This document shows positions 1-64,000 of a stretch of 64,000 nucleotides of DNA, in pieces. The DNA is taken from positions 1 through 64,000 of the forward strand of contig VGGR01000006.1 in NCBI GenBank assembly GCA_016868585.1, in the 5' to 3' direction. Position 1 is the stretch's first letter. Each line of letters starts with the position of its first letter. Made by a program: the position numbers and the translations under genes. Origin of the DNA: Bacteroidota bacterium. Lineage in GTDB: Bacteria > Bacteroidota > Bacteroidia > Chitinophagales > Chitinophagaceae. The notes under the pieces were generated by a model, which searched no databases, was not told where the DNA came from, and was given only the letters and a program-made list of their open reading frames with translations.

Positions 1-3
1 TTG

Positions 4-94
4 CGGAGAGGGAGGGATTCGAACCCTCGGTACAGATTTAAGTCCGTACAACGGTTTAGCAAACCGGCCCTTTCGGCCACTCAGGCACCTCTCC
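4..94 (-). tRNA. tRNA-Ser (anticodon GCU)
   Basis: On the minus strand the sequence folds as a class II tRNA. A seven-pair acceptor stem (GGAGAGG with CCTCTCC) is followed by a D-arm, an anticodon arm with loop TTTGCTAAA (anticodon GCT, reading AGC/AGU serine codons), a long variable arm typical of serine tRNAs and a T-arm with GGTTCGAATCC. The discriminator is G and the 3' CCA is not encoded. It lies about 40 bp beyond the dnaA stop on the same strand. Confidence 0.95.
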
Positions 95-135
95 TGGAAC
101 AATCCTTTAAAAGGGAGGACAAAATTAAAAAGAAA

Positions 136-1569
136 TTACATGGCTGCCAACTGGACTTTCTGCTGAAGCTCCAGCACATTTTCACGGAAAATACCATCCG
201 TGTCCATTAAATCTTTGACAGTCTGGCAAGAGTGGATCACAGTGGTATGATCACGTCCTCCGAAATGTTCGCCAATAGTTTTAAGCGAATTTTTCGTGAA
301 TGCTTTTGCCAAATACATGGTGATCTGTCGGGCTTGCACAATTTCGCGTTTGCGTGTTTTTTGAAGCAGCTTATCATAGGGCACATCAAAGTATTCGCAT
401 ACCATCTTTTGAATGGTATCAATAGTAATTTCTTTACTAGAGGACTTCACAAAATTGCGGAGCACCTTCTTAGCCAGGTCCAGATCGATTTCCTTACGAT
501 TCAAAGAGGATTGAGCCAATAAGGAAATCAAGGCCCCTTCTAATTCACGAACATTATTATTGATGTTGTAAGCGATATACTTAACAACCTCTTTAGGCAT
601 TTCCAGTCCATCATTACGCATCTTCTTCTCCAGGATCTCAATCCGAGTTTCATAGTCAGGTACTTGCAGATCTGCGCTCAATCCCCAACGGAATCTGCTT
701 AGTAACCGATCTTGCACGCCTTCCAAATCCTTAGGGGACTTATCAGAAGTAAGCACCAGTTGTTTTTGAGATTGGTGCAAGTGATTGAAAATGGCAAAGA
801 AAGCATCCTGAGAACGTTCTGCCTTTGCAAAAAACTGAACATCGTCCAAGATCAACACATCGATCAATTGATAAAAATGAATAAAATCATTAATGGCGTT
901 GTTACGGCTGTGATCCATAAACTGGTTGATAAACTTCTCTGCACTTACATATAAAACCACCTTGTTAGGATGTAGTCTTTTTACTTCGTTGCCAATGGCT
1001 TGTGCCAAGTGCGTTTTTCCCAAACCCGTTCCACCATAGATCACAAGTGGATTAAAGGAACTGGCACCGGGCTTTTCTGCTACTGTTTTGCCTGCACGGC
1101 GTGCTACCCTGTTACAATCACCCTCAATAAATGCATCAAAGGTGTAGGTAGGATTAAGCTGGGGGTCGATCTGCATTTTTTTCAGACCAGGAATAACAAA
1201 AGGATTTTTTACGGGATTATTAATCACCAATGGAAAATCCATTTCGTTATTTGATAATGATTTGAACCCCTGTCCGCTAACATCTACGGTCGTTGGTTTT
1301 GTGCGGCTATTGCCGCTGTCCACCATGATACGGTATTCCAATCTGGCTTCCTTGCCCAATTCACGTTTGAGTGTTTTGGCTAATAGATTAACGTAATGTT
1401 CTTCGAGGTATTCAAAAAAGAATTGGCTGGGAACCTGAATGACTAATACATTTTGTTTCAACGAAACGGGCTGTATGGGTTCGAACCAGGTTTTGAAATG
1501 CTGCCACTCCACGATATCCTTGATAATCTTAAAGCAATTTCCCCAGACTTTTTCTGCGTTCTTATCCAT
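136..1569 (-). CDS. dnaA: Chromosomal replication initiator protein DnaA
   Basis: 477 aa, a normal length for the family. DnaA is the AAA+ ATPase that binds DnaA boxes and opens the replication origin. An N-terminal domain I (residues about 1-90) is followed by a variable linker. The AAA+ core has Walker A GGTGLGKTH and Walker B LILDDVQF. The C-terminal helix-turn-helix domain IV carries the signature GGRDHTTVIHS near residue 440. The ATG start is at 1569 and the upstream 286 bp are AT-rich with DnaA-box-like sites. Nothing looks damaged. The identification is secure. Confidence 0.98.
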   Translation of the reverse strand: MDKNAEKVWGNCFKIIKDIVEWQHFKTWFEPIQPVSLKQNVLVIQVPSQFFFEYLEEHYVNLLAKTLKRELGKEARLEYRIMVDSGNSRTKPTTVDVSGQGFKSLSNNEMDFPLVINNPVKNPFVIPGLKKMQIDPQLNPTYTFDAFIEGDCNRVARRAGKTVAEKPGASSFNPLVIYGGTGLGKTHLAQAIGNEVKRLHPNKVVLYVSAEKFINQFMDHSRNNAINDFIHFYQLIDVLILDDVQFFAKAERSQDAFFAIFNHLHQSQKQLVLTSDKSPKDLEGVQDRLLSRFRWGLSADLQVPDYETRIEILEKKMRNDGLEMPKEVVKYIAYNINNNVRELEGALISLLAQSSLNRKEIDLDLAKKVLRNFVKSSSKEITIDTIQKMVCEYFDVPYDKLLQKTRKREIVQARQITMYLAKAFTKNSLKTIGEHFGGRDHTTVIHSCQTVKDLMDTDGIFRENVLELQQKVQLAAM

Positions 1570-1855
1570 CTTTACATCAATCAGGTTTAGGTCGAATTAA
1601 TAGGAGTTATTCACATTTCTACGCAGGTTTCAATGCTTTTCCACAATTGTCAATAAAAAAACTTGCCTGGGAGAACGAATATCATTAAACCCCCCCAAAC
1701 AAAAAAAAATTCGGGCTTCTTTTTTGATAAATATTTTTTTAAAAACCCGTTGAAAAATTTGGAAAATTCATTCCTTTCCCTATATCCTAAATGGCGAACT
1801 CGATTTTGATTAAAAGGTACATCTTTGTTGCTGTTTCAGGGTAAAAACCTGACCT
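1570..1855. other. AT-rich dnaA upstream spacer with DnaA-box-like sites
   Basis: This 286-bp spacer separates divergent dnaA and the FAD-dehydrogenase gene. It contains TTATTCACA at 1607-1615 and TTTTCCACA at 1637-1645, each one mismatch from the DnaA box TTATCCACA, and long A/T runs between about 1680 and 1780. It could be an autoregulatory dnaA promoter or part of an origin. A DNA-unwinding element cannot be proven by eye. Confidence 0.4.
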
Positions 1856-3454
1856 ATGCCTCAAACCCTTCAAGTACGTGTTAAGCCTGCTGAAGCAGCC
1901 GATGACCTTTTTTTAAAAAAGCTTATTTCACAGCAAAAAGGGGTGCCCATAAGCAATATTCAGGGTTTTACTATTCTTAAAAAGTCAATTGATGCCCGAG
2001 GCAGAAATACCTGGGTGAATCTTACGCTACAAGCCTATATCAACGAACCCTTAGGAAAAAGACAGCTACGTACATTTTCGTTTGAAGAGGTTTCCCAATC
2101 AACCAGGCAGGTTATCATAATAGGAACTGGCCCCGCTGGGCTTTTTGCCGCACTTCGATTAATAGAGGGGGGAATCAAGCCTATTCTCCTTGAAAGGGGT
2201 AAAGACGTTAGAGCCAGACGACGAGATCTGGCTGCCATAAACCGGGAAGGGATAGTAAACCCTGATAGTAATTATTGTTTTGGAGAGGGGGGTGCAGGAA
2301 CCTATAGTGACGGAAAACTTTTTACCCGAAGTCAAAAAAGGGGTGATGTACGCCGCATACTGGAACTATTTGTTCGATTTGGGACGGACGAAAGTGTCTT
2401 ATATGAATCGCATCCTCATATAGGGACCAATAAACTACCGCAGGTTATTACTCAAATGCGAGAGACTATTCTTCGTGCGGGTGGCGAAATTCATTTTGAG
2501 CAGTGCATCAACGAGTTGAAGATTTCAGGAGGAAAACTAACAGCTGTTTGCACAAAGCAGGGCGATAGCTTTTCAGGCGATGCCTATATTTTGGCAACAG
2601 GGCACTCTGCCCGAGATATTTTTGAACTACTTCATCGTAATCAACTTACTATCGAGGCTAAACCCTTTGCATTGGGGGTACGAGTAGAACATCCACAACT
2701 GCTGATCGACAGAACACAATATCATTGTGAAACCAGGGATCCCTTTCTACCCCCCGCTGCTTGCAACTGGGTTGAGCAAGTAAACGGAAAGGGGGTTTTC
2801 TCCTTTTGTATGTGTCCGGGTGGGATCATTGCACCGGCTGCTACTGCTCCCGGGGAATTGGTTGTCAATGGCTGGAGTCCTTCCAAACGAAACAATCCAT
2901 TTGCCAATAGCGGAATTGTGGTAAGTGTAGAATTGAATGATATTAAAACAATGAAAAACCAAAGGGACCCACTATCCTTAATGCAGTTCCAACAACAAGT
3001 AGAGCAAACAGCATTTAAAGCCGGCGGAGGAAACCTGCAAGCCCCCGCACAAAGACTGGTAGATTTTTGTGAAAACCGAACCAGTACAGTGCTTCCCTCC
3101 TGCTCTTACTTACCAGGCATTACCTCAGTTAACTTGAAGGAGGTTCTTCCCCAATTTATTCACGAGAGACTACAACTCGGATTTAAACAAGTTGCACAAA
3201 AAATGAAGTCCTATTATACCAATGAGGCCGTTCTGGTAGCTACTGAATCAAGAACCTCGTCCCCTGTGCGAATTCCGCGTGATAATGAAAAACTACACCA
3301 CCCCCAGCTGTCTACTTTGTATCCTTGTGGAGAAGGCGCAGGTTATGCCGGTGGTATCCTGAGCGCAGCCATGGATGGCGAACGAATTGCCATTGCCATT
3401 CTCCAACAATGGGGATTAACTACCACTCTTCCACTTTCGGTACCCTTGATGTAG
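1856..3454 (+). CDS. FAD-dependent dehydrogenase (COG2509-like)
   Basis: 532 aa. The dinucleotide-binding motif GTGPAGLFAAL lies near residue 90 after an N-terminal segment of about 85 residues. A second FAD-contact region with ILATGHSARD is near residue 245, and a C-terminal CGEGAGYAGGI motif closes the flavin site. This architecture matches the uncharacterised family of large FAD-dependent dehydrogenases (COG2509), whose substrate is unknown. The ATG start at 1856 gives a full-length product. It is transcribed divergently from dnaA and is probably monocistronic or loosely linked to the ABC exporter that follows 51 bp later. Confidence 0.85.
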   Translation: MPQTLQVRVKPAEAADDLFLKKLISQQKGVPISNIQGFTILKKSIDARGRNTWVNLTLQAYINEPLGKRQLRTFSFEEVSQSTRQVIIIGTGPAGLFAALRLIEGGIKPILLERGKDVRARRRDLAAINREGIVNPDSNYCFGEGGAGTYSDGKLFTRSQKRGDVRRILELFVRFGTDESVLYESHPHIGTNKLPQVITQMRETILRAGGEIHFEQCINELKISGGKLTAVCTKQGDSFSGDAYILATGHSARDIFELLHRNQLTIEAKPFALGVRVEHPQLLIDRTQYHCETRDPFLPPAACNWVEQVNGKGVFSFCMCPGGIIAPAATAPGELVVNGWSPSKRNNPFANSGIVVSVELNDIKTMKNQRDPLSLMQFQQQVEQTAFKAGGGNLQAPAQRLVDFCENRTSTVLPSCSYLPGITSVNLKEVLPQFIHERLQLGFKQVAQKMKSYYTNEAVLVATESRTSSPVRIPRDNEKLHHPQLSTLYPCGEGAGYAGGILSAAMDGERIAIAILQQWGLTTTLPLSVPLM

Positions 3455-3481
3455 TCGTTCTCTTTGCAAAACAATTACCTG

Positions 3482-3489
3482 TAAATTTG
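3482..3489 (+). promoter_or_regulatory. Candidate -7 element TAAATTTG
   Basis: The octamer matches the Bacteroidota -7 consensus TAnnTTTG, 16 bp before the ATG of the ABC ATPase. A TTTG at 3463-3466 could be the -33 element, though the 15-bp gap is short. This suggests that the ABC exporter pair has its own promoter. Confidence 0.4.
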
Positions 3490-3505
3490 GTGGCAACCCA
3501 CTATT

Positions 3506-4438
3506 ATGGATTCAATTTTATCACTGAAGCATTTAAGAAAACATTTCGAATCACAGAAAGCTGTGGATGACATAAGCCTTGAAATTGAACGCGGACAAAT
3601 TTTTGGTTTACTTGGTCCTAACGGAGCCGGGAAAACAACCTTAATCCGTATGATCACCGGCATTTTTTACCCTGATCAAGGTGAGATATTTTTTGAAGGT
3701 AAAAAGTTTGACCCGCTAATAGATGTGGCCAAGATTGGCTACATGCCGGAGGAAAGGGGGCTCTATAAAAAAATGAAAGTGGGAGAACAGGTTTTATATC
3801 TGGCTCAACTCAAAGGACTCCATAAACAAGAAGCAAAGAGAAAGATAGAAAACTGGTTCGGCAGATTTGGAATGGAAAGCTGGTGGGATAAAAAGGTAGA
3901 AGACCTCTCAAAAGGCATGGGACAGAAATTACAATTTGTAACCACGGTATTGCACGATCCTTCTTTAATTATTTTGGACGAACCATTTAGCGGATTAGAC
4001 CCGGTGAACAGCAATTTGATCAAAGACGAAATATTCAGATTGGCCCAAGGGGGGTCCACCATAATTTTCAGCACACACCGCATGGAGCAAGTAGAGGAGA
4101 TCTGCAATCATATTGCCCTTGTCAATAAAGGACAAAAAATCCTCGATAGCACGGTGCAAGAAGTGAAACAACAATATAAAAAGCATCAATACCTCATTAC
4201 AGGTCGCGGGTTGGATAAATTAGCCATGGAACAGGCGCCCTTTACCCCAGTGAGTCAAAAAGATAATTCGCTGCTTATCCAAATAGCTGCCCAACCCAAC
4301 TCTTCCACTGTACTGCGTTTTTTACTGGATCAACAGGTAGAGATCACCGCCTTTCAGGAGCAGCTACCCAGCCTGAATGATATATTTATTCAATCGGTAG
4401 GAAATACACCCACTGCTCGCACATTCGAAAAAAATTAA
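3506..4438 (+). CDS. ABC transporter ATP-binding protein (NatA-like)
   Basis: 310 aa nucleotide-binding subunit. Walker A is GPNGAGKTT (about residue 38), the ABC signature is the variant LSKGMGQK (about residue 135), and Walker B is LIILDEPFSGLDP followed by a switch histidine in STHRMEQ. A C-terminal extension of about 80 residues resembles the DUF4162-type tail of NatA-like exporters. It pairs with the permease that starts 5 bp downstream, so the two form one exporter at the inner membrane. The NatA family includes Na+ and drug exporters; the substrate here cannot be read from sequence. Confidence 0.93.
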   Translation: MDSILSLKHLRKHFESQKAVDDISLEIERGQIFGLLGPNGAGKTTLIRMITGIFYPDQGEIFFEGKKFDPLIDVAKIGYMPEERGLYKKMKVGEQVLYLAQLKGLHKQEAKRKIENWFGRFGMESWWDKKVEDLSKGMGQKLQFVTTVLHDPSLIILDEPFSGLDPVNSNLIKDEIFRLAQGGSTIIFSTHRMEQVEEICNHIALVNKGQKILDSTVQEVKQQYKKHQYLITGRGLDKLAMEQAPFTPVSQKDNSLLIQIAAQPNSSTVLRFLLDQQVEITAFQEQLPSLNDIFIQSVGNTPTARTFEKN

Positions 4439-4442
4439 GCGC

Positions 4443-5714
4443 ATGAAAAAGATTTGGATTATCATAGAAAGAGAGTATCTGACAAGGGTCCGGAAAAAAA
4501 CATTTGTTATTTCTACCCTGTTATTCCCGCTTTTGTATATAGCCTTGATCGGCGGAATGGGATTCATTGCTGAAAAAAGCAAGGAAACATTAACCGTTGC
4601 CGTGATAGATTACTCTGGCTATTTTACCAAAGAGGCTATTGCGGCAGAAAACAATGTTGACCCAAGTTCAACCTTAGTTCTGGCTACCAACCTGCCACAA
4701 GAAAACAATAAAGAAGATAACGGATATGATGGATACATCGCCATTCCCTCATTGAATTGGCAACAAGGAAACGACTCGCTTATTCTCTCTACCTACAAGT
4801 CATATGGCAGCGCTGCAACTGGCGTAGTGGAATCCAAGCTAAATCGAATTTGGAGGCGAGTGTTAAATGATAGTTTGCAGTTGGATGTAAGCAAACAAGC
4901 TATTCTTGTTCAAAGTAAAATTGGGCTTATTTCAAGAAATATTAGCGATCAGCAGGCCAATAGTGCCACGGCAGAAGGCATTGGTTATTTCGCAGGATTT
5001 TTAGTGTACTTTATATTACTCATTTATGGATCTCAAGTAATGATGGGGGTGATGGAGGAAAAAACTAACCGAATTGCCGAAGTGATTGTATCCTCAGTTC
5101 GTCCCTTTCAAATGATGTTAGGTAAAATTTTAGGAATTGGTGCCGTGGCACTTACGCAGTTTTTGATCTGGATTATTTTTGTTTTTGTTGTGTATAACGT
5201 GGGCGTCAAGTCAGGCACTTCCATGGGATTTATGGCAGAAGCAGTCGGTGGCATACAGCGCATGATGGGCTCCGTTAATGTTCCACTAATCCTGGGTTGT
5301 TTTGCCTTTTATTTTTTAGGTGGCTTCTTCTTTTACGCTTCGCTCTATGGTGCCATTGGCAGTGCGGTGAACGAAGATATGCGCGAGGCACAATCATTGA
5401 GTTTTCCCGTAACCATGCTGGTTATTCTATCCATTGCCGTTATGACCGCTGCAGTGGCCAACCCAACCGGCCCCGTTGCCGTATGGGGCAGCATCATTCC
5501 GTTCTCTTCCCCGATTGTAATGATGGCACGTATTCCTTATGGAGTTCCTGGCACTGTACCTGTTTGGCAACTGGGCCTTTCTATGGCACTATTGATTGCT
5601 GGCTTTTTAACTACGGTATGGTTTGCCGGTAAAATTTACAGAACCGGAATACTTATGTACGGGAAAAAAATAACCTGGAAGGAAATGATCCGTTGGGCTT
5701 TCGCAAAAGGATAA
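4443..5714 (+). CDS. ABC transporter permease (NatB-like)
   Basis: 423 aa. A first membrane helix near residues 20-40 is followed by a soluble extracytoplasmic domain of about 140 residues. A cluster of further helices from about residue 180 to the end comes next, as in the ABC-2 NatB/YhaP type. The motif GVMEEKTNRIAEV after the second helix is typical of this family. It starts 5 bp after the ATPase gene, so the two are co-translated. The gene abuts the convergent nitronate monooxygenase-like gene with no spacer. Confidence 0.9.
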   Translation: MKKIWIIIEREYLTRVRKKTFVISTLLFPLLYIALIGGMGFIAEKSKETLTVAVIDYSGYFTKEAIAAENNVDPSSTLVLATNLPQENNKEDNGYDGYIAIPSLNWQQGNDSLILSTYKSYGSAATGVVESKLNRIWRRVLNDSLQLDVSKQAILVQSKIGLISRNISDQQANSATAEGIGYFAGFLVYFILLIYGSQVMMGVMEEKTNRIAEVIVSSVRPFQMMLGKILGIGAVALTQFLIWIIFVFVVYNVGVKSGTSMGFMAEAVGGIQRMMGSVNVPLILGCFAFYFLGGFFFYASLYGAIGSAVNEDMREAQSLSFPVTMLVILSIAVMTAAVANPTGPVAVWGSIIPFSSPIVMMARIPYGVPGTVPVWQLGLSMALLIAGFLTTVWFAGKIYRTGILMYGKKITWKEMIRWAFAKG

Positions 5715-6671
5715 TCAGGCGCTGGCATTGAAAGGCCGATCCCATGCCTCTTGAAACTCACGCCATAGATCATTGACTATTTGCTGCGCTGGTTCTATTG
5801 AATCCAGCAGTGCGCTTACTTGACCTATTTCAAGTTCGCCTTCCTCCAAATTGCCTTCAAACATTCCTTTTTTTGCGCGGCCTTTCCCTAATAACTGAGA
5901 CAATTCTTCCGCTGAGGCACCTCGCTCCTCTGCCGCTTGCACCTGTTCAAAAAATTTATTATGCAACAGACGAACTGGGGTGAGTTTTTTCAAACTCAAT
6001 TGCGTTTCACCTTCACCCGCTTGAATAACTCGATTCTTGAAATTAAGATGATTGGAAGCTTCTTCGCTACCAACGAAGCGTGTACCAATTTGTCCACCCT
6101 CCGCCCCTAACGCCAGGCAAGCAAATAATTGACGTCCCGTAGCTATTCCGCCAGCTGCAATAACAGGTATTTGCACCGCTTTGCAAACTGCAGGAATCAA
6201 GACCAACGTGGTTGTTTCCTCACGACCATTATGTCCTCCTGCTTCAAACCCTTCCGCAATGACTGCGTCACAACCGGCTGCTGCAGCTTTACGTGCAAAC
6301 TTGCCGGAGCTAACCACGTGCAATACCCGAATACCTTTTGATTTTAGATAAGGGGTCCACGCCGCGGGGTTACCTGCAGATGTAATAACAATCGCCACTT
6401 TTTCTTCCTCAATAATTTCAATTTGTTGCTGGATACCCGAATACATCAAGGGGAGATTTACAGCAAATGGTTTTGTTGTTGCTGCCTTACATTTTTTAAT
6501 ATGCTCCCTTAATAATTCAGGGGTCATTGAACCTGCCCCAATTACACCTAACCCACCACTATTGCTGACAGCCGAAGCTAAACGCCATCCGCTGGTCCAA
6601 ATCATGCCTGCTTGAATAATGGGGTATTCAATGCCTAATAATTTTGTAACGCGGTTGGAAAATGGTTGCAT
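5715..6671 (-). CDS. Nitronate monooxygenase / FabK-like FMN enzyme
   Basis: 318 aa TIM-barrel flavoprotein. The N-terminal PIIQAGM motif, the central EGFEAGGHNG motif and the phosphate-binding AAGGIATG motif are those of the 2-nitropropane dioxygenase/FabK superfamily. Members either oxidise alkyl nitronates or reduce enoyl-ACP, and sequence alone does not separate these roles. The stop codon lies next to the stop of the convergent ABC permease gene. The gene is preceded on its own strand, after 6 bp, by the nucleotidyltransferase gene, so the two are likely co-transcribed. Confidence 0.85.
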   Translation of the reverse strand: MQPFSNRVTKLLGIEYPIIQAGMIWTSGWRLASAVSNSGGLGVIGAGSMTPELLREHIKKCKAATTKPFAVNLPLMYSGIQQQIEIIEEEKVAIVITSAGNPAAWTPYLKSKGIRVLHVVSSGKFARKAAAAGCDAVIAEGFEAGGHNGREETTTLVLIPAVCKAVQIPVIAAGGIATGRQLFACLALGAEGGQIGTRFVGSEEASNHLNFKNRVIQAGEGETQLSLKKLTPVRLLHNKFFEQVQAAEERGASAEELSQLLGKGRAKKGMFEGNLEEGELEIGQVSALLDSIEPAQQIVNDLWREFQEAWDRPFNASA

Positions 6672-6677
6672 ACGATA

Positions 6678-7667
6678 TTATCCCAAATCGATACTGGTGT
6701 TATCTCCCACATTCAAGGAACGAGTTTCTCCTCGCAATAAGGTATCGTTGCCGATAACAGAATCACTCACCACTATATCTTGAAGCGTAGTATAAGAACC
6801 AATAATAGACTCTTTCACTACACTGGACTGAATGGTCGTATTTTCTCCAACGGCAACATTGGGCCCAATCACCGAATTACGAATTAAGCACCCAGTTCCT
6901 ACAACAACGGGAGGTATGAATACCGTATTTTCAAATTGCTCGGCGGGGATTTCACCGGCAAACTTTTTTAACAGCAAGGCATTGGATTCCAAGAGAGTCT
7001 CTTTTCTACCACAATCAAACCAATTATCAACTTTAAAAGATTTGAGCGGAACGCCCTGCCCAATCATACAATCCAAGGCATCCGTTAAACTATATTCACC
7101 GTGCGAACGTATACCCTGACTGATATTATTCTCTAAGCAGCGAAAAAGTAACTCACTTTCTTTTATTCGGTAGATCCCCACTAAGGCTAAATTAGACTTG
7201 GGGATTTGTGGCTTTTCTACCAATCGTTCTATTAAACCACTGCTGTCAATCTCAGCTACGCCAAAATCACGGGGATCCTCCACTTTTCGAAGGCCGATTA
7301 TTGAATGAGGCTGGGTCATTACCGCTTTGACATCATATTCACAAATCGTATCCCCTAACACAATAAAGATATCATCACCCTTGACCAGTTTGCGTGTCAA
7401 AAGAATAGCCTGACCAATACCTTGCCGATCTGTCTGTTGTACGAAGTGTGCGTTTAGGGCCGGGTAGTGTTGTTGAACAAAATTTTCTATTTTTTCGCCT
7501 AAATAACCTACTACAAAAATAAAATCTTGGATACCGGCAGCTTGTAGTTGTTCAATGATAATTCCCAATATGGTTTTACCCGCCAGCGGAATCAACGCCT
7601 TAGGCTGGGTATAACTGTGAGGGCGTAATTTGGTACCGGCCCCTGCAACAGGTATAATAGCTTTCAT
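6678..7667 (-). CDS. Sugar-1-phosphate nucleotidyltransferase
   Basis: 329 aa from the ATG at 7667; an upstream in-frame GTG at 7676 would add only three residues before the canonical MKAIIPVAG start. The nucleotide-binding loop GAGTKLRPHS has Lys where most relatives have Arg, and is followed by QPKALIPLAG. The N-terminal transferase domain ends near residue 235. The C-terminal part shows hexapeptide-like isoleucine/valine repeats of a left-handed beta-helix. Such proteins make NDP-sugars, often dTDP-glucose-like precursors for surface polysaccharide. The sugar cannot be assigned and no other sugar genes are adjacent. Confidence 0.85.
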   Translation of the reverse strand: MKAIIPVAGAGTKLRPHSYTQPKALIPLAGKTILGIIIEQLQAAGIQDFIFVVGYLGEKIENFVQQHYPALNAHFVQQTDRQGIGQAILLTRKLVKGDDIFIVLGDTICEYDVKAVMTQPHSIIGLRKVEDPRDFGVAEIDSSGLIERLVEKPQIPKSNLALVGIYRIKESELLFRCLENNISQGIRSHGEYSLTDALDCMIGQGVPLKSFKVDNWFDCGRKETLLESNALLLKKFAGEIPAEQFENTVFIPPVVVGTGCLIRNSVIGPNVAVGENTTIQSSVVKESIIGSYTTLQDIVVSDSVIGNDTLLRGETRSLNVGDNTSIDLG

Positions 7668-7764
7668 GCTTACCACGAATGTAGTCCTTTTGAGGAAAAC
7701 TTAATTACAATAGTTCCTTACCCTTTCTGGAGAGGACGTACTTTCGTGTAAATTTTTTTTACCC

Positions 7765-9048
7765 ATGGCTTTGCAAGACAACGCAATTTTTGACCTACTC
7801 AAATTAGAACTTAAAAGACAACGTGAAGGAATCGAATTAATTGCTTCAGAAAATTTCACGTCTCTTGCCGTGATGAAGGCGATGGGTTCAGTGGCTACGA
7901 ATAAATATGCAGAGGGGTATCCCGGAAAAAGATATTACGGTGGTTGCGAGATCGTAGACCAGATTGAATCGCTGGCCATTGATCGATTAAAAAATATTTT
8001 CAATGCCAGTTGGGTAAATGTGCAACCGCATAGCGGTGCTCAAGCCAATACTGCTGTTTTTCTCGCCTGCCTAAAACCTGGTGATAAGATCTTAGGACTT
8101 CACTTGAGCATGGGTGGGCATCTAACTCATGGAAGTCCGGCCAATTTCAGCGGAAAAAATTATCAGGCTTTCTTCTACGGTGTGGATCGCGAAACGGGTC
8201 TTGTTGATTATCATCAGTTGGAAGAAGTGGCCAGAAGAGAAAAACCGAAAATGATCGTTTGTGGGGCCTCAGCCTATAGCCGTGACTGGGATTACAAAAC
8301 AATCCGTGCCGTAGCAGATGAAATAGGCGCATTGGTACTGGCAGATATTGCACACCCCGCTGGCTTAATTGCTGCAGGATTATTAAACGACCCGCTTTCA
8401 CACTGTCATATTGTTACATCTACTACACACAAAACCTTAAGGGGCCCTCGTGGGGGTATTATTATGCTAGGAAATGATTTTGACAACCCCATGGGAATAA
8501 AAGACCCTAAAGGAAACATTCGTCCCATGAGTGCCTTATTGGATTTGGCTGTTTTTCCTGGAATGCAAGGCGGACCTCTGGAACATGTAATTGCTGCCAA
8601 AGCCGTGGCATTCGGAGAAATCCTGGATCCTTCTTTTAAAGAATATGGGAAGCAAGTGATTGCTAATGCACAAGCTATGGCAAAAGCATTTGTAAGCAAG
8701 GGCTATCACCTGATCAGTGGAGGAACAGATAATCACCTCATGTTAATTGATCTACGCAATAAGAACATTACAGGCAAAAAAGCACAGGAAACTTTGGATA
8801 GAGCTCATATTACACTCAATAAGAATTCAGTTCCCTTTGACGATAAGTCCCCTTTTGTTACTTCGGGGATTCGGGTAGGCGTACCGGCCGTTACCACACG
8901 TGGATTAGGCGGAAAGGAAATGGTACACATTGCTAACCTGATCGATCAAGTAATCGTGCAACCAGACAATGCAAGCGTAATTACACAAACACGTGAAGAA
9001 GTAAAAGCGTTGATGCAACAATTTCCGCTGTATCCTGAGCTCTCTTAA
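7765..9048 (+). CDS. glyA: Serine hydroxymethyltransferase
   Basis: 427 aa, the usual length. This PLP enzyme interconverts serine and glycine while loading one-carbon units on tetrahydrofolate. Visible landmarks are the N-terminal ELIASENF motif, [10 protein letters not shown], and the PLP-lysine region [12 protein letters not shown] near residue 225. It stands alone on the plus strand and overlaps the stop of the convergent uvrA by 4 bp. The identification is secure. Confidence 0.98.
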
Positions 9049-11828
9049 GATGTGCTAAGATACTGTGCCGTAAAACTTTTTTTATTCCTCTTTAATTCCT
9101 GCGGGGTTCCGGCAAATACAATTTGACCACCACCCTCTCCTGCCTCTGGCCCCATGTCGATGATCCAATCAGCGGCGCTGAGCAATGTGGTGTTATGTTC
9201 AATGACAACCACAGAATGTCCCTGCGCGATCAGCGCTTGTAGCGATTGCAATAGTTTTCCAATATCGTGAAAGTGTAAGCCGGTGGTAGGCTCATCAAAG
9301 ATGAATAAGATCTTCTGTGAGGCTTTACGATTACCCATAAATGAGGCCAATTTAACACGCTGTGCCTCTCCACCGGACAGTGTGGTTGCGGATTGTCCTA
9401 ACTTGATATAGCCTAACCCTACCTCTTGTAAGGGCAATAAGGTTCTTACCAAGGCCTTTTCGCTTGCAAAAAATTCAATAGCCTGGTCCACACTCATTTC
9501 TAACACCTGAAAGATTGACTTTTCTTTGTACGTAACCTCCAGCACTTCTTCTTTAAATCGTTTACCACCACAAGATTCACAAGTCAAGTGCACATCAGCT
9601 AAAAACTGCATTTCAATTAACTGTTCGCCCTCGCCTTTACACGTATCACAACGACCTCCATCTACATTGAAGGAAAAATGACGAGGCAGCATCCCACGCA
9701 TTATGCTAAGTGGCAGGTTAGCATACAGGTCTCGGATGGCATCATAGGCCTTTATATAAGTAACGGGATTACTTCGGGTGGATTTACCAATAGGATTTTG
9801 ATCAACCCATTCCAGTTGTGTAACCAGGTCCAGGTCTCCCGCCAAACTTGAAAAAGCACCGGGCTGCAGTGAATAGTCCCCTAAGTGCCTGAGGAGTGCA
9901 GGATAAAGAATGTGTTTTACCAAGGTAGTTTTACCACTGCCGCTCACTCCACTAATGGCGCAAAAAATCTGGAGTGGTATTTGTACATCGATCTGTTTCA
10001 GATTATGCTGACGTGCTCCTTTGATTTCAATACAACGTTTCCAACTGCGGGGTTTACGTACTACTGCTGCTACCATTTCTCCACGCAGATATTTTGCCGT
10101 TAAACTGGACTCTTTCAATATGGACTGATAATTACCTTGAGCTACCACCTCACCACCCAAATGCGAGGCCAAGGGGCCCATATCAATGATATAATCTGCC
10201 CGCTGCATGATCATGGCATCATGCTCTACTACAATAACGGTATTCCCCAACTCGCGTAATTCTTTCAATACCGTAATTAAATTTTCGGTATCCCTTGGAT
10301 GTAACCCGATTGAAGGCTCGTCCAAAATATAAAGGGAATCAGTAAGGTTGCTGCCTAAATGACGTGTTAGTTGAATTCGTTGACTTTCTCCTCCGCTAAG
10401 GGTATTGGCCAACCGATCAAGTGTTAAATAACCCAGCCCTACTTTACACAACGTAGACAAACGCGTTTTTAATTCAACCAAAATTCGTGCAGCAATTTTT
10501 TGTTCAGCAGCCGATAGCTTAGCTGCTGTATCATTTATCCAATCCAACAAAACATGAACAGGCATTCGACAACATTCACCGATATGTTTTCCCAATACTT
10601 TTACATACAAAGCTTCCTTCCTTAAGCGGTATCCCTGGCAAGTTGGACAAGTAGTTCTTCCCCGATAGCGACTTAACAGTACACGAAACTGTACCTTATA
10701 AAGATGCGCTTCCACATCCTTAAAAAAGTCATCGATTCCAAATACACCCTCTCCTCCTTTCCAAAGTGCATTCAACTGCTGAAGAGATAGATCTTCAATA
10801 GGTTTATGAATGGGGAAATCAAGTTTCTTAGCCCCTTTTACAAATTGTTGTCGCCACCAATCCATCTTCTCCCCCTTCCAAGGGGCAACCGCCCCATCAT
10901 ATACACTCAACTTTTTATTGGGGAGCACCAACTCCTCGTCGATTCCCAAAACCTGAGAAAACCCCTCACAGGTAGAGCAAGCCCCAAAGGGATTATTGAA
11001 AGAAAATAAAGCAGGAGCTGGCTCTTCAAATACGAGCCCATCTCTTTCAAATCGGTTGGAGAACAACTGCCAATGCTTTTCATTTTGCAGTAAAGCGCAA
11101 CTCCCCTCTCCCTCATTAAAAGCAGTAGCAACAGAGTCACTGATACGGTGCCAGTCGTCTTCTTCAAAATCCTTCACTATAATTCGATCGATCAACAAAT
11201 GAGTGGGATGATACTTTTTTAACTCTTTATCGGTTAGCTCCAATAATGAATCAATGGTGTGTAACGGTTCTTGTGTATGGGTCCCAAGATAAACGCGCGC
11301 GAATCCTTTTTGCTGTAGCACGCTTAACTCCTGGCGCAAAGAACGTTTAGGTTTAAAATGAAGCGTTGAACTTATGTAAAGCCGATCGCCCGGTTGGCAT
11401 TTTTTTATAGCAGCTATCACGTCTTCGATATCATCCTTACGAACCTCCTGTCCAGAGATCGGAGAAATTGTATGCCCCACCCGTGCAAAAAGCAATCTTA
11501 GGTAGTCATAAATTTCAGTCAGGCTACCCACCGTGCTTCTTGGCGTTCGGGTGATAACCTTTTGTTCAATTGCAATAGCAGGACTCAGCCCTATAATGGT
11601 ATCCACATCGGGCTTATCCATTCGATTCAAAAACTGTCGTGCATAAGCATTAAGACTTTCTGCATACCGGCGTTGCCCCTCGGCATACAACGTATCAATG
11701 GCCAGGGAAGATTTGCCGGAACCGGACACACCCGTAATCACTACTAATTTGCGACGAGGTATTTCTACTGTCACATTTTTTAAGTTGTGCATTCGTGCAC
11801 CTTTGATTAAAATGGGAGAAAGGTCCAT
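9045..11828 (-). CDS. uvrA: Excinuclease ABC subunit A
   Basis: 927 aa from the ATG at 11828; a TTG at 11858 would add ten residues but lacks support. UvrA is the DNA-damage sensor of nucleotide excision repair. Two ABC modules are visible, with Walker [10 protein letters not shown] near residue 35 and GVSGSGKTT near residue 635, and [16 protein letters not shown] signatures. Zinc-binding CxxC pairs (CSTCEG...CPTCQG and CDTCKG...CESCGG) are intact. The motif [13 protein letters not shown] and the 3' repeats are typical. It is a single gene whose partner uvrB is not in the window. Confidence 0.97.
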
Positions 11829-12054
11829 ACAGGGGGATGAGGGCGAAGGTACTGGCAATTAACATTTTATTGGCGAGGGTATGCTGAAAATTCCCACACA
11901 GAACGTTTAGATTCGAAAAAGTAAGTATATTTATCATCCGCTTTTGCGGACAAACCAAACAAACGCCTATCGTTACACTTCTACGCAAACCCGGTCGCAA
12001 AACGACCTATTATTGAAAACCCGCTGTTTCCTGACAGCGCAATGCGTAAAAGTT

Positions 12055-12636
12055 ATGCTAGCACTCTCTAAATTGACCGATCTTGAATTGATCCAGCTTT
12101 TCTGTGCGGGTAATCAGCAAGCCATGGAGTCATTGATACTCCGCCATAAGGACAAACTCTTTACTTCTATTTATTTCTTGGTTAAAGACAAATACCTGGC
12201 AGAGGATATATTTCAAGATGTGTTTATCAAAATAATTGATACGGTTCGGGCGGGCCGTTATACGGAAGAGGGAAAATTTCTTTCCTGGGCTATGCGAATT
12301 GCACACAACTGCTGCGTAGACCATTTTCGTCGTGTGAAAAGAAGCCCTGTTATCCGCACTGCAGAAAATCAGGACGTATTCGAGACCTTGAGTTTTACCG
12401 AGGAGAATGCAGAAAACAGGATTATTCGCCAGCAAAGACAAGAACGCTTGCAAACCCTTCTACAACAATTACCCGAAGACCAGCGGGAGGTAATTATACT
12501 ACGCCACTATGCGGATATGAGCTTTAAGGAAATTGCCTCATTGACCAATTGCAGCATCAACACCGCATTAGGAAGAATGCGCTACGGTTTGATCAACCTG
12601 CGTAAAATGATGACGCAGCGTCAGATCTCGTTGTAA
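12055..12636 (+). CDS. ECF-type RNA polymerase sigma factor
   Basis: 193 aa from the ATG at 12055; the longer open frame from 11944 has an N-terminus unlike the family. Region 2 is present as DKYLAEDIFQDVFIKI and an aromatic promoter-melting segment. Region 4 (LPEDQREVIILRHY ... SFKEIASLTNCSINTALGRM) is a helix-turn-helix that reads the promoter -35 region. No anti-sigma gene or FecR-like partner is next to it, so its signal is unknown. It lies convergent to the dsbD gene, with only 2 bp between stops. Confidence 0.9.
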   Translation: MLALSKLTDLELIQLFCAGNQQAMESLILRHKDKLFTSIYFLVKDKYLAEDIFQDVFIKIIDTVRAGRYTEEGKFLSWAMRIAHNCCVDHFRRVKRSPVIRTAENQDVFETLSFTEENAENRIIRQQRQERLQTLLQQLPEDQREVIILRHYADMSFKEIASLTNCSINTALGRMRYGLINLRKMMTQRQISL

Positions 12637-12638
12637 TC

Positions 12639-14588
12639 CTACTTAACTTTTTGCGTTGCATAAGCAGCAAGCCCGCATTTCAACCAATCCAAGAATGCTG
12701 TTGGATCCGGAGTGTAAAATTTAGGGAGATTCAACAATTGCTCATCAGGAGTAATAATCGCATATTGCGGTTGCGAAGTAGCCCCAAAATTTTGAATCTG
12801 AAAACTGGCCCACTTATCCCCGATTGTTTCAATTTGTTTGCGCGAACCATCCGGTAAAGTAATTATTTGTTGTTCCGCCAAGGGGAGTTTTACACGTTCA
12901 TCCACATATAGGGAAACAACTATAAAGGCATTTCGCAATAAACTGTCAACGCGAGCGTCCGTCCATACTTTCTCCTCCATTCTTCTGCAATTCACACAAG
13001 CCCATCCGGTAAAATCAATTAACACAGGTTTATCAGCCGCAGCCGCCAATGTCAACGCTTGTGCATAATCATTGTGCAAAGGGTTGAACACGGAATGCAC
13101 TTTACCCTCTCTTTCATATATGGAATAAATCAGGGGTGGCGGAAACCCGCTTATTAAATTCAGTTCGGCATATTTTGTTTTGGTAACACCAGGAGTCAAA
13201 TACAGCGTGAATAACAAAAAAAACAATAAAAAGAAGTAACGAATAATACCGCGCTTGCCACCCACCCGTTGCTGACCAATACGCAAGATCCCTGCTAAAT
13301 AAAGCGTAATGCATGCGCCGATAATAATCCAGCTACCAATAAAAATTTCTCTTTTTAGAAAACCCCACTGCTCTACCAAATCAGCATTTGATAAAAATTT
13401 AACCGCCAACCCCAGCTCAACAAATCCTAATACAATTTTTACATCAGTCATCCACCCTCCGGAACGAGGCAAGGATTGCAACCAATTTGGAAATAGAGCA
13501 AATAGGCCAAAGGGCAATCCTAATGCTAAACCAAAACCGGCGGCTCCTACGGTCAATGGCCAGGCTCCTTGTTCGGCCACTCCAACCAGCAATGTTCCCA
13601 AAATTGGACCTGTGCAAGAAAAGGACACAATGACTAAAGTGGAAGCCATGAAAAAAATACCTCCCAAGTTCCCCAAACCGGCACGGGAGTCAACACGATT
13701 GGCAAGGCCGGCGGGAAGTCCAATTTCAAATAAACCGAAGAAAGAAAGGGCAAACACAACAAATACCACAAAAAATAAAAGATTCAACCAAACATTGGTG
13801 GAGATATTATTAAATATCTCAGGACTGATGGCATTTCCGGCCACATGAAATGGAACAGTCAACAACACATAGATCAATAAAATGAATGTTCCATAAAGCA
13901 GGGCGTTGGTAATTCCTTCTTGACGAGTAGTTGATTTTTTGGTGAAAAAAGTTACGGTAACAGGTACCATTGGAAAAACACAGGGAGTCAGTAAAGCAAT
14001 CAAGCCACCCAACACACCCAGTAAAAAAATGCTCCATAAACTTTTTTGAGAAGCACCCTGATCTCCACAGGAAACAATGGGAGCAGTTAATTGTATACGC
14101 GTTCGTTTTATATTTTCTTGTTGCTGCCCTCCTTCCAACGCAACTATAAAATCGGTTGGAGTAGCCGGATATATTTCATCATCACGGCCGTATGTAAAAA
14201 GCAACTTTCCTTGCAAAGCAGCAGGTATAGTTCCCTTTATCTCTATCAAAGTGCTCCAGCTGATTTCCCCTTGTTGCCATTCTACTTCCTGTGAAAGCAC
14301 CTCACTATTGACGCGATTTGCTGGTCCCTGGTGTCTCAAGGGCTCCAGCAATAAGATAGAAGAATCGCTAAACTGAAGTTCCGCTGCTGGAACATCAAAC
14401 ACTAACTGCTGCGGCGTATAAAGTGCCCACCCCGCGTCAAGTGTAGTAGTAAAAACTAATCGATATTGTTTTGCGGCTACTTTCTCTGCACGTGCCTTCC
14501 ATATTGGATTTCCTTCACTTGAGGCCTGTCCAATAGTTGTCAGGAAATTGAATAACAGCAACCAAAGTAGAAAATAGCGCAACTGCAT
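12639..14588 (-). CDS. dsbD: Thiol:disulfide interchange protein DsbD
   Basis: 649 aa. A signal peptide (about residues 1-22) precedes a periplasmic N-terminal domain. A block of eight or so membrane helices starts near residue 185 and includes the TPCVFPMVP motif that holds a redox cysteine. The C-terminal thioredoxin-like domain has the WACVNCRRME motif near residue 530 (CxxC = C-V-N-C). DsbD moves electrons from cytoplasmic thioredoxin to the periplasm. The gene follows the small DsbD-N-like protein after 3 bp and closes the five-gene unit. Confidence 0.93.
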   Translation of the reverse strand: MQLRYFLLWLLLFNFLTTIGQASSEGNPIWKARAEKVAAKQYRLVFTTTLDAGWALYTPQQLVFDVPAAELQFSDSSILLLEPLRHQGPANRVNSEVLSQEVEWQQGEISWSTLIEIKGTIPAALQGKLLFTYGRDDEIYPATPTDFIVALEGGQQQENIKRTRIQLTAPIVSCGDQGASQKSLWSIFLLGVLGGLIALLTPCVFPMVPVTVTFFTKKSTTRQEGITNALLYGTFILLIYVLLTVPFHVAGNAISPEIFNNISTNVWLNLLFFVVFVVFALSFFGLFEIGLPAGLANRVDSRAGLGNLGGIFFMASTLVIVSFSCTGPILGTLLVGVAEQGAWPLTVGAAGFGLALGLPFGLFALFPNWLQSLPRSGGWMTDVKIVLGFVELGLAVKFLSNADLVEQWGFLKREIFIGSWIIIGACITLYLAGILRIGQQRVGGKRGIIRYFFLLFFLLFTLYLTPGVTKTKYAELNLISGFPPPLIYSIYEREGKVHSVFNPLHNDYAQALTLAAAADKPVLIDFTGWACVNCRRMEEKVWTDARVDSLLRNAFIVVSLYVDERVKLPLAEQQIITLPDGSRKQIETIGDKWASFQIQNFGATSQPQYAIITPDEQLLNLPKFYTPDPTAFLDWLKCGLAAYATQKVK

Positions 14589-14591
14589 CGG

Positions 14592-15041
14592 TTACTTTAA
14601 AGGGATGGCAAAAGGTATTTTCTTGGGAGGAAGACATTTTTCATCGTCACAGGTTTGGTACTCAACGGTACCAGACAAGGCCGTTTTTACCTTTGCCTTC
14701 AACTCCACCACCTGAACAAAACTAACCTGGGTAGAGTACTGGTGTGCCGTAACGCCCAATATGGCATCCCTGTAACGTTCCATTTTACCTACTTCACGAA
14801 TTTTCCCCTTCAATTGAATCAATGGATTTTTATTCCATACAAATTCGGTTGGTATGGCAATGGCATCTGCCGGTTGTTGTTGAGAATAGAGATGCCATCC
14901 GGAAGCGATGGTTGCTTTCATTTCTATTTCAAAAGTTTTGTTGCCCGATTTCTTAGCACTGAAGGTCCAGCTTACCGGGTTTGGCTGAGCAATTACTACA
15001 GTACTCCAACAAAAACCAATCAGCCAAGAAAAGAATTTCAT
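14592..15041 (-). CDS. Secreted DsbD N-terminal-domain-like protein
   Basis: 149 aa with a signal peptide (about residues 1-19, ending in VIAQ). The mature part carries a DsbD alpha-domain-like fold, with GWHLYSQ near residue 48 and the pair YQTCDDEKCLPP (C-x4-C) near residue 130. This looks like a stand-alone form of the periplasmic domain that also begins the neighbouring DsbD. It may relay electrons from DsbD to periplasmic clients, which is inference. It lies 3 bp upstream of dsbD and 10 bp downstream of purQ. Confidence 0.82.
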   Translation of the reverse strand: MKFFSWLIGFCWSTVVIAQPNPVSWTFSAKKSGNKTFEIEMKATIASGWHLYSQQQPADAIAIPTEFVWNKNPLIQLKGKIREVGKMERYRDAILGVTAHQYSTQVSFVQVVELKAKVKTALSGTVEYQTCDDEKCLPPKKIPFAIPLK

Positions 15042-15051
15042 GATTACTTTA

Positions 15052-15726
15052 TTATTTAACCAAGGCCTCCGCCATTAATAATTCTTGAAAAATCATTCTC
15101 CCATCCACATTGCCTAACGCAGCACTACAAGCCCGTTCAGGATGCGGCATCATGCCAAAAATATTTCGGCTTTCATTGCAAATACCTGCAATGTTCAAAG
15201 AAGAACCATTAGGATTAGCGGCTTCCGTAACATCGCCTTCCTCATTACAATAGGTGAAAATGAGCTGATTATTTTGCTGTAATTGACGCAACAATCCCGG
15301 AGAGCCATGGTATCGACCTTCTCCGTGCGCAATTGGGATTTTGTAGACCTTTCCGGCACGATCCTTGATGAATGTGTTTTGACAAACAAATTGTTGATTT
15401 GAATTGCGAAGAAGTGCGCCGGGTAACAAGTGCGATTCACATAAAATTTGAAACCCATTGCAGACCCCAAAAACTTTGCCTCCTTTTTGTGCAAAGGTCA
15501 CTACAGATTGCATCATGGGGCTAAAACGGGCAATGGCGCCGCAACGCAGATAATCCCCATAAGAAAAACCGCCAGGCAGCACTATACAATCTTCTGTATT
15601 AAATGCCGAGAGGTCCCAATCCTTATGCCATAACATGATTACCTCCTGCCCTAAGTCCTCTTGCAAAGCGTCACGCATGTCCGCATCGCAATTAGAACCC
15701 GGAAATACAACAACACCAAATTTCAT
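15052..15726 (-). CDS. purQ: Phosphoribosylformylglycinamidine synthase subunit PurQ
   Basis: 224 aa from the ATG at 15726; an upstream TTG at 15732 would add two residues. PurQ is the glutaminase subunit that supplies ammonia to PurL in de novo purine synthesis. The N-terminal KFGVVVFPGSNCD is typical. The catalytic cysteine is in VFGVCNGFQIL and the His-Glu pair in MPHPERA near the C-terminus. The gene sits 9 bp after a membrane protein gene and 10 bp before a secreted redox protein, an odd mixture for one operon. Confidence 0.96.
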   Translation of the reverse strand: MKFGVVVFPGSNCDADMRDALQEDLGQEVIMLWHKDWDLSAFNTEDCIVLPGGFSYGDYLRCGAIARFSPMMQSVVTFAQKGGKVFGVCNGFQILCESHLLPGALLRNSNQQFVCQNTFIKDRAGKVYKIPIAHGEGRYHGSPGLLRQLQQNNQLIFTYCNEEGDVTEAANPNGSSLNIAGICNESRNIFGMMPHPERACSAALGNVDGRMIFQELLMAEALVK

Positions 15727-15735
15727 AAGCAATAA

Positions 15736-16743
15736 TTATAGGAGCCCAAAGATAACCTTTCCACTTGAGCCCGAATACTGATTTAGTAACACAAATAAGA
15801 AGCTGATCCAAAAAAAAAGTAGCGGAAAGATCCTAAATGAGGTATAATAATAAAAGGAAGCATGATAAACTGATAAGGGGATCAATAGCACCATCCAACC
15901 CGTGAAAGGGGTTGTTGAAAATAAAGGCATCAAAAAACCAATCAGTAAAAGCACAAAGAAAACTGTCCATCCCCGACGTACCTGTATAAGCATCCGGCGA
16001 ACTTGATCCTGGATATGATAGAATCCGATTAAAAAGGGGAGAAACAAAATAGATAATAAACCCCCAAACCAGATAGGGGGCACTGAGTCAGGAAATGAAA
16101 TCGAAAAGGTAAAAAAACCCGTAAACAGGTCAAGCTGATCTGTCCAAAACAATCCAACTAGTAAAAAATAGACCGGTGAAAGCAGGCCTAAGAAAGCAAT
16201 CAGGACTTCCTGGATTTTTACCGGACGCATGATAAGAAGTGAAAAAACAAACCATAGGGCAAGCCATAGGGAAGGGGGGTAAATAAAAAAGCCCAAACCG
16301 ATGGCCAAACCACGGTTATAAAGTGGTTTTCGGATATCTGCAAGTGAATTACTTTCGAACAAGTGTGTGAGTAGAAATAATATCAAAAGATTAATAAATA
16401 ATGGTGCGCTCCAGCTGTTCCAGGCAGGCAACAAGGATGTCCCTAATAAATAAGCCATCCCAGGTAAATCAGTGGGACGGTTAGTCATACGATGTCGGTT
16501 AAAAAAATAATTGAGATAAATGGCTTGGATCAATAAAATCAAAAAGGTCAGTATAGAAAAAACAATGGGAGCAGCAGGACCTTGTGTAGCTATCCATGTA
16601 GTAAAAAAGCTAAACAAGGCGCCTTCCTCATTTGCTACCACAGGAAATGCTGGCGCTAAAAAAAGCGGAAGCTTTACCGCTATTGCAAAGAGCAGCAAGA
16701 GTAAGGGTGCATAAGGGGTCTTCTTATAAAATAGCGCAATCAA
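15736..16743 (-). CDS. Polytopic inner-membrane protein of unknown function
   Basis: 335 aa, very hydrophobic, with about ten predicted membrane helices from the N-terminus to the end. It starts at TTG 16743; no ATG or GTG is available near the N-terminus and the frame is closed a few codons further upstream. Overall size and helix pattern recall the DUF6427 membrane proteins of Bacteroidota, but this is a guess. It lies 11 bp after the secreted hypothetical gene and 9 bp before purQ, so it is part of the same transcription unit. Confidence 0.8.
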   Translation of the reverse strand: MIALFYKKTPYAPLLLLLFAIAVKLPLFLAPAFPVVANEEGALFSFFTTWIATQGPAAPIVFSILTFLILLIQAIYLNYFFNRHRMTNRPTDLPGMAYLLGTSLLPAWNSWSAPLFINLLILFLLTHLFESNSLADIRKPLYNRGLAIGLGFFIYPPSLWLALWFVFSLLIMRPVKIQEVLIAFLGLLSPVYFLLVGLFWTDQLDLFTGFFTFSISFPDSVPPIWFGGLLSILFLPFLIGFYHIQDQVRRMLIQVRRGWTVFFVLLLIGFLMPLFSTTPFTGWMVLLIPLSVYHASFYYYTSFRIFPLLFFWISFLFVLLNQYSGSSGKVIFGLL

Positions 16744-16754
16744 AACAGCAGGGA

Positions 16755-18287
16755 TTAATTATACTCAACTTTTGCAAAACAAATATACCCCCTGTACACG
16801 GTTGGGATAATCATTATTCTAGAACTCACTTGTTTTCCTTTTGCAGGCATAAATTGGTGTCCGCTATCCAAATTTTTCAAGGCTGGGTTTCTTGCCAATT
16901 GCCCCTTTGACTGGATCGTAAGATCACTTAACAATTTATCTCTCCGTTCTTGCTGATTATATAGCACATGTATTTCGCCACCCGTATTCATCAGTTGATA
17001 GGATAGTAAATCATCGGTTTCATCATCAAACTGTGATTTGTCGATTACCTGACTCCACTCTAATTCGCCAGCAGGACTAAATGATTGAATTAAAATATTA
17101 TCAGCATGATACCTGACCGCTTGCTGATTACGGGGCATACTGCCCCACCACATCCTGTTTGAGTAGGGCAAAGTATAATAATTATTCATTCCCAAAAATG
17201 GCGAGCCATATAAATAATCCCAACGGTTCCAAGTATTGACTCTTGAAGTAGTATAATAAGCCTCGCTGCCAATTAACCATCCACCATCACGCCTGGTAAT
17301 CAATTGACGAATAAAATAGTCATTAAAAGCAGTTTTAGTAGTGGCATTCCCCTTGGCCTCCTGCCGTAGTTGATCTGAAAAAGTATAAAACTGCTCTACT
17401 TGCGGCATTGAGCTGGACTTGTTATATACCATAAGGTAGTAGCCATCAATTCCGCCCCTTCGTTCCTTGCTGAAAAGAGAAGTAAGAATGTAGCGCTTAT
17501 TGTAATTGTCAATTTTGATGCGCAGGTTATCTAACCAGTTGCCAGCAATGGATAACCGATATTCCTCCAAGGTGTCAACACCAGGCTTGAGGTAAAGTAG
17601 CGAGGCATTTGAGATATTGTCGTTAAAAGTTTGCTGGAAACGTGTTAAAACAAGGGACCCTTCGTTGTCTAACTCAATATCCCCTAATTGAACAGTGCGA
17701 TCCTCAATAGGGATATGCAGCAAGTCTTTTCGGATCAAATCCATTTTGTCGTTAAAAAGAAGTGAATTTATCTTATAAAGCGCTCTATCCCTTGTGTTAA
17801 TTTTAATCACTGCGATCTTTCGTTTATCCTCACTTCCGGTAACGGCATACAAGCGATTATCTGAAGCAAACCCTATATGGGTGGTGTCTAACTCAATCAA
17901 TTCACCCACTCGCTTACCCATTCTGTCTAATTTGGCAGCCATACAGTAAATGACATTTTTCCTTTCGTATTGATAAATCATCCAAACGAATTCGGGATAA
18001 GCAAAAAAGTCTATGTTGATGGTTTTATCAGGATTGGGCAAATAACCCAGTTCTTCTTTGGCAATCACTTGCAACTCCTCGTCCATTACTGAAATCCAGC
18101 TTCGAACACGATTGTTTTTATAAAGTAAAAAATTTCCCCCTACCCTCCCCATGATTTCAAAGTTCAGACGCCTATGATCGTCCTTCTCGGCATCCGAATA
18201 AATGATACGTTGACCGAACGAGTGTTCATGTGTTAGCGTTAACGCTAAAGTTCCAGCCAGGACAAACAGTTTTGCTAGTTTTTTCAT
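16755..18287 (-). CDS. Secreted protein of unknown function
   Basis: 510 aa. A signal peptide (MKKLAKLFVLAGTLALTLT...FGQ) ends near residue 26. The rest lacks membrane helices and shows repeated short beta-strand-like patterns with aromatic and Asp/Gly turns, which could form a beta-propeller. No catalytic motif was recognised. It is the first gene of the five-gene minus-strand unit leading to purQ and dsbD. The closest description is a conserved hypothetical of Chitinophagaceae-like bacteria. Confidence 0.8.
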   Translation of the reverse strand: MKKLAKLFVLAGTLALTLTHEHSFGQRIIYSDAEKDDHRRLNFEIMGRVGGNFLLYKNNRVRSWISVMDEELQVIAKEELGYLPNPDKTINIDFFAYPEFVWMIYQYERKNVIYCMAAKLDRMGKRVGELIELDTTHIGFASDNRLYAVTGSEDKRKIAVIKINTRDRALYKINSLLFNDKMDLIRKDLLHIPIEDRTVQLGDIELDNEGSLVLTRFQQTFNDNISNASLLYLKPGVDTLEEYRLSIAGNWLDNLRIKIDNYNKRYILTSLFSKERRGGIDGYYLMVYNKSSSMPQVEQFYTFSDQLRQEAKGNATTKTAFNDYFIRQLITRRDGGWLIGSEAYYTTSRVNTWNRWDYLYGSPFLGMNNYYTLPYSNRMWWGSMPRNQQAVRYHADNILIQSFSPAGELEWSQVIDKSQFDDETDDLLSYQLMNTGGEIHVLYNQQERRDKLLSDLTIQSKGQLARNPALKNLDSGHQFMPAKGKQVSSRIMIIPTVYRGYICFAKVEYN

Positions 18288-18309
18288 AGCAATATAAAGT
18301 TACCTTGAA

Positions 18310-18337
18310 TTGATTAATAATTTTGCCTATACCTTTG
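18310..18337 (+). promoter_or_regulatory. Promoter of kup: TTG, 17 bp, TACCTTTG
   Basis: A TTG at 18310-18312 and TACCTTTG at 18330-18337 match the Bacteroidota -33 and -7 elements with a plausible gap. The -7 box ends only 4 bp before the GTG start of kup, so transcription would begin at or very near the start codon. This implies a leaderless or nearly leaderless mRNA. Confidence 0.5.
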
Positions 18338-18341
18338 TTGT

Positions 18342-20354
18342 GTGAAAGTTTCGACCAACAAGGTAACGGGCGCCGGCCTACTTGTAGCACTGGGAATCAT
18401 CTTTGGAGACATCGGCACCTCTCCGCTTTACGTTTTTAACGCAATTATAGCCAACCGTATTATCACGGAGGAACTAATTTTAGGCGCATTATCCTGTATT
18501 ATCTGGACCTTAACACTGCAGACCACGTTTAAATATGTACTGCTGGTGCTGAGAGCCGATAATCGCGGGGAGGGCGGAACCTTTGCCTTATACGCACTGG
18601 TCAGGCGAAGAAAAAAGTGGTTGGTAATCCCAGCTATGGTTGGCGGAGCCTCACTGCTGGCCGATGGCATTATTACCCCTCCCATTTCTATTACTTCTGC
18701 CATTGAGGGCTTAAAAGAACTGCCTGCACTGGGTATTCATGAAGGAAGCAATACGGTTGTCATCATTGTCATTGCTATTCTGGCCTTGTTCTTTATCCTG
18801 CAACGATTTGGTTCCTCCTCGATAGGACAATTTTTTGGGCCAGTGATGTTTGGTTGGTTCTCCATGCTATTAGTACTTGGTATAGCACATATTTTTGACA
18901 ACCTATCTATCTTCAGAGCAATCAGCCCGCATTATGCTGTAGAATTTTTAAGCTCCTATCCGAATGCATTCTGGATCTTAGGGGCTGTTTTTTTGTGCAC
19001 TACTGGCGCTGAGGCTTTATACAGCGATTTAGGACATTGTGGCAGAAATAATATTCGTATCTCTTGGATCTATGTAAAACTCTGCTTGCTATTGAACTAC
19101 TTAGGACAAGGCGCCTCCTTATTATCACAACAATATCATTTGAACGGCAAAGTCACTAATCTTGTCGATTTTAATACCCCCATCACTGCAGCTATTAGAT
19201 CCCAACTTCAAATCAATGCTTTTTATGACCTAATGCCCCATTGGTTCATTATTCCCGGGGTAATTGTAGCTACTGCTGCTGCCATTATTGCCAGCCAGGC
19301 GATGGTGTCCGGAGCATTTACGTTGGTAAGTGAATCCATGAGACTGAACTTGTGGCCAAAATTAAAAATCAGGTATCCATCTGAAGAAAAAGGTCAGCTT
19401 TTTATTGCAGCTATTAACTTGATGATGTTCTTGGGTTGTGTTGGGGTGGTTTTATTTTTCCGTAAGTCGTCAAATATGGAAGGGGCGTATGGACTTGCTA
19501 TCATAGTTACGATGATCAGCACTACTATTCTTTTTGGTAATTATTTGGTGCTGCATCGAATCAAATCTTTCTGGATCTATATTTTCTTGGCTAGTTATCT
19601 TATTATAGAAGTATCCTTTTTGATAGCGCTATTAGTAAAATTCATACATGGTGGTTACATCACCGTGTTGATAGGTCTGCTCATTTTTTCTATCATGTTC
19701 GTTTGGTTTAAAGCCAGAAAAATCAAAAATCGGTACATCGAATTTGTAAGGCTTGATCGTTATCTGAAAAAAATTCAGGAATTGAGCAGTGACGTATCAG
19801 TGCCCAAATATGCCACACACTTGATTTACCTGACCAGCGCCAACAACCCTAAGGAGATTGAACATAAGATCATCTACTCGATACTGACTCGTAAACCAAA
19901 GCGAGCAGACGTTTATTGGTTTGTGCATATTGACACCATGGACGACCCCTATACCTGTGACTATAAGGTAACCCATATTATTCCAAACGACATTATTCGG
20001 GTGGATTTCAGGCTTGGTTTCCGGGTGGAACCTCGAATTAATCTGATGTTCAGAAAAGTAGTAGAAGAATTAGTAACCAATCAGGAGGTGACTATTACCA
20101 GCCGATACGAGAGCCTTTCTCAAAGCAAAGTGGTTGGAGATTTTCAGTTTATGGTAATGGAAAAATACTTAAGCCAAGACAACGAATTGCCTTTCATTGA
20201 AAAAGTAATCATGCAGTTTTATTTTTGGTTAAAGGAGCAGTGCTTATCCGAAGAAAAAGGGTTTGGTTTGGACCAAGCAAATGTTTTTGTCGAGAAATTT
20301 CCATTGATTGTAGCACCCGTTACAAATCTTCGTCTCAAACGCATTGAAAAGTAA
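18342..20354 (+). CDS. kup: Low-affinity potassium transporter Kup
   Basis: 670 aa. The N-terminal motif ALGIIFGDIGTSPLYVF and the following GEGGTFALYAL are diagnostic for the KUP/HAK/KT family of K+ uptake proteins. About twelve membrane helices span residues 10-450 and a hydrophilic cytoplasmic tail follows. The start is GTG at 18342, only 4 bp after a -7-like element. Two alpha/beta hydrolase genes follow at 3 bp and by 1-bp overlap, so the three are likely one operon. Confidence 0.95.
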   Translation: MKVSTNKVTGAGLLVALGIIFGDIGTSPLYVFNAIIANRIITEELILGALSCIIWTLTLQTTFKYVLLVLRADNRGEGGTFALYALVRRRKKWLVIPAMVGGASLLADGIITPPISITSAIEGLKELPALGIHEGSNTVVIIVIAILALFFILQRFGSSSIGQFFGPVMFGWFSMLLVLGIAHIFDNLSIFRAISPHYAVEFLSSYPNAFWILGAVFLCTTGAEALYSDLGHCGRNNIRISWIYVKLCLLLNYLGQGASLLSQQYHLNGKVTNLVDFNTPITAAIRSQLQINAFYDLMPHWFIIPGVIVATAAAIIASQAMVSGAFTLVSESMRLNLWPKLKIRYPSEEKGQLFIAAINLMMFLGCVGVVLFFRKSSNMEGAYGLAIIVTMISTTILFGNYLVLHRIKSFWIYIFLASYLIIEVSFLIALLVKFIHGGYITVLIGLLIFSIMFVWFKARKIKNRYIEFVRLDRYLKKIQELSSDVSVPKYATHLIYLTSANNPKEIEHKIIYSILTRKPKRADVYWFVHIDTMDDPYTCDYKVTHIIPNDIIRVDFRLGFRVEPRINLMFRKVVEELVTNQEVTITSRYESLSQSKVVGDFQFMVMEKYLSQDNELPFIEKVIMQFYFWLKEQCLSEEKGFGLDQANVFVEKFPLIVAPVTNLRLKRIEK

Positions 20355-20357
20355 TTT

Positions 20358-21149
20358 ATGATACCCACATTCTTGTGGTATATCCTGGGAACCATCTTTC
20401 TACTTTCCATCTTGGTCTATGTGCTACAGGAAAAATTTATTTTCCGTCCTGAAATCTTAAAAGCGGACTTTACTTTTAAGTATCAATTACCATTCAAGGA
20501 ATATTTTTTTGACAGCGCCCCCGGAGTCCGGATCAATGGATTACATTTCTATAGAGAAAATCCAAAAGGGTTGATCCTCTATTTTCATGGAAATACCCGA
20601 AGCATCAAAGGATGGGCACGTTATGCAAAAGATTTTTACCGGTACAATTACGACGTGGTATTAGTTGACTATAGAGGTTTTGGAAAAAGCACGGGCAAAC
20701 GAAACGAAAAAGAGATGCTCAAGGATATGCAATACGTGTATGATCGGTTAAGCGAAAAATATCCTGAGGACCATTTGATTATTTACGGCAGAAGTTTGGG
20801 AAGCGGGTTTGCTACAAAAATTGCATCAGATAATAATCCTCGTTACCTGATATTGGATGCACCCTACTTCAATTTTAAGAAAGTCATTGAACGGTTTTTG
20901 CCTTTTTTACCGGTAAGATTGGTGCTTCGCTATCACTTACGGACTGACAAATGGTTGCCACTGATAAAATGCCACACCTATATCATACATGGAACCCGTG
21001 ACAAACTGATACCCATCCGACATAGTATTGCCTTGCAAGCGCAACATCATCTTAAAACCACGTTGATTCGTATAGAAGGTGGCGGACACAACAATCTTCC
21101 TTCCTTTGATGAATATCACAATTTTATACGCGATATCCTGAAATATTGA
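20358..21149 (+). CDS. Membrane-anchored alpha/beta hydrolase (first of pair)
   Basis: 263 aa. One N-terminal membrane helix (about residues 5-23) is followed by an alpha/beta-hydrolase fold. The oxyanion region LYFHGN, the nucleophile elbow GRSLGSG and the C-terminal catalytic histidine in GGGHNNLPS are visible, with the acid likely in HGTRDKLIP. The pattern resembles the ABHD17/Bem46-like group, whose bacterial substrates are unknown. It is a paralogue of the next gene, and its stop overlaps that gene's start by one base. Confidence 0.85.
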   Translation: MIPTFLWYILGTIFLLSILVYVLQEKFIFRPEILKADFTFKYQLPFKEYFFDSAPGVRINGLHFYRENPKGLILYFHGNTRSIKGWARYAKDFYRYNYDVVLVDYRGFGKSTGKRNEKEMLKDMQYVYDRLSEKYPEDHLIIYGRSLGSGFATKIASDNNPRYLILDAPYFNFKKVIERFLPFLPVRLVLRYHLRTDKWLPLIKCHTYIIHGTRDKLIPIRHSIALQAQHHLKTTLIRIEGGGHNNLPSFDEYHNFIRDILKY

Positions 21150-21976
21150 TGACAGTAAGATATTTTTATGCTCAATTCCTCAGGTGGAGAAGACCCATAG
21201 GTTGGTTACTACTTCTTTATTTGCTAGCCGGATGGATCTTTTATGCCAATCAGGATGCCTTCATCTTTCGGGCCCGTGTTATCCACGCTGATAAAAATGT
21301 AGCTATCCATGCTCCACATAAGGAGATAACCATCCCCATTGATCAAGTAGATACTTTACACCTGATTCGTTTTATAGCCAATAAAGCGCCTGCCCGTGGT
21401 GTTGTACTATATTTTCACGGCAATCGGGAAAATGTGGAATGGTATGCACCCAAAGCTGATTTATTCACACGGGAGGGATATGAAGTATTGATGATGGACT
21501 ATCCGGGCTATGGAAAAAGCAGAGGTGAAAGATCGGAGTATAAAATTTATCAATGGGCAACCTGGGTCTATCAGTTGGCCAGCAAACAGTTCGACTCCAA
21601 AGAGATTATTATTTACGGTAAGAGTTTGGGTACTGGCATTGCCGCTTACCTGGCCTCAAAAAAAGATTGCAGACAGCTTATCCTTGAAACACCTTACACA
21701 AATTTTCCAGCGGTATTTTCTTATTATGCCCCCATTTATCCCTATAAAACTTTATTACAGTATCAGTTTCCTACTGAACAATTTTTAGAACAGGTGGAGG
21801 CACCTATTCAAATCTTACACGGCACCAATGATTTTGTAATCCCCCACCAACATTCCTTAAGGTTGGCTAAACGGAAGAAAGGAATAACGCTATTGATCAT
21901 TAAAGGAGGAGCACACAATAACTTATTCAATTTTCAATTAACCAGAACAACGTTGAAAAAATGGCTTTCCCATTGA
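21149..21976 (+). CDS. Membrane-anchored alpha/beta hydrolase (second of pair)
   Basis: 275 aa from the ATG at 21149, whose A is the last base of the preceding TGA stop; a TTG three bases upstream is also in frame. The architecture copies the upstream gene: an N-terminal membrane helix, LYFHGN, the nucleophile elbow GKSLGTG, an acid in HGTNDFVIP and a histidine in GGAHNNLFN. The proteins are clear tandem paralogues but have diverged well beyond recent duplication. The stop abuts the convergent LD-carboxypeptidase gene. Confidence 0.85.
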   Translation: MTVRYFYAQFLRWRRPIGWLLLLYLLAGWIFYANQDAFIFRARVIHADKNVAIHAPHKEITIPIDQVDTLHLIRFIANKAPARGVVLYFHGNRENVEWYAPKADLFTREGYEVLMMDYPGYGKSRGERSEYKIYQWATWVYQLASKQFDSKEIIIYGKSLGTGIAAYLASKKDCRQLILETPYTNFPAVFSYYAPIYPYKTLLQYQFPTEQFLEQVEAPIQILHGTNDFVIPHQHSLRLAKRKKGITLLIIKGGAHNNLFNFQLTRTTLKKWLSH

Positions 21977-22882
21977 TCACTCGGCAAGCAACGCACCCGT
22001 AGCATCTACACGTAAACTATAGGTAGCCCCTACTTTTAATGCAATATTTCTTTCCGAATGACTTACCGGAAAATCAAAGCAAACAGGATAAGCATATTCA
22101 GCCACTGCCTCCTGAATTATAGCATAGGCAGATTTGCCAAATGGCCGTTCCGAATCCTTGCAATCCGTAAAACCTCCCACAATGAGTCCGGCAAGTGACT
22201 GCAGCTTTCCACTTCTTTTATATTGGTAAAGCATGCGATCAATATTGTACAATTGCTCCCCCACATCCTCGATAAATAGAATTTTTCCGGCAGTATCCAG
22301 GTCAGAAGAACTACCAACCAAATGTGCTAACAAAGCTAAGTTTCCCCCCACCAATGATGCCGTTACCGTTCCAAATCGATTAAATGAATGATCGGGAGCT
22401 GAGCAGGCAAAACTGATTCCTTCCAATGCTTCCTTTAAAGATTGGACGTATTCACTTTTCCAACCCTCCCCGTTAAAAGTAGTTGCCATAGGGCCGTGTA
22501 AAGTAACCACCTGTTGATGGCGATGTATATGCGCATGCAGTATGGTAATATCGCTATACCCAATGATCCATTTCGGGGATTGAACAAACCTTGTAAAATC
22601 AATTTGCTCAATGATACGACCAGTTCCGTAGCCACCCCTGCCGAACAAAATTGCTTTCACTGTAGGGTCGTCAAGCATCCGTTGCAAATCGGACAATCGT
22701 TCTTGATCAGTTCCGGAAAAATAAGTCTGCGAACTACCGCCAATAGTTGATCCCTGAATAACCCGGTACCCCCATTGTGCAAGTACTTCAACACAAGTTT
22801 GCACCGCTGCAGCAGGCAAATAACCAGCTGGACAAACTAATCCTATGGTATCTCCGGGATCTAAGTAATTGGGTGTAATCAT
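21977..22882 (-). CDS. LD-carboxypeptidase (peptidase family S66)
   Basis: 301 aa from the ATG at 22882; the longer frame to 22969 has no family-like N-terminus and would run into the metG start region. S66 peptidases cut the terminal D-alanine from the muropeptide tetrapeptide during peptidoglycan recycling. The nucleophile serine is in GYSDIT, the glutamate in FIEDVGEQLYNIDRM, and the histidine in FPVSHSERN. The motif GRGGYGTGRI is also typical. It is monocistronic and divergent from metG. Confidence 0.92.
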   Translation of the reverse strand: MITPNYLDPGDTIGLVCPAGYLPAAAVQTCVEVLAQWGYRVIQGSTIGGSSQTYFSGTDQERLSDLQRMLDDPTVKAILFGRGGYGTGRIIEQIDFTRFVQSPKWIIGYSDITILHAHIHRHQQVVTLHGPMATTFNGEGWKSEYVQSLKEALEGISFACSAPDHSFNRFGTVTASLVGGNLALLAHLVGSSSDLDTAGKILFIEDVGEQLYNIDRMLYQYKRSGKLQSLAGLIVGGFTDCKDSERPFGKSAYAIIQEAVAEYAYPVCFDFPVSHSERNIALKVGATYSLRVDATGALLAE

Positions 22883-22919
22883 ACAAGGAATACCATAAAG
22901 GTAATACCTGCATTGTATT

Positions 22920-22949
22920 TTGGGTAAGCCTTGGTTTCCGGTATTTTTG
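22920..22949 (+). promoter_or_regulatory. Promoter of metG: TTG, 19 bp, TATTTTTG
   Basis: TTG at 22920-22922 and TATTTTTG at 22942-22949 match the -33/-7 pattern. The -7 element ends 6 bp before the metG ATG, again predicting a very short or absent leader. Confidence 0.45.
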
Positions 22950-22955
22950 CACCAC

Positions 22956-24683
22956 ATGTCTGCCCCCAAACGATATTTAGTTACTTCCGCATTACCCTAC
23001 GCAAACGGGTTAAAACATATTGGACATCTTGCCGGTGCGTATATTCCAGCAGATATCTATGTCCGTTATTTACGTGCACAAAAAAGAGAGGTTGTTTTTG
23101 TATGTGGCAGCGACGAGCACGGCACTGCCATTCCCATCCAGGCAAAGAAAGAAGGCTCAACCCCACAAGCAACAATCGATAAATATCACCAGGCGCTCAA
23201 AGAGGATTTTGAGAACCTATCGGTGAGTTTTGATGTTTATCACAGAACCAGTGAGTCGCTGCATCACGAAACAGCCTCCACATTTTTCACCCATCTATTG
23301 GAAAAAGGGGCATTGATTACACAAGAAAGCGAACAGTATTACGATACAGTCTCTAAAACATTTTTAGCCGATCGTTACATCAAGGGCACTTGTCCTCATT
23401 GCAAAAGTGATCAAGCTTACGGAGATCAATGTGAAACTTGTGGGCGCACCCTAAGTCCCGATGAATTAATCAATCCGGTTAGTACACTCAGCGGAGCAAC
23501 TCTTCAAAAGAAAAAAACCATGCATTGGTATCTTCCGCTAAATCAACATGAGGATTTTTTAAGAAATTGGATCTTAGGCGAGCATGCCAAGGACTGGCGT
23601 CCCACTGTTGTTGGTCAATGCAAAAGTTGGATCGAGGGAGGTTTGCAACCTCGTGCAGTTACCAGGGACTTAGACTGGGGGGTAAAGCTTCCAGATTCAA
23701 TACCCGGAGGTGCAGGTAAAGTGTTATATGTATGGTTTGACGCGCCCATCGGGTATATCAGTGCAACCAAACAGTGGGCCCTTGATCATGGAAAGGACTG
23801 GGCTCCTTTCTGGCAGGATAAGGAAACTAAATTGGTTCATTTTATCGGAAAGGATAACATCGTTTTTCATTGTATCATTTTTCCGGTGATGCTAAAATTA
23901 CATGGCTATATTTTACCAGAACAGGTTCCTGCCAATGAATTCCTAAACCTCGAAGGAGACAAGATGAGCACCAGTCGTAACTGGAAGCTTGATATGCGAG
24001 ATTATATCAATGATTTTGTCAAGGCAGCAAATGGAGGAGGGCAATGTGTAGATATGCTTCGATACTACCTGACTCAAATTGCCCCCGAAACAAAAGATAG
24101 TGAGTTTACTTGGAAGGGATATCAGGATGCCGTCAATAGCGAGTTGGTTGCCATCTTTGGCAATTTTGTAAATCGCACCTGGGTGTTGAACCATAAACTT
24201 TGTAATGGAAAAGTTCCACACCTCCATCCCGCTTTATTTGACGAAAACGAACATTCCCTTATTAAAGATATTCAGGCAGCTACCGCGCATATCGGCACGT
24301 TGATTGATCAGTACAAGTTCAAGGATGCTTTGTTTGAAGTAATGAACCTTGCCCGAAAAGGCAATCAATACATGCAGAAGAAAGAGCCGTGGGTACTGGC
24401 AAAACATATAGATACAGATCCCAGTGCGCAAAAACAGATTGACAACTGCTTGCACTTGTGTTTGCAACTAACTGCTAATCTGACAATATTATTCAATCCC
24501 TTTCTGCCTAACACGTCTCTCACACTTTTAAAAATGATGAAAGTGGTGGACCGAATGCTAAACTGGGAAAATGCGGGAAGTCTTAAATTATTGAATGTCG
24601 GATACCCACTTTGTGCTCCTCAACTTCTATTCAGAAAAATCGAAGACACGGAAGTTGCTCAGCAAATTGAAAAACTTCAATAG
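22956..24683 (+). CDS. metG: Methionyl-tRNA synthetase, catalytic part (split from its C-terminal domain)
   Basis: 575 aa from the ATG at 22956; a TTG at 22920 is rejected. The class I signatures are intact: HIGH near residue 20 as KHIGHLAGA, the KMSKS-type loop as DKMSTSR near residue 340, and a zinc knuckle CPHCKS...CETCGR. An alpha-helical anticodon-binding domain ends the protein. Bacteroidota MetG usually continues into a tRNA-binding EMAP-like domain. Here a TAG at 24681-24683 stops the frame and that domain resumes in the same frame 6 bp later as the next gene. It charges tRNA-Met. Confidence 0.93.
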   Translation: MSAPKRYLVTSALPYANGLKHIGHLAGAYIPADIYVRYLRAQKREVVFVCGSDEHGTAIPIQAKKEGSTPQATIDKYHQALKEDFENLSVSFDVYHRTSESLHHETASTFFTHLLEKGALITQESEQYYDTVSKTFLADRYIKGTCPHCKSDQAYGDQCETCGRTLSPDELINPVSTLSGATLQKKKTMHWYLPLNQHEDFLRNWILGEHAKDWRPTVVGQCKSWIEGGLQPRAVTRDLDWGVKLPDSIPGGAGKVLYVWFDAPIGYISATKQWALDHGKDWAPFWQDKETKLVHFIGKDNIVFHCIIFPVMLKLHGYILPEQVPANEFLNLEGDKMSTSRNWKLDMRDYINDFVKAANGGGQCVDMLRYYLTQIAPETKDSEFTWKGYQDAVNSELVAIFGNFVNRTWVLNHKLCNGKVPHLHPALFDENEHSLIKDIQAATAHIGTLIDQYKFKDALFEVMNLARKGNQYMQKKEPWVLAKHIDTDPSAQKQIDNCLHLCLQLTANLTILFNPFLPNTSLTLLKMMKVVDRMLNWENAGSLKLLNVGYPLCAPQLLFRKIEDTEVAQQIEKLQ

Positions 24684-24689
24684 GGAAAA

Positions 24690-25073
24690 ATGTCATCCGC
24701 CACAACCCCTGTCTCTACTGAAAAAAATACTGGTACAACCAGCAAACCCATGATTCAATATGAAGATTTTGCAAAATTAGATTTGCGCTCAGGCATTATT
24801 CGAAAGGCTGAAAAAGTCAAAAAAGCAGATAAGCTGCTGAAATTGGAGGTTGAGTTGCAAGAGGGAAATCGTGTGATCGTAAGTGGGATTGCTGAGTACT
24901 ATCAGCCCTCTGAAATAATTGGAAAACAAGTAACCGTTGTAAGCAACCTGGCCCCTCGAAAAATGAGAGGAATAGAGAGCAACGGGATGATCCTAATGGC
25001 AACTGACAAGAACGGGAAACTCCATTTTGTTCAACCGGAGAATCCAATCGAGCCAGGTTCACAAATAAGTTAA
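24690..25073 (+). CDS. EMAP/Trbp111-like tRNA-binding protein (detached MetG C-terminal domain)
   Basis: 127 aa. A low-complexity Ser/Thr linker (about residues 1-20) precedes an OB-fold tRNA-binding domain with FAKLDLRSGII, VSGIAEYYQPSE and NLAPRKMRGIESNGM, the motifs of Trbp111 and of the MetG C-terminus. It lies in the same reading frame as metG, separated only by TAG and two codons. It may act as a separate tRNA-binding partner of MetG, or be made by readthrough as one polypeptide. The ATG at 24690 is directly preceded by GGGAAAA. Confidence 0.85.
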   Translation: MSSATTPVSTEKNTGTTSKPMIQYEDFAKLDLRSGIIRKAEKVKKADKLLKLEVELQEGNRVIVSGIAEYYQPSEIIGKQVTVVSNLAPRKMRGIESNGMILMATDKNGKLHFVQPENPIEPGSQIS

Positions 25074-25123
25074 GCAATAAAGTTTTGGGCTCACGCTAAA
25101 TGGGTTAACTTAGCATTAGTAAA

Positions 25124-25139
25124 TTAGTTGCATAACTAA
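25124..25139. promoter_or_regulatory. MarR-like operator palindrome upstream of the fadJ-like gene
   Basis: TTAGTT-GCAT-AACTAA is a perfect inverted repeat of six-base arms with a four-base centre, 10 bp before the GTG start at 25150. Its core TAGTTGCATAACTA resembles MarR-family operators. No regulator gene lies next to it. Confidence 0.4.
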
Positions 25140-25149
25140 CTATTTAACT

Positions 25150-27531
25150 GTGAGCAAGCGTTTTATTAAAAAAGTAGCCGTGTTGGGAAGTGGGGTAATG
25201 GGTTCCCGTATAGCCTGTCATTTTGCAGGCACAGGACATCAGGTGTTATTATTGGATATTGCCCCGGCCAACTTACCGGCAGATGCCCCTACTCCTCTAA
25301 AAAATAAAATTGTAAACGATTCGCTTCAGGCAGCCTTAAAGTCCTCTCCGGCTCCTCTGTACGAAAAACATTTTTCAAAAAATATACAGACAGGGAATTT
25401 TGACGACAACCTCTCGGACATATCAGCGGCTGACTGGATCATTGAAGTAGTAGTTGAGCAATTGGAAATAAAAAAACAATTATTTGAAAAAGTAGAGAAG
25501 TATCGCAAATCCGGAACCCTGATCAGTTCAAACACATCCGGTATTCCTATCCATGCCATGCTGGACGGACGGAGTGAAGATTTTAAAAAACACTTTTGCG
25601 GCACACACTTTTTTAATCCCCCACGCTATTTGCGTTTATTAGAAATAATACCCACCGCTCACACCGACCTTGACATAGTAGATTTTTTAATGAGCTATGG
25701 CGACAAAAAACTGGGCAAAACCACCGTATTGTGCAAGGACACCCCAGCTTTTATTGCTAACCGTATTGGCGTTTTTAGCCTGATGGCCATCATGCATATA
25801 AAAGAAAAGCTACACTTAAGTGTTGATGAAATAGATGCATTAACCGGACCCATTGTTGGCAGGCCAAAATCAGCAACCTTTAGAACAGCAGATGTGGTGG
25901 GCATTGATACACTGGTCAAGGTAGCCCAAGGAGTGGTTCAAAATTGTCCTCAAGATGAGTCTCGGCATTTGTTTAAAATACCGGTCTGGCTAGAAAAAAT
26001 GGTTGCCAATCAATGGCTGGGCGATAAAACCGGAAAGGGATTTTTTCAGAAAACCAAAACAAAAGAAGGAAAAAAAGAAATCCTTACGCTGGACTTGGAA
26101 ACACTGGAGTATAAACCAAGGCAAAAACCAAAATTCCCTTCTCTAAATGCGGCCAAGCAGCTGGAAGATTTACTAAGCCGTATTAAACTTTTGCACCACG
26201 CAACGGATAAAGCGGGCAACTTTTTCCAGCTATTACATGCTCATTTATTTTCTTACATAGGACTTCGCATACCTGAAATTAGCGATAAACTTTATCAGGT
26301 TGATGATGCGATGAAAACTGGCTTTGGCTGGGAAATTGGGGCCTTTGAAACCTGGGACCTATTGGGCGTTGAGTCACTGATGAACTGCCTGGAAAAATTC
26401 CAACTCCCTGTAGCACCTTGGATCAAGAAAATGGTGGAAACAGGAAACCATCAATTTTATAAAACTGAAAATGGCCAGCGTTATTGCTATGACCCCCTCA
26501 CGCATGACTACAAAGCATTACCAGGTGCTGAGGAATTTATAATGATTAGTCATCGTCAAGATAAAACAGTATGGAAAAATGCAAGTTGCAAGCTGGTTGA
26601 TCTGGGCGACGAGGTATTAGGACTGCAGTGGAATACAAAAATGGGAAGTATTGGCGGTGAGGTGCTATCCGGTATTCAAACTGCTATTGAAAAAGCAGAA
26701 GCCAACTGCAAAGGGCTTGTTATTGCGAACGAAGGTCCTAATTTTTCTGCAGGTGCCAATGTGGGCATGATCTTTATGCTGGCCACTGAGCAGGAATTCG
26801 AAGAGTTGAATTTAGCAATCCGCTTTTTTCAACAGACCATGATGCGTGTACGCTATTCCAATGTACCTGTGGTTGTGGCTCCACATGGATTAACGTTAGG
26901 AGGTGGTTGCGAGTTGAATTTACATGCAGACAGGTGCTTTCCATCAGCGGAAACCTATGCGGGACTTGTAGAGTTGGGAGTAGGGCTCATTCCTGGGGGA
27001 GGCGGTACAAAAGAATTTGTGGTACGGGCCGGCAAAGAAATGCATATGGACGAACCTGAGATGAATACATTAAAAAACAGGTTCATGACCATTGCAACGG
27101 CAAAAGTTGGCACTTCTGCGCAAGAAGCTTTTTCATTAGGGATATATAGACAGGGTATAGATGAAATTGTTTTGAACCCTAACCGCAGAGTAGCCTATGC
27201 CAAGCAAGCGGTACTGCAACTACACCAAGCCGGATATATCCGACCCCTCGAAGAAACAGCTATACCTGTGTTGGGACGCGCAGGGCTGGGTCCATTGCTT
27301 GCAGGAATTCACGCTATGAAAACGGCCGGTTACGCTACGGATCACGACGCATTAGTGGCTAAAAAATTAGCATCGGTTATGTGCGGAGGTGATTTGAGTG
27401 AGCCCACCACCGTTGATGAACAATATTTACTTGACTTGGAAAGAGAAGCTTTTCTTTCCCTTTGTGGGGAGAAGAAAACCTTGGAAAGAATTCAAAGCGT
27501 GTTGACAAGTGGACGACCCATTCGCAATTAA
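25150..27531 (+). CDS. 3-hydroxyacyl-CoA dehydrogenase / enoyl-CoA hydratase fusion
   Basis: 793 aa from a GTG at 25150. The N-terminal half is a 3-hydroxyacyl-CoA dehydrogenase with the NAD motif LGSGVMGSRIA and the HFFNPP active-site segment. The C-terminal third is a crotonase domain with SAGANVGM and the catalytic region ELGVGLIPGGGGT. It catalyses the hydratase and dehydrogenase steps of fatty-acid beta-oxidation. The domain order is the reverse of E. coli FadB and is typical of Bacteroidota. The expected neighbours, a thiolase, an acyl-CoA dehydrogenase and a MarR regulator, are absent here. Confidence 0.93.
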   Translation: MSKRFIKKVAVLGSGVMGSRIACHFAGTGHQVLLLDIAPANLPADAPTPLKNKIVNDSLQAALKSSPAPLYEKHFSKNIQTGNFDDNLSDISAADWIIEVVVEQLEIKKQLFEKVEKYRKSGTLISSNTSGIPIHAMLDGRSEDFKKHFCGTHFFNPPRYLRLLEIIPTAHTDLDIVDFLMSYGDKKLGKTTVLCKDTPAFIANRIGVFSLMAIMHIKEKLHLSVDEIDALTGPIVGRPKSATFRTADVVGIDTLVKVAQGVVQNCPQDESRHLFKIPVWLEKMVANQWLGDKTGKGFFQKTKTKEGKKEILTLDLETLEYKPRQKPKFPSLNAAKQLEDLLSRIKLLHHATDKAGNFFQLLHAHLFSYIGLRIPEISDKLYQVDDAMKTGFGWEIGAFETWDLLGVESLMNCLEKFQLPVAPWIKKMVETGNHQFYKTENGQRYCYDPLTHDYKALPGAEEFIMISHRQDKTVWKNASCKLVDLGDEVLGLQWNTKMGSIGGEVLSGIQTAIEKAEANCKGLVIANEGPNFSAGANVGMIFMLATEQEFEELNLAIRFFQQTMMRVRYSNVPVVVAPHGLTLGGGCELNLHADRCFPSAETYAGLVELGVGLIPGGGGTKEFVVRAGKEMHMDEPEMNTLKNRFMTIATAKVGTSAQEAFSLGIYRQGIDEIVLNPNRRVAYAKQAVLQLHQAGYIRPLEETAIPVLGRAGLGPLLAGIHAMKTAGYATDHDALVAKKLASVMCGGDLSEPTTVDEQYLLDLEREAFLSLCGEKKTLERIQSVLTSGRPIRN

Positions 27532-28463
27532 AAAAAGGAATGTAAAGCAGCCTGAATAGTTGGATAACGGAATTGAAAGCCAGCGTTCACAATTTTTTTT
27601 GCGCTGACGGTTGTACTTTTCAATACTTCGATACTCATCTCACCCATTATAAGCTTTAACAGTAAAGCTGGAACATGAATAGGAATAAAAAAAGACTGCT
27701 TACTAGCGGCCAGCGTACGGATCAATACTTGATTGGTCACAGGTGCCGGTGCCACCGCATTATAAACTCCTTGTAAATCATTTTTTACAATCGCATATTC
27801 AAAAAGAGCAATCAAATCATTGATATGAATCCAGCTAATTGTTTGTTTCCCATTTCCTAAAATAGTAGCAATACCCCACCGCAAAGGCTTAATAAATTCT
27901 CGTAAAGCTCCCCCGGCAGGTGTTAACACGAGGCCAATACGAAGTGTTATAACACGTATACCTAATTTATCAATTGCAAAAGCACTACTCTCCCACTCTT
28001 TACAGGTAGAACCTAAATAATCATGACTGGAAGGCGCCTCCTCTGCAAATCCATCAGTCAATGTTGCTGCATCTGGGCCATACCAACCAATAGCAGAGGC
28101 ATTCACCACTGTTTTAACATGATGCGCTTGTTCCTGAAGTACCTTAACAATACAAGCACCCGCTATTACCCGACTATCTCTAATTTCTTTTTTCCGGCTA
28201 CTACTCCAACGCTTATCTGCCACTCCTGCACCAGCCAAATTAATAATATGATCAGCTATTTTTAAAATAGCAGGATCGATAAAAGACTTGGCAGGATTCC
28301 AAAAAGAATAGGTTAACCGGGAATGGAGGGGAAAAGAAGATTGTGCGGTTAGTATATTTCTTGTCAAAATAATCACCTGGTATCCACGCTCCAGTAAATA
28401 GTTAGTTAACGCCTTACCCACTAAACCTGTTCCACCTGCAATTAGAATCGTTTGCATATTCAT
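27528..28463 (-). CDS. TIGR01777-family NAD(P)-dependent epimerase
   Basis: 311 aa from the ATG at 28463; an internal ATG at 28457 is an alternative. The N-terminal glycine motif AGGTGLVGKAL is a Rossmann NAD(P) site. ASAIGWYGP and the C-terminal DUF1731-like segment (SFFIPIHVPALLLKLIMGEM) place it in the YfcH/TIGR01777 group, whose substrate is unknown. Its stop overlaps the fadJ-like stop by 4 bp in convergent orientation. Confidence 0.9.
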   Translation of the reverse strand: MNMQTILIAGGTGLVGKALTNYLLERGYQVIILTRNILTAQSSFPLHSRLTYSFWNPAKSFIDPAILKIADHIINLAGAGVADKRWSSSRKKEIRDSRVIAGACIVKVLQEQAHHVKTVVNASAIGWYGPDAATLTDGFAEEAPSSHDYLGSTCKEWESSAFAIDKLGIRVITLRIGLVLTPAGGALREFIKPLRWGIATILGNGKQTISWIHINDLIALFEYAIVKNDLQGVYNAVAPAPVTNQVLIRTLAASKQSFFIPIHVPALLLKLIMGEMSIEVLKSTTVSAKKIVNAGFQFRYPTIQAALHSFF

Positions 28464-28495
28464 ACACAAAGTTACACCGGTTACTGATCCTGTAT

Positions 28496-28523
28496 AAAAA
28501 ACCTCCCGGATAAAACCGGGAGG
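28496..28523 (-). terminator. Rho-independent terminator of the dcw cluster
   Basis: On the minus strand an eight-pair GC-rich stem (CCTCCCGG with CCGGGAGG, six-base loop) is followed directly by six T residues. It lies 59 bp downstream of the ftsZ stop and would end the ftsZ-proximal transcript. Confidence 0.9.
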
Positions 28524-28581
28524 AACAACTAAAAACAGACCAACTTATGTTACTTCACCATTTTGGGTAAAGTGAGCTTCT

Positions 28582-30420
28582 TTAATCAGGTTTTTTCCCA
28601 TTCAAGAAACTATTCAAGCTGCTGATGGGCCCTTGCTTATTAGGATCCTCTTTTACTTCGTAGTTATTATAAAAGTTTTCAATCTGAGTTTTGGAATTGT
28701 ACATTTCCATGTTCTGACGAATGTAAGCAGGAATAGTTTCAAACTCATTATTCGGATCGGAAGCATTGACATTAAAGGACAGATTACGAAGTTTCTGTAA
28801 TCGCTCAGCTGCACGACGTTGTTGAGCCATTGTTTCGTCCACTTCCGAAAATGCCAATGCATCAGCCGGTGTGGTGCGGTGCAACTCAACTAATAAGGGC
28901 GTTGCCGGAGCAGGGTCTTCGTCTTTCTCCACCAATTTCATTTCAAGCAATTCAGCAACTTCCTCAGTCACCAGAGCAACGGACTTCGATTGAGTATCCG
29001 TTGCTATTTCTTCCTCAAAATGTATTTGCACAGATTGAACAACAGGAGCAGGAGTAGCTATTTCAGGAGCAGCTTGCTCTTGTTTTGGCACTTCGGTATA
29101 AATATTCACCGGCCTAGTCAAATATCCTCCGGAAACAACAGGAGCAGTTGAAGCAGGCTCAGGCATAATAACCGCAGCGGACAAAAAACTTGCTTCTGTT
29201 TCCACTATCGGCTTTATTGACTCTTCTTCAATTAATTGGGGAGCAAGCGCTGGTCGCAAAGATTCTTCTATCGGAGCAAATTGCTCAACAGATGAAGCTG
29301 GAGCAGCCGTAGTCGCCGGTCTTTCCTTTTCAATTTCAACGTTTGCAACAGGGGAAACGGGCGTACTTGAAATTTCTGGTTGACCTAACACCATTACAAT
29401 TTTTTCCTCCTCTTGAACTTTTGCCCTGACAGGCGAGGACGGAGTAATTCCATCCTTATGTTCAAATCCGGTTGCAATCAAGGTAATAGCTAATTTCTCA
29501 CCGAGATTATCGTCATATCCCATGCCTAGTATTACATCCGTATTCTCACCCGCTCTGGTCAATAATAACTGTTGAATAATTTCCACTTCGTCCATGGTAT
29601 ATTCATGTTCCCCACGAGCAGAGTTAATATTTATCAAGATCCATTTTGCACCCAGGATATCATTGTCACTCAGCAAGGGCGAGTTTAAAGCCTCTTCCAA
29701 GGCCAGTTGTGCACGATTTTGCCCCGCTACATGAGCATGACCAAGGATGGCTCTTCCCCCGTTACGCATCACCGTGCATACATCAGCAAAGTCAACATTG
29801 ATTTGACCTGTACTGCTGATAACGTCTGTGATACAACGAGCAGCCGTTGCCAATACATTATCTGCTTTCTCAAATGCCTCTCGCATTTTAAGATTTCCAA
29901 ACTGATGTCTTAGTTTATCGTTGCTGATGATCAACAAGGTGTCAACCTGTGCGCGTAATTGCCGAACTCCTTCTTCTGCTTGTTGCAATCGCTTCTTACC
30001 CTCGTAAGCAAAAGGAGTGGTCACAATACCTACAGTGAGTATACCCATTTCCTTACAAATTTTTGCAATAATGGGAGCCCCGCCGGTGCCTGTACCACCA
30101 CCCATACCGGCCGTAACAAACACCATTTTAGTATTCACTTCAAGAATACGTCTTACTTCTTCAAGCGATTCTTCCGTGGCCTGTCTGCCAATATCAGGAT
30201 TGGCACCCGCCCCAAGTCCCTGTGTCAATAAGGGACCCAGTTGAATACGGTTAGGAACACCACTGATGGCCAGGGCTTGCGCATCTGTATTACAAATCAC
30301 AAAATTGACACCTTCGATGCGTTGGTTAAACATGTAATTGACGGCGTTGCTTCCACCACCGCCTACTCCAATCACTTTAATGATGGATGATTTTTCTATT
30401 GGAAGATCAAATTGAATCAT
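28582..30420 (-). CDS. ftsZ: Cell division protein FtsZ
   Basis: 612 aa tubulin-like GTPase that forms the division ring. The G-box GGGGSNAVNYM (about residue 20), the GGGTGTGGAP T4 loop (about residue 105) and the T7 loop segment are intact. The core ends near residue 320. A long Pro/Ala/Glu-rich linker runs to about residue 540. The FtsA-binding tail motif FETIPAYIRQ is at residues 560-569, followed by 43 more residues instead of ending the protein. It is the last gene of the dcw cluster, 46 bp after ftsA. Confidence 0.97.
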   Translation of the reverse strand: MIQFDLPIEKSSIIKVIGVGGGGSNAVNYMFNQRIEGVNFVICNTDAQALAISGVPNRIQLGPLLTQGLGAGANPDIGRQATEESLEEVRRILEVNTKMVFVTAGMGGGTGTGGAPIIAKICKEMGILTVGIVTTPFAYEGKKRLQQAEEGVRQLRAQVDTLLIISNDKLRHQFGNLKMREAFEKADNVLATAARCITDVISSTGQINVDFADVCTVMRNGGRAILGHAHVAGQNRAQLALEEALNSPLLSDNDILGAKWILININSARGEHEYTMDEVEIIQQLLLTRAGENTDVILGMGYDDNLGEKLAITLIATGFEHKDGITPSSPVRAKVQEEEKIVMVLGQPEISSTPVSPVANVEIEKERPATTAAPASSVEQFAPIEESLRPALAPQLIEEESIKPIVETEASFLSAAVIMPEPASTAPVVSGGYLTRPVNIYTEVPKQEQAAPEIATPAPVVQSVQIHFEEEIATDTQSKSVALVTEEVAELLEMKLVEKDEDPAPATPLLVELHRTTPADALAFSEVDETMAQQRRAAERLQKLRNLSFNVNASDPNNEFETIPAYIRQNMEMYNSKTQIENFYNNYEVKEDPNKQGPISSLNSFLNGKKPD

Positions 30421-30466
30421 TGAAGTTGTTTTTCGAATTGTTAATGGGTTAGTTTAGTTCATTTGT

Positions 30467-31843
30467 TTAGAGATGCCGGTCTTCTTCCTCCTTGAAGAGG
30501 TCAATGATGCGATCCTTAAACTTGCTCCAAAATCCAGTCAGATTTCTACGTTTCCGCATTTGTTCTTCATCAATAGTAGTGAGTTCAGCTGCTTCTGCTA
30601 CTCCGCCAGCAGCTGTTTTACGTAATGTAGTGGGAACATCCACTTTACAATATCCTTTGTCAAACTCCTTACGATTGTGTTCGAAATCATCATATCCTTT
30701 TAAGATCAATCCAATACAGGTGGAGTAAGTTGGTTTGGATAATTCCTCAATATGGCCTGCAGCTAAATGTTCATTTGGAAAACCAATGCGCGCGTTTAGC
30801 CCGGTAACATACTCTGTCAATTGAATCAAATGCTTGAGTTGTGATCCTCCACCGGTTAAAACTATACCTCCGTTCAACGCCTTGTTATCTAATCCCACCT
30901 GTTTCAAATGGTATGTAACAAAGTCCATGATCTCACTCATTCTGGCCTGGATAATATTGGCCAAATTCTTAACGCTGATTTCTTTGGCAGGCATTCCACG
31001 CAACCCGGGTATTGTGATATACGCATTTGATTTTGCGTCATTAGCCAACGCAGATCCAAACTGTACCTTCATTTGTTCTGCTTGAGAGCGCAATACTCCT
31101 AATCCTGATTTGATATCATTTGTAATATTCTCTCCTGCAAAAGGAATTACGGCCGTGTGTTTTAAAATCCCCTCATTGAATACGGCTAAGTCGGTGGTAC
31201 CACCTCCGATGTCCACGATAGCCACGCCTGCTTCCAAATCCTCCTGCGCCATCACTGCAGCGGAAGAAGCCAACGGTTGTAGCACCAGATCTTTTGTGTG
31301 CAACCCTGCCTTTTCAACACTTCGATTAATATTCCTGATTGCATTCTTATCTCCGGTAATGATATGAAAATTAGCTCCGATCTTCACACCACCGTATCCG
31401 ATCGGATTGGCGATATTGGGAATGTTATCCACGGTAAATTCCTGAGGGATAACATCGATGATCTGATCTCCAGCCGGAATATAGGTTTTGTACTGGTCAT
31501 CAATCAGCTTATCAATTTCATGTTGACAGACTTCCTCATCGGTGCGATGACGAACCATATCCCCACGCGTTTGTAAGCTTTTAATGTGGTGACCGGCAAT
31601 TCCAACATACACTTCACCAATTTCCAGATTTGGGTTAGACGAAAAACAATTGTCCAATGCCGTGCGGATGGCTTTGATAGTTTCGTCAATGTTGAGCACC
31701 TGTCCATGTTTCACGCCATTGGAATTTGCCTTGCCAAATCCTAAAATTTCGAGTTTACCATACTCGTTTTTACGACCGGCAATCACAGCGATCTTGGTGG
31801 TACCGATGTCCAGACCGACAATGATGGGGTTTTCGTTGTTCAT
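30467..31843 (-). CDS. ftsA: Cell division protein FtsA
   Basis: 458 aa actin-like ATPase that tethers FtsZ to the membrane. The phosphate-1 motif GLDIGTTKIA is at residue 9, the phosphate-2 motif AIVDIGGGTTDL is near residue 205, and the adenosine motif LTGGGSQL is near residue 335. The C-terminus has a Bacteroidota-type extension with basic residues (MRKRRNLTGFWSKFKDRI) that could be the amphipathic membrane anchor. It sits 12 bp after ftsQ and 46 bp before ftsZ. Confidence 0.96.
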   Translation of the reverse strand: MNNENPIIVGLDIGTTKIAVIAGRKNEYGKLEILGFGKANSNGVKHGQVLNIDETIKAIRTALDNCFSSNPNLEIGEVYVGIAGHHIKSLQTRGDMVRHRTDEEVCQHEIDKLIDDQYKTYIPAGDQIIDVIPQEFTVDNIPNIANPIGYGGVKIGANFHIITGDKNAIRNINRSVEKAGLHTKDLVLQPLASSAAVMAQEDLEAGVAIVDIGGGTTDLAVFNEGILKHTAVIPFAGENITNDIKSGLGVLRSQAEQMKVQFGSALANDAKSNAYITIPGLRGMPAKEISVKNLANIIQARMSEIMDFVTYHLKQVGLDNKALNGGIVLTGGGSQLKHLIQLTEYVTGLNARIGFPNEHLAAGHIEELSKPTYSTCIGLILKGYDDFEHNRKEFDKGYCKVDVPTTLRKTAAGGVAEAAELTTIDEEQMRKRRNLTGFWSKFKDRIIDLFKEEEDRHL

Positions 31844-31855
31844 AGGGATGTTGTT

Positions 31856-32866
31856 TTAGTTGTTTATGTTTTTAGTGGATTGTTGAAGAGTTGTCAGAGA
31901 ATCAAGTGGTAAACTATTTTTCATTTCTGTGGTAACAGAAACGGTATCATCGACTAACAGGGGTTGAAGTGGTTTGGGTAAATAGCGAATAGTTGTGTCC
32001 AATTCATCAGCACGTGATTGTGCCAATAATTGCTCTACACTGCGACGCAATCGAATAGAATCCACACGGGTTGAGGCAGTATAGGAAGCCACTACTTGGT
32101 TATTAAACCGCAAATCAATAAAGCGGTAACGATCAAATCCTGTTTTGACCAATACTTGCTTATAAAAAAGCAATAGTTTTTTTAATTGTACTTGGAAATT
32201 TGGGCCATCCTGCAAGCGAATTACATGATTGCCAATTACAGGGATCATTTCCCAACTACCATCGGGTAAATAGTCAAGCTGTGCCGCTTGTGCAGTCCAA
32301 AAACTATCCAATACAATTTGTTTGGCCATCTCACCGATTCGTAGGTAGAATAAACTATCGCTGTTGCGGCTACCTGAACTACCAGGTAGTCCTGTAAATA
32401 CAGACACTTTAACGGTACGATGCGGGGCCAATGGCATCAATTGCCCTAATTCATCTAAGTACATGGATTGTCCAGATTGCATAAAAAGCCTGGCTATCGG
32501 TGTCTTTTCAGTGATCCCCACATGCAAAACATCCTTATTGTCAAAATAAAGTTGAGCTGCTCTGATCCATGGGTGTTGTATCAACCGCTGTTCTACTTTT
32601 CTTAATTGGAGTACAGCTAACAGCTCGCCCTTAACACCTGCAGTATATTGTCGTAATAAATTTTCCACTGAATCCTCATTAAGGAACGAGCCCCCATACT
32701 GCCCTTTTATTTCGATCGTGTAATCACGAAACCGGGCTTGATTTCTTCTTCCTATTGCAGCGCCTAATAGTAAGATCATGCCCGTTCCGATCCCTGCCCA
32801 GAACAGAATAAATAAAATACGTTGTATGATTTTCTTTAGTTGCACGATGTATTTAACAGTTGGCAC
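31856..32866 (-). CDS. ftsQ: Cell division protein FtsQ/DivIB
   Basis: 336 aa from GTG at 32866, which overlaps murC by 31 bp; an alternative GTG at 32845 gives 329 aa and a 10-bp overlap. One N-terminal membrane helix (about residues 15-38) precedes a POTRA-like domain and a beta domain. Divergent sequence is normal for FtsQ. Position between murC and ftsA supports the call. It recruits later division proteins in the periplasm. A hydrophilic tail of about 80 residues follows the conserved part. Confidence 0.85.
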   Translation of the reverse strand: MPTVKYIVQLKKIIQRILFILFWAGIGTGMILLLGAAIGRRNQARFRDYTIEIKGQYGGSFLNEDSVENLLRQYTAGVKGELLAVLQLRKVEQRLIQHPWIRAAQLYFDNKDVLHVGITEKTPIARLFMQSGQSMYLDELGQLMPLAPHRTVKVSVFTGLPGSSGSRNSDSLFYLRIGEMAKQIVLDSFWTAQAAQLDYLPDGSWEMIPVIGNHVIRLQDGPNFQVQLKKLLLFYKQVLVKTGFDRYRFIDLRFNNQVVASYTASTRVDSIRLRRSVEQLLAQSRADELDTTIRYLPKPLQPLLVDDTVSVTTEMKNSLPLDSLTTLQQSTKNINN

Positions 32867-34269
32867 AGTGAGGGTAACAATTGATCAATATCCCCCGCTC
32901 CGGCAGTTATATAAATTCTTTTTTGTTTTTCGTTCATCCTCAAATCATTTGCCACCCATGTTGCCACCTGTTCTTTAGGAAGAAGGGATACAGTTGCTTT
33001 CTTGATATGGGAGGCTATTAATTCACTACATACACCTTCCATTGGAGTTTCCCTTGCTGGATAGATGGGCAATAAAACAACCTGGTCGGCTGTATCCAAT
33101 GCAGCGCCAAAGTCCGCGGCCAGGTCACGGGTACGAGAGTACAGATGGGGTTGAAAAAAGATAGTACACGAGATGCTTCCATGAAGTGAACGAACGCCTT
33201 CTAATAAAGCGGCTAACTCAGCAGGATGATGCGCATAATCATCGATCAATACTACTTGATCACTTTGCCAAATCAACTCGAAACGTCGTTGCACTCCCTT
33301 GAAATTAGCAATAGCCATTTTGACTTTTTCTTCTTCAATTCCCAACAACCATGCCATTGAAATAGCAGCTATGGCATTTTCAACATTATGCAATCCCCCC
33401 ATGTGTAATTGAAATCCTGTTAATAAGTCTCCAGCCACCACAACATCAAATTGATAAGCGCCGTTTTGTACCGTTAATCCAACCGATCTGCAATCAGCTG
33501 TTCCATCTTGCAGGTGGTAACTTAATTGTTGAGTAGCTGCTAACGAAGCGGCTCGGCTTAGTCCTTTTTTATATAGCAATACTCCCTGCGGTGCAATTAA
33601 TTTACTAAAAGAAATAAACGCCTCTTCCATCATTTCCGGCGTTCCATAAATATCCAAGTGATCGGGATCCATTGCGGTGATCAACGCAATATGCGGGCGT
33701 AGTTTCAAAAAACTTCTATCATATTCATCGGCCTCTACTACGCAACAATTGGTGGCGCTGCCCCAATAGTTTGTCCCATAATTACTGGCGATGCCACCCA
33801 AAAACGCATTGCATCCCATCCCACTTTGCCTGAGAATATGAGCTACCAGTGTACTGGTAGTAGTTTTCCCATGCGTTCCCGCAATACAGATATTCAAAGA
33901 ACCGTCCGTAATTCGTTGCAACAGATCACTTCTCTTGTAGAGTGCGTAGCCGTTATTCCTATACCAATTCAATTCAAGATGATCTGCGGGAATAGCAGGT
34001 GTGTACACCACTAGATCAGCAGTACCAGACAACTGGTCTATACTGTCTTCATAATGTATGGGTATGCCCGCTCCTTCCAACTGCATCGTAAGCTCCGTGC
34101 GTGTTTTATCATATCCTGTTACCGCTATTCCTTTTTCCAGAAAAAAGCGAGCTAACGCACTCATGCCAATACCGCCAATTCCAATAAAGCACACCTCTTT
34201 GATACCGACTACCCCTTCAAAAGGTCGGGTCAATAAACGAGTATCAAGTAGCGGTTTTCTCATATCCAT
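32836..34269 (-). CDS. murC: UDP-N-acetylmuramate--L-alanine ligase
   Basis: 477 aa Mur ligase that adds L-Ala to UDP-MurNAc. The N-terminal GIGGIGMSALARFF motif binds the UDP substrate, GTHGKTTTST is the ATP loop near residue 130, and DDYAHHPAEL is the C-terminal domain signature. The ATG start overlaps the murG stop by 10 bp, and its own stop overlaps ftsQ, pointing to translational coupling within the dcw operon. Confidence 0.97.
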   Translation of the reverse strand: MDMRKPLLDTRLLTRPFEGVVGIKEVCFIGIGGIGMSALARFFLEKGIAVTGYDKTRTELTMQLEGAGIPIHYEDSIDQLSGTADLVVYTPAIPADHLELNWYRNNGYALYKRSDLLQRITDGSLNICIAGTHGKTTTSTLVAHILRQSGMGCNAFLGGIASNYGTNYWGSATNCCVVEADEYDRSFLKLRPHIALITAMDPDHLDIYGTPEMMEEAFISFSKLIAPQGVLLYKKGLSRAASLAATQQLSYHLQDGTADCRSVGLTVQNGAYQFDVVVAGDLLTGFQLHMGGLHNVENAIAAISMAWLLGIEEEKVKMAIANFKGVQRRFELIWQSDQVVLIDDYAHHPAELAALLEGVRSLHGSISCTIFFQPHLYSRTRDLAADFGAALDTADQVVLLPIYPARETPMEGVCSELIASHIKKATVSLLPKEQVATWVANDLRMNEKQKRIYITAGAGDIDQLLPSLCQLLNTSCN

Positions 34270-35348
34270 TTCATGATTTCAGTGGCAATCCGTTGATCAG
34301 CATCCCTTACCCCAAATGTTTTTATTTGCGTTTGCATCTGCAGTAGTTTGGTTTTGTCCATTATCAAATCAAGTACCACAGCTATTAGTTTTTGTTGCGC
34401 CTCCCCATCGGTAACCAATAATGCAGCTTGTTGCTCAACCAATTGTTTAGCGTTTGCTGTCTGGTGGTCCTCCGCAGCCAAGGGAAAGGGCACAAAGACC
34501 ACAGGCTTTTCCGCCACAGCTAATTCGGCAACGGTTAATGCACCTGCCCGCGCAACAACCAAATCCGCAGCGGCATAGGCATATTCCATTTCATTGATAA
34601 ATGGTGCAACCCAAACTCCTTGGTAGCGTTGTATCAGTTGCCTTAAGCGCAACTCTTCATTTTTTCCAGTTTGCCAAATCAATTGAACACCAGCTTTCAC
34701 TAATCGATCAAGTCCATGCTCAATCGCCAAGTTGATTGAGTGAGCGCCCAAACTACCTCCTACTACAAACAAAGTGGGGCCTGCAGGATCCAACCCAAAA
34801 TGCAAACGACCAGCTTCTGCCGGCACGATTGACTGCACAATAGAAGTGCGAACCGGATTTCCTGTAAAACAAACCGTTGCCTGAGCAAAGAATTTTTCCA
34901 ATCCTTTCACTCCTGCAAAGACCGTTGTTGCTTTTTTAGCTAACAGTTGATTAGTTCGGCCTGCAAAGGAATTAGCCTCATGCAAAAAATTAGGAATTCC
35001 AATGGCCTGAGCATAGCGTAAAACGGGAAAACTAGCATACCCTCCAACTCCTAGCACGGCATGCGGACGAAACTGCTTAAATAGTTGTCGAACCTGCCAA
35101 AAGCTTTTCAACAGTTTCCAGAGCAACCCAATATTCTTGAGTAATGAACTTCTGTTAAATCCAGCAATGTCCAATCCCACGATGGTATAACCAGCTTGCG
35201 GAATTTTCTCCATCTCCATTTTCCCTTTTGCCCCCACAAAAAGCAACTCCAGCGAGGAATCCATTTTTTTTAGGGCACCAGCAATCGCTAATGCCGGAAA
35301 AATATGTCCGCCTGTTCCACCTCCTGCTATGATCAAACGTCTACTCAT
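34260..35348 (-). CDS. murG: UDP-GlcNAc:lipid I N-acetylglucosaminyltransferase MurG
   Basis: 362 aa GT-B glycosyltransferase that converts lipid I to lipid II on the inner face of the membrane. The N-terminal GGGTGGHIFPALA loop, the second glycine-rich segment GGSLGAHSIN and the donor-site motif ARAGALTVAEL are all present. The ATG overlaps the ftsW stop by 4 bp (ATGA). Confidence 0.97.
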   Translation of the reverse strand: MSRRLIIAGGGTGGHIFPALAIAGALKKMDSSLELLFVGAKGKMEMEKIPQAGYTIVGLDIAGFNRSSLLKNIGLLWKLLKSFWQVRQLFKQFRPHAVLGVGGYASFPVLRYAQAIGIPNFLHEANSFAGRTNQLLAKKATTVFAGVKGLEKFFAQATVCFTGNPVRTSIVQSIVPAEAGRLHFGLDPAGPTLFVVGGSLGAHSINLAIEHGLDRLVKAGVQLIWQTGKNEELRLRQLIQRYQGVWVAPFINEMEYAYAAADLVVARAGALTVAELAVAEKPVVFVPFPLAAEDHQTANAKQLVEQQAALLVTDGEAQQKLIAVVLDLIMDKTKLLQMQTQIKTFGVRDADQRIATEIMKWI

Positions 35349-36625
35349 GCACCTACGCTGTTTGCTTGTTCTTCTTTATTTTTTCCTTCCAACTGTTCCA
35401 CATTTCGCGCCACACTCAAAATGATGCCAATGGCCAAACAAGTAAAAATGAAACTACTCCCTCCCATACTCACCAGAGGAAGCGTTATTCCCGTAACCGG
35501 AAATAAATTGACCGTAACCGCCATATTGGCAAGCGCCTGTATTACCAGTGTAAAACTTAGTCCAAGTGCCAGAAAAGCGCCGAATGCAAATGGACATCGC
35601 TTGAATATGCGAATACATCTATACAAAAACACCAGGTAAATAAATACCATGAATGCCCCACCTATCAACCCATATTCCTCAATGATTATAGCATAGATAA
35701 AATCATTGTACGCTTGCGGTAGAAAGTCTCTTGTTGTACTGTTTCCGGGGCCAACACCTAATAACCCCCCTTTGGAAACTGCAATTTTTGCCTGATTTAC
35801 CTGATAAGCGTCTGTATTAATATCCTCACTACCGTAAATAAAACTTTCCACGCGATTAATCCAGGTATCCACCCTTCGCGTTAAGGCTCCATCCTCTTTT
35901 TTTACAGGCATGACCATTTCCTCGGTCTCACCTTGTTGATGTTGATAAACGGCCGCACCGATCAACATCAAGATCGGGATCATGGCTAGTCCGATAGTCA
36001 ACAAAAGATGTTTTGTATTAGCTCGTCCAATAAATAAAAGCAACAAGCAACTAGCCCCTAATAATAAGGCCGTGGATAAATTAGCAGGAGCTATCAATAA
36101 ACAAGTAACAGCAACCGGCCAAATAACCATAAGGTATCCTTGCCGAAAATCCTTGATCATGCCCTGTCGCCTACTGAGTAAACGAGCCAGATACATAAAG
36201 AGGGCTAGTTTCGCAAAATCAGAGGTTTGAACGGTCATATTGATCAATGGCAATCGTATCCATCGACTTCCCTCATTCATTTTGACCCCAAAAAATAAAG
36301 TATAGATTAATAAGGGTATAGTCAGAAGGAACACAAAGCGTGCTGCTTTAGAATAAAAAGTATAATTAACTAAGTGCGCAAAATAAATAACCAATAAGCC
36401 ACCCAGAATAAATGCTACTTGCTTAAAAAGATAGACTTCTGTGTTCCCTTTATAGAATTTATAGGCTAAGGATCCGGTTGCACTGTATACGGCCAACAAA
36501 GAAACTAAGGTCAACACCACCACCAAGGCCCAGATTACTTTATCTCCCCGTGTTTTTTGTAGTAACCGGTCTGTAGTAAAACTGTTCCTGAGTTCACCAA
36601 GTCGTATGTCCTTTGCTGCTTCCAT
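35345..36625 (-). CDS. ftsW: Peptidoglycan polymerase FtsW (SEDS family)
   Basis: 426 aa with about ten membrane helices. It belongs to the SEDS glycosyltransferases that polymerise lipid II at the septum. The segment SKGGLLGVGPGNSTTRDFLPQAYNDFIY matches the conserved extracellular loop, given here only by its key residues GVGPG and DFI. The C-terminal GSSFIF motif is also conserved. It is 2 bp after murD and overlaps murG by 4 bp. A hydrophilic insert of about 35 residues near residue 240 includes an acidic-basic stretch. Confidence 0.95.
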   Translation of the reverse strand: MEAAKDIRLGELRNSFTTDRLLQKTRGDKVIWALVVVLTLVSLLAVYSATGSLAYKFYKGNTEVYLFKQVAFILGGLLVIYFAHLVNYTFYSKAARFVFLLTIPLLIYTLFFGVKMNEGSRWIRLPLINMTVQTSDFAKLALFMYLARLLSRRQGMIKDFRQGYLMVIWPVAVTCLLIAPANLSTALLLGASCLLLLFIGRANTKHLLLTIGLAMIPILMLIGAAVYQHQQGETEEMVMPVKKEDGALTRRVDTWINRVESFIYGSEDINTDAYQVNQAKIAVSKGGLLGVGPGNSTTRDFLPQAYNDFIYAIIIEEYGLIGGAFMVFIYLVFLYRCIRIFKRCPFAFGAFLALGLSFTLVIQALANMAVTVNLFPVTGITLPLVSMGGSSFIFTCLAIGIILSVARNVEQLEGKNKEEQANSVGA

Positions 36626-36627
36626 TA

Positions 36628-37962
36628 TTATAAATCGCGAACTGCATTTTTAAATTGTTGACCCCGATCTTCGTAGTTTTTGAAAAGATCAAAACTGGCA
36701 CAGGCGGGGCTTAACAGCACCGTATCCCCTTTTGCAGCTAATCGAAAAGCCAACTGCACCGCTTCTACTGCATCCTGCGTATCGATTAAAACAGGCACTA
36801 CTCCCGCAAATGCTTCATGAATTTTTTTAGTGTCGACTCCTAAACAAATTATGGCTTTCACTTTTTCTTTCACCCCCTCAACCAACAATGAATAATCATT
36901 CCCTTTATCAACACCTCCTAATATCAAAACAGTTGGACGCGTCATACTCTCAAGCGCATACCAGGTTGAATTGATATTAGTCGCTTTACTGTCGTTGATA
37001 AATTCTATACCCCGTACCATAGCCACATGCTCCATTCGGTGTTCAAGCTGTTCAAAATGTTGAACGGCATCACGGATCTTGTCTTTTCGAATGGTCAATG
37101 TTGTAGCGGCAACACAAGCGGCCATCGTATTGTACTGATTATGTTTGCCCTTGAGTGCAAAATCAAAGACACTCATTGACATCACTTCATTACCTGTGCG
37201 CACGTACATGTCTCCATCTTTAATAAACCCTCCGTTTGGTACTTCTTTTTTCATGCTAATGGGTAGTTGTGTTGATTGAATAAAAAAATCATTTATATGG
37301 CTTTCAGTGACCGCATCATCGGCACAATAGATAAAATAATCCTCCGGCCTTTGATTGCTAGTTATCCGAAACTTGCTTTTGATATAGTTCAGAAAAACAT
37401 ATTCGTAGCGGTCCAAGTGATCTTCCGTGATATTAGTAAGGATGGCGATGTTGGGCCTGAATGTTTGTATATCATCCAACTGAAAGCTGCTAACCTCTAA
37501 CACATAGAGCGGGCGAGGATCCAGTGCCACTTGTCGGGCAAAAGAATACCCGATATTACCTGCCAATGCCACATCAAGCCCTCCTCTCTTGCATAATTGA
37601 TAGACCAACGAAGCCGTAGTGGTCTTGCCATTGCTACCGGTGATAGCAATAACTCGACTATCTCCTTTGTGACGATAGGCAAACTCCACTTCACTGATTA
37701 CGGGTATCCCCTGCGCACGGATCGCTTTCATGATTACAGCATTCTCGGGTATACCCGGACTCTTAACTACTTCATCGGCAGTCAAGATTTTATCCAGGCT
37801 GTGTACTCCTTCCTCAAAAGGAATTGCTGCATCCTTAAGCTCCTTACGATAGTTTTCCTTCAAAGAACTTCTGTCCGACAAAAACACATCATAACACTTC
37901 TGCTTTGCTAACAGCGCAGCACCTACTCCGCTTTCTCCTCCTCCGACAATGACCTGTTTCAT
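36628..37962 (-). CDS. murD: UDP-N-acetylmuramoylalanine--D-glutamate ligase
   Basis: 444 aa from the ATG at 37962; the open frame reaches 38016 but the conserved start [12 protein letters not shown] marks the true N-terminus. The ATP loop [13 protein letters not shown] is near residue 113, and the C-terminal [10 protein letters not shown] is the family signature. It adds D-Glu to the stem peptide. The ATG overlaps the mraY stop by 4 bp. Confidence 0.96.
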
Positions 37963-39236
37963 CGCAACTTTAATGTTACAATACTCAATACCACCAGCAA
38001 TACGGTAACGATCCAAAAGCGAGTAACAATTTTCACTTCATGAAAACCCTGCACTTGATAATGATGATGCAGCGGTGCCTTGAAAAAAATACGTCTGCCT
38101 TCTCCGTATTTACGTTTAGTATACTTGAAATAGCCTACTTGCAAAATGACACTCAGCGATTCCACCAGGAATACGCCGCAGAAAATTGGAATCAACAATT
38201 CCTTATGCACGATAATAGAAAGCGAGGCAATAATGCCCCCCAGCATCAAACTACCCGTATCACCCATAAATAATTGTGCAGGAAAAGAATTGTACCATAG
38301 AAATCCAACACAGGCCCCAATCATGGCAGCTATGTACACAGAGAGTTCACCCAGATTGGGGATATACATGATGTTCAGGTAATCCGCAAAGACCAGATTA
38401 CCACTTGCATAAGCAAAAATTCCCAGTAAAACGCCAATAAGTGCGACCGTGCCGGTTGCAAGCCCATCTAACCCATCGGTGAGGTTGGCGCCATTAGAAA
38501 CTGCCGTGATGATAAATATCACTATCAATAAATACAGCAACCACGTATACGCTCTCCAAGAAGCTGGTAAGAGTTTTGTATAATTGAATTCGTGATTTTT
38601 TACAAATGGTATAGTGGTGATCGGTGTTTTAGTTTCTACATAATAATGCGTTTTACCATTGAATGTTTTGGCAAATACGGTTGAATCAGCAGCGGGATGT
38701 TTACCGCGATACTCTCTCCAGATCACTGTTTCCGCATTAAAATAAAGCGTGGCCCCCACGGTAAGTCCTAGCCCAACTTGACCAAGTATTTTAACCCAAC
38801 CAGCTAACCCATCTGTATTTGACTTTTTGTACTCTTCTCCCTTTTCCTGCATTAAACGCTTACTTCTCAACTTCAGGTAATCATCGATAAACCCAATACC
38901 ACCCATCCAAATAGTACTTACAATCATTAATTGCACATACACTTTTGTCAAATCAGCAAGTAATAAGGTGGGAATTAATATAGCCAGGATGATGATGATA
39001 CCTCCCATGGTAGGCGTCCCCTTTTTACTGGCCTGACCTGCCAACCCCTCCTCGCGAATACTTTCTCCAATTTGGTGACGCTGTAAAAAGAGAATAAGTT
39101 TCTTGCCATATACCAGCGTAATAAAAAGAGAAAGTAAAATGGCCAGCGCCGTGCGAAACGTGATAAAATCAAAGACACGACTTCCCGGAAATCGAATTCC
39201 TTCTTCATTTAGCCAATCAAACAGATGATAGAGCAT
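37959..39236 (-). CDS. mraY: Phospho-N-acetylmuramoyl-pentapeptide transferase MraY
   Basis: 425 aa multi-helix enzyme that makes lipid I. The motifs [24 protein letters not shown] and HHHYQ carry the Mg and substrate-binding residues. Compared with the roughly 360-aa E. coli enzyme there is an extra segment of about 55 residues near positions 180-235, rich in polar residues, that would face outside the membrane between helices. Gene order murE-mraY-murD without murF is the usual Bacteroidota arrangement. Confidence 0.96.
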
Positions 39237-39246
39237 ATTGCTTCTT

Positions 39247-40713
39247 TTACTTGCTTAGTTTATTAATCCAGTTTCGAACCGTTTCCCGATCATCAAAATA
39301 TTCCCTGACCCCCTTTACTTCCTGATAGGTCTCATGTCCTTTACCAGCAACCAAAATGATATCCTGCTGGCGGGATAAGACCAAAGCTGTTTTAATCGCT
39401 TCTCCCCTATTTAAAATGGGGATATACTTTTTTCGATCTGCAGCAGGAATGCCTAGTTCCATATCCCCTAAAATGGCCGCAGGATCTTCACTGCGTGGAT
39501 TATCGCTTGTAAAAATCACTCGATCGCTATGCGCGCAAACCACAGCAGCCATTAAGGGTCGCTTGGTTTTATCCCGATCTCCTCCACAACCTGTAACCGT
39601 AGTAATGAGCTGATTCGGTTTTCTGAATTGTTTGATAGTGCTCAATACATTCAATAAAGCATCTGGCGTATGAGCATAATCAACTATGACCATTATGTTT
39701 TCTATAGGTGAAGCCATACATTCAAACCGTCCTGGTGCACCCATCAACTCGCTTAACGTGGTTAACGCAGCTGTTTTTTCTAAACCAAGTGCAAGTGCTG
39801 CAGCATAAACGGCTAACAGATTATAGGCATTGAAACTGCCTATTAATCGAAAATGAACTTGTACATTGTCAATGTCCAGTTGTAATCCAGTCAGGCTATT
39901 CTCCAAGATCTTGCCTTTGTGATGGGCCATTGTTTTTAACGCATAGTAAATTTTTTTAGCCGGTGTGTCCTGGAGCATTATCTTGCCACGCTTGTCATCT
40001 GCGTTACTTACGGCAAAAGCCTGAGCACTCAAGTGATCAAAGAATGATTTCTTGACCTCTACGTAAGCTTCGAAGGTTTGATGGTAATCCAAATGATCAT
40101 GGGTTATATTACTAAATACACCCCCGGCAAATAGTAAACCAGCAATTCTGTGTTGATGAATAGCGTGAGAGCTAACTTCCATGAACACATGTGTACATCC
40201 TGCTTGCTTCATTTCACTGAGTAATGCTTGCAGCGCAATTGGATCAGGTGTAGTATGCGTGGAGGCAATGCTAACTTTTCCAATTCTATTCTCGACCGTA
40301 CTGATCAAACCACAGGTATATCCTCGACTTGTAAAAAGTTTGTATAGCAAGGTGGCTATAGTTGTTTTTCCGTTGGTTCCCGTTACGCCAATCACTTTCA
40401 TAAACGTGCTGGGTTCTCCGAAAAAACAGGCGGCTAATTTTCCGGCTATTATTGCCGTGTTGTCCACCTGCACCCAAGCTGTCGTTGATACAACATTGGG
40501 CTTTTCTTCACACAATACGGCAATGGCGCCCGCTTCAATTGCTTTTTCAATGAACGCATGTCCGTCCAGTCGTGTTCCTCGAACGGCTATGAATAATGTC
40601 CCCCCTTTCACTTGTCGCGAATCCGTAGTGATCGAACGGATAATGATATCCGTCGATCCCTGCACTGCTATAGTGCTGATCCCCTGCAACAATTGGTTCA
40701 GTTTCATGTTCAT
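39247..40713 (-). CDS. murE: UDP-MurNAc-tripeptide synthetase MurE
   Basis: 488 aa Mur ligase for the third stem-peptide residue. The ATP loop [13 protein letters not shown] is near residue 111. The motif DNPRSEDP near residue 400 corresponds to the DNPR loop that, in characterised MurE proteins, recognises meso-diaminopimelate, so the cell wall is predicted to use DAP. The start is ATG at 40713, with a second ATG two codons later. It follows ftsI after 7 bp. Confidence 0.96.
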
Positions 40714-40720
40714 TTTACTT

Positions 40721-42853
40721 TCAACTTAATTCCAGCACTATTTGTAAGGGCCTGTCTACGGCAGTCCCTGGCGGAATAGACTGTGTCCTTATTTTTCCTT
40801 TCCCGATCACCGATACACGCACACCCATGTTCTCCAATAAGAACAAGGCATCTCGTAATGCCATGCCTTTTACATTCGGCATCACCTTATTTCGTATAGG
40901 TTGTGCCTTTACTACGGATCTGCCATTTTCTGCATAAGCCCTGCCCCAATCCTGCTGTTGTATGGAATCAGTGTATCCCATGGAAAGCGTACGATAAATT
41001 TTTTGAATATCAGGAGCGTACCCGGCATAATAATAAATGGAACTATCCCGTTTTGTTTCAACTTTAGAAGCATCTTTTCTTTCTACATATAGTGCATATG
41101 ACTTCAGTGCAATTTCTCGGAATACAGGCGCCGCAACAGTTGCTCCGTAGCGAGAAGCAGCAAAGGGTTTAGTGCGAACCACCACAATGCATGAATATTG
41201 AGGCCGATCTGCAGGGAAATATCCTACAAAGGAGGCTTGATATACACGGTCCTTATATTTTATTGGCCCATCTGCTACCAATGCAGTACCTGTTTTACCA
41301 GCTACTGAAAAAGGCATTCCTTCAAATGCACGTCGTGCAGTTCCTTCCATAGTCACAGATTCCATTGAAGCTCGCGCGGCAGTTAGCACATCAGGTCTGC
41401 AAAGTTGACTTTCCAAAATAGTAGGAGTATGCTCTTTCAAAACAATTCCCCCTTGCTGAATACGACTCACCAAATAAGGCTTCATCATTGTTCCTTCGTT
41501 AGCTACTGCGTTATATAAAGTGAGTGTATGTAAGGGGCTTACCTGAAGGGCATAACCAAAACTCATCCACAACATATTGCCCAATGAGCTGCCTTTTTCA
41601 TTTAGTGGTGCCATTCGAGGACGAGTCACATCATTCAAGTCAATAGAAGAGCGAGTATCCAGTTGATAGCGATGTAAGTACTCTTTTAACTCTGTTGGAT
41701 TTTTCCCAAAAGCTTTCAACGCCAACTTGCTCATGCCAATGTTTGAACTATGAGAAAAACATTCTTGCACGCTTAAAAAGGGTTTCGGAGAACGCTCTGC
41801 GTCATAGACAAGTTTAGGGCCCACCATGGCTTTTCCCGCATTTCCAATTTCCACCTGGTCTGAAATTTTGCTGCTACCCTTTTCCAAAACAGCTAACAAA
41901 GTGGCCAACTTAATAGTAGAGCCCGGCTCGGTATTTCGTAAGGCATAATTGTCATCCTCCCAATAACTGCCATCCGAACGGCGGCCTAAGTTGGCAATAG
42001 ACTTGATCTTACCGGTAGCGGTCTCCATAACAATGGCTGTTCCGTACAACGCTTCGCTTTGCAACATCATCCGCATCAATGCTGTTTCTGTTATTTCCTG
42101 CAAGCGCAAATCCAATGTGGTATAAACGTCTTTACCATGTTCGGGTTCTGTTTCATAGCCAGCAATAGGAATGGCCGCTCCGCCTGCCACAAATCGAACC
42201 AACTTTTGCCCCTCTCTTCCACTAAGAATGGTATCAAAGCTTTTTTCTATGCCTACATTTTGCTTTTTCACTTTTCCATCACTGGTCAGGTATTCTCTTG
42301 AAAGGCCAATGGTGCGTCCAGCTAAAAGTCCAAATGGAACCAAGCGCTTGCTGTTTGTCTCCACGATCACTCCACTCCGGTTAGGCCCTAAACGAACCAA
42401 GGGCAACTCTCTGAATAATTTATATTGAGCAAAGCTGAGCTTCTTTTTGAGCGGGTAGTACCTGGATTTCTTTTCCCATGCTTTAACAATATCCTTTCGA
42501 TAGGTAGCAGCAGATTTATCCTTAAATAAACCCGCTAATGCAAGTGCGAAGGAATCAATATTCTCTTTGAAACGTTTTCCCTTTTTCTCTCTCAAGCCAT
42601 CTGCGCGGAGATCTAAATAGATATCAAAAGTGGGAATAGAAGTGCTGAGAAACTGTCCATCCTCACTATAGATGGTTCCCCGCTGTGCGTCGAGCGTAAC
42701 AAAGCGCTGGTGAAGACTGTCACTCATCTTGCGCCAATAAGCGCCCTCAAATCGCTGAATATAAAATGCCCTGCCCATCACCAACCCTCCTAATAGTGTT
42801 AGTCCGATGAATGAGAGATACACTCTCCACAATATGTCCCGTTTTACTTCCAT
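40721..42853 (-). CDS. ftsI: Septal penicillin-binding protein (FtsI/PBP3-type) with PASTA domain
   Basis: 710 aa transpeptidase. An N-terminal membrane helix (about residues 8-28) and a dimerisation domain precede the catalytic domain with SxxK as GSTIKLA (about residue 313), SxN as SHSSN and KTG as AGKTGTA (about residue 518). The C-terminus (about residues 655-710) is a single PASTA domain beginning VMPNVKGM. PASTA on a division PBP is common in Bacteroidota and Gram-positives but absent from E. coli FtsI. It lies 5 bp after ftsL. Confidence 0.95.
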   Translation of the reverse strand: MEVKRDILWRVYLSFIGLTLLGGLVMGRAFYIQRFEGAYWRKMSDSLHQRFVTLDAQRGTIYSEDGQFLSTSIPTFDIYLDLRADGLREKKGKRFKENIDSFALALAGLFKDKSAATYRKDIVKAWEKKSRYYPLKKKLSFAQYKLFRELPLVRLGPNRSGVIVETNSKRLVPFGLLAGRTIGLSREYLTSDGKVKKQNVGIEKSFDTILSGREGQKLVRFVAGGAAIPIAGYETEPEHGKDVYTTLDLRLQEITETALMRMMLQSEALYGTAIVMETATGKIKSIANLGRRSDGSYWEDDNYALRNTEPGSTIKLATLLAVLEKGSSKISDQVEIGNAGKAMVGPKLVYDAERSPKPFLSVQECFSHSSNIGMSKLALKAFGKNPTELKEYLHRYQLDTRSSIDLNDVTRPRMAPLNEKGSSLGNMLWMSFGYALQVSPLHTLTLYNAVANEGTMMKPYLVSRIQQGGIVLKEHTPTILESQLCRPDVLTAARASMESVTMEGTARRAFEGMPFSVAGKTGTALVADGPIKYKDRVYQASFVGYFPADRPQYSCIVVVRTKPFAASRYGATVAAPVFREIALKSYALYVERKDASKVETKRDSSIYYYAGYAPDIQKIYRTLSMGYTDSIQQQDWGRAYAENGRSVVKAQPIRNKVMPNVKGMALRDALFLLENMGVRVSVIGKGKIRTQSIPPGTAVDRPLQIVLELS

Positions 42854-42858
42854 TTTTT

Positions 42859-43197
42859 TTATTCAGCTTTTGATTGACTACTGTCTACCAATATTATTGG
42901 AGGCACGATCAATTCCTTCAATCCCAAAGGCTCAACGGCCTTCATTAACTCACTTTGCTTGCTACTTGCAAGCAGTTCACCCTTCATTGTTTTGTATTCA
43001 TAACTCAACTCCTTCACGGCTCGCTCTGTTTTGTTAATATCCCGAATAGTCTTATTAGCATAATGCCCGTTATAGATGTAGCAAACAGCCAAGATGGCCA
43101 GAAACAATAAAAAAGGAACTTGCTGCACAATGGAATGGTAATTCAGCAAGCGTTTCCAGTTGGGTTTATTGGCGTCTATTTTTTTTTCTGTTGACAT
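42859..43197 (-). CDS. ftsL: FtsL-like cell division protein
   Basis: 112 aa bitopic protein. A basic N-terminus is followed by one membrane helix (about residues 29-47, PFLLFLAILAVCYIY) and a heptad-like coiled-coil region. Sequence similarity to E. coli FtsL is not visible, as usual. The call rests on size, topology and position between rsmH and ftsI. It would bridge FtsQ/FtsB-type proteins and FtsI/FtsW at the septum. Confidence 0.8.
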   Translation of the reverse strand: MSTEKKIDANKPNWKRLLNYHSIVQQVPFLLFLAILAVCYIYNGHYANKTIRDINKTERAVKELSYEYKTMKGELLASSKQSELMKAVEPLGLKELIVPPIILVDSSQSKAE

Positions 43198-43215
43198 GTT
43201 ATGTTTTATCGATAC

Positions 43216-44121
43216 TCAACATTTTTCTGCAACCCGAAGCTTTGCACTACGGGAGCGTAAATTTTGCAGTTGTTCCTCTTTACTGGCCACTAACGGTTTT
43301 TTATACGTCAATTTCCATTGTTGTTGCACTGGAGCAGAAATAAAAGGATTGTCAGGTAAATCCTTCAATGAACCCCGTTTAAAAAATTGTTTAACCACTC
43401 GATCTTCTCCTGAATGAAAAGTGATAATCACAGCGCGTCCGCCGGTTTTGATAATGGCTGGCAATTGCGTCAACAGCTCTTGAAGTGCTCCCATCTCGTC
43501 ATTGACCGCTATACGTAAAGCCTGAAATACCTGGGCAAAGTATTTATTTGGATTTCCCTTTACTGCTTCGTGCAGGGCTTGCTTAAACCCCTCAATGGTT
43601 TGTAGTGAGTGCGATTGTCTTACGTGTACAATGGTTCGCGCCAGTGTTTTTGCATTGGTCACTTCACCAAACTTTTCAAAAAGTTTATGCAGTGCTTGCT
43701 CGCTGTAGGTCTCCACGATTTCATAGGCCGTTAGGGATAAACGACGGTCCATTCGCATATCCAACGCTGCATCATGCCGAGTTGAAAACCCACGCTCCCC
43801 TGCATCAAGTTGATGACTGCTAACCCCAAGGTCCGCTAACAACCCATCCACCGCTTTGATCTTGTGCAATCGAAGAAATCGTTGCATATGTCGGAAGTTT
43901 TCAGGCACAAACAATACTCTTGCGTCTGTGGGAAGGTTTCTGCGGGCATCTTCATCCTGATCAAAGGCAATCAATTTGCCAGTGGGTCCTAGCTTTTCAA
44001 GAATAGCTTTTGCATGTCCTCCACCACCAAACGTGCAATCCACATACACGCCATCAGGTCGGATGTCAAGTGCTTCAATTACTTCACGGAGCAGAACGGG
44101 TATGTGATACGCTGACTGCAC
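43216..44121 (-). CDS. rsmH: 16S rRNA (cytosine-1402 N4)-methyltransferase RsmH
   Basis: 301 aa from a GTG at 44121. The N-terminal HIPVLLREVIEAL, the SAM-binding VDCTFGGGGHA (about residue 27) and DLGVSSHQLD are hallmarks of MraW/RsmH. RsmH methylates the P-site residue C1402 of 16S rRNA. It follows mraZ after 9 bp and is part of the dcw transcription unit. Confidence 0.96.
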   Translation of the reverse strand: MQSAYHIPVLLREVIEALDIRPDGVYVDCTFGGGGHAKAILEKLGPTGKLIAFDQDEDARRNLPTDARVLFVPENFRHMQRFLRLHKIKAVDGLLADLGVSSHQLDAGERGFSTRHDAALDMRMDRRLSLTAYEIVETYSEQALHKLFEKFGEVTNAKTLARTIVHVRQSHSLQTIEGFKQALHEAVKGNPNKYFAQVFQALRIAVNDEMGALQELLTQLPAIIKTGGRAVIITFHSGEDRVVKQFFKRGSLKDLPDNPFISAPVQQQWKLTYKKPLVASKEEQLQNLRSRSAKLRVAEKC

Positions 44122-44130
44122 CGCTTACTA

Positions 44131-44589
44131 TCAATTCAAGTTTCCACCTCCCATCACACCCTTTCCCAAATCACTGAAAGCATCAGAAGAAAAGGAGTCA
44201 AAGAACTTTTTGTACTTATTACTATCCCAGATTTCCATTTTGTTGCCGGCAGCTGCAATGACAATGTCTTTCTCAAGTCCAGCATATGCCTTTAGGTTTG
44301 GCGGAAGCAGAATTCTTCCAGCCGTGTCTGGTTCCACAAACGTGGCACCATTTAAAAAAGCTCTTCTGAATTCGCGTTGCTTTGGGTCAAACTCATTCAG
44401 CCCCTTAATTTTCTCAAAAAGAGGCTCCCACTCTTTTAAAGTGTAGAGAGCCAAACACTGTTCAAAACCACGGTTGATCACAAAGCGGTTCAATTCCTCT
44501 TCAGCCACCTGCCTCTTAAAACCGGCAGGAAGAAGAAAACGCCCCTTTGCGTCCAGTGTAGCCTCAAATTCTCCAAGGAAACCTATCAT
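44131..44589 (-). CDS. mraZ: Transcriptional regulator MraZ
   Basis: 152 aa from the ATG at 44589; the open frame extends to a GTG at 44628 but that would overlap likely operator boxes and adds a non-conserved leader. Two AbrB-like DxxxR repeats are visible: ATLDAKGRFLLP near residue 12 and EPDTAGRILLP near residue 85. MraZ forms ring-like multimers and regulates its own dcw operon. It is the first gene of the 13-gene cluster. Confidence 0.95.
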   Translation of the reverse strand: MIGFLGEFEATLDAKGRFLLPAGFKRQVAEEELNRFVINRGFEQCLALYTLKEWEPLFEKIKGLNEFDPKQREFRRAFLNGATFVEPDTAGRILLPPNLKAYAGLEKDIVIAAAGNKMEIWDSNKYKKFFDSFSSDAFSDLGKGVMGGGNLN

Positions 44590-44622
44590 TATCAGTGATT
44601 TGAATAGTTTTTTTTCAGTTAT

Positions 44623-44648
44623 TGACACAAAATAACACTTTTTCCCAC
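44623..44648 (-). promoter_or_regulatory. Candidate MraZ operator: three GTG boxes at 10-bp spacing
   Basis: On the minus strand GTGGGA, GTGTTA and GTGTCA begin at 44648, 44638 and 44628, a period of exactly ten bases. E. coli MraZ binds TGGGN direct repeats with 5-base spacers, the same period. They lie 34-59 bp upstream of the mraZ ATG. Confidence 0.5.
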
Positions 44649-44699
44649 CTTGAACTAATTTTTTAATATTCTATATTTATCCCCAATACGTAATAAGCT

Positions 44700-44724
44700 G
44701 AAATCCTTTGTAGTAAAGGATTTC
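44700..44724. repeat. Perfect inverted repeat in the mraZ-queA spacer
   Basis: GAAATCCTTT (44700-44709) and AAAGGATTTC (44715-44724) form a perfect ten-pair stem around a five-base loop. There is no T-run after either side, so it is not an obvious terminator. It lies between the MraZ-like boxes and the DnaA boxes and may be a protein-binding site. Confidence 0.65.
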
Positions 44725-44767
44725 ATTAGGTGGGAATATATTATCCCAGTTTTAGATGTTAATTACC

Positions 44768-44786
44768 TGTGGATAGCTGTGGATAA
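44768..44786. promoter_or_regulatory. Tandem DnaA boxes
   Basis: TGTGGATAG (44768-44776) and TGTGGATAA (44778-44786) are in direct repeat with a 10-bp period. The second is a perfect match to the DnaA box TTATCCACA read on the other strand. A third site TTATCCCCA with one mismatch is at 44677-44685. The spacer is divergent between mraZ and queA. Confidence 0.6.
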
Positions 44787-44848
44787 GCAGTGCCTGGCCC
44801 AAAAAATGCCAATTTTTCCGACATTTGCAGCCCACAACAGTTAGTTGT

Positions 44849-46078
44849 ATGAGTGCCAATCCCCGCAATCTGCAGATTGCAGCGTTTGATTACCCGCTTC
44901 CCGCGGAAAAAATTGCGGCCTATCCCTTGGAGAATAGGGATCAGTCCCGTTTGTTACAATTCAAGAATGAACAAATTTCAGATCATTGTTTTCAAGAGTT
45001 GCCCAATGAAATTCCATCCAATACCTGGCTTGTTTTCAATGAAACCAAAGTGGTTCCGGCCAGATTGATTTTTGAAAAAAATACAGGAGGTCGCATTGAA
45101 GTTTTTTGTTTGGAACCCATAGCGGAGTTGGGAGATATGCACCAAGCACTTTCCAACACACAGGCTGTTTTGATTCATTGTCTGGTAGGAGGTGCTTCTA
45201 AATGGAAAAAGGGAACAGTTCTCACACAAGAAAAAGAGGGTATTCAATTAAATGTGGAACTAAAAAAAAAGGAGCAAGATTCATTTGTGCTTTCTTTTTC
45301 CTGGCGGCCTGCGTACTATACGTTTGCTGAAATACTAGCCGTGTTTGGTCAAACGCCATTACCCCCCTACTTAAAAAGAGAAGCTGTTGCAACTGATGCT
45401 TCCCGCTATCAAACCGTATATGCAACAAAAGAAGGATCGGTAGCAGCACCCACTGCGGGTTTGCATTTTACACCGGCAATCATGCAAGCGTTAGACAGGC
45501 GCTCAATAGCTAGAGCACAAGTGATTTTACATGTGGGATCCGGAACGTTTAAGCCAGTGAAAGCCTTGACACTATCGGAGCACCAGATGCATTATGAGTG
45601 GATAGAAGCATCCTTGGAATTTTTAAAGACCTGGCGAATGCGTGTGCATCAACCTTTGTTGGCAGTGGGAACCACCTCGTTACGGACATTAGAGTCGCTG
45701 TATTGGATGGGTGTAAAAATAATGAATGCGCATGCTGATTCAGTCCCCACATTATCACAATGGGAACCTTATCATTTGAACACAGCGTCCATTTCAGTTC
45801 AAGAAGCACTGGATAACCTCATTCAATGGATGGAAATAAGAAAGCTAGATCGACTGGTTACACAAACTGGTTTATTGGTTGCCCCCGGTTATACTATCAA
45901 AACAAGTAGTGGACTAATTACCAATTTTCATCAGCCCCGCTCAACTTTATTATTATTAGTTGCAGCGCTGGTTGGCGATGATTGGAAAAAAATATATAGT
46001 CATGCCCTGAAAAACGACTATCGTTTTTTGAGCTATGGAGATAGTAGTTTGCTATGGAGGTATGATCCTATTACTTAA
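44849..46078 (+). CDS. queA: S-adenosylmethionine:tRNA ribosyltransferase-isomerase
   Basis: 409 aa from the ATG at 44849; a TTG at 44825 is rejected. QueA transfers a ribosyl group from SAM to 7-aminomethyl-7-deazaguanine in tRNA during queuosine synthesis. The N-terminal FDYPLPAEKIAAYPLENRD, the VAAPTAGLHFT core and the C-terminal ITNFHQPRSTLLLLV are family signatures. It is longer than the roughly 350-aa E. coli protein, as in other Bacteroidota. The last 8 bp overlap the convergent histidine kinase gene. Confidence 0.95.
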   Translation: MSANPRNLQIAAFDYPLPAEKIAAYPLENRDQSRLLQFKNEQISDHCFQELPNEIPSNTWLVFNETKVVPARLIFEKNTGGRIEVFCLEPIAELGDMHQALSNTQAVLIHCLVGGASKWKKGTVLTQEKEGIQLNVELKKKEQDSFVLSFSWRPAYYTFAEILAVFGQTPLPPYLKREAVATDASRYQTVYATKEGSVAAPTAGLHFTPAIMQALDRRSIARAQVILHVGSGTFKPVKALTLSEHQMHYEWIEASLEFLKTWRMRVHQPLLAVGTTSLRTLESLYWMGVKIMNAHADSVPTLSQWEPYHLNTASISVQEALDNLIQWMEIRKLDRLVTQTGLLVAPGYTIKTSSGLITNFHQPRSTLLLLVAALVGDDWKKIYSHALKNDYRFLSYGDSSLLWRYDPIT

Positions 46079-47420
46079 CCATATGCAACGGTAGCTCTAA
46101 AATAAAGAGACTGCCATTGCCAACTGTGCTCTCCGCATGTATTTTTCCACCCATGGCCTCTGTGACACTTTTCACATAGCTAAGCCCAAGGCCAAAGCCT
46201 TTTACATTGTGACGATTGCCGGTATGTGCTCTGTAAAATTTCTCAAAAATTCGTTTTAAAGTATCTCGGTTCATCCCTATGCCATTGTCTTCCACGCGAA
46301 GTTGGATAAATCGTCCCCTACAACTAGTTTCAATCTGTATTTGGGGAGGCACTTGCTCCTTGGCAAATTTGATAGCATTGTCTATCAAATTAGTCAGCAA
46401 ATTGAAAAGATGGACCTCATCCGCCTCTACTTTATCGCTGGTTGCCTTCAGGAATAAATTGATATGCCCCCCGGTGTGGTCAAGTTGTAATTTAAAATTA
46501 TCTACTACGTTTTGTATTAAGGCATGAACTGCAATGGGTTTTAAATTCAGCTGCACCTCACCTTTATCAAATTTTGAAGCTTTTAAAATAGTTTCCACCT
46601 GTTTATTCATTCGCAAGTTCTCTTCCTTGATAATATCACTGAAGTAGCGCATTTTATGTTGATCTTGGACAACCTTTTCATTTTGCATGGCGTCTACCGC
46701 TAAGGAAATAGTAGCTAATGGCGTTTTAAATTCGTGCGTCATATTGTTAATGAAATCGGTTTTCATTTCACCGATTTTTTTCTGCCGGATCATCGTGCGA
46801 ATGGTAAAGTAAAAGACAGCTAAAATAGCCAGGGTAAATAAAATTGAGGCGGCAATATTCCAGCGTAATGAACGAAGTACAATATCCTCGATCCCGGGAA
46901 CTGCCACAAACAGTAACTCGTTGACCCCAATAGCTTCTCCCATGAGACCCGTTGTAGCAGGTTGACGCAAGCCTCGTATTGTAAAATAGTTATGGATGGT
47001 ATCCTCAAATACCTGAAAAAACCGGGGAGAGGTTTTTTCAAATAGGTTATTTCCAAGAGGGCCCAATGTAGCAATTCCAAATTCAAAAGAAACACCCTTC
47101 AGATCATATTGCCAAAAGGCCTTTTCAAAACGTTTCTGTATTTCAGCGGTAGTGTGTCGACTTGCCACAGTTGGGGATACAAAAAAATCCCATCCCAGGC
47201 CTTCAATTAACCCCCTTTTTTTATGTGAAGTACCGGGTATGTAGGAATTAGGAATGTCTACAAGCTGCTCCGCGACCAACATTGCGGCTTCTCCTACCCG
47301 GTGCTTGATCTGTTCTTCACGTAATAAAACCATGTTCTTGATCCAGGAAACCTGAATAAGAATGATACCCATTAAAGAAAGGCTGATCAGCAGTGTGATG
47401 GGAGCAAATACCTTTTTCAC
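46071..47420 (-). CDS. Membrane sensor histidine kinase (orphan)
   Basis: 449 aa from a GTG at 47420. Two membrane helices (about residues 7-27 and 197-215) flank a periplasmic sensor region of about 170 residues. A HisKA domain with MTHEFKTPLATI (phospho-His near residue 231) and a HATPase domain follow, with N box NLIDNAIKFA and G boxes VEDNGIGM and GFGLGLSYV. No HAMP domain is evident. No response regulator is adjacent, so its partner lies elsewhere. It lies downstream of atpC, separated by a terminator. Confidence 0.92.
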   Translation of the reverse strand: MKKVFAPITLLISLSLMGIILIQVSWIKNMVLLREEQIKHRVGEAAMLVAEQLVDIPNSYIPGTSHKKRGLIEGLGWDFFVSPTVASRHTTAEIQKRFEKAFWQYDLKGVSFEFGIATLGPLGNNLFEKTSPRFFQVFEDTIHNYFTIRGLRQPATTGLMGEAIGVNELLFVAVPGIEDIVLRSLRWNIAASILFTLAILAVFYFTIRTMIRQKKIGEMKTDFINNMTHEFKTPLATISLAVDAMQNEKVVQDQHKMRYFSDIIKEENLRMNKQVETILKASKFDKGEVQLNLKPIAVHALIQNVVDNFKLQLDHTGGHINLFLKATSDKVEADEVHLFNLLTNLIDNAIKFAKEQVPPQIQIETSCRGRFIQLRVEDNGIGMNRDTLKRIFEKFYRAHTGNRHNVKGFGLGLSYVKSVTEAMGGKIHAESTVGNGSLFILELPLHMVK

Positions 47421-47492
47421 AAGGGATAAAAATACAACCTCCTTGAGCAGTGATCGAAAATATTATCGGGCATTCACATTTTTTTAACGTAC

Positions 47493-47521
47493 AAAAAAAC
47501 CCCTGTTTTTCAACAAGGGTT
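47493..47521 (-). terminator. Rho-independent terminator after atpC
   Basis: On the minus strand AACCCTTGTT and AACAGGGGTT pair as a ten-pair stem with one G-T pair and a short loop, followed by a run of T. It lies 22 bp after the atpC stop and separates atpDC from the histidine kinase gene. Confidence 0.8.
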
Positions 47522-47543
47522 CGCAAATTCAATACGGTTATTA

Positions 47544-47798
47544 TTATAATTCCGATCCGCCTTCTACTAATACCGTAACTCGGTTGTTCAACACTTCCAC
47601 AAATCCGCCATGGATGGAAAATCGAGCCAGATCGTTTTGCTTGTCGCGCAGCACTTTGATGGTTCCTGCTTGAAGGGCACTAATTAGAGGTGCATGTTTT
47701 TCCAACACTTCAAATGATCCAGTGAGACCCGGCATTTGCACGCCATAGGCATCGCCACTAAATAATTTTTTTTCAGGTGTCAGAATTTCAACTGTCAT
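47544..47798 (-). CDS. atpC: ATP synthase F1 subunit epsilon
   Basis: 84 aa, a short epsilon consisting mainly of the N-terminal beta-sandwich (TVEILTPEKKLFSGDAYGVQMPG). The C-terminal helical hairpin found in about 135-aa E. coli epsilon is absent, which is usual in Bacteroidota. It starts 11 bp after atpD. It couples F1 rotation to the c-ring. Confidence 0.93.
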   Translation of the reverse strand: MTVEILTPEKKLFSGDAYGVQMPGLTGSFEVLEKHAPLISALQAGTIKVLRDKQNDLARFSIHGGFVEVLNNRVTVLVEGGSEL

Positions 47799-47809
47799 AT
47801 CCGTTCAGT

Positions 47810-49312
<1,503 letters not shown>

Positions 49313-49357
49313 TTAAGATTTTTTTCAGAGTCCGATTGACCCCGCGATTTCAGGCCG

Positions 49358-49365
49358 CAAAGGTA
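49358..49365 (-). promoter_or_regulatory. -7 element TACCTTTG of atpDC
   Basis: Read on the minus strand this octamer matches TAnnTTTG. It lies 48 bp upstream of the atpD ATG. A clear -33 TTTG is not seen. Confidence 0.4.
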
Positions 49366-49426
49366 GGGGCGCGCAGGGAAAAAATGAAAAGAAAAATTGA
49401 CAAGAACCGACCCATTGAAATCACGA

Positions 49427-49453
49427 TTGGCCGGACCCTCTTTCCTACATTTG
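49427..49453 (+). promoter_or_regulatory. Promoter of the GNAT-like gene: TTG, 16 bp, TACATTTG
   Basis: TTG at 49427-49429 and TACATTTG at 49446-49453. The -7 box ends 4 bp before the ATG at 49458, the same spacing as at kup and menG, which implies a leaderless transcript. Confidence 0.45.
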
Positions 49454-49457
49454 CCTC

Positions 49458-50621
49458 ATGCGAATGCGGGAGATAATAAATCGAAGAGACCAGGCGGATT
49501 TTTTAAAAGTTAATGCAACCTTGTTCAAGGGCGATCCAAACTACATTCGTCCACTTGACAAAGATGTAAATGAAGTGTTTGATCCGGCTCTAAACAAGGC
49601 TTTTCGATTTGGGGAAGCCATTCGCTGGGTGCTGGAAGATCAACAAGGGAATTTAATTGGACGAATTGCAGCATTTATCAATAAAAAATACCGGACAAAA
49701 GGCGACCGGTTTCCCGTAGGTGGAATAGGATTTTTTGATTGTATAGAGAGCCAGGCAGCGGCCAACCTGCTATTTGATACAGCACGTAAATGGCTGGTTG
49801 CAAAAGGAATGGGCGCCATGGATGGCCCCATCAATTTCGGAGAAAGGGACCGATGGTGGGGATTAATCGTGGAAGGGTTCCAGCCTCCTCTTTATTGCAT
49901 GAGTTATAGTAAACCTTACTATCGCTGCCTTTTTGAAGGATATGGTTTTCAACCTTTCTTTTACCAATATTGTTATGGGCTAGATCCCACCAGAGAAATC
50001 AGTCAAAAACTGATTGAGCGCCATGCGTCAGTAAAATTAGATCCGGGTTTCAAAGCAGTACATGTCACAAAAAAAGCATTAGACAAGTTTGCCGTTGACT
50101 TTTCAGTGGTATACAATAGTGCCTGGGCAGGGCATGGTGGACTAAAGGAGATCAGCAAGGATTTTGCCATAGCCATGTTTAGAAAAATGAAACCTGTGAT
50201 GGACGAAAAAATTGTATGGTTTGCCTATTATCATGATCAGCCCATAGGATTTTTTATAAATATTCCGGACCTGAATCAGTGGTTCAAATACCTAAATGGT
50301 CAGTTTGGGTTGTTGAGTAAACTTAAATTTTTATGGATCAGGTGGACAAAGCCCAACAGACGATTTACGGGAATTATTTTTGGCGTTGTACCCGAGTTTC
50401 AGAAGAAGGGAATTGATGCGTTCATGATCAATGAGGCCAAGTTTGTTGTGCAGGCCTTACATAAATATAATTATTACGAACTACAGTGGATTGGCGATTT
50501 TCATCCAAAAATGATCAATGTTGCAACAGGGCTTGGAGACACCTACATGACCAGGCAGCTGATTACTTGGCGTTATCAATTTGACCCTACGTTGCCTTTT
50601 GAAAGACATCCAATTTTATAA
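49458..50621 (+). CDS. GNAT-like N-acyltransferase superfamily protein (YghO-like)
   Basis: 387 aa. The protein looks like the bacterial family annotated as GNAT-related, including E. coli YghO. It has an N-terminal half with FINKKYRTKGDRFPVGGIGFFDCI and GPINFGERDRWWGLIV. The C-terminal half has a second acyltransferase-like fold, with GVVPEFQKKGIDAFM matching an acetyl-CoA-binding loop. The substrate is unknown. It is divergent from atpD and followed after 37 bp by dnaX. Confidence 0.72.
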   Translation: MRMREIINRRDQADFLKVNATLFKGDPNYIRPLDKDVNEVFDPALNKAFRFGEAIRWVLEDQQGNLIGRIAAFINKKYRTKGDRFPVGGIGFFDCIESQAAANLLFDTARKWLVAKGMGAMDGPINFGERDRWWGLIVEGFQPPLYCMSYSKPYYRCLFEGYGFQPFFYQYCYGLDPTREISQKLIERHASVKLDPGFKAVHVTKKALDKFAVDFSVVYNSAWAGHGGLKEISKDFAIAMFRKMKPVMDEKIVWFAYYHDQPIGFFINIPDLNQWFKYLNGQFGLLSKLKFLWIRWTKPNRRFTGIIFGVVPEFQKKGIDAFMINEAKFVVQALHKYNYYELQWIGDFHPKMINVATGLGDTYMTRQLITWRYQFDPTLPFERHPIL

Positions 50622-50658
50622 CCGCTTATTTGACTGTTGAGTTTCTTATCTTGCGAAC

Positions 50659-52437
50659 ATGGATCGTTTTATAGTTTCTGCCCGTAAGTACAGGCCACAG
50701 CTGTTTGATTCGGTTGTGGGACAGGAGCATGTTACAACCACATTAAAAAATGCAATTCGAAATCAGCAGCTGGCACATGCATTTTTATTTTGCGGACCCC
50801 GAGGAGTAGGTAAGACCACCTGTGCCCGTATTATGGCCAAAACGATCAACTGCCAAAATCCCACCAAAGAGGGTGAAGCATGTAATCAATGTAGTAGCTG
50901 TGTGTCTTTTAGAGAGAGTGGTTCTATCAATTATTTTGAGCTGGATGCAGCTTCCAATAACTCTGTGGATGATATTCGCACGCTTACCGAACAGGTTCGA
51001 TTTACCCCGCAAGGAGGTCGATATAAGGTATATGTGATTGACGAGGTACACATGCTCTCTACGCTTGCCTTTAATGCATTCTTAAAAACATTAGAAGAGC
51101 CCCCACCCTATGCTATTTTTATTCTGGCTACTACAGAAAAACATAAGATACTTCCTACCATTCTCAGTCGTTGTCAGATTTTTGATTTTAAAAGAATAAC
51201 CACTGCAGATACCGTAGCACATCTTGAAGGTATTTGCAAAAAAGAAAAAATCAAGGCAGAAAGACCCGCTTTACAGATCATTGCACAAAAAAGTGAAGGG
51301 TGCATGCGGGATGCCCTTAGTTTGCTGGATAAAATTGTCAGTTTCACCAATGGATCGGTAGATTACACACAAACAGTAGAACACTTAAATATTTTGGATG
51401 AAGATTATTATTTCCGCTTCATTCATTGCCTGCAAACCCAGGATCTTGCGCAGGCACTTTTATTGTACGATCAAATCAATCAAAAAGGATTCGAAGGCGA
51501 TTTATTTATCAATGGCATGGCTGAGTTTGCACGAAACTTACTGGTTTGTCAGGATGCAAAGACCATAGCTTTATTGGATGTGGTAGAATCCTTCAAAGAC
51601 AAATACAAGGAAACGGCAAAAGCCTGTTCCCCCCCTGTGTTGGTGAGTTTGTTGAATATATTGAATGAAGCAGCACTAAACTATAAGGCCGCGCGCAATA
51701 AAAGATTGTTTGTAGAATTGACGCTGATAAAAATTTGTTACCTGGAGCAGGCCCTGCGCATAACATCAGGAGAGCCAACTCTCTCAAAAAAAAAAATAGT
51801 TGAATCCCCTATCGGATTTAGGGTCAGTCCCATTCTTCCTTATTCCCCAGTGTCGTCTACAAAATCTGTAGCCCCCGCTCCGGTTAACCCAATAATCACT
51901 ACTTCTGCAAGTGCCAAATTGGTGATAGAAACACCTGTTGAGCCAATTCACTCCGTTCCCAATGAAAAAAAAGGCCAACCCGGCTCTCCAAGACTCAGCG
52001 CCCTATCCAAAATCCGAGAACAATTCAAGCAAACCGGTGGGCCTGGATCAGTAGAAGAAAAACAGCTTGAGGAATCTTCTTTACAAAAGGCTTGGCAGCT
52101 ATACACGCAACAGCTTAAAGACGCAAAAAATCCGGCTGCTCAACCTTTTGACTCGGCAAACTTGCTCATTATTGATGCTACCAGTTTTGAAGTAATAACG
52201 GCCAATAATATCGAACAGCGGTTTATTGAACAAGAAAGAAATAAACTGTACGCTTTCCTAAAAGAGAGATTGGCAAATAAAAACCTCCAGTTCAGTGTTA
52301 TTACCGATGAACAAAAAGGGGCCCCCCTTCCCTCTGAGGGAACCCTGAGCTCCAAAGAGCGTTATCAGGAATTGATTAAGCGTTACCCGCTGATCCAGGA
52401 ATTGAAAGAACGATTGAAGCTTGACCTGGATTACTAA
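50659..52437 (+). CDS. dnaX: DNA polymerase III subunit gamma/tau
   Basis: 592 aa clamp-loader subunit. Walker A GPRGVGKTT is near residue 45, zinc cysteines C...CNQCSSC follow, and the DEVHMLS Walker B and LSRCQIFDF sensor are present. AAA+ domains I-III end near residue 370. At residues 376-380 an uninterrupted run of 11 A (51786-51796) encodes SKKKI. Loss of one base gives TAG at once and gain of one gives TGA two codons later. This looks like a programmed slippage site making a short gamma form. Beyond it lies the tau-specific tail. Confidence 0.96.
   Translation: MDRFIVSARKYRPQLFDSVVGQEHVTTTLKNAIRNQQLAHAFLFCGPRGVGKTTCARIMAKTINCQNPTKEGEACNQCSSCVSFRESGSINYFELDAASNNSVDDIRTLTEQVRFTPQGGRYKVYVIDEVHMLSTLAFNAFLKTLEEPPPYAIFILATTEKHKILPTILSRCQIFDFKRITTADTVAHLEGICKKEKIKAERPALQIIAQKSEGCMRDALSLLDKIVSFTNGSVDYTQTVEHLNILDEDYYFRFIHCLQTQDLAQALLLYDQINQKGFEGDLFINGMAEFARNLLVCQDAKTIALLDVVESFKDKYKETAKACSPPVLVSLLNILNEAALNYKAARNKRLFVELTLIKICYLEQALRITSGEPTLSKKKIVESPIGFRVSPILPYSPVSSTKSVAPAPVNPIITTSASAKLVIETPVEPIHSVPNEKKGQPGSPRLSALSKIREQFKQTGGPGSVEEKQLEESSLQKAWQLYTQQLKDAKNPAAQPFDSANLLIIDATSFEVITANNIEQRFIEQERNKLYAFLKERLANKNLQFSVITDEQKGAPLPSEGTLSSKERYQELIKRYPLIQELKERLKLDLDY
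51786..51796 (+). promoter_or_regulatory. A11 slippage tract within dnaX
   Basis: Eleven consecutive A residues within the reading frame at codons 376-380. Both shifted frames stop within about three codons (TAG at 51797-51799 for a shortened run; TGA at 51800-51802 for a lengthened run). The position right after domain III matches where other bacteria shorten DnaX by frameshift or transcript slippage. Confidence 0.7.
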
Positions 52438-52479
52438 TCCCTTATTTTATCTTAATTTCGGCATAAAATTTAGTTGGGA

Positions 52480-53880
52480 ATGGCCGAAGTGATCCTCATG
52501 CCGAGACTCAGTGACACGATGACTGAAGGAGTTATCGCTGCCTGGCATAAAAAGGTTGGAGACCAAGTAAAGAAAGGCGATCTGCTCGCAGAAGTAGAAA
52601 CAGATAAAGCCACCATGGAACTCGAAAGTTACAAAGATGGAGTACTGTTGCATCTTGGTGGCAATAAAGGATCCAAGATCCAGGTTAATGGCTTGCTGGC
52701 TATTATTGGAAATGAAAACGAGGATATTTCTTACTTACTGAATACGCCCGTCGCAGCAGCCCCGGTACCTTCCTCTACTACATCAAGTGCTCCCGCTGCT
52801 ACAACTACTAATTCCCCTGCCCCCTCCAGCACACTGGATTTATCAAAAATGGATGAAGTGGTTTTAATGCCACGCCTGAGCGACACGATGGAGGTGGGAG
52901 TAATTGCCGGCACTTCTGCACCCACAACCGCAACTGCACAAACAGCAACAAGTTCGTCTGCTTCTGTGATTTCATCCCCAGTAATCGCAGCAGATGCTAC
53001 AACAGCTACTCCTAACGGAAGAATAAAAGCCTCCCCATTGGCCAAAAAAATTGCCCAGGACAAAGGAGTAGATCTTTCCTCCCTGCATGGCAGTGGCGAT
53101 GGGGGTAGAATAATAAAGGCGGATCTGGACAATGTTCAAATGGGTGGACAACCCACGACTATAGCTAGTGTGGCACCCGCATATGCGGGACAAACCAAAG
53201 AGGGATATACCGATACGCCTAACTCACAAATGCGTGGCGTGATTGCCCGTCGGTTGGCCGAAAGCAAATTTTCAGCTCCTCATTTTTATCTCAAGATGGA
53301 GATAAATATGGACCAGGCTATTGCTGCCCGAACACAATTAAATGAAGTAAGCCCTGTCAAGGTTAGTTTTAACGATTTTGTGATTAAAGCGGTTGCATTG
53401 GCGCTTCGTCAACATCCAGCTGTTAACGCTTCCTGGCTTGGCGATAAGATCAGAAGATATCACCATGTGCATGTTGGTGTTGCCGTAGCCCTTGAAGATG
53501 GACTTATAGTCCCTGTGGTACGATTTGCGGATAACAAAACATTACCTCAAATTGCGGCAGAGGCAAAGGAACTTGCCGCCAAGGCCAAGAGTAAAAAATT
53601 GCAACCCAACGAATTCACGGGAAATACTTTCACCATCTCTAATCTGGGCATGATGGATATTGATGAATTTACCGCCATCATCAATCCACCAGACAGTTGT
53701 ATGCTGGCAGTAGGTCGTATCAGCGAAAAAGTAATTCGAAAGACAGATGGGTTTGCAGTTACACAAGTCATGAAAGTAACATTGAGTTGCGATCATCGTA
53801 GTGTGGATGGGGCATCCGGAGCTGCGTTTTTGCAAACTGTCAAGAAATTTTTGGAGAACCCTATTCAACTTTTTCTTTAA
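52480..53880 (+). CDS. Pyruvate dehydrogenase E2 (dihydrolipoamide acetyltransferase) with vestigial second lipoyl domain
   Basis: 466 aa from the ATG at 52480; a TTG at 52474 is rejected. An intact lipoyl domain with the lipoyl-lysine motif VETDKATMELE occupies about residues 3-80. After an Ala/Thr/Ser/Pro linker, a second lipoyl domain begins (EVVLMPRLSDTMEVGVIAG, near residues 127-145) but stops after about 16 residues. A peripheral-subunit-binding domain (RIKASPLAKKIAQDKGVDL) and the catalytic domain with DHRSVDGA follow. The protein forms the acetyl-transferring core of the complex. E1 genes are not adjacent. Confidence 0.93.
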   Translation: MAEVILMPRLSDTMTEGVIAAWHKKVGDQVKKGDLLAEVETDKATMELESYKDGVLLHLGGNKGSKIQVNGLLAIIGNENEDISYLLNTPVAAAPVPSSTTSSAPAATTTNSPAPSSTLDLSKMDEVVLMPRLSDTMEVGVIAGTSAPTTATAQTATSSSASVISSPVIAADATTATPNGRIKASPLAKKIAQDKGVDLSSLHGSGDGGRIIKADLDNVQMGGQPTTIASVAPAYAGQTKEGYTDTPNSQMRGVIARRLAESKFSAPHFYLKMEINMDQAIAARTQLNEVSPVKVSFNDFVIKAVALALRQHPAVNASWLGDKIRRYHHVHVGVAVALEDGLIVPVVRFADNKTLPQIAAEAKELAAKAKSKKLQPNEFTGNTFTISNLGMMDIDEFTAIINPPDSCMLAVGRISEKVIRKTDGFAVTQVMKVTLSCDHRSVDGASGAAFLQTVKKFLENPIQLFL

Positions 53881-53992
53881 AGTTTAATACAGTAGCAGGG
53901 CCTAACAAAGCAGCTGCTATTTCAGCAAAGGATATTGCTAAAGGATTCAACAGGCTTGCATTTCCTTTTTTTGATTGACGTAGCTTTACCCT

Positions 53993-54361
53993 ATGAGCAT
54001 CTCAAGATCTACCCTTGTATTGGGCGCTTCAGTGAAGGAAGACCGGCATAGTAATCAAGCTATCAAAGACCTCCAATTTTATCAACATCCAGTTTGTGCC
54101 ATTGGAGCTCGTAAGGGCGTAATAGGTAAGACGCCGATTGAAACAGCATTGATCTATCCAACCGAGCTCCACACTGTTACTTTATATCTCTCTCCTGAGA
54201 AACAAAAACCTTATTACAATTACCTGTTAAAGTTGCATCCACAGCGAATCATTTTCAATCCAGGTACAGAAAATAAAGAGCTCCAATTACTGGCCCAAGA
54301 AGCAGGAATCGCAACGATGGAAGCTTGTACATTGGTCCTGCTCCGAACTGGCCAGTATTGA
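53993..54361 (+). CDS. CoA-binding domain protein (YccU-like)
   Basis: 122 aa, a single Rossmann-like CoA_binding domain (LVLGASVKEDRHSNQAIKDL ... FNPGTENKEL). Small proteins of this type bind CoA but have no known reaction. The ATG is at 53993, 112 bp after the E2 gene. The context next to pyruvate dehydrogenase E2 may be accidental. Confidence 0.75.
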   Translation: MSISRSTLVLGASVKEDRHSNQAIKDLQFYQHPVCAIGARKGVIGKTPIETALIYPTELHTVTLYLSPEKQKPYYNYLLKLHPQRIIFNPGTENKELQLLAQEAGIATMEACTLVLLRTGQY

Positions 54362-54470
54362 ATTTGGGTGTTGGCCCATTCACAACCCTTTGCACAGGCT
54401 GTGTATATCTTAATGCTTGTTCAGTCAATAAAGATTGATTAAGCGCGTAAATTGGGAAAACAGAAAAAAT

Positions 54471-54944
54471 ATGCGATGGAGAAAATTCAACGGCGATCCG
54501 GTAGAACTTCCCATTTTTGAAGCCGTAAAAGCCGCTATTCTCAGGGAAACAAAACTTGGATATCGTTTAAAGGTATGTATCGGCTCCGACTCTCAAATAA
54601 AAGGAAAAGAAACAGAGTTTGCAACTGTAATTGTTTTTCTCCGAGAGGGGAAAGGTGGTTTTATGTTCATCCATAATGAAAAAACCCGTCAATCTTTCAC
54701 CATTAAAGAACGAATGTTGGCAGAAGTAACCAAGAGCATCGAAGTGGCACATCTACTGTGTTCGCTCTTTACCCAGTACGATGTTGACATGGAAGTGCAT
54801 GCTGATATCAATACCAATCCCCAATTCAAAAGCAATGCTGCCCTGCGTGAAGCCATGGGTTATATCCTGGGAATGGGTTTTGCGTTCAAGGCAAAACCTG
54901 AGGCCTTTGCCAGCACCAGCTGTGCTAACAAAATGGTGAGCTAA
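54471..54944 (+). CDS. YkuK-like RNase H-fold protein (DUF458)
   Basis: 157 aa from the ATG at 54471; a TTG at 54435 would add 12 residues. The segment CIGSDSQIKG near residue 40, VEVHADINTNPQFKSN and the C-terminal AKPEAFASTSCANK resemble the YkuK/DUF458 family, predicted to have an RNase H-like fold with acidic active-site residues. Function is unknown. It overlaps the convergent engB stop by 4 bp. Confidence 0.75.
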   Translation: MRWRKFNGDPVELPIFEAVKAAILRETKLGYRLKVCIGSDSQIKGKETEFATVIVFLREGKGGFMFIHNEKTRQSFTIKERMLAEVTKSIEVAHLLCSLFTQYDVDMEVHADINTNPQFKSNAALREAMGYILGMGFAFKAKPEAFASTSCANKMVS

Positions 54945-55576
54945 CGCCCTTTGCTCTTTGACTGATGCAGGCTGCGTATGTAACGCAGCAACTCAATTCG
55001 GCCTTCTTTTGCAACTGCAGAGGTTAGAAAAATCCGAGGGAGGATTTCCCACTCTTCAAGCAAACGACTGGAAAACAAGGCTAGGTTTCGTTGAGTGGCA
55101 CCCGGTTTATTTTTATCAGTTTTGGTAAAAACAAGACTGAATGGAGCCTGCCACTCCCCCAATTGATGAATAAATTCAAGGTCAATAGCCTGAGGTGTAT
55201 GCCTACTGTCTATTACTACAAATAAATTTTGCAGATTCTCTCTTTTTCGAATATATGACTCGATCATATTTCCCCAATTGCGTCGCGCTTTTTGAGAAAC
55301 AGTAGCCGCATATCCATAACCAGGTAAATCGACCAAATACCATTTTGTTTTATCGGTATCTATCACTTCAAAGTGGTTTATCAAACGAGTTTTACCAGGT
55401 GTAGCAGAAGTTTTGGCCAACTTTGCCGCACCCGTTAACAAATTGATCAAAGAAGATTTGCCTACATTACTTCTGCCAATGAATGCATACTCCGGTTTAT
55501 CGGCAATCGGGCATTGCTTATGCGTTTCACTGCTGATTAGGTATTTGGCTTGTAGAGTAGGCTCTTTCATTTGCAT
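54941..55576 (-). CDS. engB: Ribosome biogenesis GTPase EngB (YsxC/YihA)
   Basis: 211 aa from the ATG at 55576; ATGs at 55570, 55591 and 55597 are alternatives, and the family N-terminus favours the shorter ones. G1 is GRSNVGKSSL near residue 38, G3 is DLPGYGYA, and G4 is TKTDK. The protein helps assemble the large ribosomal subunit. It is divergent from menG, whose start lies 72 bp away. Confidence 0.92.
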   Translation of the reverse strand: MQMKEPTLQAKYLISSETHKQCPIADKPEYAFIGRSNVGKSSLINLLTGAAKLAKTSATPGKTRLINHFEVIDTDKTKWYLVDLPGYGYAATVSQKARRNWGNMIESYIRKRENLQNLFVVIDSRHTPQAIDLEFIHQLGEWQAPFSLVFTKTDKNKPGATQRNLALFSSRLLEEWEILPRIFLTSAVAKEGRIELLRYIRSLHQSKSKGR

Positions 55577-55635
55577 ACACGAAGTAACCATTTTCATTGC
55601 AATCAACAAGGAATCAAGTTCTGCACGGCTCCTCG

Positions 55636-55643
55636 TACATTTG
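55636..55643 (+). promoter_or_regulatory. -7 element TACATTTG of menG
   Basis: The octamer matches TAnnTTTG and ends 4 bp before the ATG at 55648. No clear -33 TTG is seen. A leaderless transcript is predicted. Confidence 0.45.
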
Positions 55644-55647
55644 CGAA

Positions 55648-56388
55648 ATGCCGCTACCCCACGACCCTATTACACCCGAACAGCATTCAATATTGCCCAA
55701 AAAAAAGCAAGTAGCGAACATGTTTGACCGGATCGCGGGTCGGTACGACTTCATGAATCGAATTCTTTCCGGCCGAATTGATCGACAATGGAGAAAAGCA
55801 GCCTTGCGAAAACTTAAGGCAAAGCAACCAAAATATATCTTGGATGTAGCAACCGGAACCGCAGATTTTGCGCTCATGGCCTCTGCTATGCATAAAGGGG
55901 CACATATTACGGGTATTGATATTTCCTCAGGCATGCTCGCAGCGGGAAAAAGAAAAATTTTGCGCAAGGGGCTCCAATCAACAATTGAGCTGCAGGAAGG
56001 TGATGCCGAAACAATAAATGCTCCGGCTAACACGTTTGATGCTGTAACGGTAGCTTTCGGTGTCAGAAATTTTGAAAATTTACTGGCAGGACTTTCCGAA
56101 ATGCATCGTGTACTTAAACCTGATGGACAAGTATTGATCCTCGAATTTTCAACCCCACGAAACCCATTGATTCGTTTTTGCTATAACACATATATGAAAG
56201 GAATAGCGCCGATATTGGCAAGATTATTTGGAACAGATCATCATGCCTATACCTATCTTAATCGTTCAACCAATGCTTTTCCCGACAGAGAGCACTTTAT
56301 TTATTTACTCAAAGAGACTGGCTATACAGACGCGTCTTTTCAACCCCTGACATTTGGAATATGTTGCATCTATACCGCCAGCAAATAA
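55648..56388 (+). CDS. ubiE: Demethylmenaquinone methyltransferase (MenG/UbiE)
   Basis: 246 aa from the ATG at 55648; a TTG at 55597 is rejected. The FDRIAGRYDFMNRILSGRID N-terminus, the SAM-binding LDVATGTADFAL and the VAFGVRNFEN motif are diagnostic. It performs the last methylation in menaquinone synthesis. It overlaps porT by 28 bp. Confidence 0.94.
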   Translation: MPLPHDPITPEQHSILPKKKQVANMFDRIAGRYDFMNRILSGRIDRQWRKAALRKLKAKQPKYILDVATGTADFALMASAMHKGAHITGIDISSGMLAAGKRKILRKGLQSTIELQEGDAETINAPANTFDAVTVAFGVRNFENLLAGLSEMHRVLKPDGQVLILEFSTPRNPLIRFCYNTYMKGIAPILARLFGTDHHAYTYLNRSTNAFPDREHFIYLLKETGYTDASFQPLTFGICCIYTASK

Positions 56389-57104
56389 TTAGCATCGCCA
56401 TAGGCATGGCATCACTGTTTGTACAAACGGCGATGGCGCAGTACAATACCAGCAGGATAGAAATAAACCTGAGCGAACATGACAGCAAGCCCTATTATTT
56501 TGGCATTACCATAGGTGGAAATAGCTCACGATTTCATACCAGTTTTCATTCTGCTTTTTTACAATCCGACAGTGTATTAGTGGCAGAGCCCAACAATACA
56601 GGTGGCGCTTCATTGGGGCTATCCGCAACTGCCCGGCTTTCTGATCATTTTCAATTTCGCTTTAATCCCCAATTATTTTTTGTTGATCGAAGTATTAAAT
56701 ATGTTTTACGTTATCCGGATCCCGCATCCGATAATCAAACAGAAGTAGTAAAGAAAGTGGAATCGGTTACCATGTCTTTTCCCTTGCATATTAAATTTCA
56801 GAGTGATCGAATCGGAAATTTTAGGGTCTACACGCTTGCGGGCATTAAGGGAGATATCGATATGGCCAGCAATGCAAGAGCCAAACGAGCCGAACAGCTT
56901 GTCAAAATTGAAAAAAATGACTGGGGTCCTGAATTGGGCATTGGTTTCAATTTTTTCTTTCCCACTTTTATTTTCTCCCCAGAAATAAAAATCAGTAATG
57001 GTGTCAGAAACATTCATTCACGCGACCAGGATTTACAATTCTCCAATGTCATCGATCGAATTCAAAGTCGCATGATAGTATTTTCCATTCATCTGGAGGG
57101 CTAG
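56361..57104 (+). CDS. porT: PorT-like outer-membrane protein (type IX secretion/gliding)
   Basis: 247 aa. The ATG at 56361 overlaps the menG coding end by 28 bp in another frame and gives a full signal peptide (about residues 1-26, ending TAMAQ). The later ATG at 56406 would leave too short a signal. The mature part is an outer-membrane beta-barrel. YYFGITIGGNSSRF near the start and the C-terminal NVIDRIQSRMIVFSIHLEG match PorT/SprT, needed for type IX secretion. Adjacent menG is a recurrent neighbour in Bacteroidota. Confidence 0.85.
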   Translation: MLHLYRQQIISIAIGMASLFVQTAMAQYNTSRIEINLSEHDSKPYYFGITIGGNSSRFHTSFHSAFLQSDSVLVAEPNNTGGASLGLSATARLSDHFQFRFNPQLFFVDRSIKYVLRYPDPASDNQTEVVKKVESVTMSFPLHIKFQSDRIGNFRVYTLAGIKGDIDMASNARAKRAEQLVKIEKNDWGPELGIGFNFFFPTFIFSPEIKISNGVRNIHSRDQDLQFSNVIDRIQSRMIVFSIHLEG

Positions 57105-57217
57105 CCAGTCCCAATCCTGAGTATTTAACGAAAGGAACTGATATTGTTCTTAGCATTTACGTTGTTGAACCGTTTTTTTCTGCTTGACTTAGCCAACTCT
57201 ATCGCCTATACTCATGC

Positions 57218-58750
57218 ATGTTTGTGACAACCTATGGAAGTGCTTTGATTGGCATTGAAGCTAAAAAAATACATATCGAAGTAAACTGGCTATTGACCGG
57301 CAAGGCTTCCACCCTGGTGGGACTACCGGATAGCGCCATAAGAGAAAGTTTAGAACGGATTGAAAGTGCTTTTAAGACCAATGGCTATAAATTTCCCCGA
57401 ACCAAACTGGTAATCAATCTGGCGCCGGCAGATATTCGAAAAAGCGGAACGGCTTTTGATCTTCCTATTGCCATTGGAATTTTAGCGGCATCAGGTCAAT
57501 TAAAAAAGGTGGAGGACCTGCAAAAATACCTGCTGATGGGAGAATTAGCATTGGATGGCAGTATTCGATCTATTCGGGGAGCACTGCCCATTGCGCTCCA
57601 GGCAAAAAAAGATGGATTTACAGGGGTCATTTTACCTGCTGAAAACACTGCAGAAGCCATCTTAATTCGATCCATTGATATAATTGGAGCGTCACATCTC
57701 AATGAAATAGTGGCATTATTTAGTGAGCAACTTGAAATAAAGGCTATAGTAAAAAAAGACAAGCCTCCGGAAAAGGAAAAATTTAACGCAACCACTGAAA
57801 TAAAAGAAACCGTTATTGGACAGGAGTTGGCAAAAAGGGCATTGGAAATTGCCGCTGCCGGCGGGCATCATCTACTTCTCTATGGCGCACCGGGCGCCGG
57901 CAAAACGATGTTGGCAAGACGTTTATCCCTGTTACTTCCCGCGTTATCATACCCGGAGGCCATAGAAACCAGCCTTATTCACTCCGTAACAGGGCATGGC
58001 ATTCATCCACAATTATTAACCGGAAAGCGCCCTTTTCGCGATCCGCATCATTCTATTTCAGATGCCGGCTTGATAGGTGGAGGCCGAAACTTGCAACCCG
58101 GAGAAATTTCGTTAGCACATCATGGTGTATTATTTCTGGACGAACTACCCGAGTTCAAGCGAAATGTTCTGGAAGCACTTCGCCAGCCATTGGAGGAAAG
58201 ATGTATTGTTTTAGCCAGAGCCGGACATACTTGCCATTATCCTTGTTCATTTTTACTGGTAGCAGCAATGAATCCCTGTCCTTGTGGATATCACGGACAT
58301 CCCACTATCCCTTGCTCTTGCACAACAGGGATGATCCAACGGTACAAACATCGAATTTCCGGTCCACTACTGGATCGGATCGATCTGCATGTGGAAGTAA
58401 AACCGTTAGGGGCTAATGAATTGATTCAAACAGTAAATGCCGATAACAACAAGTTACTCTCCACATTGGATAAAATAAAAAAAGCAAGAGAGATCCAGGC
58501 TATACGTTGGAAAACAATACCGCATTTTTATTGCAACGCCCAAGCCAATGGACAATTGATACATACTACATCAAAAATAGAAGAGGAAGGATTAAAAATC
58601 TTAGAGAAGGCAGCTATAAAGTTTGGCTACTCAGCGCGTGTATTGGACAGACTGCTAAAGGTGGCAAGGACCATTGCAGATCTGGATCAGCAGGCTAGCA
58701 TTTTACCCGCCCATTTCGCAGAAGCTATTCAGTTCAGAAACATCATATAA
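57218..58750 (+). CDS. YifB/ComM-type Mg-chelatase-like AAA+ ATPase
   Basis: 510 aa. The N-terminal Lon-like S16-type domain (KTNGYKFPRTKLVINLAPADIRK) is followed by an AAA+ core with Walker A GAPGAGKTML (about residue 228), Walker B LFLDELPEF, and the signature MNPCPCGYHG. ComM homologues are branch-migration helicases in natural transformation of some bacteria. No other competence genes are near. The ATG at 57218 follows porT by 113 bp. Confidence 0.93.
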   Translation: MFVTTYGSALIGIEAKKIHIEVNWLLTGKASTLVGLPDSAIRESLERIESAFKTNGYKFPRTKLVINLAPADIRKSGTAFDLPIAIGILAASGQLKKVEDLQKYLLMGELALDGSIRSIRGALPIALQAKKDGFTGVILPAENTAEAILIRSIDIIGASHLNEIVALFSEQLEIKAIVKKDKPPEKEKFNATTEIKETVIGQELAKRALEIAAAGGHHLLLYGAPGAGKTMLARRLSLLLPALSYPEAIETSLIHSVTGHGIHPQLLTGKRPFRDPHHSISDAGLIGGGRNLQPGEISLAHHGVLFLDELPEFKRNVLEALRQPLEERCIVLARAGHTCHYPCSFLLVAAMNPCPCGYHGHPTIPCSCTTGMIQRYKHRISGPLLDRIDLHVEVKPLGANELIQTVNADNNKLLSTLDKIKKAREIQAIRWKTIPHFYCNAQANGQLIHTTSKIEEEGLKILEKAAIKFGYSARVLDRLLKVARTIADLDQQASILPAHFAEAIQFRNII

Positions 58751-58819
58751 ATGATATTTACTTAAAGGCAAAACGATCTCACCAATTTAAACGACCTTTG
58801 CATAAAGTGAATAGCAGAT

Positions 58820-60610
58820 ATGAAAATTTTATTTCGATATTTAAAACCCCATCGCTGGTTGGTTAGCCTGGTACTGATCCTATCGGCAACCAATATTGGA
58901 TTTTCACTTTTCGATCCCATAATTTTTGGGAAATTGGTCAACCTTGCCAATCATTTTGCACAACACCGGGATCAATATACCAATCAAAAATTCTTTTTTT
59001 CCTTTACTGCAGCACCACACTATGGGGTATTCGCTTTACTGCTGGCTTCTGTTTCCGTGGCAATGGTAAGTCGAATCGCAAAAGCATTTCAGGATTATAC
59101 ATTAAATCTGATTACGCAGAAGTTAGGGGCTGCAGTTTTTACAAAGGGCCTTCAGCATGCCATGAAGTTGCCGTTTCGTGAGTTTGAGGATGCACGCAGC
59201 GGAGAAACCTTGAGTATACTTCAAAAAGTGCGTGTAGACATAGAGCGTTTAGTTTCCTCCTTTATCAATGTTTTGTTTCCTGTTCTTATTGGGATAGTAT
59301 TTGTCGCCATCTATGCCACAGCCATTGATTGGCGTTTACCTTTTTTTTACTTCGGAGGTATTTTTTTTCTAGTGTACTTTTCAAATAAGTTTAGTCAAAA
59401 GGTTAAAGTAATTCAGAAAAAAATAATAACCCAAACAACCGCTCTGGCTGGCGCTACCACAGAATCTCTCCGTAATATTGAGTTGGTCAAAAGTTTGGGG
59501 TTAACTGAACAGGAAGTAGCCCGACTCAACCGAAATACCTTCAAGATTTTAGGACTGGAACTCACTAAAGTCAAAAAGATCAGAAGCATTAGTTTTCTGC
59601 AAGGAACTTTTGTAAATACGCTTCGACAGGTTATACTTTTTATGCTACTTTTTTTGGTGTTTAAAGACGAAATGAATGCTGGCGAGTTAGTAACCATGCA
59701 AATTTTCTCCTTTTTTGTATTTGGTCCATTACAAGAAATTGGCAATATCATTTTGACATACCGAGAAGCCCAAACGTCTTTGGAGAATTTTAATCTTTTG
59801 ATGGAAAAAGCCCCTGAGGCCGTTCCCGCCAACCCTTCTCCATTGGGTAAAATTGAAACACTAGCGTTTGAGTCTGTAGGTTTTCAACACCCGACTGCAC
59901 TTCAAAAAGCACTAAATGGAATTAGCTTTAAAGTAACTGCTGGAGAAACCATAGCATTTGTTGGGCCCTCTGGCTCAGGTAAAACAACTATGATGAAGTT
60001 ACTAGTGGGGCTTTACAGACCTGACAGTGGTCAAATTCTTTATAATGGATTAGATGAAAACAGTATTTATTTTGAGGATTTGCGTAATCAAATAGGCTTT
60101 GTAACACAGGACACACAACTATTTTCGGGCACCATTCGTGAAAACTTATTCTTTGTAAACCCACAGACTACGGAAGCCATGTTATTGGAGGTGATACAAA
60201 AAGCATCCTGTCAAAGCTTACTCCATCGTGCAGAAAATGGTTTGGACACCATGATTGGTGAGGGAGGGCTGAAGCTATCCGGCGGAGAAAAACAGCGCCT
60301 GTCAATAGCAAGAGCGCTGTTGCGAGAGCCCAAGCTTCTGCTGTTCGATGAAGCTACTTCAGCCTTGGACTCTCTGACCGAGGAGGAGATCACCTCTACC
60401 ATCAGGGAGGTTTCAAAAGCAGGTACACAGATAACCATCCTGATCGCTCATCGTCTATCTACGATCATGCACGCAGATCGTATTTATGTTTTGGAAAAGG
60501 GAGAAATTGTGGAAACAGGTAAACACGAGGAACTGCTTGCAGAAAAAGGACTCTATTATGCCATGTGGAGGCAGCAGATCGGAGAACGTAAGCAGCCCGT
60601 TATTACCTAG
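58820..60610 (+). CDS. ABC exporter, fused membrane and ATPase domains
   Basis: 596 aa type I exporter half-transporter. About six membrane helices lie in residues 10-310. The nucleotide-binding domain has Walker A GPSGSGKTTM (about residue 391), signature LSGGEKQRLS and Walker B LLLFDEATSALD. The group includes lipid and multidrug exporters such as MsbA and BmrA. The substrate is unknown. It is the last plus-strand gene before the GC-rich tail. Confidence 0.93.
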   Translation: MKILFRYLKPHRWLVSLVLILSATNIGFSLFDPIIFGKLVNLANHFAQHRDQYTNQKFFFSFTAAPHYGVFALLLASVSVAMVSRIAKAFQDYTLNLITQKLGAAVFTKGLQHAMKLPFREFEDARSGETLSILQKVRVDIERLVSSFINVLFPVLIGIVFVAIYATAIDWRLPFFYFGGIFFLVYFSNKFSQKVKVIQKKIITQTTALAGATTESLRNIELVKSLGLTEQEVARLNRNTFKILGLELTKVKKIRSISFLQGTFVNTLRQVILFMLLFLVFKDEMNAGELVTMQIFSFFVFGPLQEIGNIILTYREAQTSLENFNLLMEKAPEAVPANPSPLGKIETLAFESVGFQHPTALQKALNGISFKVTAGETIAFVGPSGSGKTTMMKLLVGLYRPDSGQILYNGLDENSIYFEDLRNQIGFVTQDTQLFSGTIRENLFFVNPQTTEAMLLEVIQKASCQSLLHRAENGLDTMIGEGGLKLSGGEKQRLSIARALLREPKLLLFDEATSALDSLTEEEITSTIREVSKAGTQITILIAHRLSTIMHADRIYVLEKGEIVETGKHEELLAEKGLYYAMWRQQIGERKQPVIT

Positions 60611-60618
60611 TTAATCCT

Positions 60619-60996
60619 TTACTTCCAAACAAATGGCACCATTACACGCAATGAAAGTGTACGTCCTCTATTGAATACACCCATTAGTCCATTAGCTCCA
60701 TTTTCTGCCGTATATTTTAAGCGACTGGTGAGCAGTATCTCTGCATTGGGCGGCCAGGGCCATTAGTAATTGTCGGTGATTGATGCGCAGGCTGTAATCG
60801 GGCCTTTCCTGATCGCATTGGTCGTTTTTGTTGCCAAAGGTTTCGATCAGCGTACCGGTGCACAAAAGGCCCGCGCGAAATGTTGGTCAAGCTTATTGTT
60901 TGTAATTCTGCTGAATGGTATTTCGCCTAAGATTGTGCATAGGCCGTAAAGCAGCCGTTACGAGGGCAGTACTACGATCAGCAGGTTAGTTTTCAT
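60619..60996 (-). pseudogene. Decayed outer-membrane protein gene (remnant)
   Basis: The 449-bp spacer 60611-61059 has no intact gene. At 60996 an ATG opens MKTNLLIVVLPS, close to the start of the intact neighbour (MKTNLLVVLML), and then hits a stop. A shifted frame continues with an AYAQ-type signal-peptide end. Several further frame changes and stops follow. The last stretch ends in NRGRTLSLRVMVPFVWK and a stop at 60619-60621, an ending typical of outer-membrane barrels. This reads as an old duplicate or relic of a longer barrel gene. Confidence 0.6.
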
Positions 60997-61059
60997 AAAA
61001 TGATTTTAATAAAGTGAAGATAAAAATAAACCTGCGCGAAAGCTAATCAATATATTCAA

Positions 61060-61665
61060 TTACTTTTTACTGCGAGCCGGCAGCATGTACCCAAGGGTAA
61101 GCCCAATTACATTGTTTTGCCAATCGAAATTGGGAGCGTTTTGCAACTGGGTCAGTCCTTTGAGGTAACTAACGCTCAGCACCACGCCCTTTTTGGACTG
61201 GTATCCACCCGAAGCCATCAAACCCAGGTCAAAACCTTTTACTTCTCCGGCTGCATCGCCAATAGCGATCTCTTCCTTTTCGCCCTCATGAATGTGCTTA
61301 GCCGAAAGATTAAAGCCCAGATTAGGCCCGCCGCCAATAAACCACCCTGTCTTTGTTCTATAAATAAGCTGCAGGGGCACATCAAGGGCAGCAAAACGAA
61401 ATTTATCTACGTGATCATCATGTCGGACAGCTGTTCCCTTTCCTAGAAAAAGAAGCTGTGACTGTAACGAGAGAGAAGAAGAAAGTTTAGTGTCAAAGAC
61501 AGCACCGAACTGAAAGGAGCCCAAGTTCAATCCATCTTCTTTGATCTCGTCATCGTTGGTAGAGACCGAACCAAGCGCAACACCGCTCTTAAGGCCAAAA
61601 CGGGTCTGGGCCGATAGACTCAGTCCGGCAAATAACATCAATACAACTAACAGATTTGTTTTCAT
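61060..61665 (-). CDS. Small outer-membrane beta-barrel (porin-family) protein
   Basis: 201 aa. The signal peptide (about residues 1-20, ending LSLSAQ) precedes an eight-stranded-barrel-like pattern: GLKSGVALGSVS, QSQLLFLGKG, GGGPNLGFNL and LTLGYMLP near the end. Such proteins are the outer membrane beta-barrel (OMP_b-brl) type common in Bacteroidota and are of unknown function. The 5' end and upstream bases resemble those of the decayed gene just downstream. Confidence 0.8.
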   Translation of the reverse strand: MKTNLLVVLMLFAGLSLSAQTRFGLKSGVALGSVSTNDDEIKEDGLNLGSFQFGAVFDTKLSSSLSLQSQLLFLGKGTAVRHDDHVDKFRFAALDVPLQLIYRTKTGWFIGGGPNLGFNLSAKHIHEGEKEEIAIGDAAGEVKGFDLGLMASGGYQSKKGVVLSVSYLKGLTQLQNAPNFDWQNNVIGLTLGYMLPARSKK

Positions 61666-61701
61666 AAAATTGATTTAATAATACATAGGTTTAGTATTGC
61701 A

Positions 61702-61731
61702 CAAAGGTATAAAATGAAACAATGTTGCAAA
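61702..61731 (-). promoter_or_regulatory. Promoter of the small barrel gene: TTTG, 18 bp, TACCTTTG
   Basis: On the minus strand TTTG (61728-61731) and TACCTTTG (61702-61709) match the Bacteroidota -33/-7 consensus closely with an 18-bp gap. It lies about 37 bp before the ATG at 61665, allowing a normal leader. It is the clearest promoter in the window. Confidence 0.65.
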
Positions 61732-61736
61732 AAAAA

Positions 61737-62285
61737 TTATTGAAACCGGATGGGCATCGAAAGCTGTATATCGCTATGCCCTACGTTTGGGCTATCGGCA
61801 GGCCCCTTGATGCCAGTTTTATGCATCAACTTGATCAGTACACTTCCTATTGCCGGGGGACCTGTCTGCCAAGTGGTACTGACCCCAATAGGAAAACCAC
61901 TCAGATCTCGATCGGTCTTGGTTACTGTAAGCTGTACCGAAGCGGGGATGTAAAAAACCTCGTGGGAGCGTCCCTGCGCAACGATCTGTGAGGTCAGATC
62001 CTTCTCTAACCCATTGACGATATTGATAAAGCGAATTTCGGTGGTATACGTTTGCCCGCCGGCCAGCCGAATGGTGTCGATACGAGAGGGAGGCAGCCCT
62101 CCATCTCCATCGGGATCCTCTGCCAAAAAGACCAGGTTGGGTGCACCCGCGCGGCTAAAGGTGAGCATCACCTTGTTGATGGCTTCGTGCTCGTTCTCAT
62201 CGTTGGCGTTGGAGGGTTTTTTGCAAGAAGTGGTCAGTACCCCGACCAATAATAGCATAACCACCAGTTTACTTATTGTATTCAT
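61737..62285 (-). CDS. Lipoprotein paired with a TonB-dependent receptor
   Basis: 182 aa from the ATG at 62285, whose bases overlap the receptor's TGA (ATGA); an in-frame ATG at 62294 is an alternative. The signal peptide ends in the lipobox LTTSC, so the mature protein is lipid-anchored. The body has an EDPDGDGG motif and a TTEIRFIN strand pattern, which I recall from small lipoproteins encoded beside TonB receptors in Bacteroidota, of unknown function. It likely acts with the receptor at the cell surface or periplasmic face of the outer membrane. Confidence 0.8.
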   Translation of the reverse strand: MNTISKLVVMLLLVGVLTTSCKKPSNANDENEHEAINKVMLTFSRAGAPNLVFLAEDPDGDGGLPPSRIDTIRLAGGQTYTTEIRFINIVNGLEKDLTSQIVAQGRSHEVFYIPASVQLTVTKTDRDLSGFPIGVSTTWQTGPPAIGSVLIKLMHKTGIKGPADSPNVGHSDIQLSMPIRFQ

Positions 62286-64000
62286 AATTTCCATTTTAAT
62301 TGTACCACAACATTTCGCCCCACCTCATCGGTAAAATAGCGGAAACGATTCATATAGTCCCGGTAACGGGTATTGAGCAAATTGTTGACTCCAACTACCA
62401 AGCCCAGGCTTCGCTTACCCACCCTGCAGTCTGTACCCATCGAAAGATTGACTAATGTATAGGCCGGTGGTGCCGCCAAATAATCGATGAACGTACCCGG
62501 AACTCTTGTCTGGCGAAAGATACGCAATACAGAAGGGCTCACGTAACTATTCTGAAAGCGACTCGTAGCGAACAAATAACTGAGCTGTGTCTCGAATCGA
62601 TGCGAAGGCATCTGTTGCAGCCAATCTTTTTGCGTAAGATCACGGGCCCAGAGTAATGCGCCCTTTATACCAGCCTTCCACGAGGGACTCCATTGGTGCT
62701 CGATTCTAATATCAGAACCATAAATCCATGCATCGATCTGTGCATAGCGAAAGGTAGGATAAGCGCCGCGCAAAGTAAGGGTGGCCGGCACCGTAGGGAC
62801 CAGATTGATAAAATCAGCGATATAGTTTCCATGCATCGTGAGATCGATGGTCCAGTTACTGTCAGGGCGATAGTCCCATTGCACTAGTTGCTTGAACGAA
62901 CGCTCGGCCAAAATACTGGAATCACCGATCTCAAAACTCGCTGTTCCATGATGCAGACCATTCACGTATAGTTCATTGACCTGAGGAGCCCGCCAGGCCA
63001 AGCTGGTATTGGAGCGTAACTGACTTTGCTCGCTGAATTTCTTGCTTACACTCAGCGTAGCAGAGGGATTAAAGAATTGACGATCGGACTGGGTGGCCAT
63101 CCCATTTCTATTTCTGAACACCGTCAACGAACGATAATCAACTCGTAATGCCGCTTCTAAAGCGTAAGCGCCCAGTTGCCACCGCTCTACCCCGTACATG
63201 CCCACATTGATGGTACGAAAATTGGGAATAAAGAAACGACTGCCTGACCAAACATTTTGCTGGTACATTACTTGCCATCCCACATCGCAACTCCGTGTAG
63301 TGCTGCGCGTGGTCTCGCGAAGCAGATCGATACTACTGGTTCCGATACTAAGCGATAACTCAGGACGTTCACTAATGAGCGCACGGTCGTATTCGTGGCG
63401 ATCATTCTCTTGATGCGCTGCCACTACTTGCCAGCGATGCCCCTCGCTACCGGACCAAAATAATTTAAACTTGGCCAGGTAATGTTGCACCTGCTGATAG
63501 GGCCGACCTATGCGGTACGTGAAGCGATCGATATTCTGTAAGGGTTTCTCACTGGCAATGGCGTTTTGCAGGTCGGTAAGATTACCGATGTGCGATCCGG
63601 AGAAGATACCGATAGTGGTACTAAATGCGCTCATAAACAGCTCGGCGCGGTAACCCGACTTACGATAGCCCGCCATTGCCGCCACATTAAACTCTTGTAA
63701 GCCGGTATTATGCAGCCAGTACGCGGGCGTGCGAGCGTTGCCTCCTCTTTTATAGGTAACATGCGTGCGCCAGCTAAAGGCCGGGTTGGTCTTTGAATTT
63801 TGCTCCCATTGTACATTGGCCACGTATTGTCGGTTATTAGAAAAGTAGCCCGTATTGATCTCGGCCCTGCCCCGCAGATCGGTCGGTAAAGGTCTGGGCT
63901 CAATCAACACTGCGCCGCCAATGGCATCAGAGCCATAGCGAATGGCACCTGCTCCTTTTACTACTACAAAGCGATCGGCCACGTAGGGATCTATCTCCGG
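62282..64000 (-). CDS. TonB-dependent receptor, 3' part (runs off right edge)
   Basis: The reading frame is open through the window edge; an apparent start at 63982 (GTG) is internal, because the plug-domain sequence PEIDPYVADRF continues upstream. The visible plug part has VVKGAGAIRYGSDAIGG, typical of TonB receptor plugs, followed by a beta-barrel of about 500 residues. The C-terminus is VVVQLKWKL. The substrate is unknown. It overlaps the lipoprotein gene by ATGA. Confidence 0.93.
   Translation of the reverse strand, partial: PEIDPYVADRFVVVKGAGAIRYGSDAIGGAVLIEPRPLPTDLRGRAEINTGYFSNNRQYVANVQWEQNSKTNPAFSWRTHVTYKRGGNARTPAYWLHNTGLQEFNVAAMAGYRKSGYRAELFMSAFSTTIGIFSGSHIGNLTDLQNAIASEKPLQNIDRFTYRIGRPYQQVQHYLAKFKLFWSGSEGHRWQVVAAHQENDRHEYDRALISERPELSLSIGTSSIDLLRETTRSTTRSCDVGWQVMYQQNVWSGSRFFIPNFRTINVGMYGVERWQLGAYALEAALRVDYRSLTVFRNRNGMATQSDRQFFNPSATLSVSKKFSEQSQLRSNTSLAWRAPQVNELYVNGLHHGTASFEIGDSSILAERSFKQLVQWDYRPDSNWTIDLTMHGNYIADFINLVPTVPATLTLRGAYPTFRYAQIDAWIYGSDIRIEHQWSPSWKAGIKGALLWARDLTQKDWLQQMPSHRFETQLSYLFATSRFQNSYVSPSVLRIFRQTRVPGTFIDYLAAPPAYTLVNLSMGTDCRVGKRSLGLVVGVNNLLNTRYRDYMNRFRYFTDEVGRNVVVQLKWKL

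Follow-up and report, generated by a model that had tools for sequence, protein, structure and literature searches.

The importance of the short clamp-loader subunit gamma has long been debated. Larsen et al. (2000) reportedly found transcriptional slippage on a run of nine A's (A9) in dnaX of Thermus thermophilus. According to the accessible text of PMC1088944 and PMC5009743, gamma arises there from mRNAs with extra or missing A's. E. coli dnaX uses a -1 programmed ribosomal frameshift at A_AAA_AAG, with a Shine-Dalgarno-like sequence and a stem-loop, as outlined in sections of PMC3711429 and PMC5009743. Two-ORF dnaX genes were collected by Antonov et al. in 2013; the accessible part of that paper (PMC3711429) gives 17 genes of 12 genera, nine with A10, as well as three Chlorobi-type dnaX genes with A7-A9, and takes the occurrence of both directions within one gene family as a sign of transcriptional realignment. 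The available sections of PMC5009743 also describe a Roseiflexus IS630 element in which a stem-loop stimulates transcriptional slippage on U5C5, with deletions only.

Here we describe dnaX in a 64,000-nucleotide stretch of Chitinophagaceae DNA (contig VGGR01000006.1), the whole of which we call the window. We consider it highly probable, judging from the nucleotide and protein sequences, that an A11 run in this gene is a programmed transcriptional slippage site of the Thermus type. The gene and the mechanism are of a known kind, represented by Thermus and by the two-ORF dnaX genes in the accessible part of PMC3711429. A search of the literature on dnaX slippage, frameshifting and readthrough, which covered titles and abstract openings and had most subscription journals outside its coverage, returned no report of class-wide conservation with repeated two-way reversal, of an abutting hairpin, or of the UAG form described below.

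A probable slippage run at the gamma/tau boundary

The window protein was identified as DnaX by NCBIfam NF011531 (E 1.3e-209) and TIGR02397 (E 1.7e-131). Its conserved N-terminal part extends to residue 360 by TIGR02397 and to residue 364 by Pfam domain III, and residues 5-361 can be aligned with gamma/tau chains of known structure (1jr3 and 3glh among them). The run lies just beyond (Table 1). Across it the gene reads TCA AAA AAA AAA ATA GTT GAA, encoding S376, K377-K379, I380, V381 and E382.

Table 1. Features of dnaX in the window and of its putative slippage run
Feature	Position	Strand	Basis
dnaX, clamp-loader subunit gamma/tau, 592 aa; tau is the full frame	50659..52437	+	ORF, profile matches
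Segment common to tau and predicted gamma, codons 1-379	50659..51795	+	ORF, computed product ends
Predicted RNA hairpin GGAGAG-CCAA-CTCTCT with a 6-bp stem whose outermost pair is G-U, separated from the run by one base	51769..51784	+	Folding
A11, putative slippage run, third base of codon 376 to first base of codon 380	51786..51796	+	Sequence; kept in relatives
TAG reached on loss of one A, product 379 aa	51797..51799	+	Frame computation
TGA reached on gain of one A or ribosomal -1 shift, product 381 aa	51801..51803	+	Frame computation
Tau-only C-terminal part, including stop codon	51797..52437	+	ORF; homologous tails in the recoded frame of 70 of 71 reversed-polarity relatives

The original prediction, made from the letters of the window, placed an A11 in frame at codons 376-380, with an immediate TAG if one A is lost and a TGA two codons on if one is gained. 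Frame computation gave exactly these outcomes and the two predicted product lengths; the short products would end in SKKK or SKKKNS. The interval 51784-51802 assigned to the site holds the run and the TAG and falls one base short of the end of the TGA. The short products had been predicted to end right after domain III, and both off-frame stops lie about 15-20 residues past its end.

The window resembles Thermus dnaX in having an unbroken in-frame A run of at least nine at the gamma/tau boundary, tau in frame, and nearby stops in both other frames. It differs in having A11 rather than A9, in belonging to another phylum, and in the predicted hairpin directly 5' of the run. The Thermus type comes with mRNAs of differing A number and a gamma:tau ratio of about 1:1, whereas the window is known from sequence alone. 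With E. coli dnaX it shares the same two products and the same position in the gene. It differs in lacking both the A_AAA_AAG heptamer, since a T follows the run and only A_AAA_AAA is present, and a downstream stem-loop. Relative to the two-ORF genes in the accessible part of PMC3711429, the polarity of the window is opposite. A second, shorter run, A8 at 51965-51972, occurs in the tau part of the gene, and runs of 7-8 are found thereabouts in some relatives only.

Conservation of the run among relatives

We compared 300 dnaX loci, reduced to 286 distinct sequences by dropping 14 duplicates and to 284 by dropping two truncated genes. The sampling was non-random: named loci are the best matches to the window protein, and loci of other classes were picked by family. 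Bacteroidales loci added later, as best matches to locus L085 or for their short frames, stand outside the counts of 214 and 70 given here. An unbroken run of 9-12 A occupies the homologous place in 192 of 214 distinct dnaX genes of class Bacteroidia, in 43 of 44 genes in the sample of the window's own genus and family, and in 31 of 70 genes from other classes of the phylum. The run is found in all three codon phases, and the encoded peptides vary (KKK, EKKN, LKKN and others). Niastella yeongjuensis DSM 17621 (L050) has an A9 with tau encoded. AAG makes up 26% and AAA 74% of the other lysine codons in 61 Chitinophagaceae dnaX genes. The original prediction had named runs broken by AAG as evidence against the site, and the relatives compared do not bear this out; given an unbroken run in all phases, differing peptides and 26% AAG elsewhere, what is kept is the nucleotide run itself.

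Run lengths cluster at 9-11 A, with only five of the 214 class members having 7 or 8. These lengths bear on the alternative that gamma comes from a -1 shift of the ribosome on A_AAA_AAA, in the manner of E. coli dnaX, and that the run is long by accident. We regard this as unlikely. The A11 does include A_AAA_AAA, and two relatives (L057 and L063) have A8 followed by G and thus A_AAA_AAG; the heptamer, however, needs only seven A's, a length to which very few class members come down.

Could the run be a chance feature of an AT-rich, lysine-rich linker with no programmed role? The only A11 in the window's own genome (1.77 Mb, both strands) is the dnaX run, and runs of at least 8, 9 and 10 A number 455, 53 and 3. 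A first-order Markov estimate from the window predicts about 418, 146 and 51, and 18 for A11 or longer. Runs of at least nine are thus rarer than estimated, and since about 18 A11 runs would be expected, the length of the run alone is not beyond chance. The original prediction that an A11 with stops in both other frames is unlikely to be neutral therefore stands for conservation in relatives, which is beyond chance in the sequences compared, and falls for length alone. The fall from A8+ through A9+ to A10+ is gradual, in relatives too, and on this ground we rejected an abrupt slippage limit between A9 and A10 across the genome. Exactly one A10+ run occurs in 7 of 58 genomes (G002, G005, G006, G012, G016, G022 and G034), and in all seven it is in dnaX, as placed by coordinates in five and, in G012 and G034, inferred from a count of one and an A10 in their dnaX.

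A linker without a programmed role would fit the second A8 of this gene, the 74% AAA among lysine codons in the family's dnaX, and the 20 of 29 later Bacteroidales genes that have no run at this place. We nevertheless give it almost no credence, given the unbroken runs in different codon phases, the rarity of runs of at least ten genome-wide and the location of single ones in dnaX, the excess of off-frame stops, and the 71 relatives that require recoding (both below).

No run of at least nine was found at the usual place in 22 of the 214 class members. Four of the 22 (L066, L068, L072 and L102) have an A11 displaced about 65-85 codons downstream, at about codons 441-456, inside the dnaX frame. 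In the later Bacteroidales sample of 29 loci, the best matches to L085, a run of at least nine lies near the place in 9, further on in 1 and nowhere in 19, which makes the trait patchy in that order; one of the 29, L327, comes from genome G285, whose gene was already counted as L126. Tau is in frame with no run of at least nine near the boundary in L069, L088, L092 and 18 tau-encoded loci among L304-L331. In four f30 genomes (L125, L126, L137 and L149) dnaX is of the Bacteroidales type, encodes tau in frame and lacks the run. We built a tree from 245 N-terminal sequences with FastTree, leaving out other-class members without a run of nine and leaving branch supports aside; on it, presence of the run changed at least eight times. 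The tree is unrooted, so gains and losses of the run look alike.

Stops in the other two frames

Stops close behind the run were compared with other gene positions in 149 tau-encoded sequences with a run of at least nine, and with synonymous recodings. In 61 Chitinophagaceae, a stop within 9 nt after the run was found in 44 sequences against 12.0 expected from other gene positions in the lost-A frame, and in 59 against 15.4 in the gained-A frame. Both stops are present within 9 nt in 43 of the 61, where other gene positions give 1.9 and synonymous recoding 10.6.

With the amino acids and the codon straddling the end of the run kept constant, the gained-A stop is still far above expectation in Chitinophagaceae (59 of 61 against 19.8), and the excess of the lost-A stop mostly disappears (44 against 39.2). 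Conservation of both out-of-frame stops had been named as a check, and in this family the excess holds for the gained-A stop and hardly for the lost-A stop. We rejected selection on both off-frame stops in Chitinophagaceae, as the straddling codon explains most of the lost-A stop. In the rest of the class (n=68), both are in excess within 15 nt over synonymous recodings (47 against 26.0 for lost-A, 65 against 39.2 for gained-A). Kinship among the sequences inflates all of these stop figures. The best-kept off-frame stop, TGA, is the one that a ribosomal -1 shift would reach, which speaks for frameshifting on the ribosome; it is also the stop reached when one A is gained.

Gamma encoded, tau by frame change

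In 71 relatives the run is kept and the zero frame stops within a few codons, such that gamma is encoded and tau requires a frame change. The window itself is not of this reversed type, as its tau is in frame, unlike that of the 71. Read in the recoded frame, the tails are as long as those of tau, and 70 of 71 have a match to one with E below 1e-5. This match implies that tau is under selection in these relatives and that the frame change must be used. The argument for slippage is carried by the window's own family and by these recoded tails.

Tau is reached by one added nucleotide (or a ribosomal -1 shift) in 64 of the 71 and by the loss of one in 7. The direction needed in these seven is opposite to that of a ribosomal -1 shift and argues against that route. 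As insertions and deletions are both needed among dnaX relatives, the gene family shows the two directions that the accessible text of PMC3711429 treats as a sign of transcriptional realignment. As in the two-ORF genes described there, poly-A marks the gamma/tau boundary of these relatives, the zero frame encodes gamma, and tau takes a frame change. In the accessible part of that paper the genes all use one direction (-1 at the DNA level), whereas both directions and both polarities occur here.

Parsimony on the FastTree tree of 245 sequences requires at least 19 changes of polarity while the run persists, and flips seen in single genomes could partly be homopolymer assembly errors. Several near relatives with similar flanks have opposite polarity and are one A apart (L082/L087, L131/L133, L263/L266 and L073/L083). 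Such one-A changes show that the run mutates, and raise the alternative of slippage at the DNA level, in which replication indels at a contingency locus would switch single cells between tau and gamma. Gamma-encoded species, however, such as 25 insertion-type f24 genomes, keep the tau tail intact in the recoded frame, and a contingency locus leaves the off-frame stops unexplained. Tau is essential in E. coli, so a heritable tau-off state should not spread. We therefore hold this alternative to be very improbable.

Many lineages thus keep a mutable homopolymer in an essential gene, switch the encoded product at least 19 times and retain both frames, which suggests that both gamma and tau matter, in comparable amounts. 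Without recoding, gamma-encoded species would have no tau, and near relatives one A apart are natural experiments. In many Bacteroidota (for example f24 genus g40), annotations may show dnaX as a short protein or split it into two genes.

RNA structure around the run

Folding predicts a hairpin that abuts the run on its 5' side in the window (Table 1). In a 30-nt fold it reaches -6.8 kcal/mol (z -2.15), which 7 of 200 shuffles equal or better, and at -6.1 kcal/mol it is reached in 1.7% of 60 synonymous recodings. The sequence AGGAGAG, about 12 nt ahead of the run, is a candidate for the Shine-Dalgarno-like stimulator that the E. coli type has about 10 nt upstream, but most of it falls within the 5' arm of this predicted hairpin.

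Hairpins were tested in 223 sequences with a run of at least nine. An abutting hairpin was defined as one that closes 0-2 nt ahead of the run and has -5 kcal/mol or lower. Its frequency, averaged over 41 clusters of the class outside Chitinophagaceae, is 0.50, compared with 0.08 elsewhere in the gene and 0.22 among synonymous recodings (t -4.1). The window thus has such a predicted hairpin, as do roughly half of the class clusters outside its family. Within Chitinophagaceae these hairpins do not significantly exceed synonymous recodings (t -0.5 over 4 clusters, with 15% of 61 sequences past the 5% point), and perfect abutting stems reach only 21% (null 4%). Other classes showed no excess of abutting hairpins by stem counts, against other positions or against synonymous recodings.

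The 50 nt before the run fold at means of -11.1 and -11.2 kcal/mol, against -5.7 to -9.4 kcal/mol upstream in the gene. Compared with dinucleotide shuffles, Chitinophagaceae have a mean z of only -0.15 for these 50 nt and -0.62 for the last 30 nt; the corresponding values for the rest of the class are -1.02 and -1.38. Kinship among the sequences inflates the z values. In alignment A1, which holds 31 of 32 f24 sequences with the GGAG end (L164, whose hairpin is one base off, was left out), the stem hardly varies, and its single double change was matched by 26 of 500 shuffles; no covariation was found in 11 other sequences. We rejected strict covariation of the hairpin as weak.

Downstream of the run no structure was detected over 192 class members (mean z -0.15 to -0.50) or in the window (z -0.68; 48 of 200 shuffles as good), and a downstream stimulatory structure was rejected. 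The lack of a downstream stem-loop in both counts further against ribosomal -1 frameshifting. Overall, the sequence evidence favors slippage by RNA polymerase over the E. coli ribosomal type. The original prediction of a slippage site that makes a short gamma had cited both, and it finds support as the transcriptional type, with the ribosomal route the less likely.

A proposed mechanism

From the run, the stops, their conservation and the recoded tails, each read directly in the sequences, we infer a slipping polymerase, a gamma protein made in some ratio to tau, and a part for the hairpin. RNA polymerase copying the T11 template would add or drop A's and give a mixed population of dnaX mRNAs. 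Those with 11 A's, plus or minus multiples of three, would be translated into tau, and the others would run at once into TAG or TGA and yield a gamma ending just past domain III. A nascent-RNA hairpin at the start of the run might help, beside the all A-T RNA-DNA hybrid, in the manner of a terminator with A in place of U. The hairpin would be unwound while a ribosome reads the run, yet could form behind RNA polymerase once the hybrid consists of A-T pairs throughout, as has been put forward for the Roseiflexus element.

The arrangement recalls the Roseiflexus IS630 element in the predicted nascent-RNA hairpin 5'-adjacent to the slippage run. It differs from the element, as presented in the available sections of PMC5009743, in having A9-A12, in that slippage is expected also without a hairpin, and in mostly needing insertions. 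More tentatively, and with somewhat less than even probability, hairpin and A run may form one device, a terminator with A's for U's, that sets both the frequency and the direction of slippage. Such a device could be a widespread and perhaps ancient switch between gamma and tau in Bacteroidia, with either of the two as the encoded product, and parts of Bacteroidales may have replaced it by in-frame UAG readthrough or a +1 frameshift. This reading fits the seven relatives that need the loss of a base, which all have abutting hairpins (-5.4 to -14.3, mean -10.7 kcal/mol) and represent few lineages, with the stem of L164 common to tau-encoded kin. The mean hairpin among 55 insertion-type relatives of the class is -6.0 kcal/mol.

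Other forms of dnaX in Bacteroidales

The run is missing from two Bacteroidales loci, L085 and L093, in which TAG closes the gamma frame and about 250 open codons follow in that frame. We assembled 31 distinct sequences of this form, L093 and 30 of genus g389 (L085, L303 and L334-L361, nearest to L085); L085 is identical over the query to L333 of genome G945. The codon at the end of gamma is an in-frame TAG in 31 of 31, never TAA or TGA, and each of the tails has a tau-tail match with E below 0.01. After the TAG comes a close variant of the 27-nt element ATW GCA AGR NCG CCN NNN GCG GAR CAY; in L085 the site lies at 3587-3616. Pairwise identity over these 30 nt ranges from 0.80 to 0.92, compared with 0.30-0.47 in the flanks, and the GCA, NCG and GCG codons do not vary at their fourfold sites in the 31 sequences. 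The element was found at dnaX, with at most two mismatches in its first 24 nt, in 40 of 79 g389 genomes and in 0 of 70 genomes of the family's other genera.

TAG also ends 6 of the 31 tau frames and 3 of 17 other nearby mechanical ORFs of at least 200 aa. Because TAG is used as a terminator there, UAG is probably not simply reassigned. From its sequence, tau of the UAG form looks like a product of programmed UAG readthrough. No Rfam families were detected at gathering scores in L085, L345, L001 and L188.

In five further loci (L075, L094, L326, L372 and L373) the tau tail, identified in each by a match to other tau tails (E below 1e-4), lies in the +1 frame. These loci have in common AGG CAA TCR C shortly before the gamma stop, and perhaps undergo programmed +1 frameshifting. 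Among 19 dnaX genes picked for short frames, 16 have A9-A11 near the gamma end, two have the AGG CAA motif and one (L380) has neither. One of the two with the AGG CAA motif also has an A10 further on.
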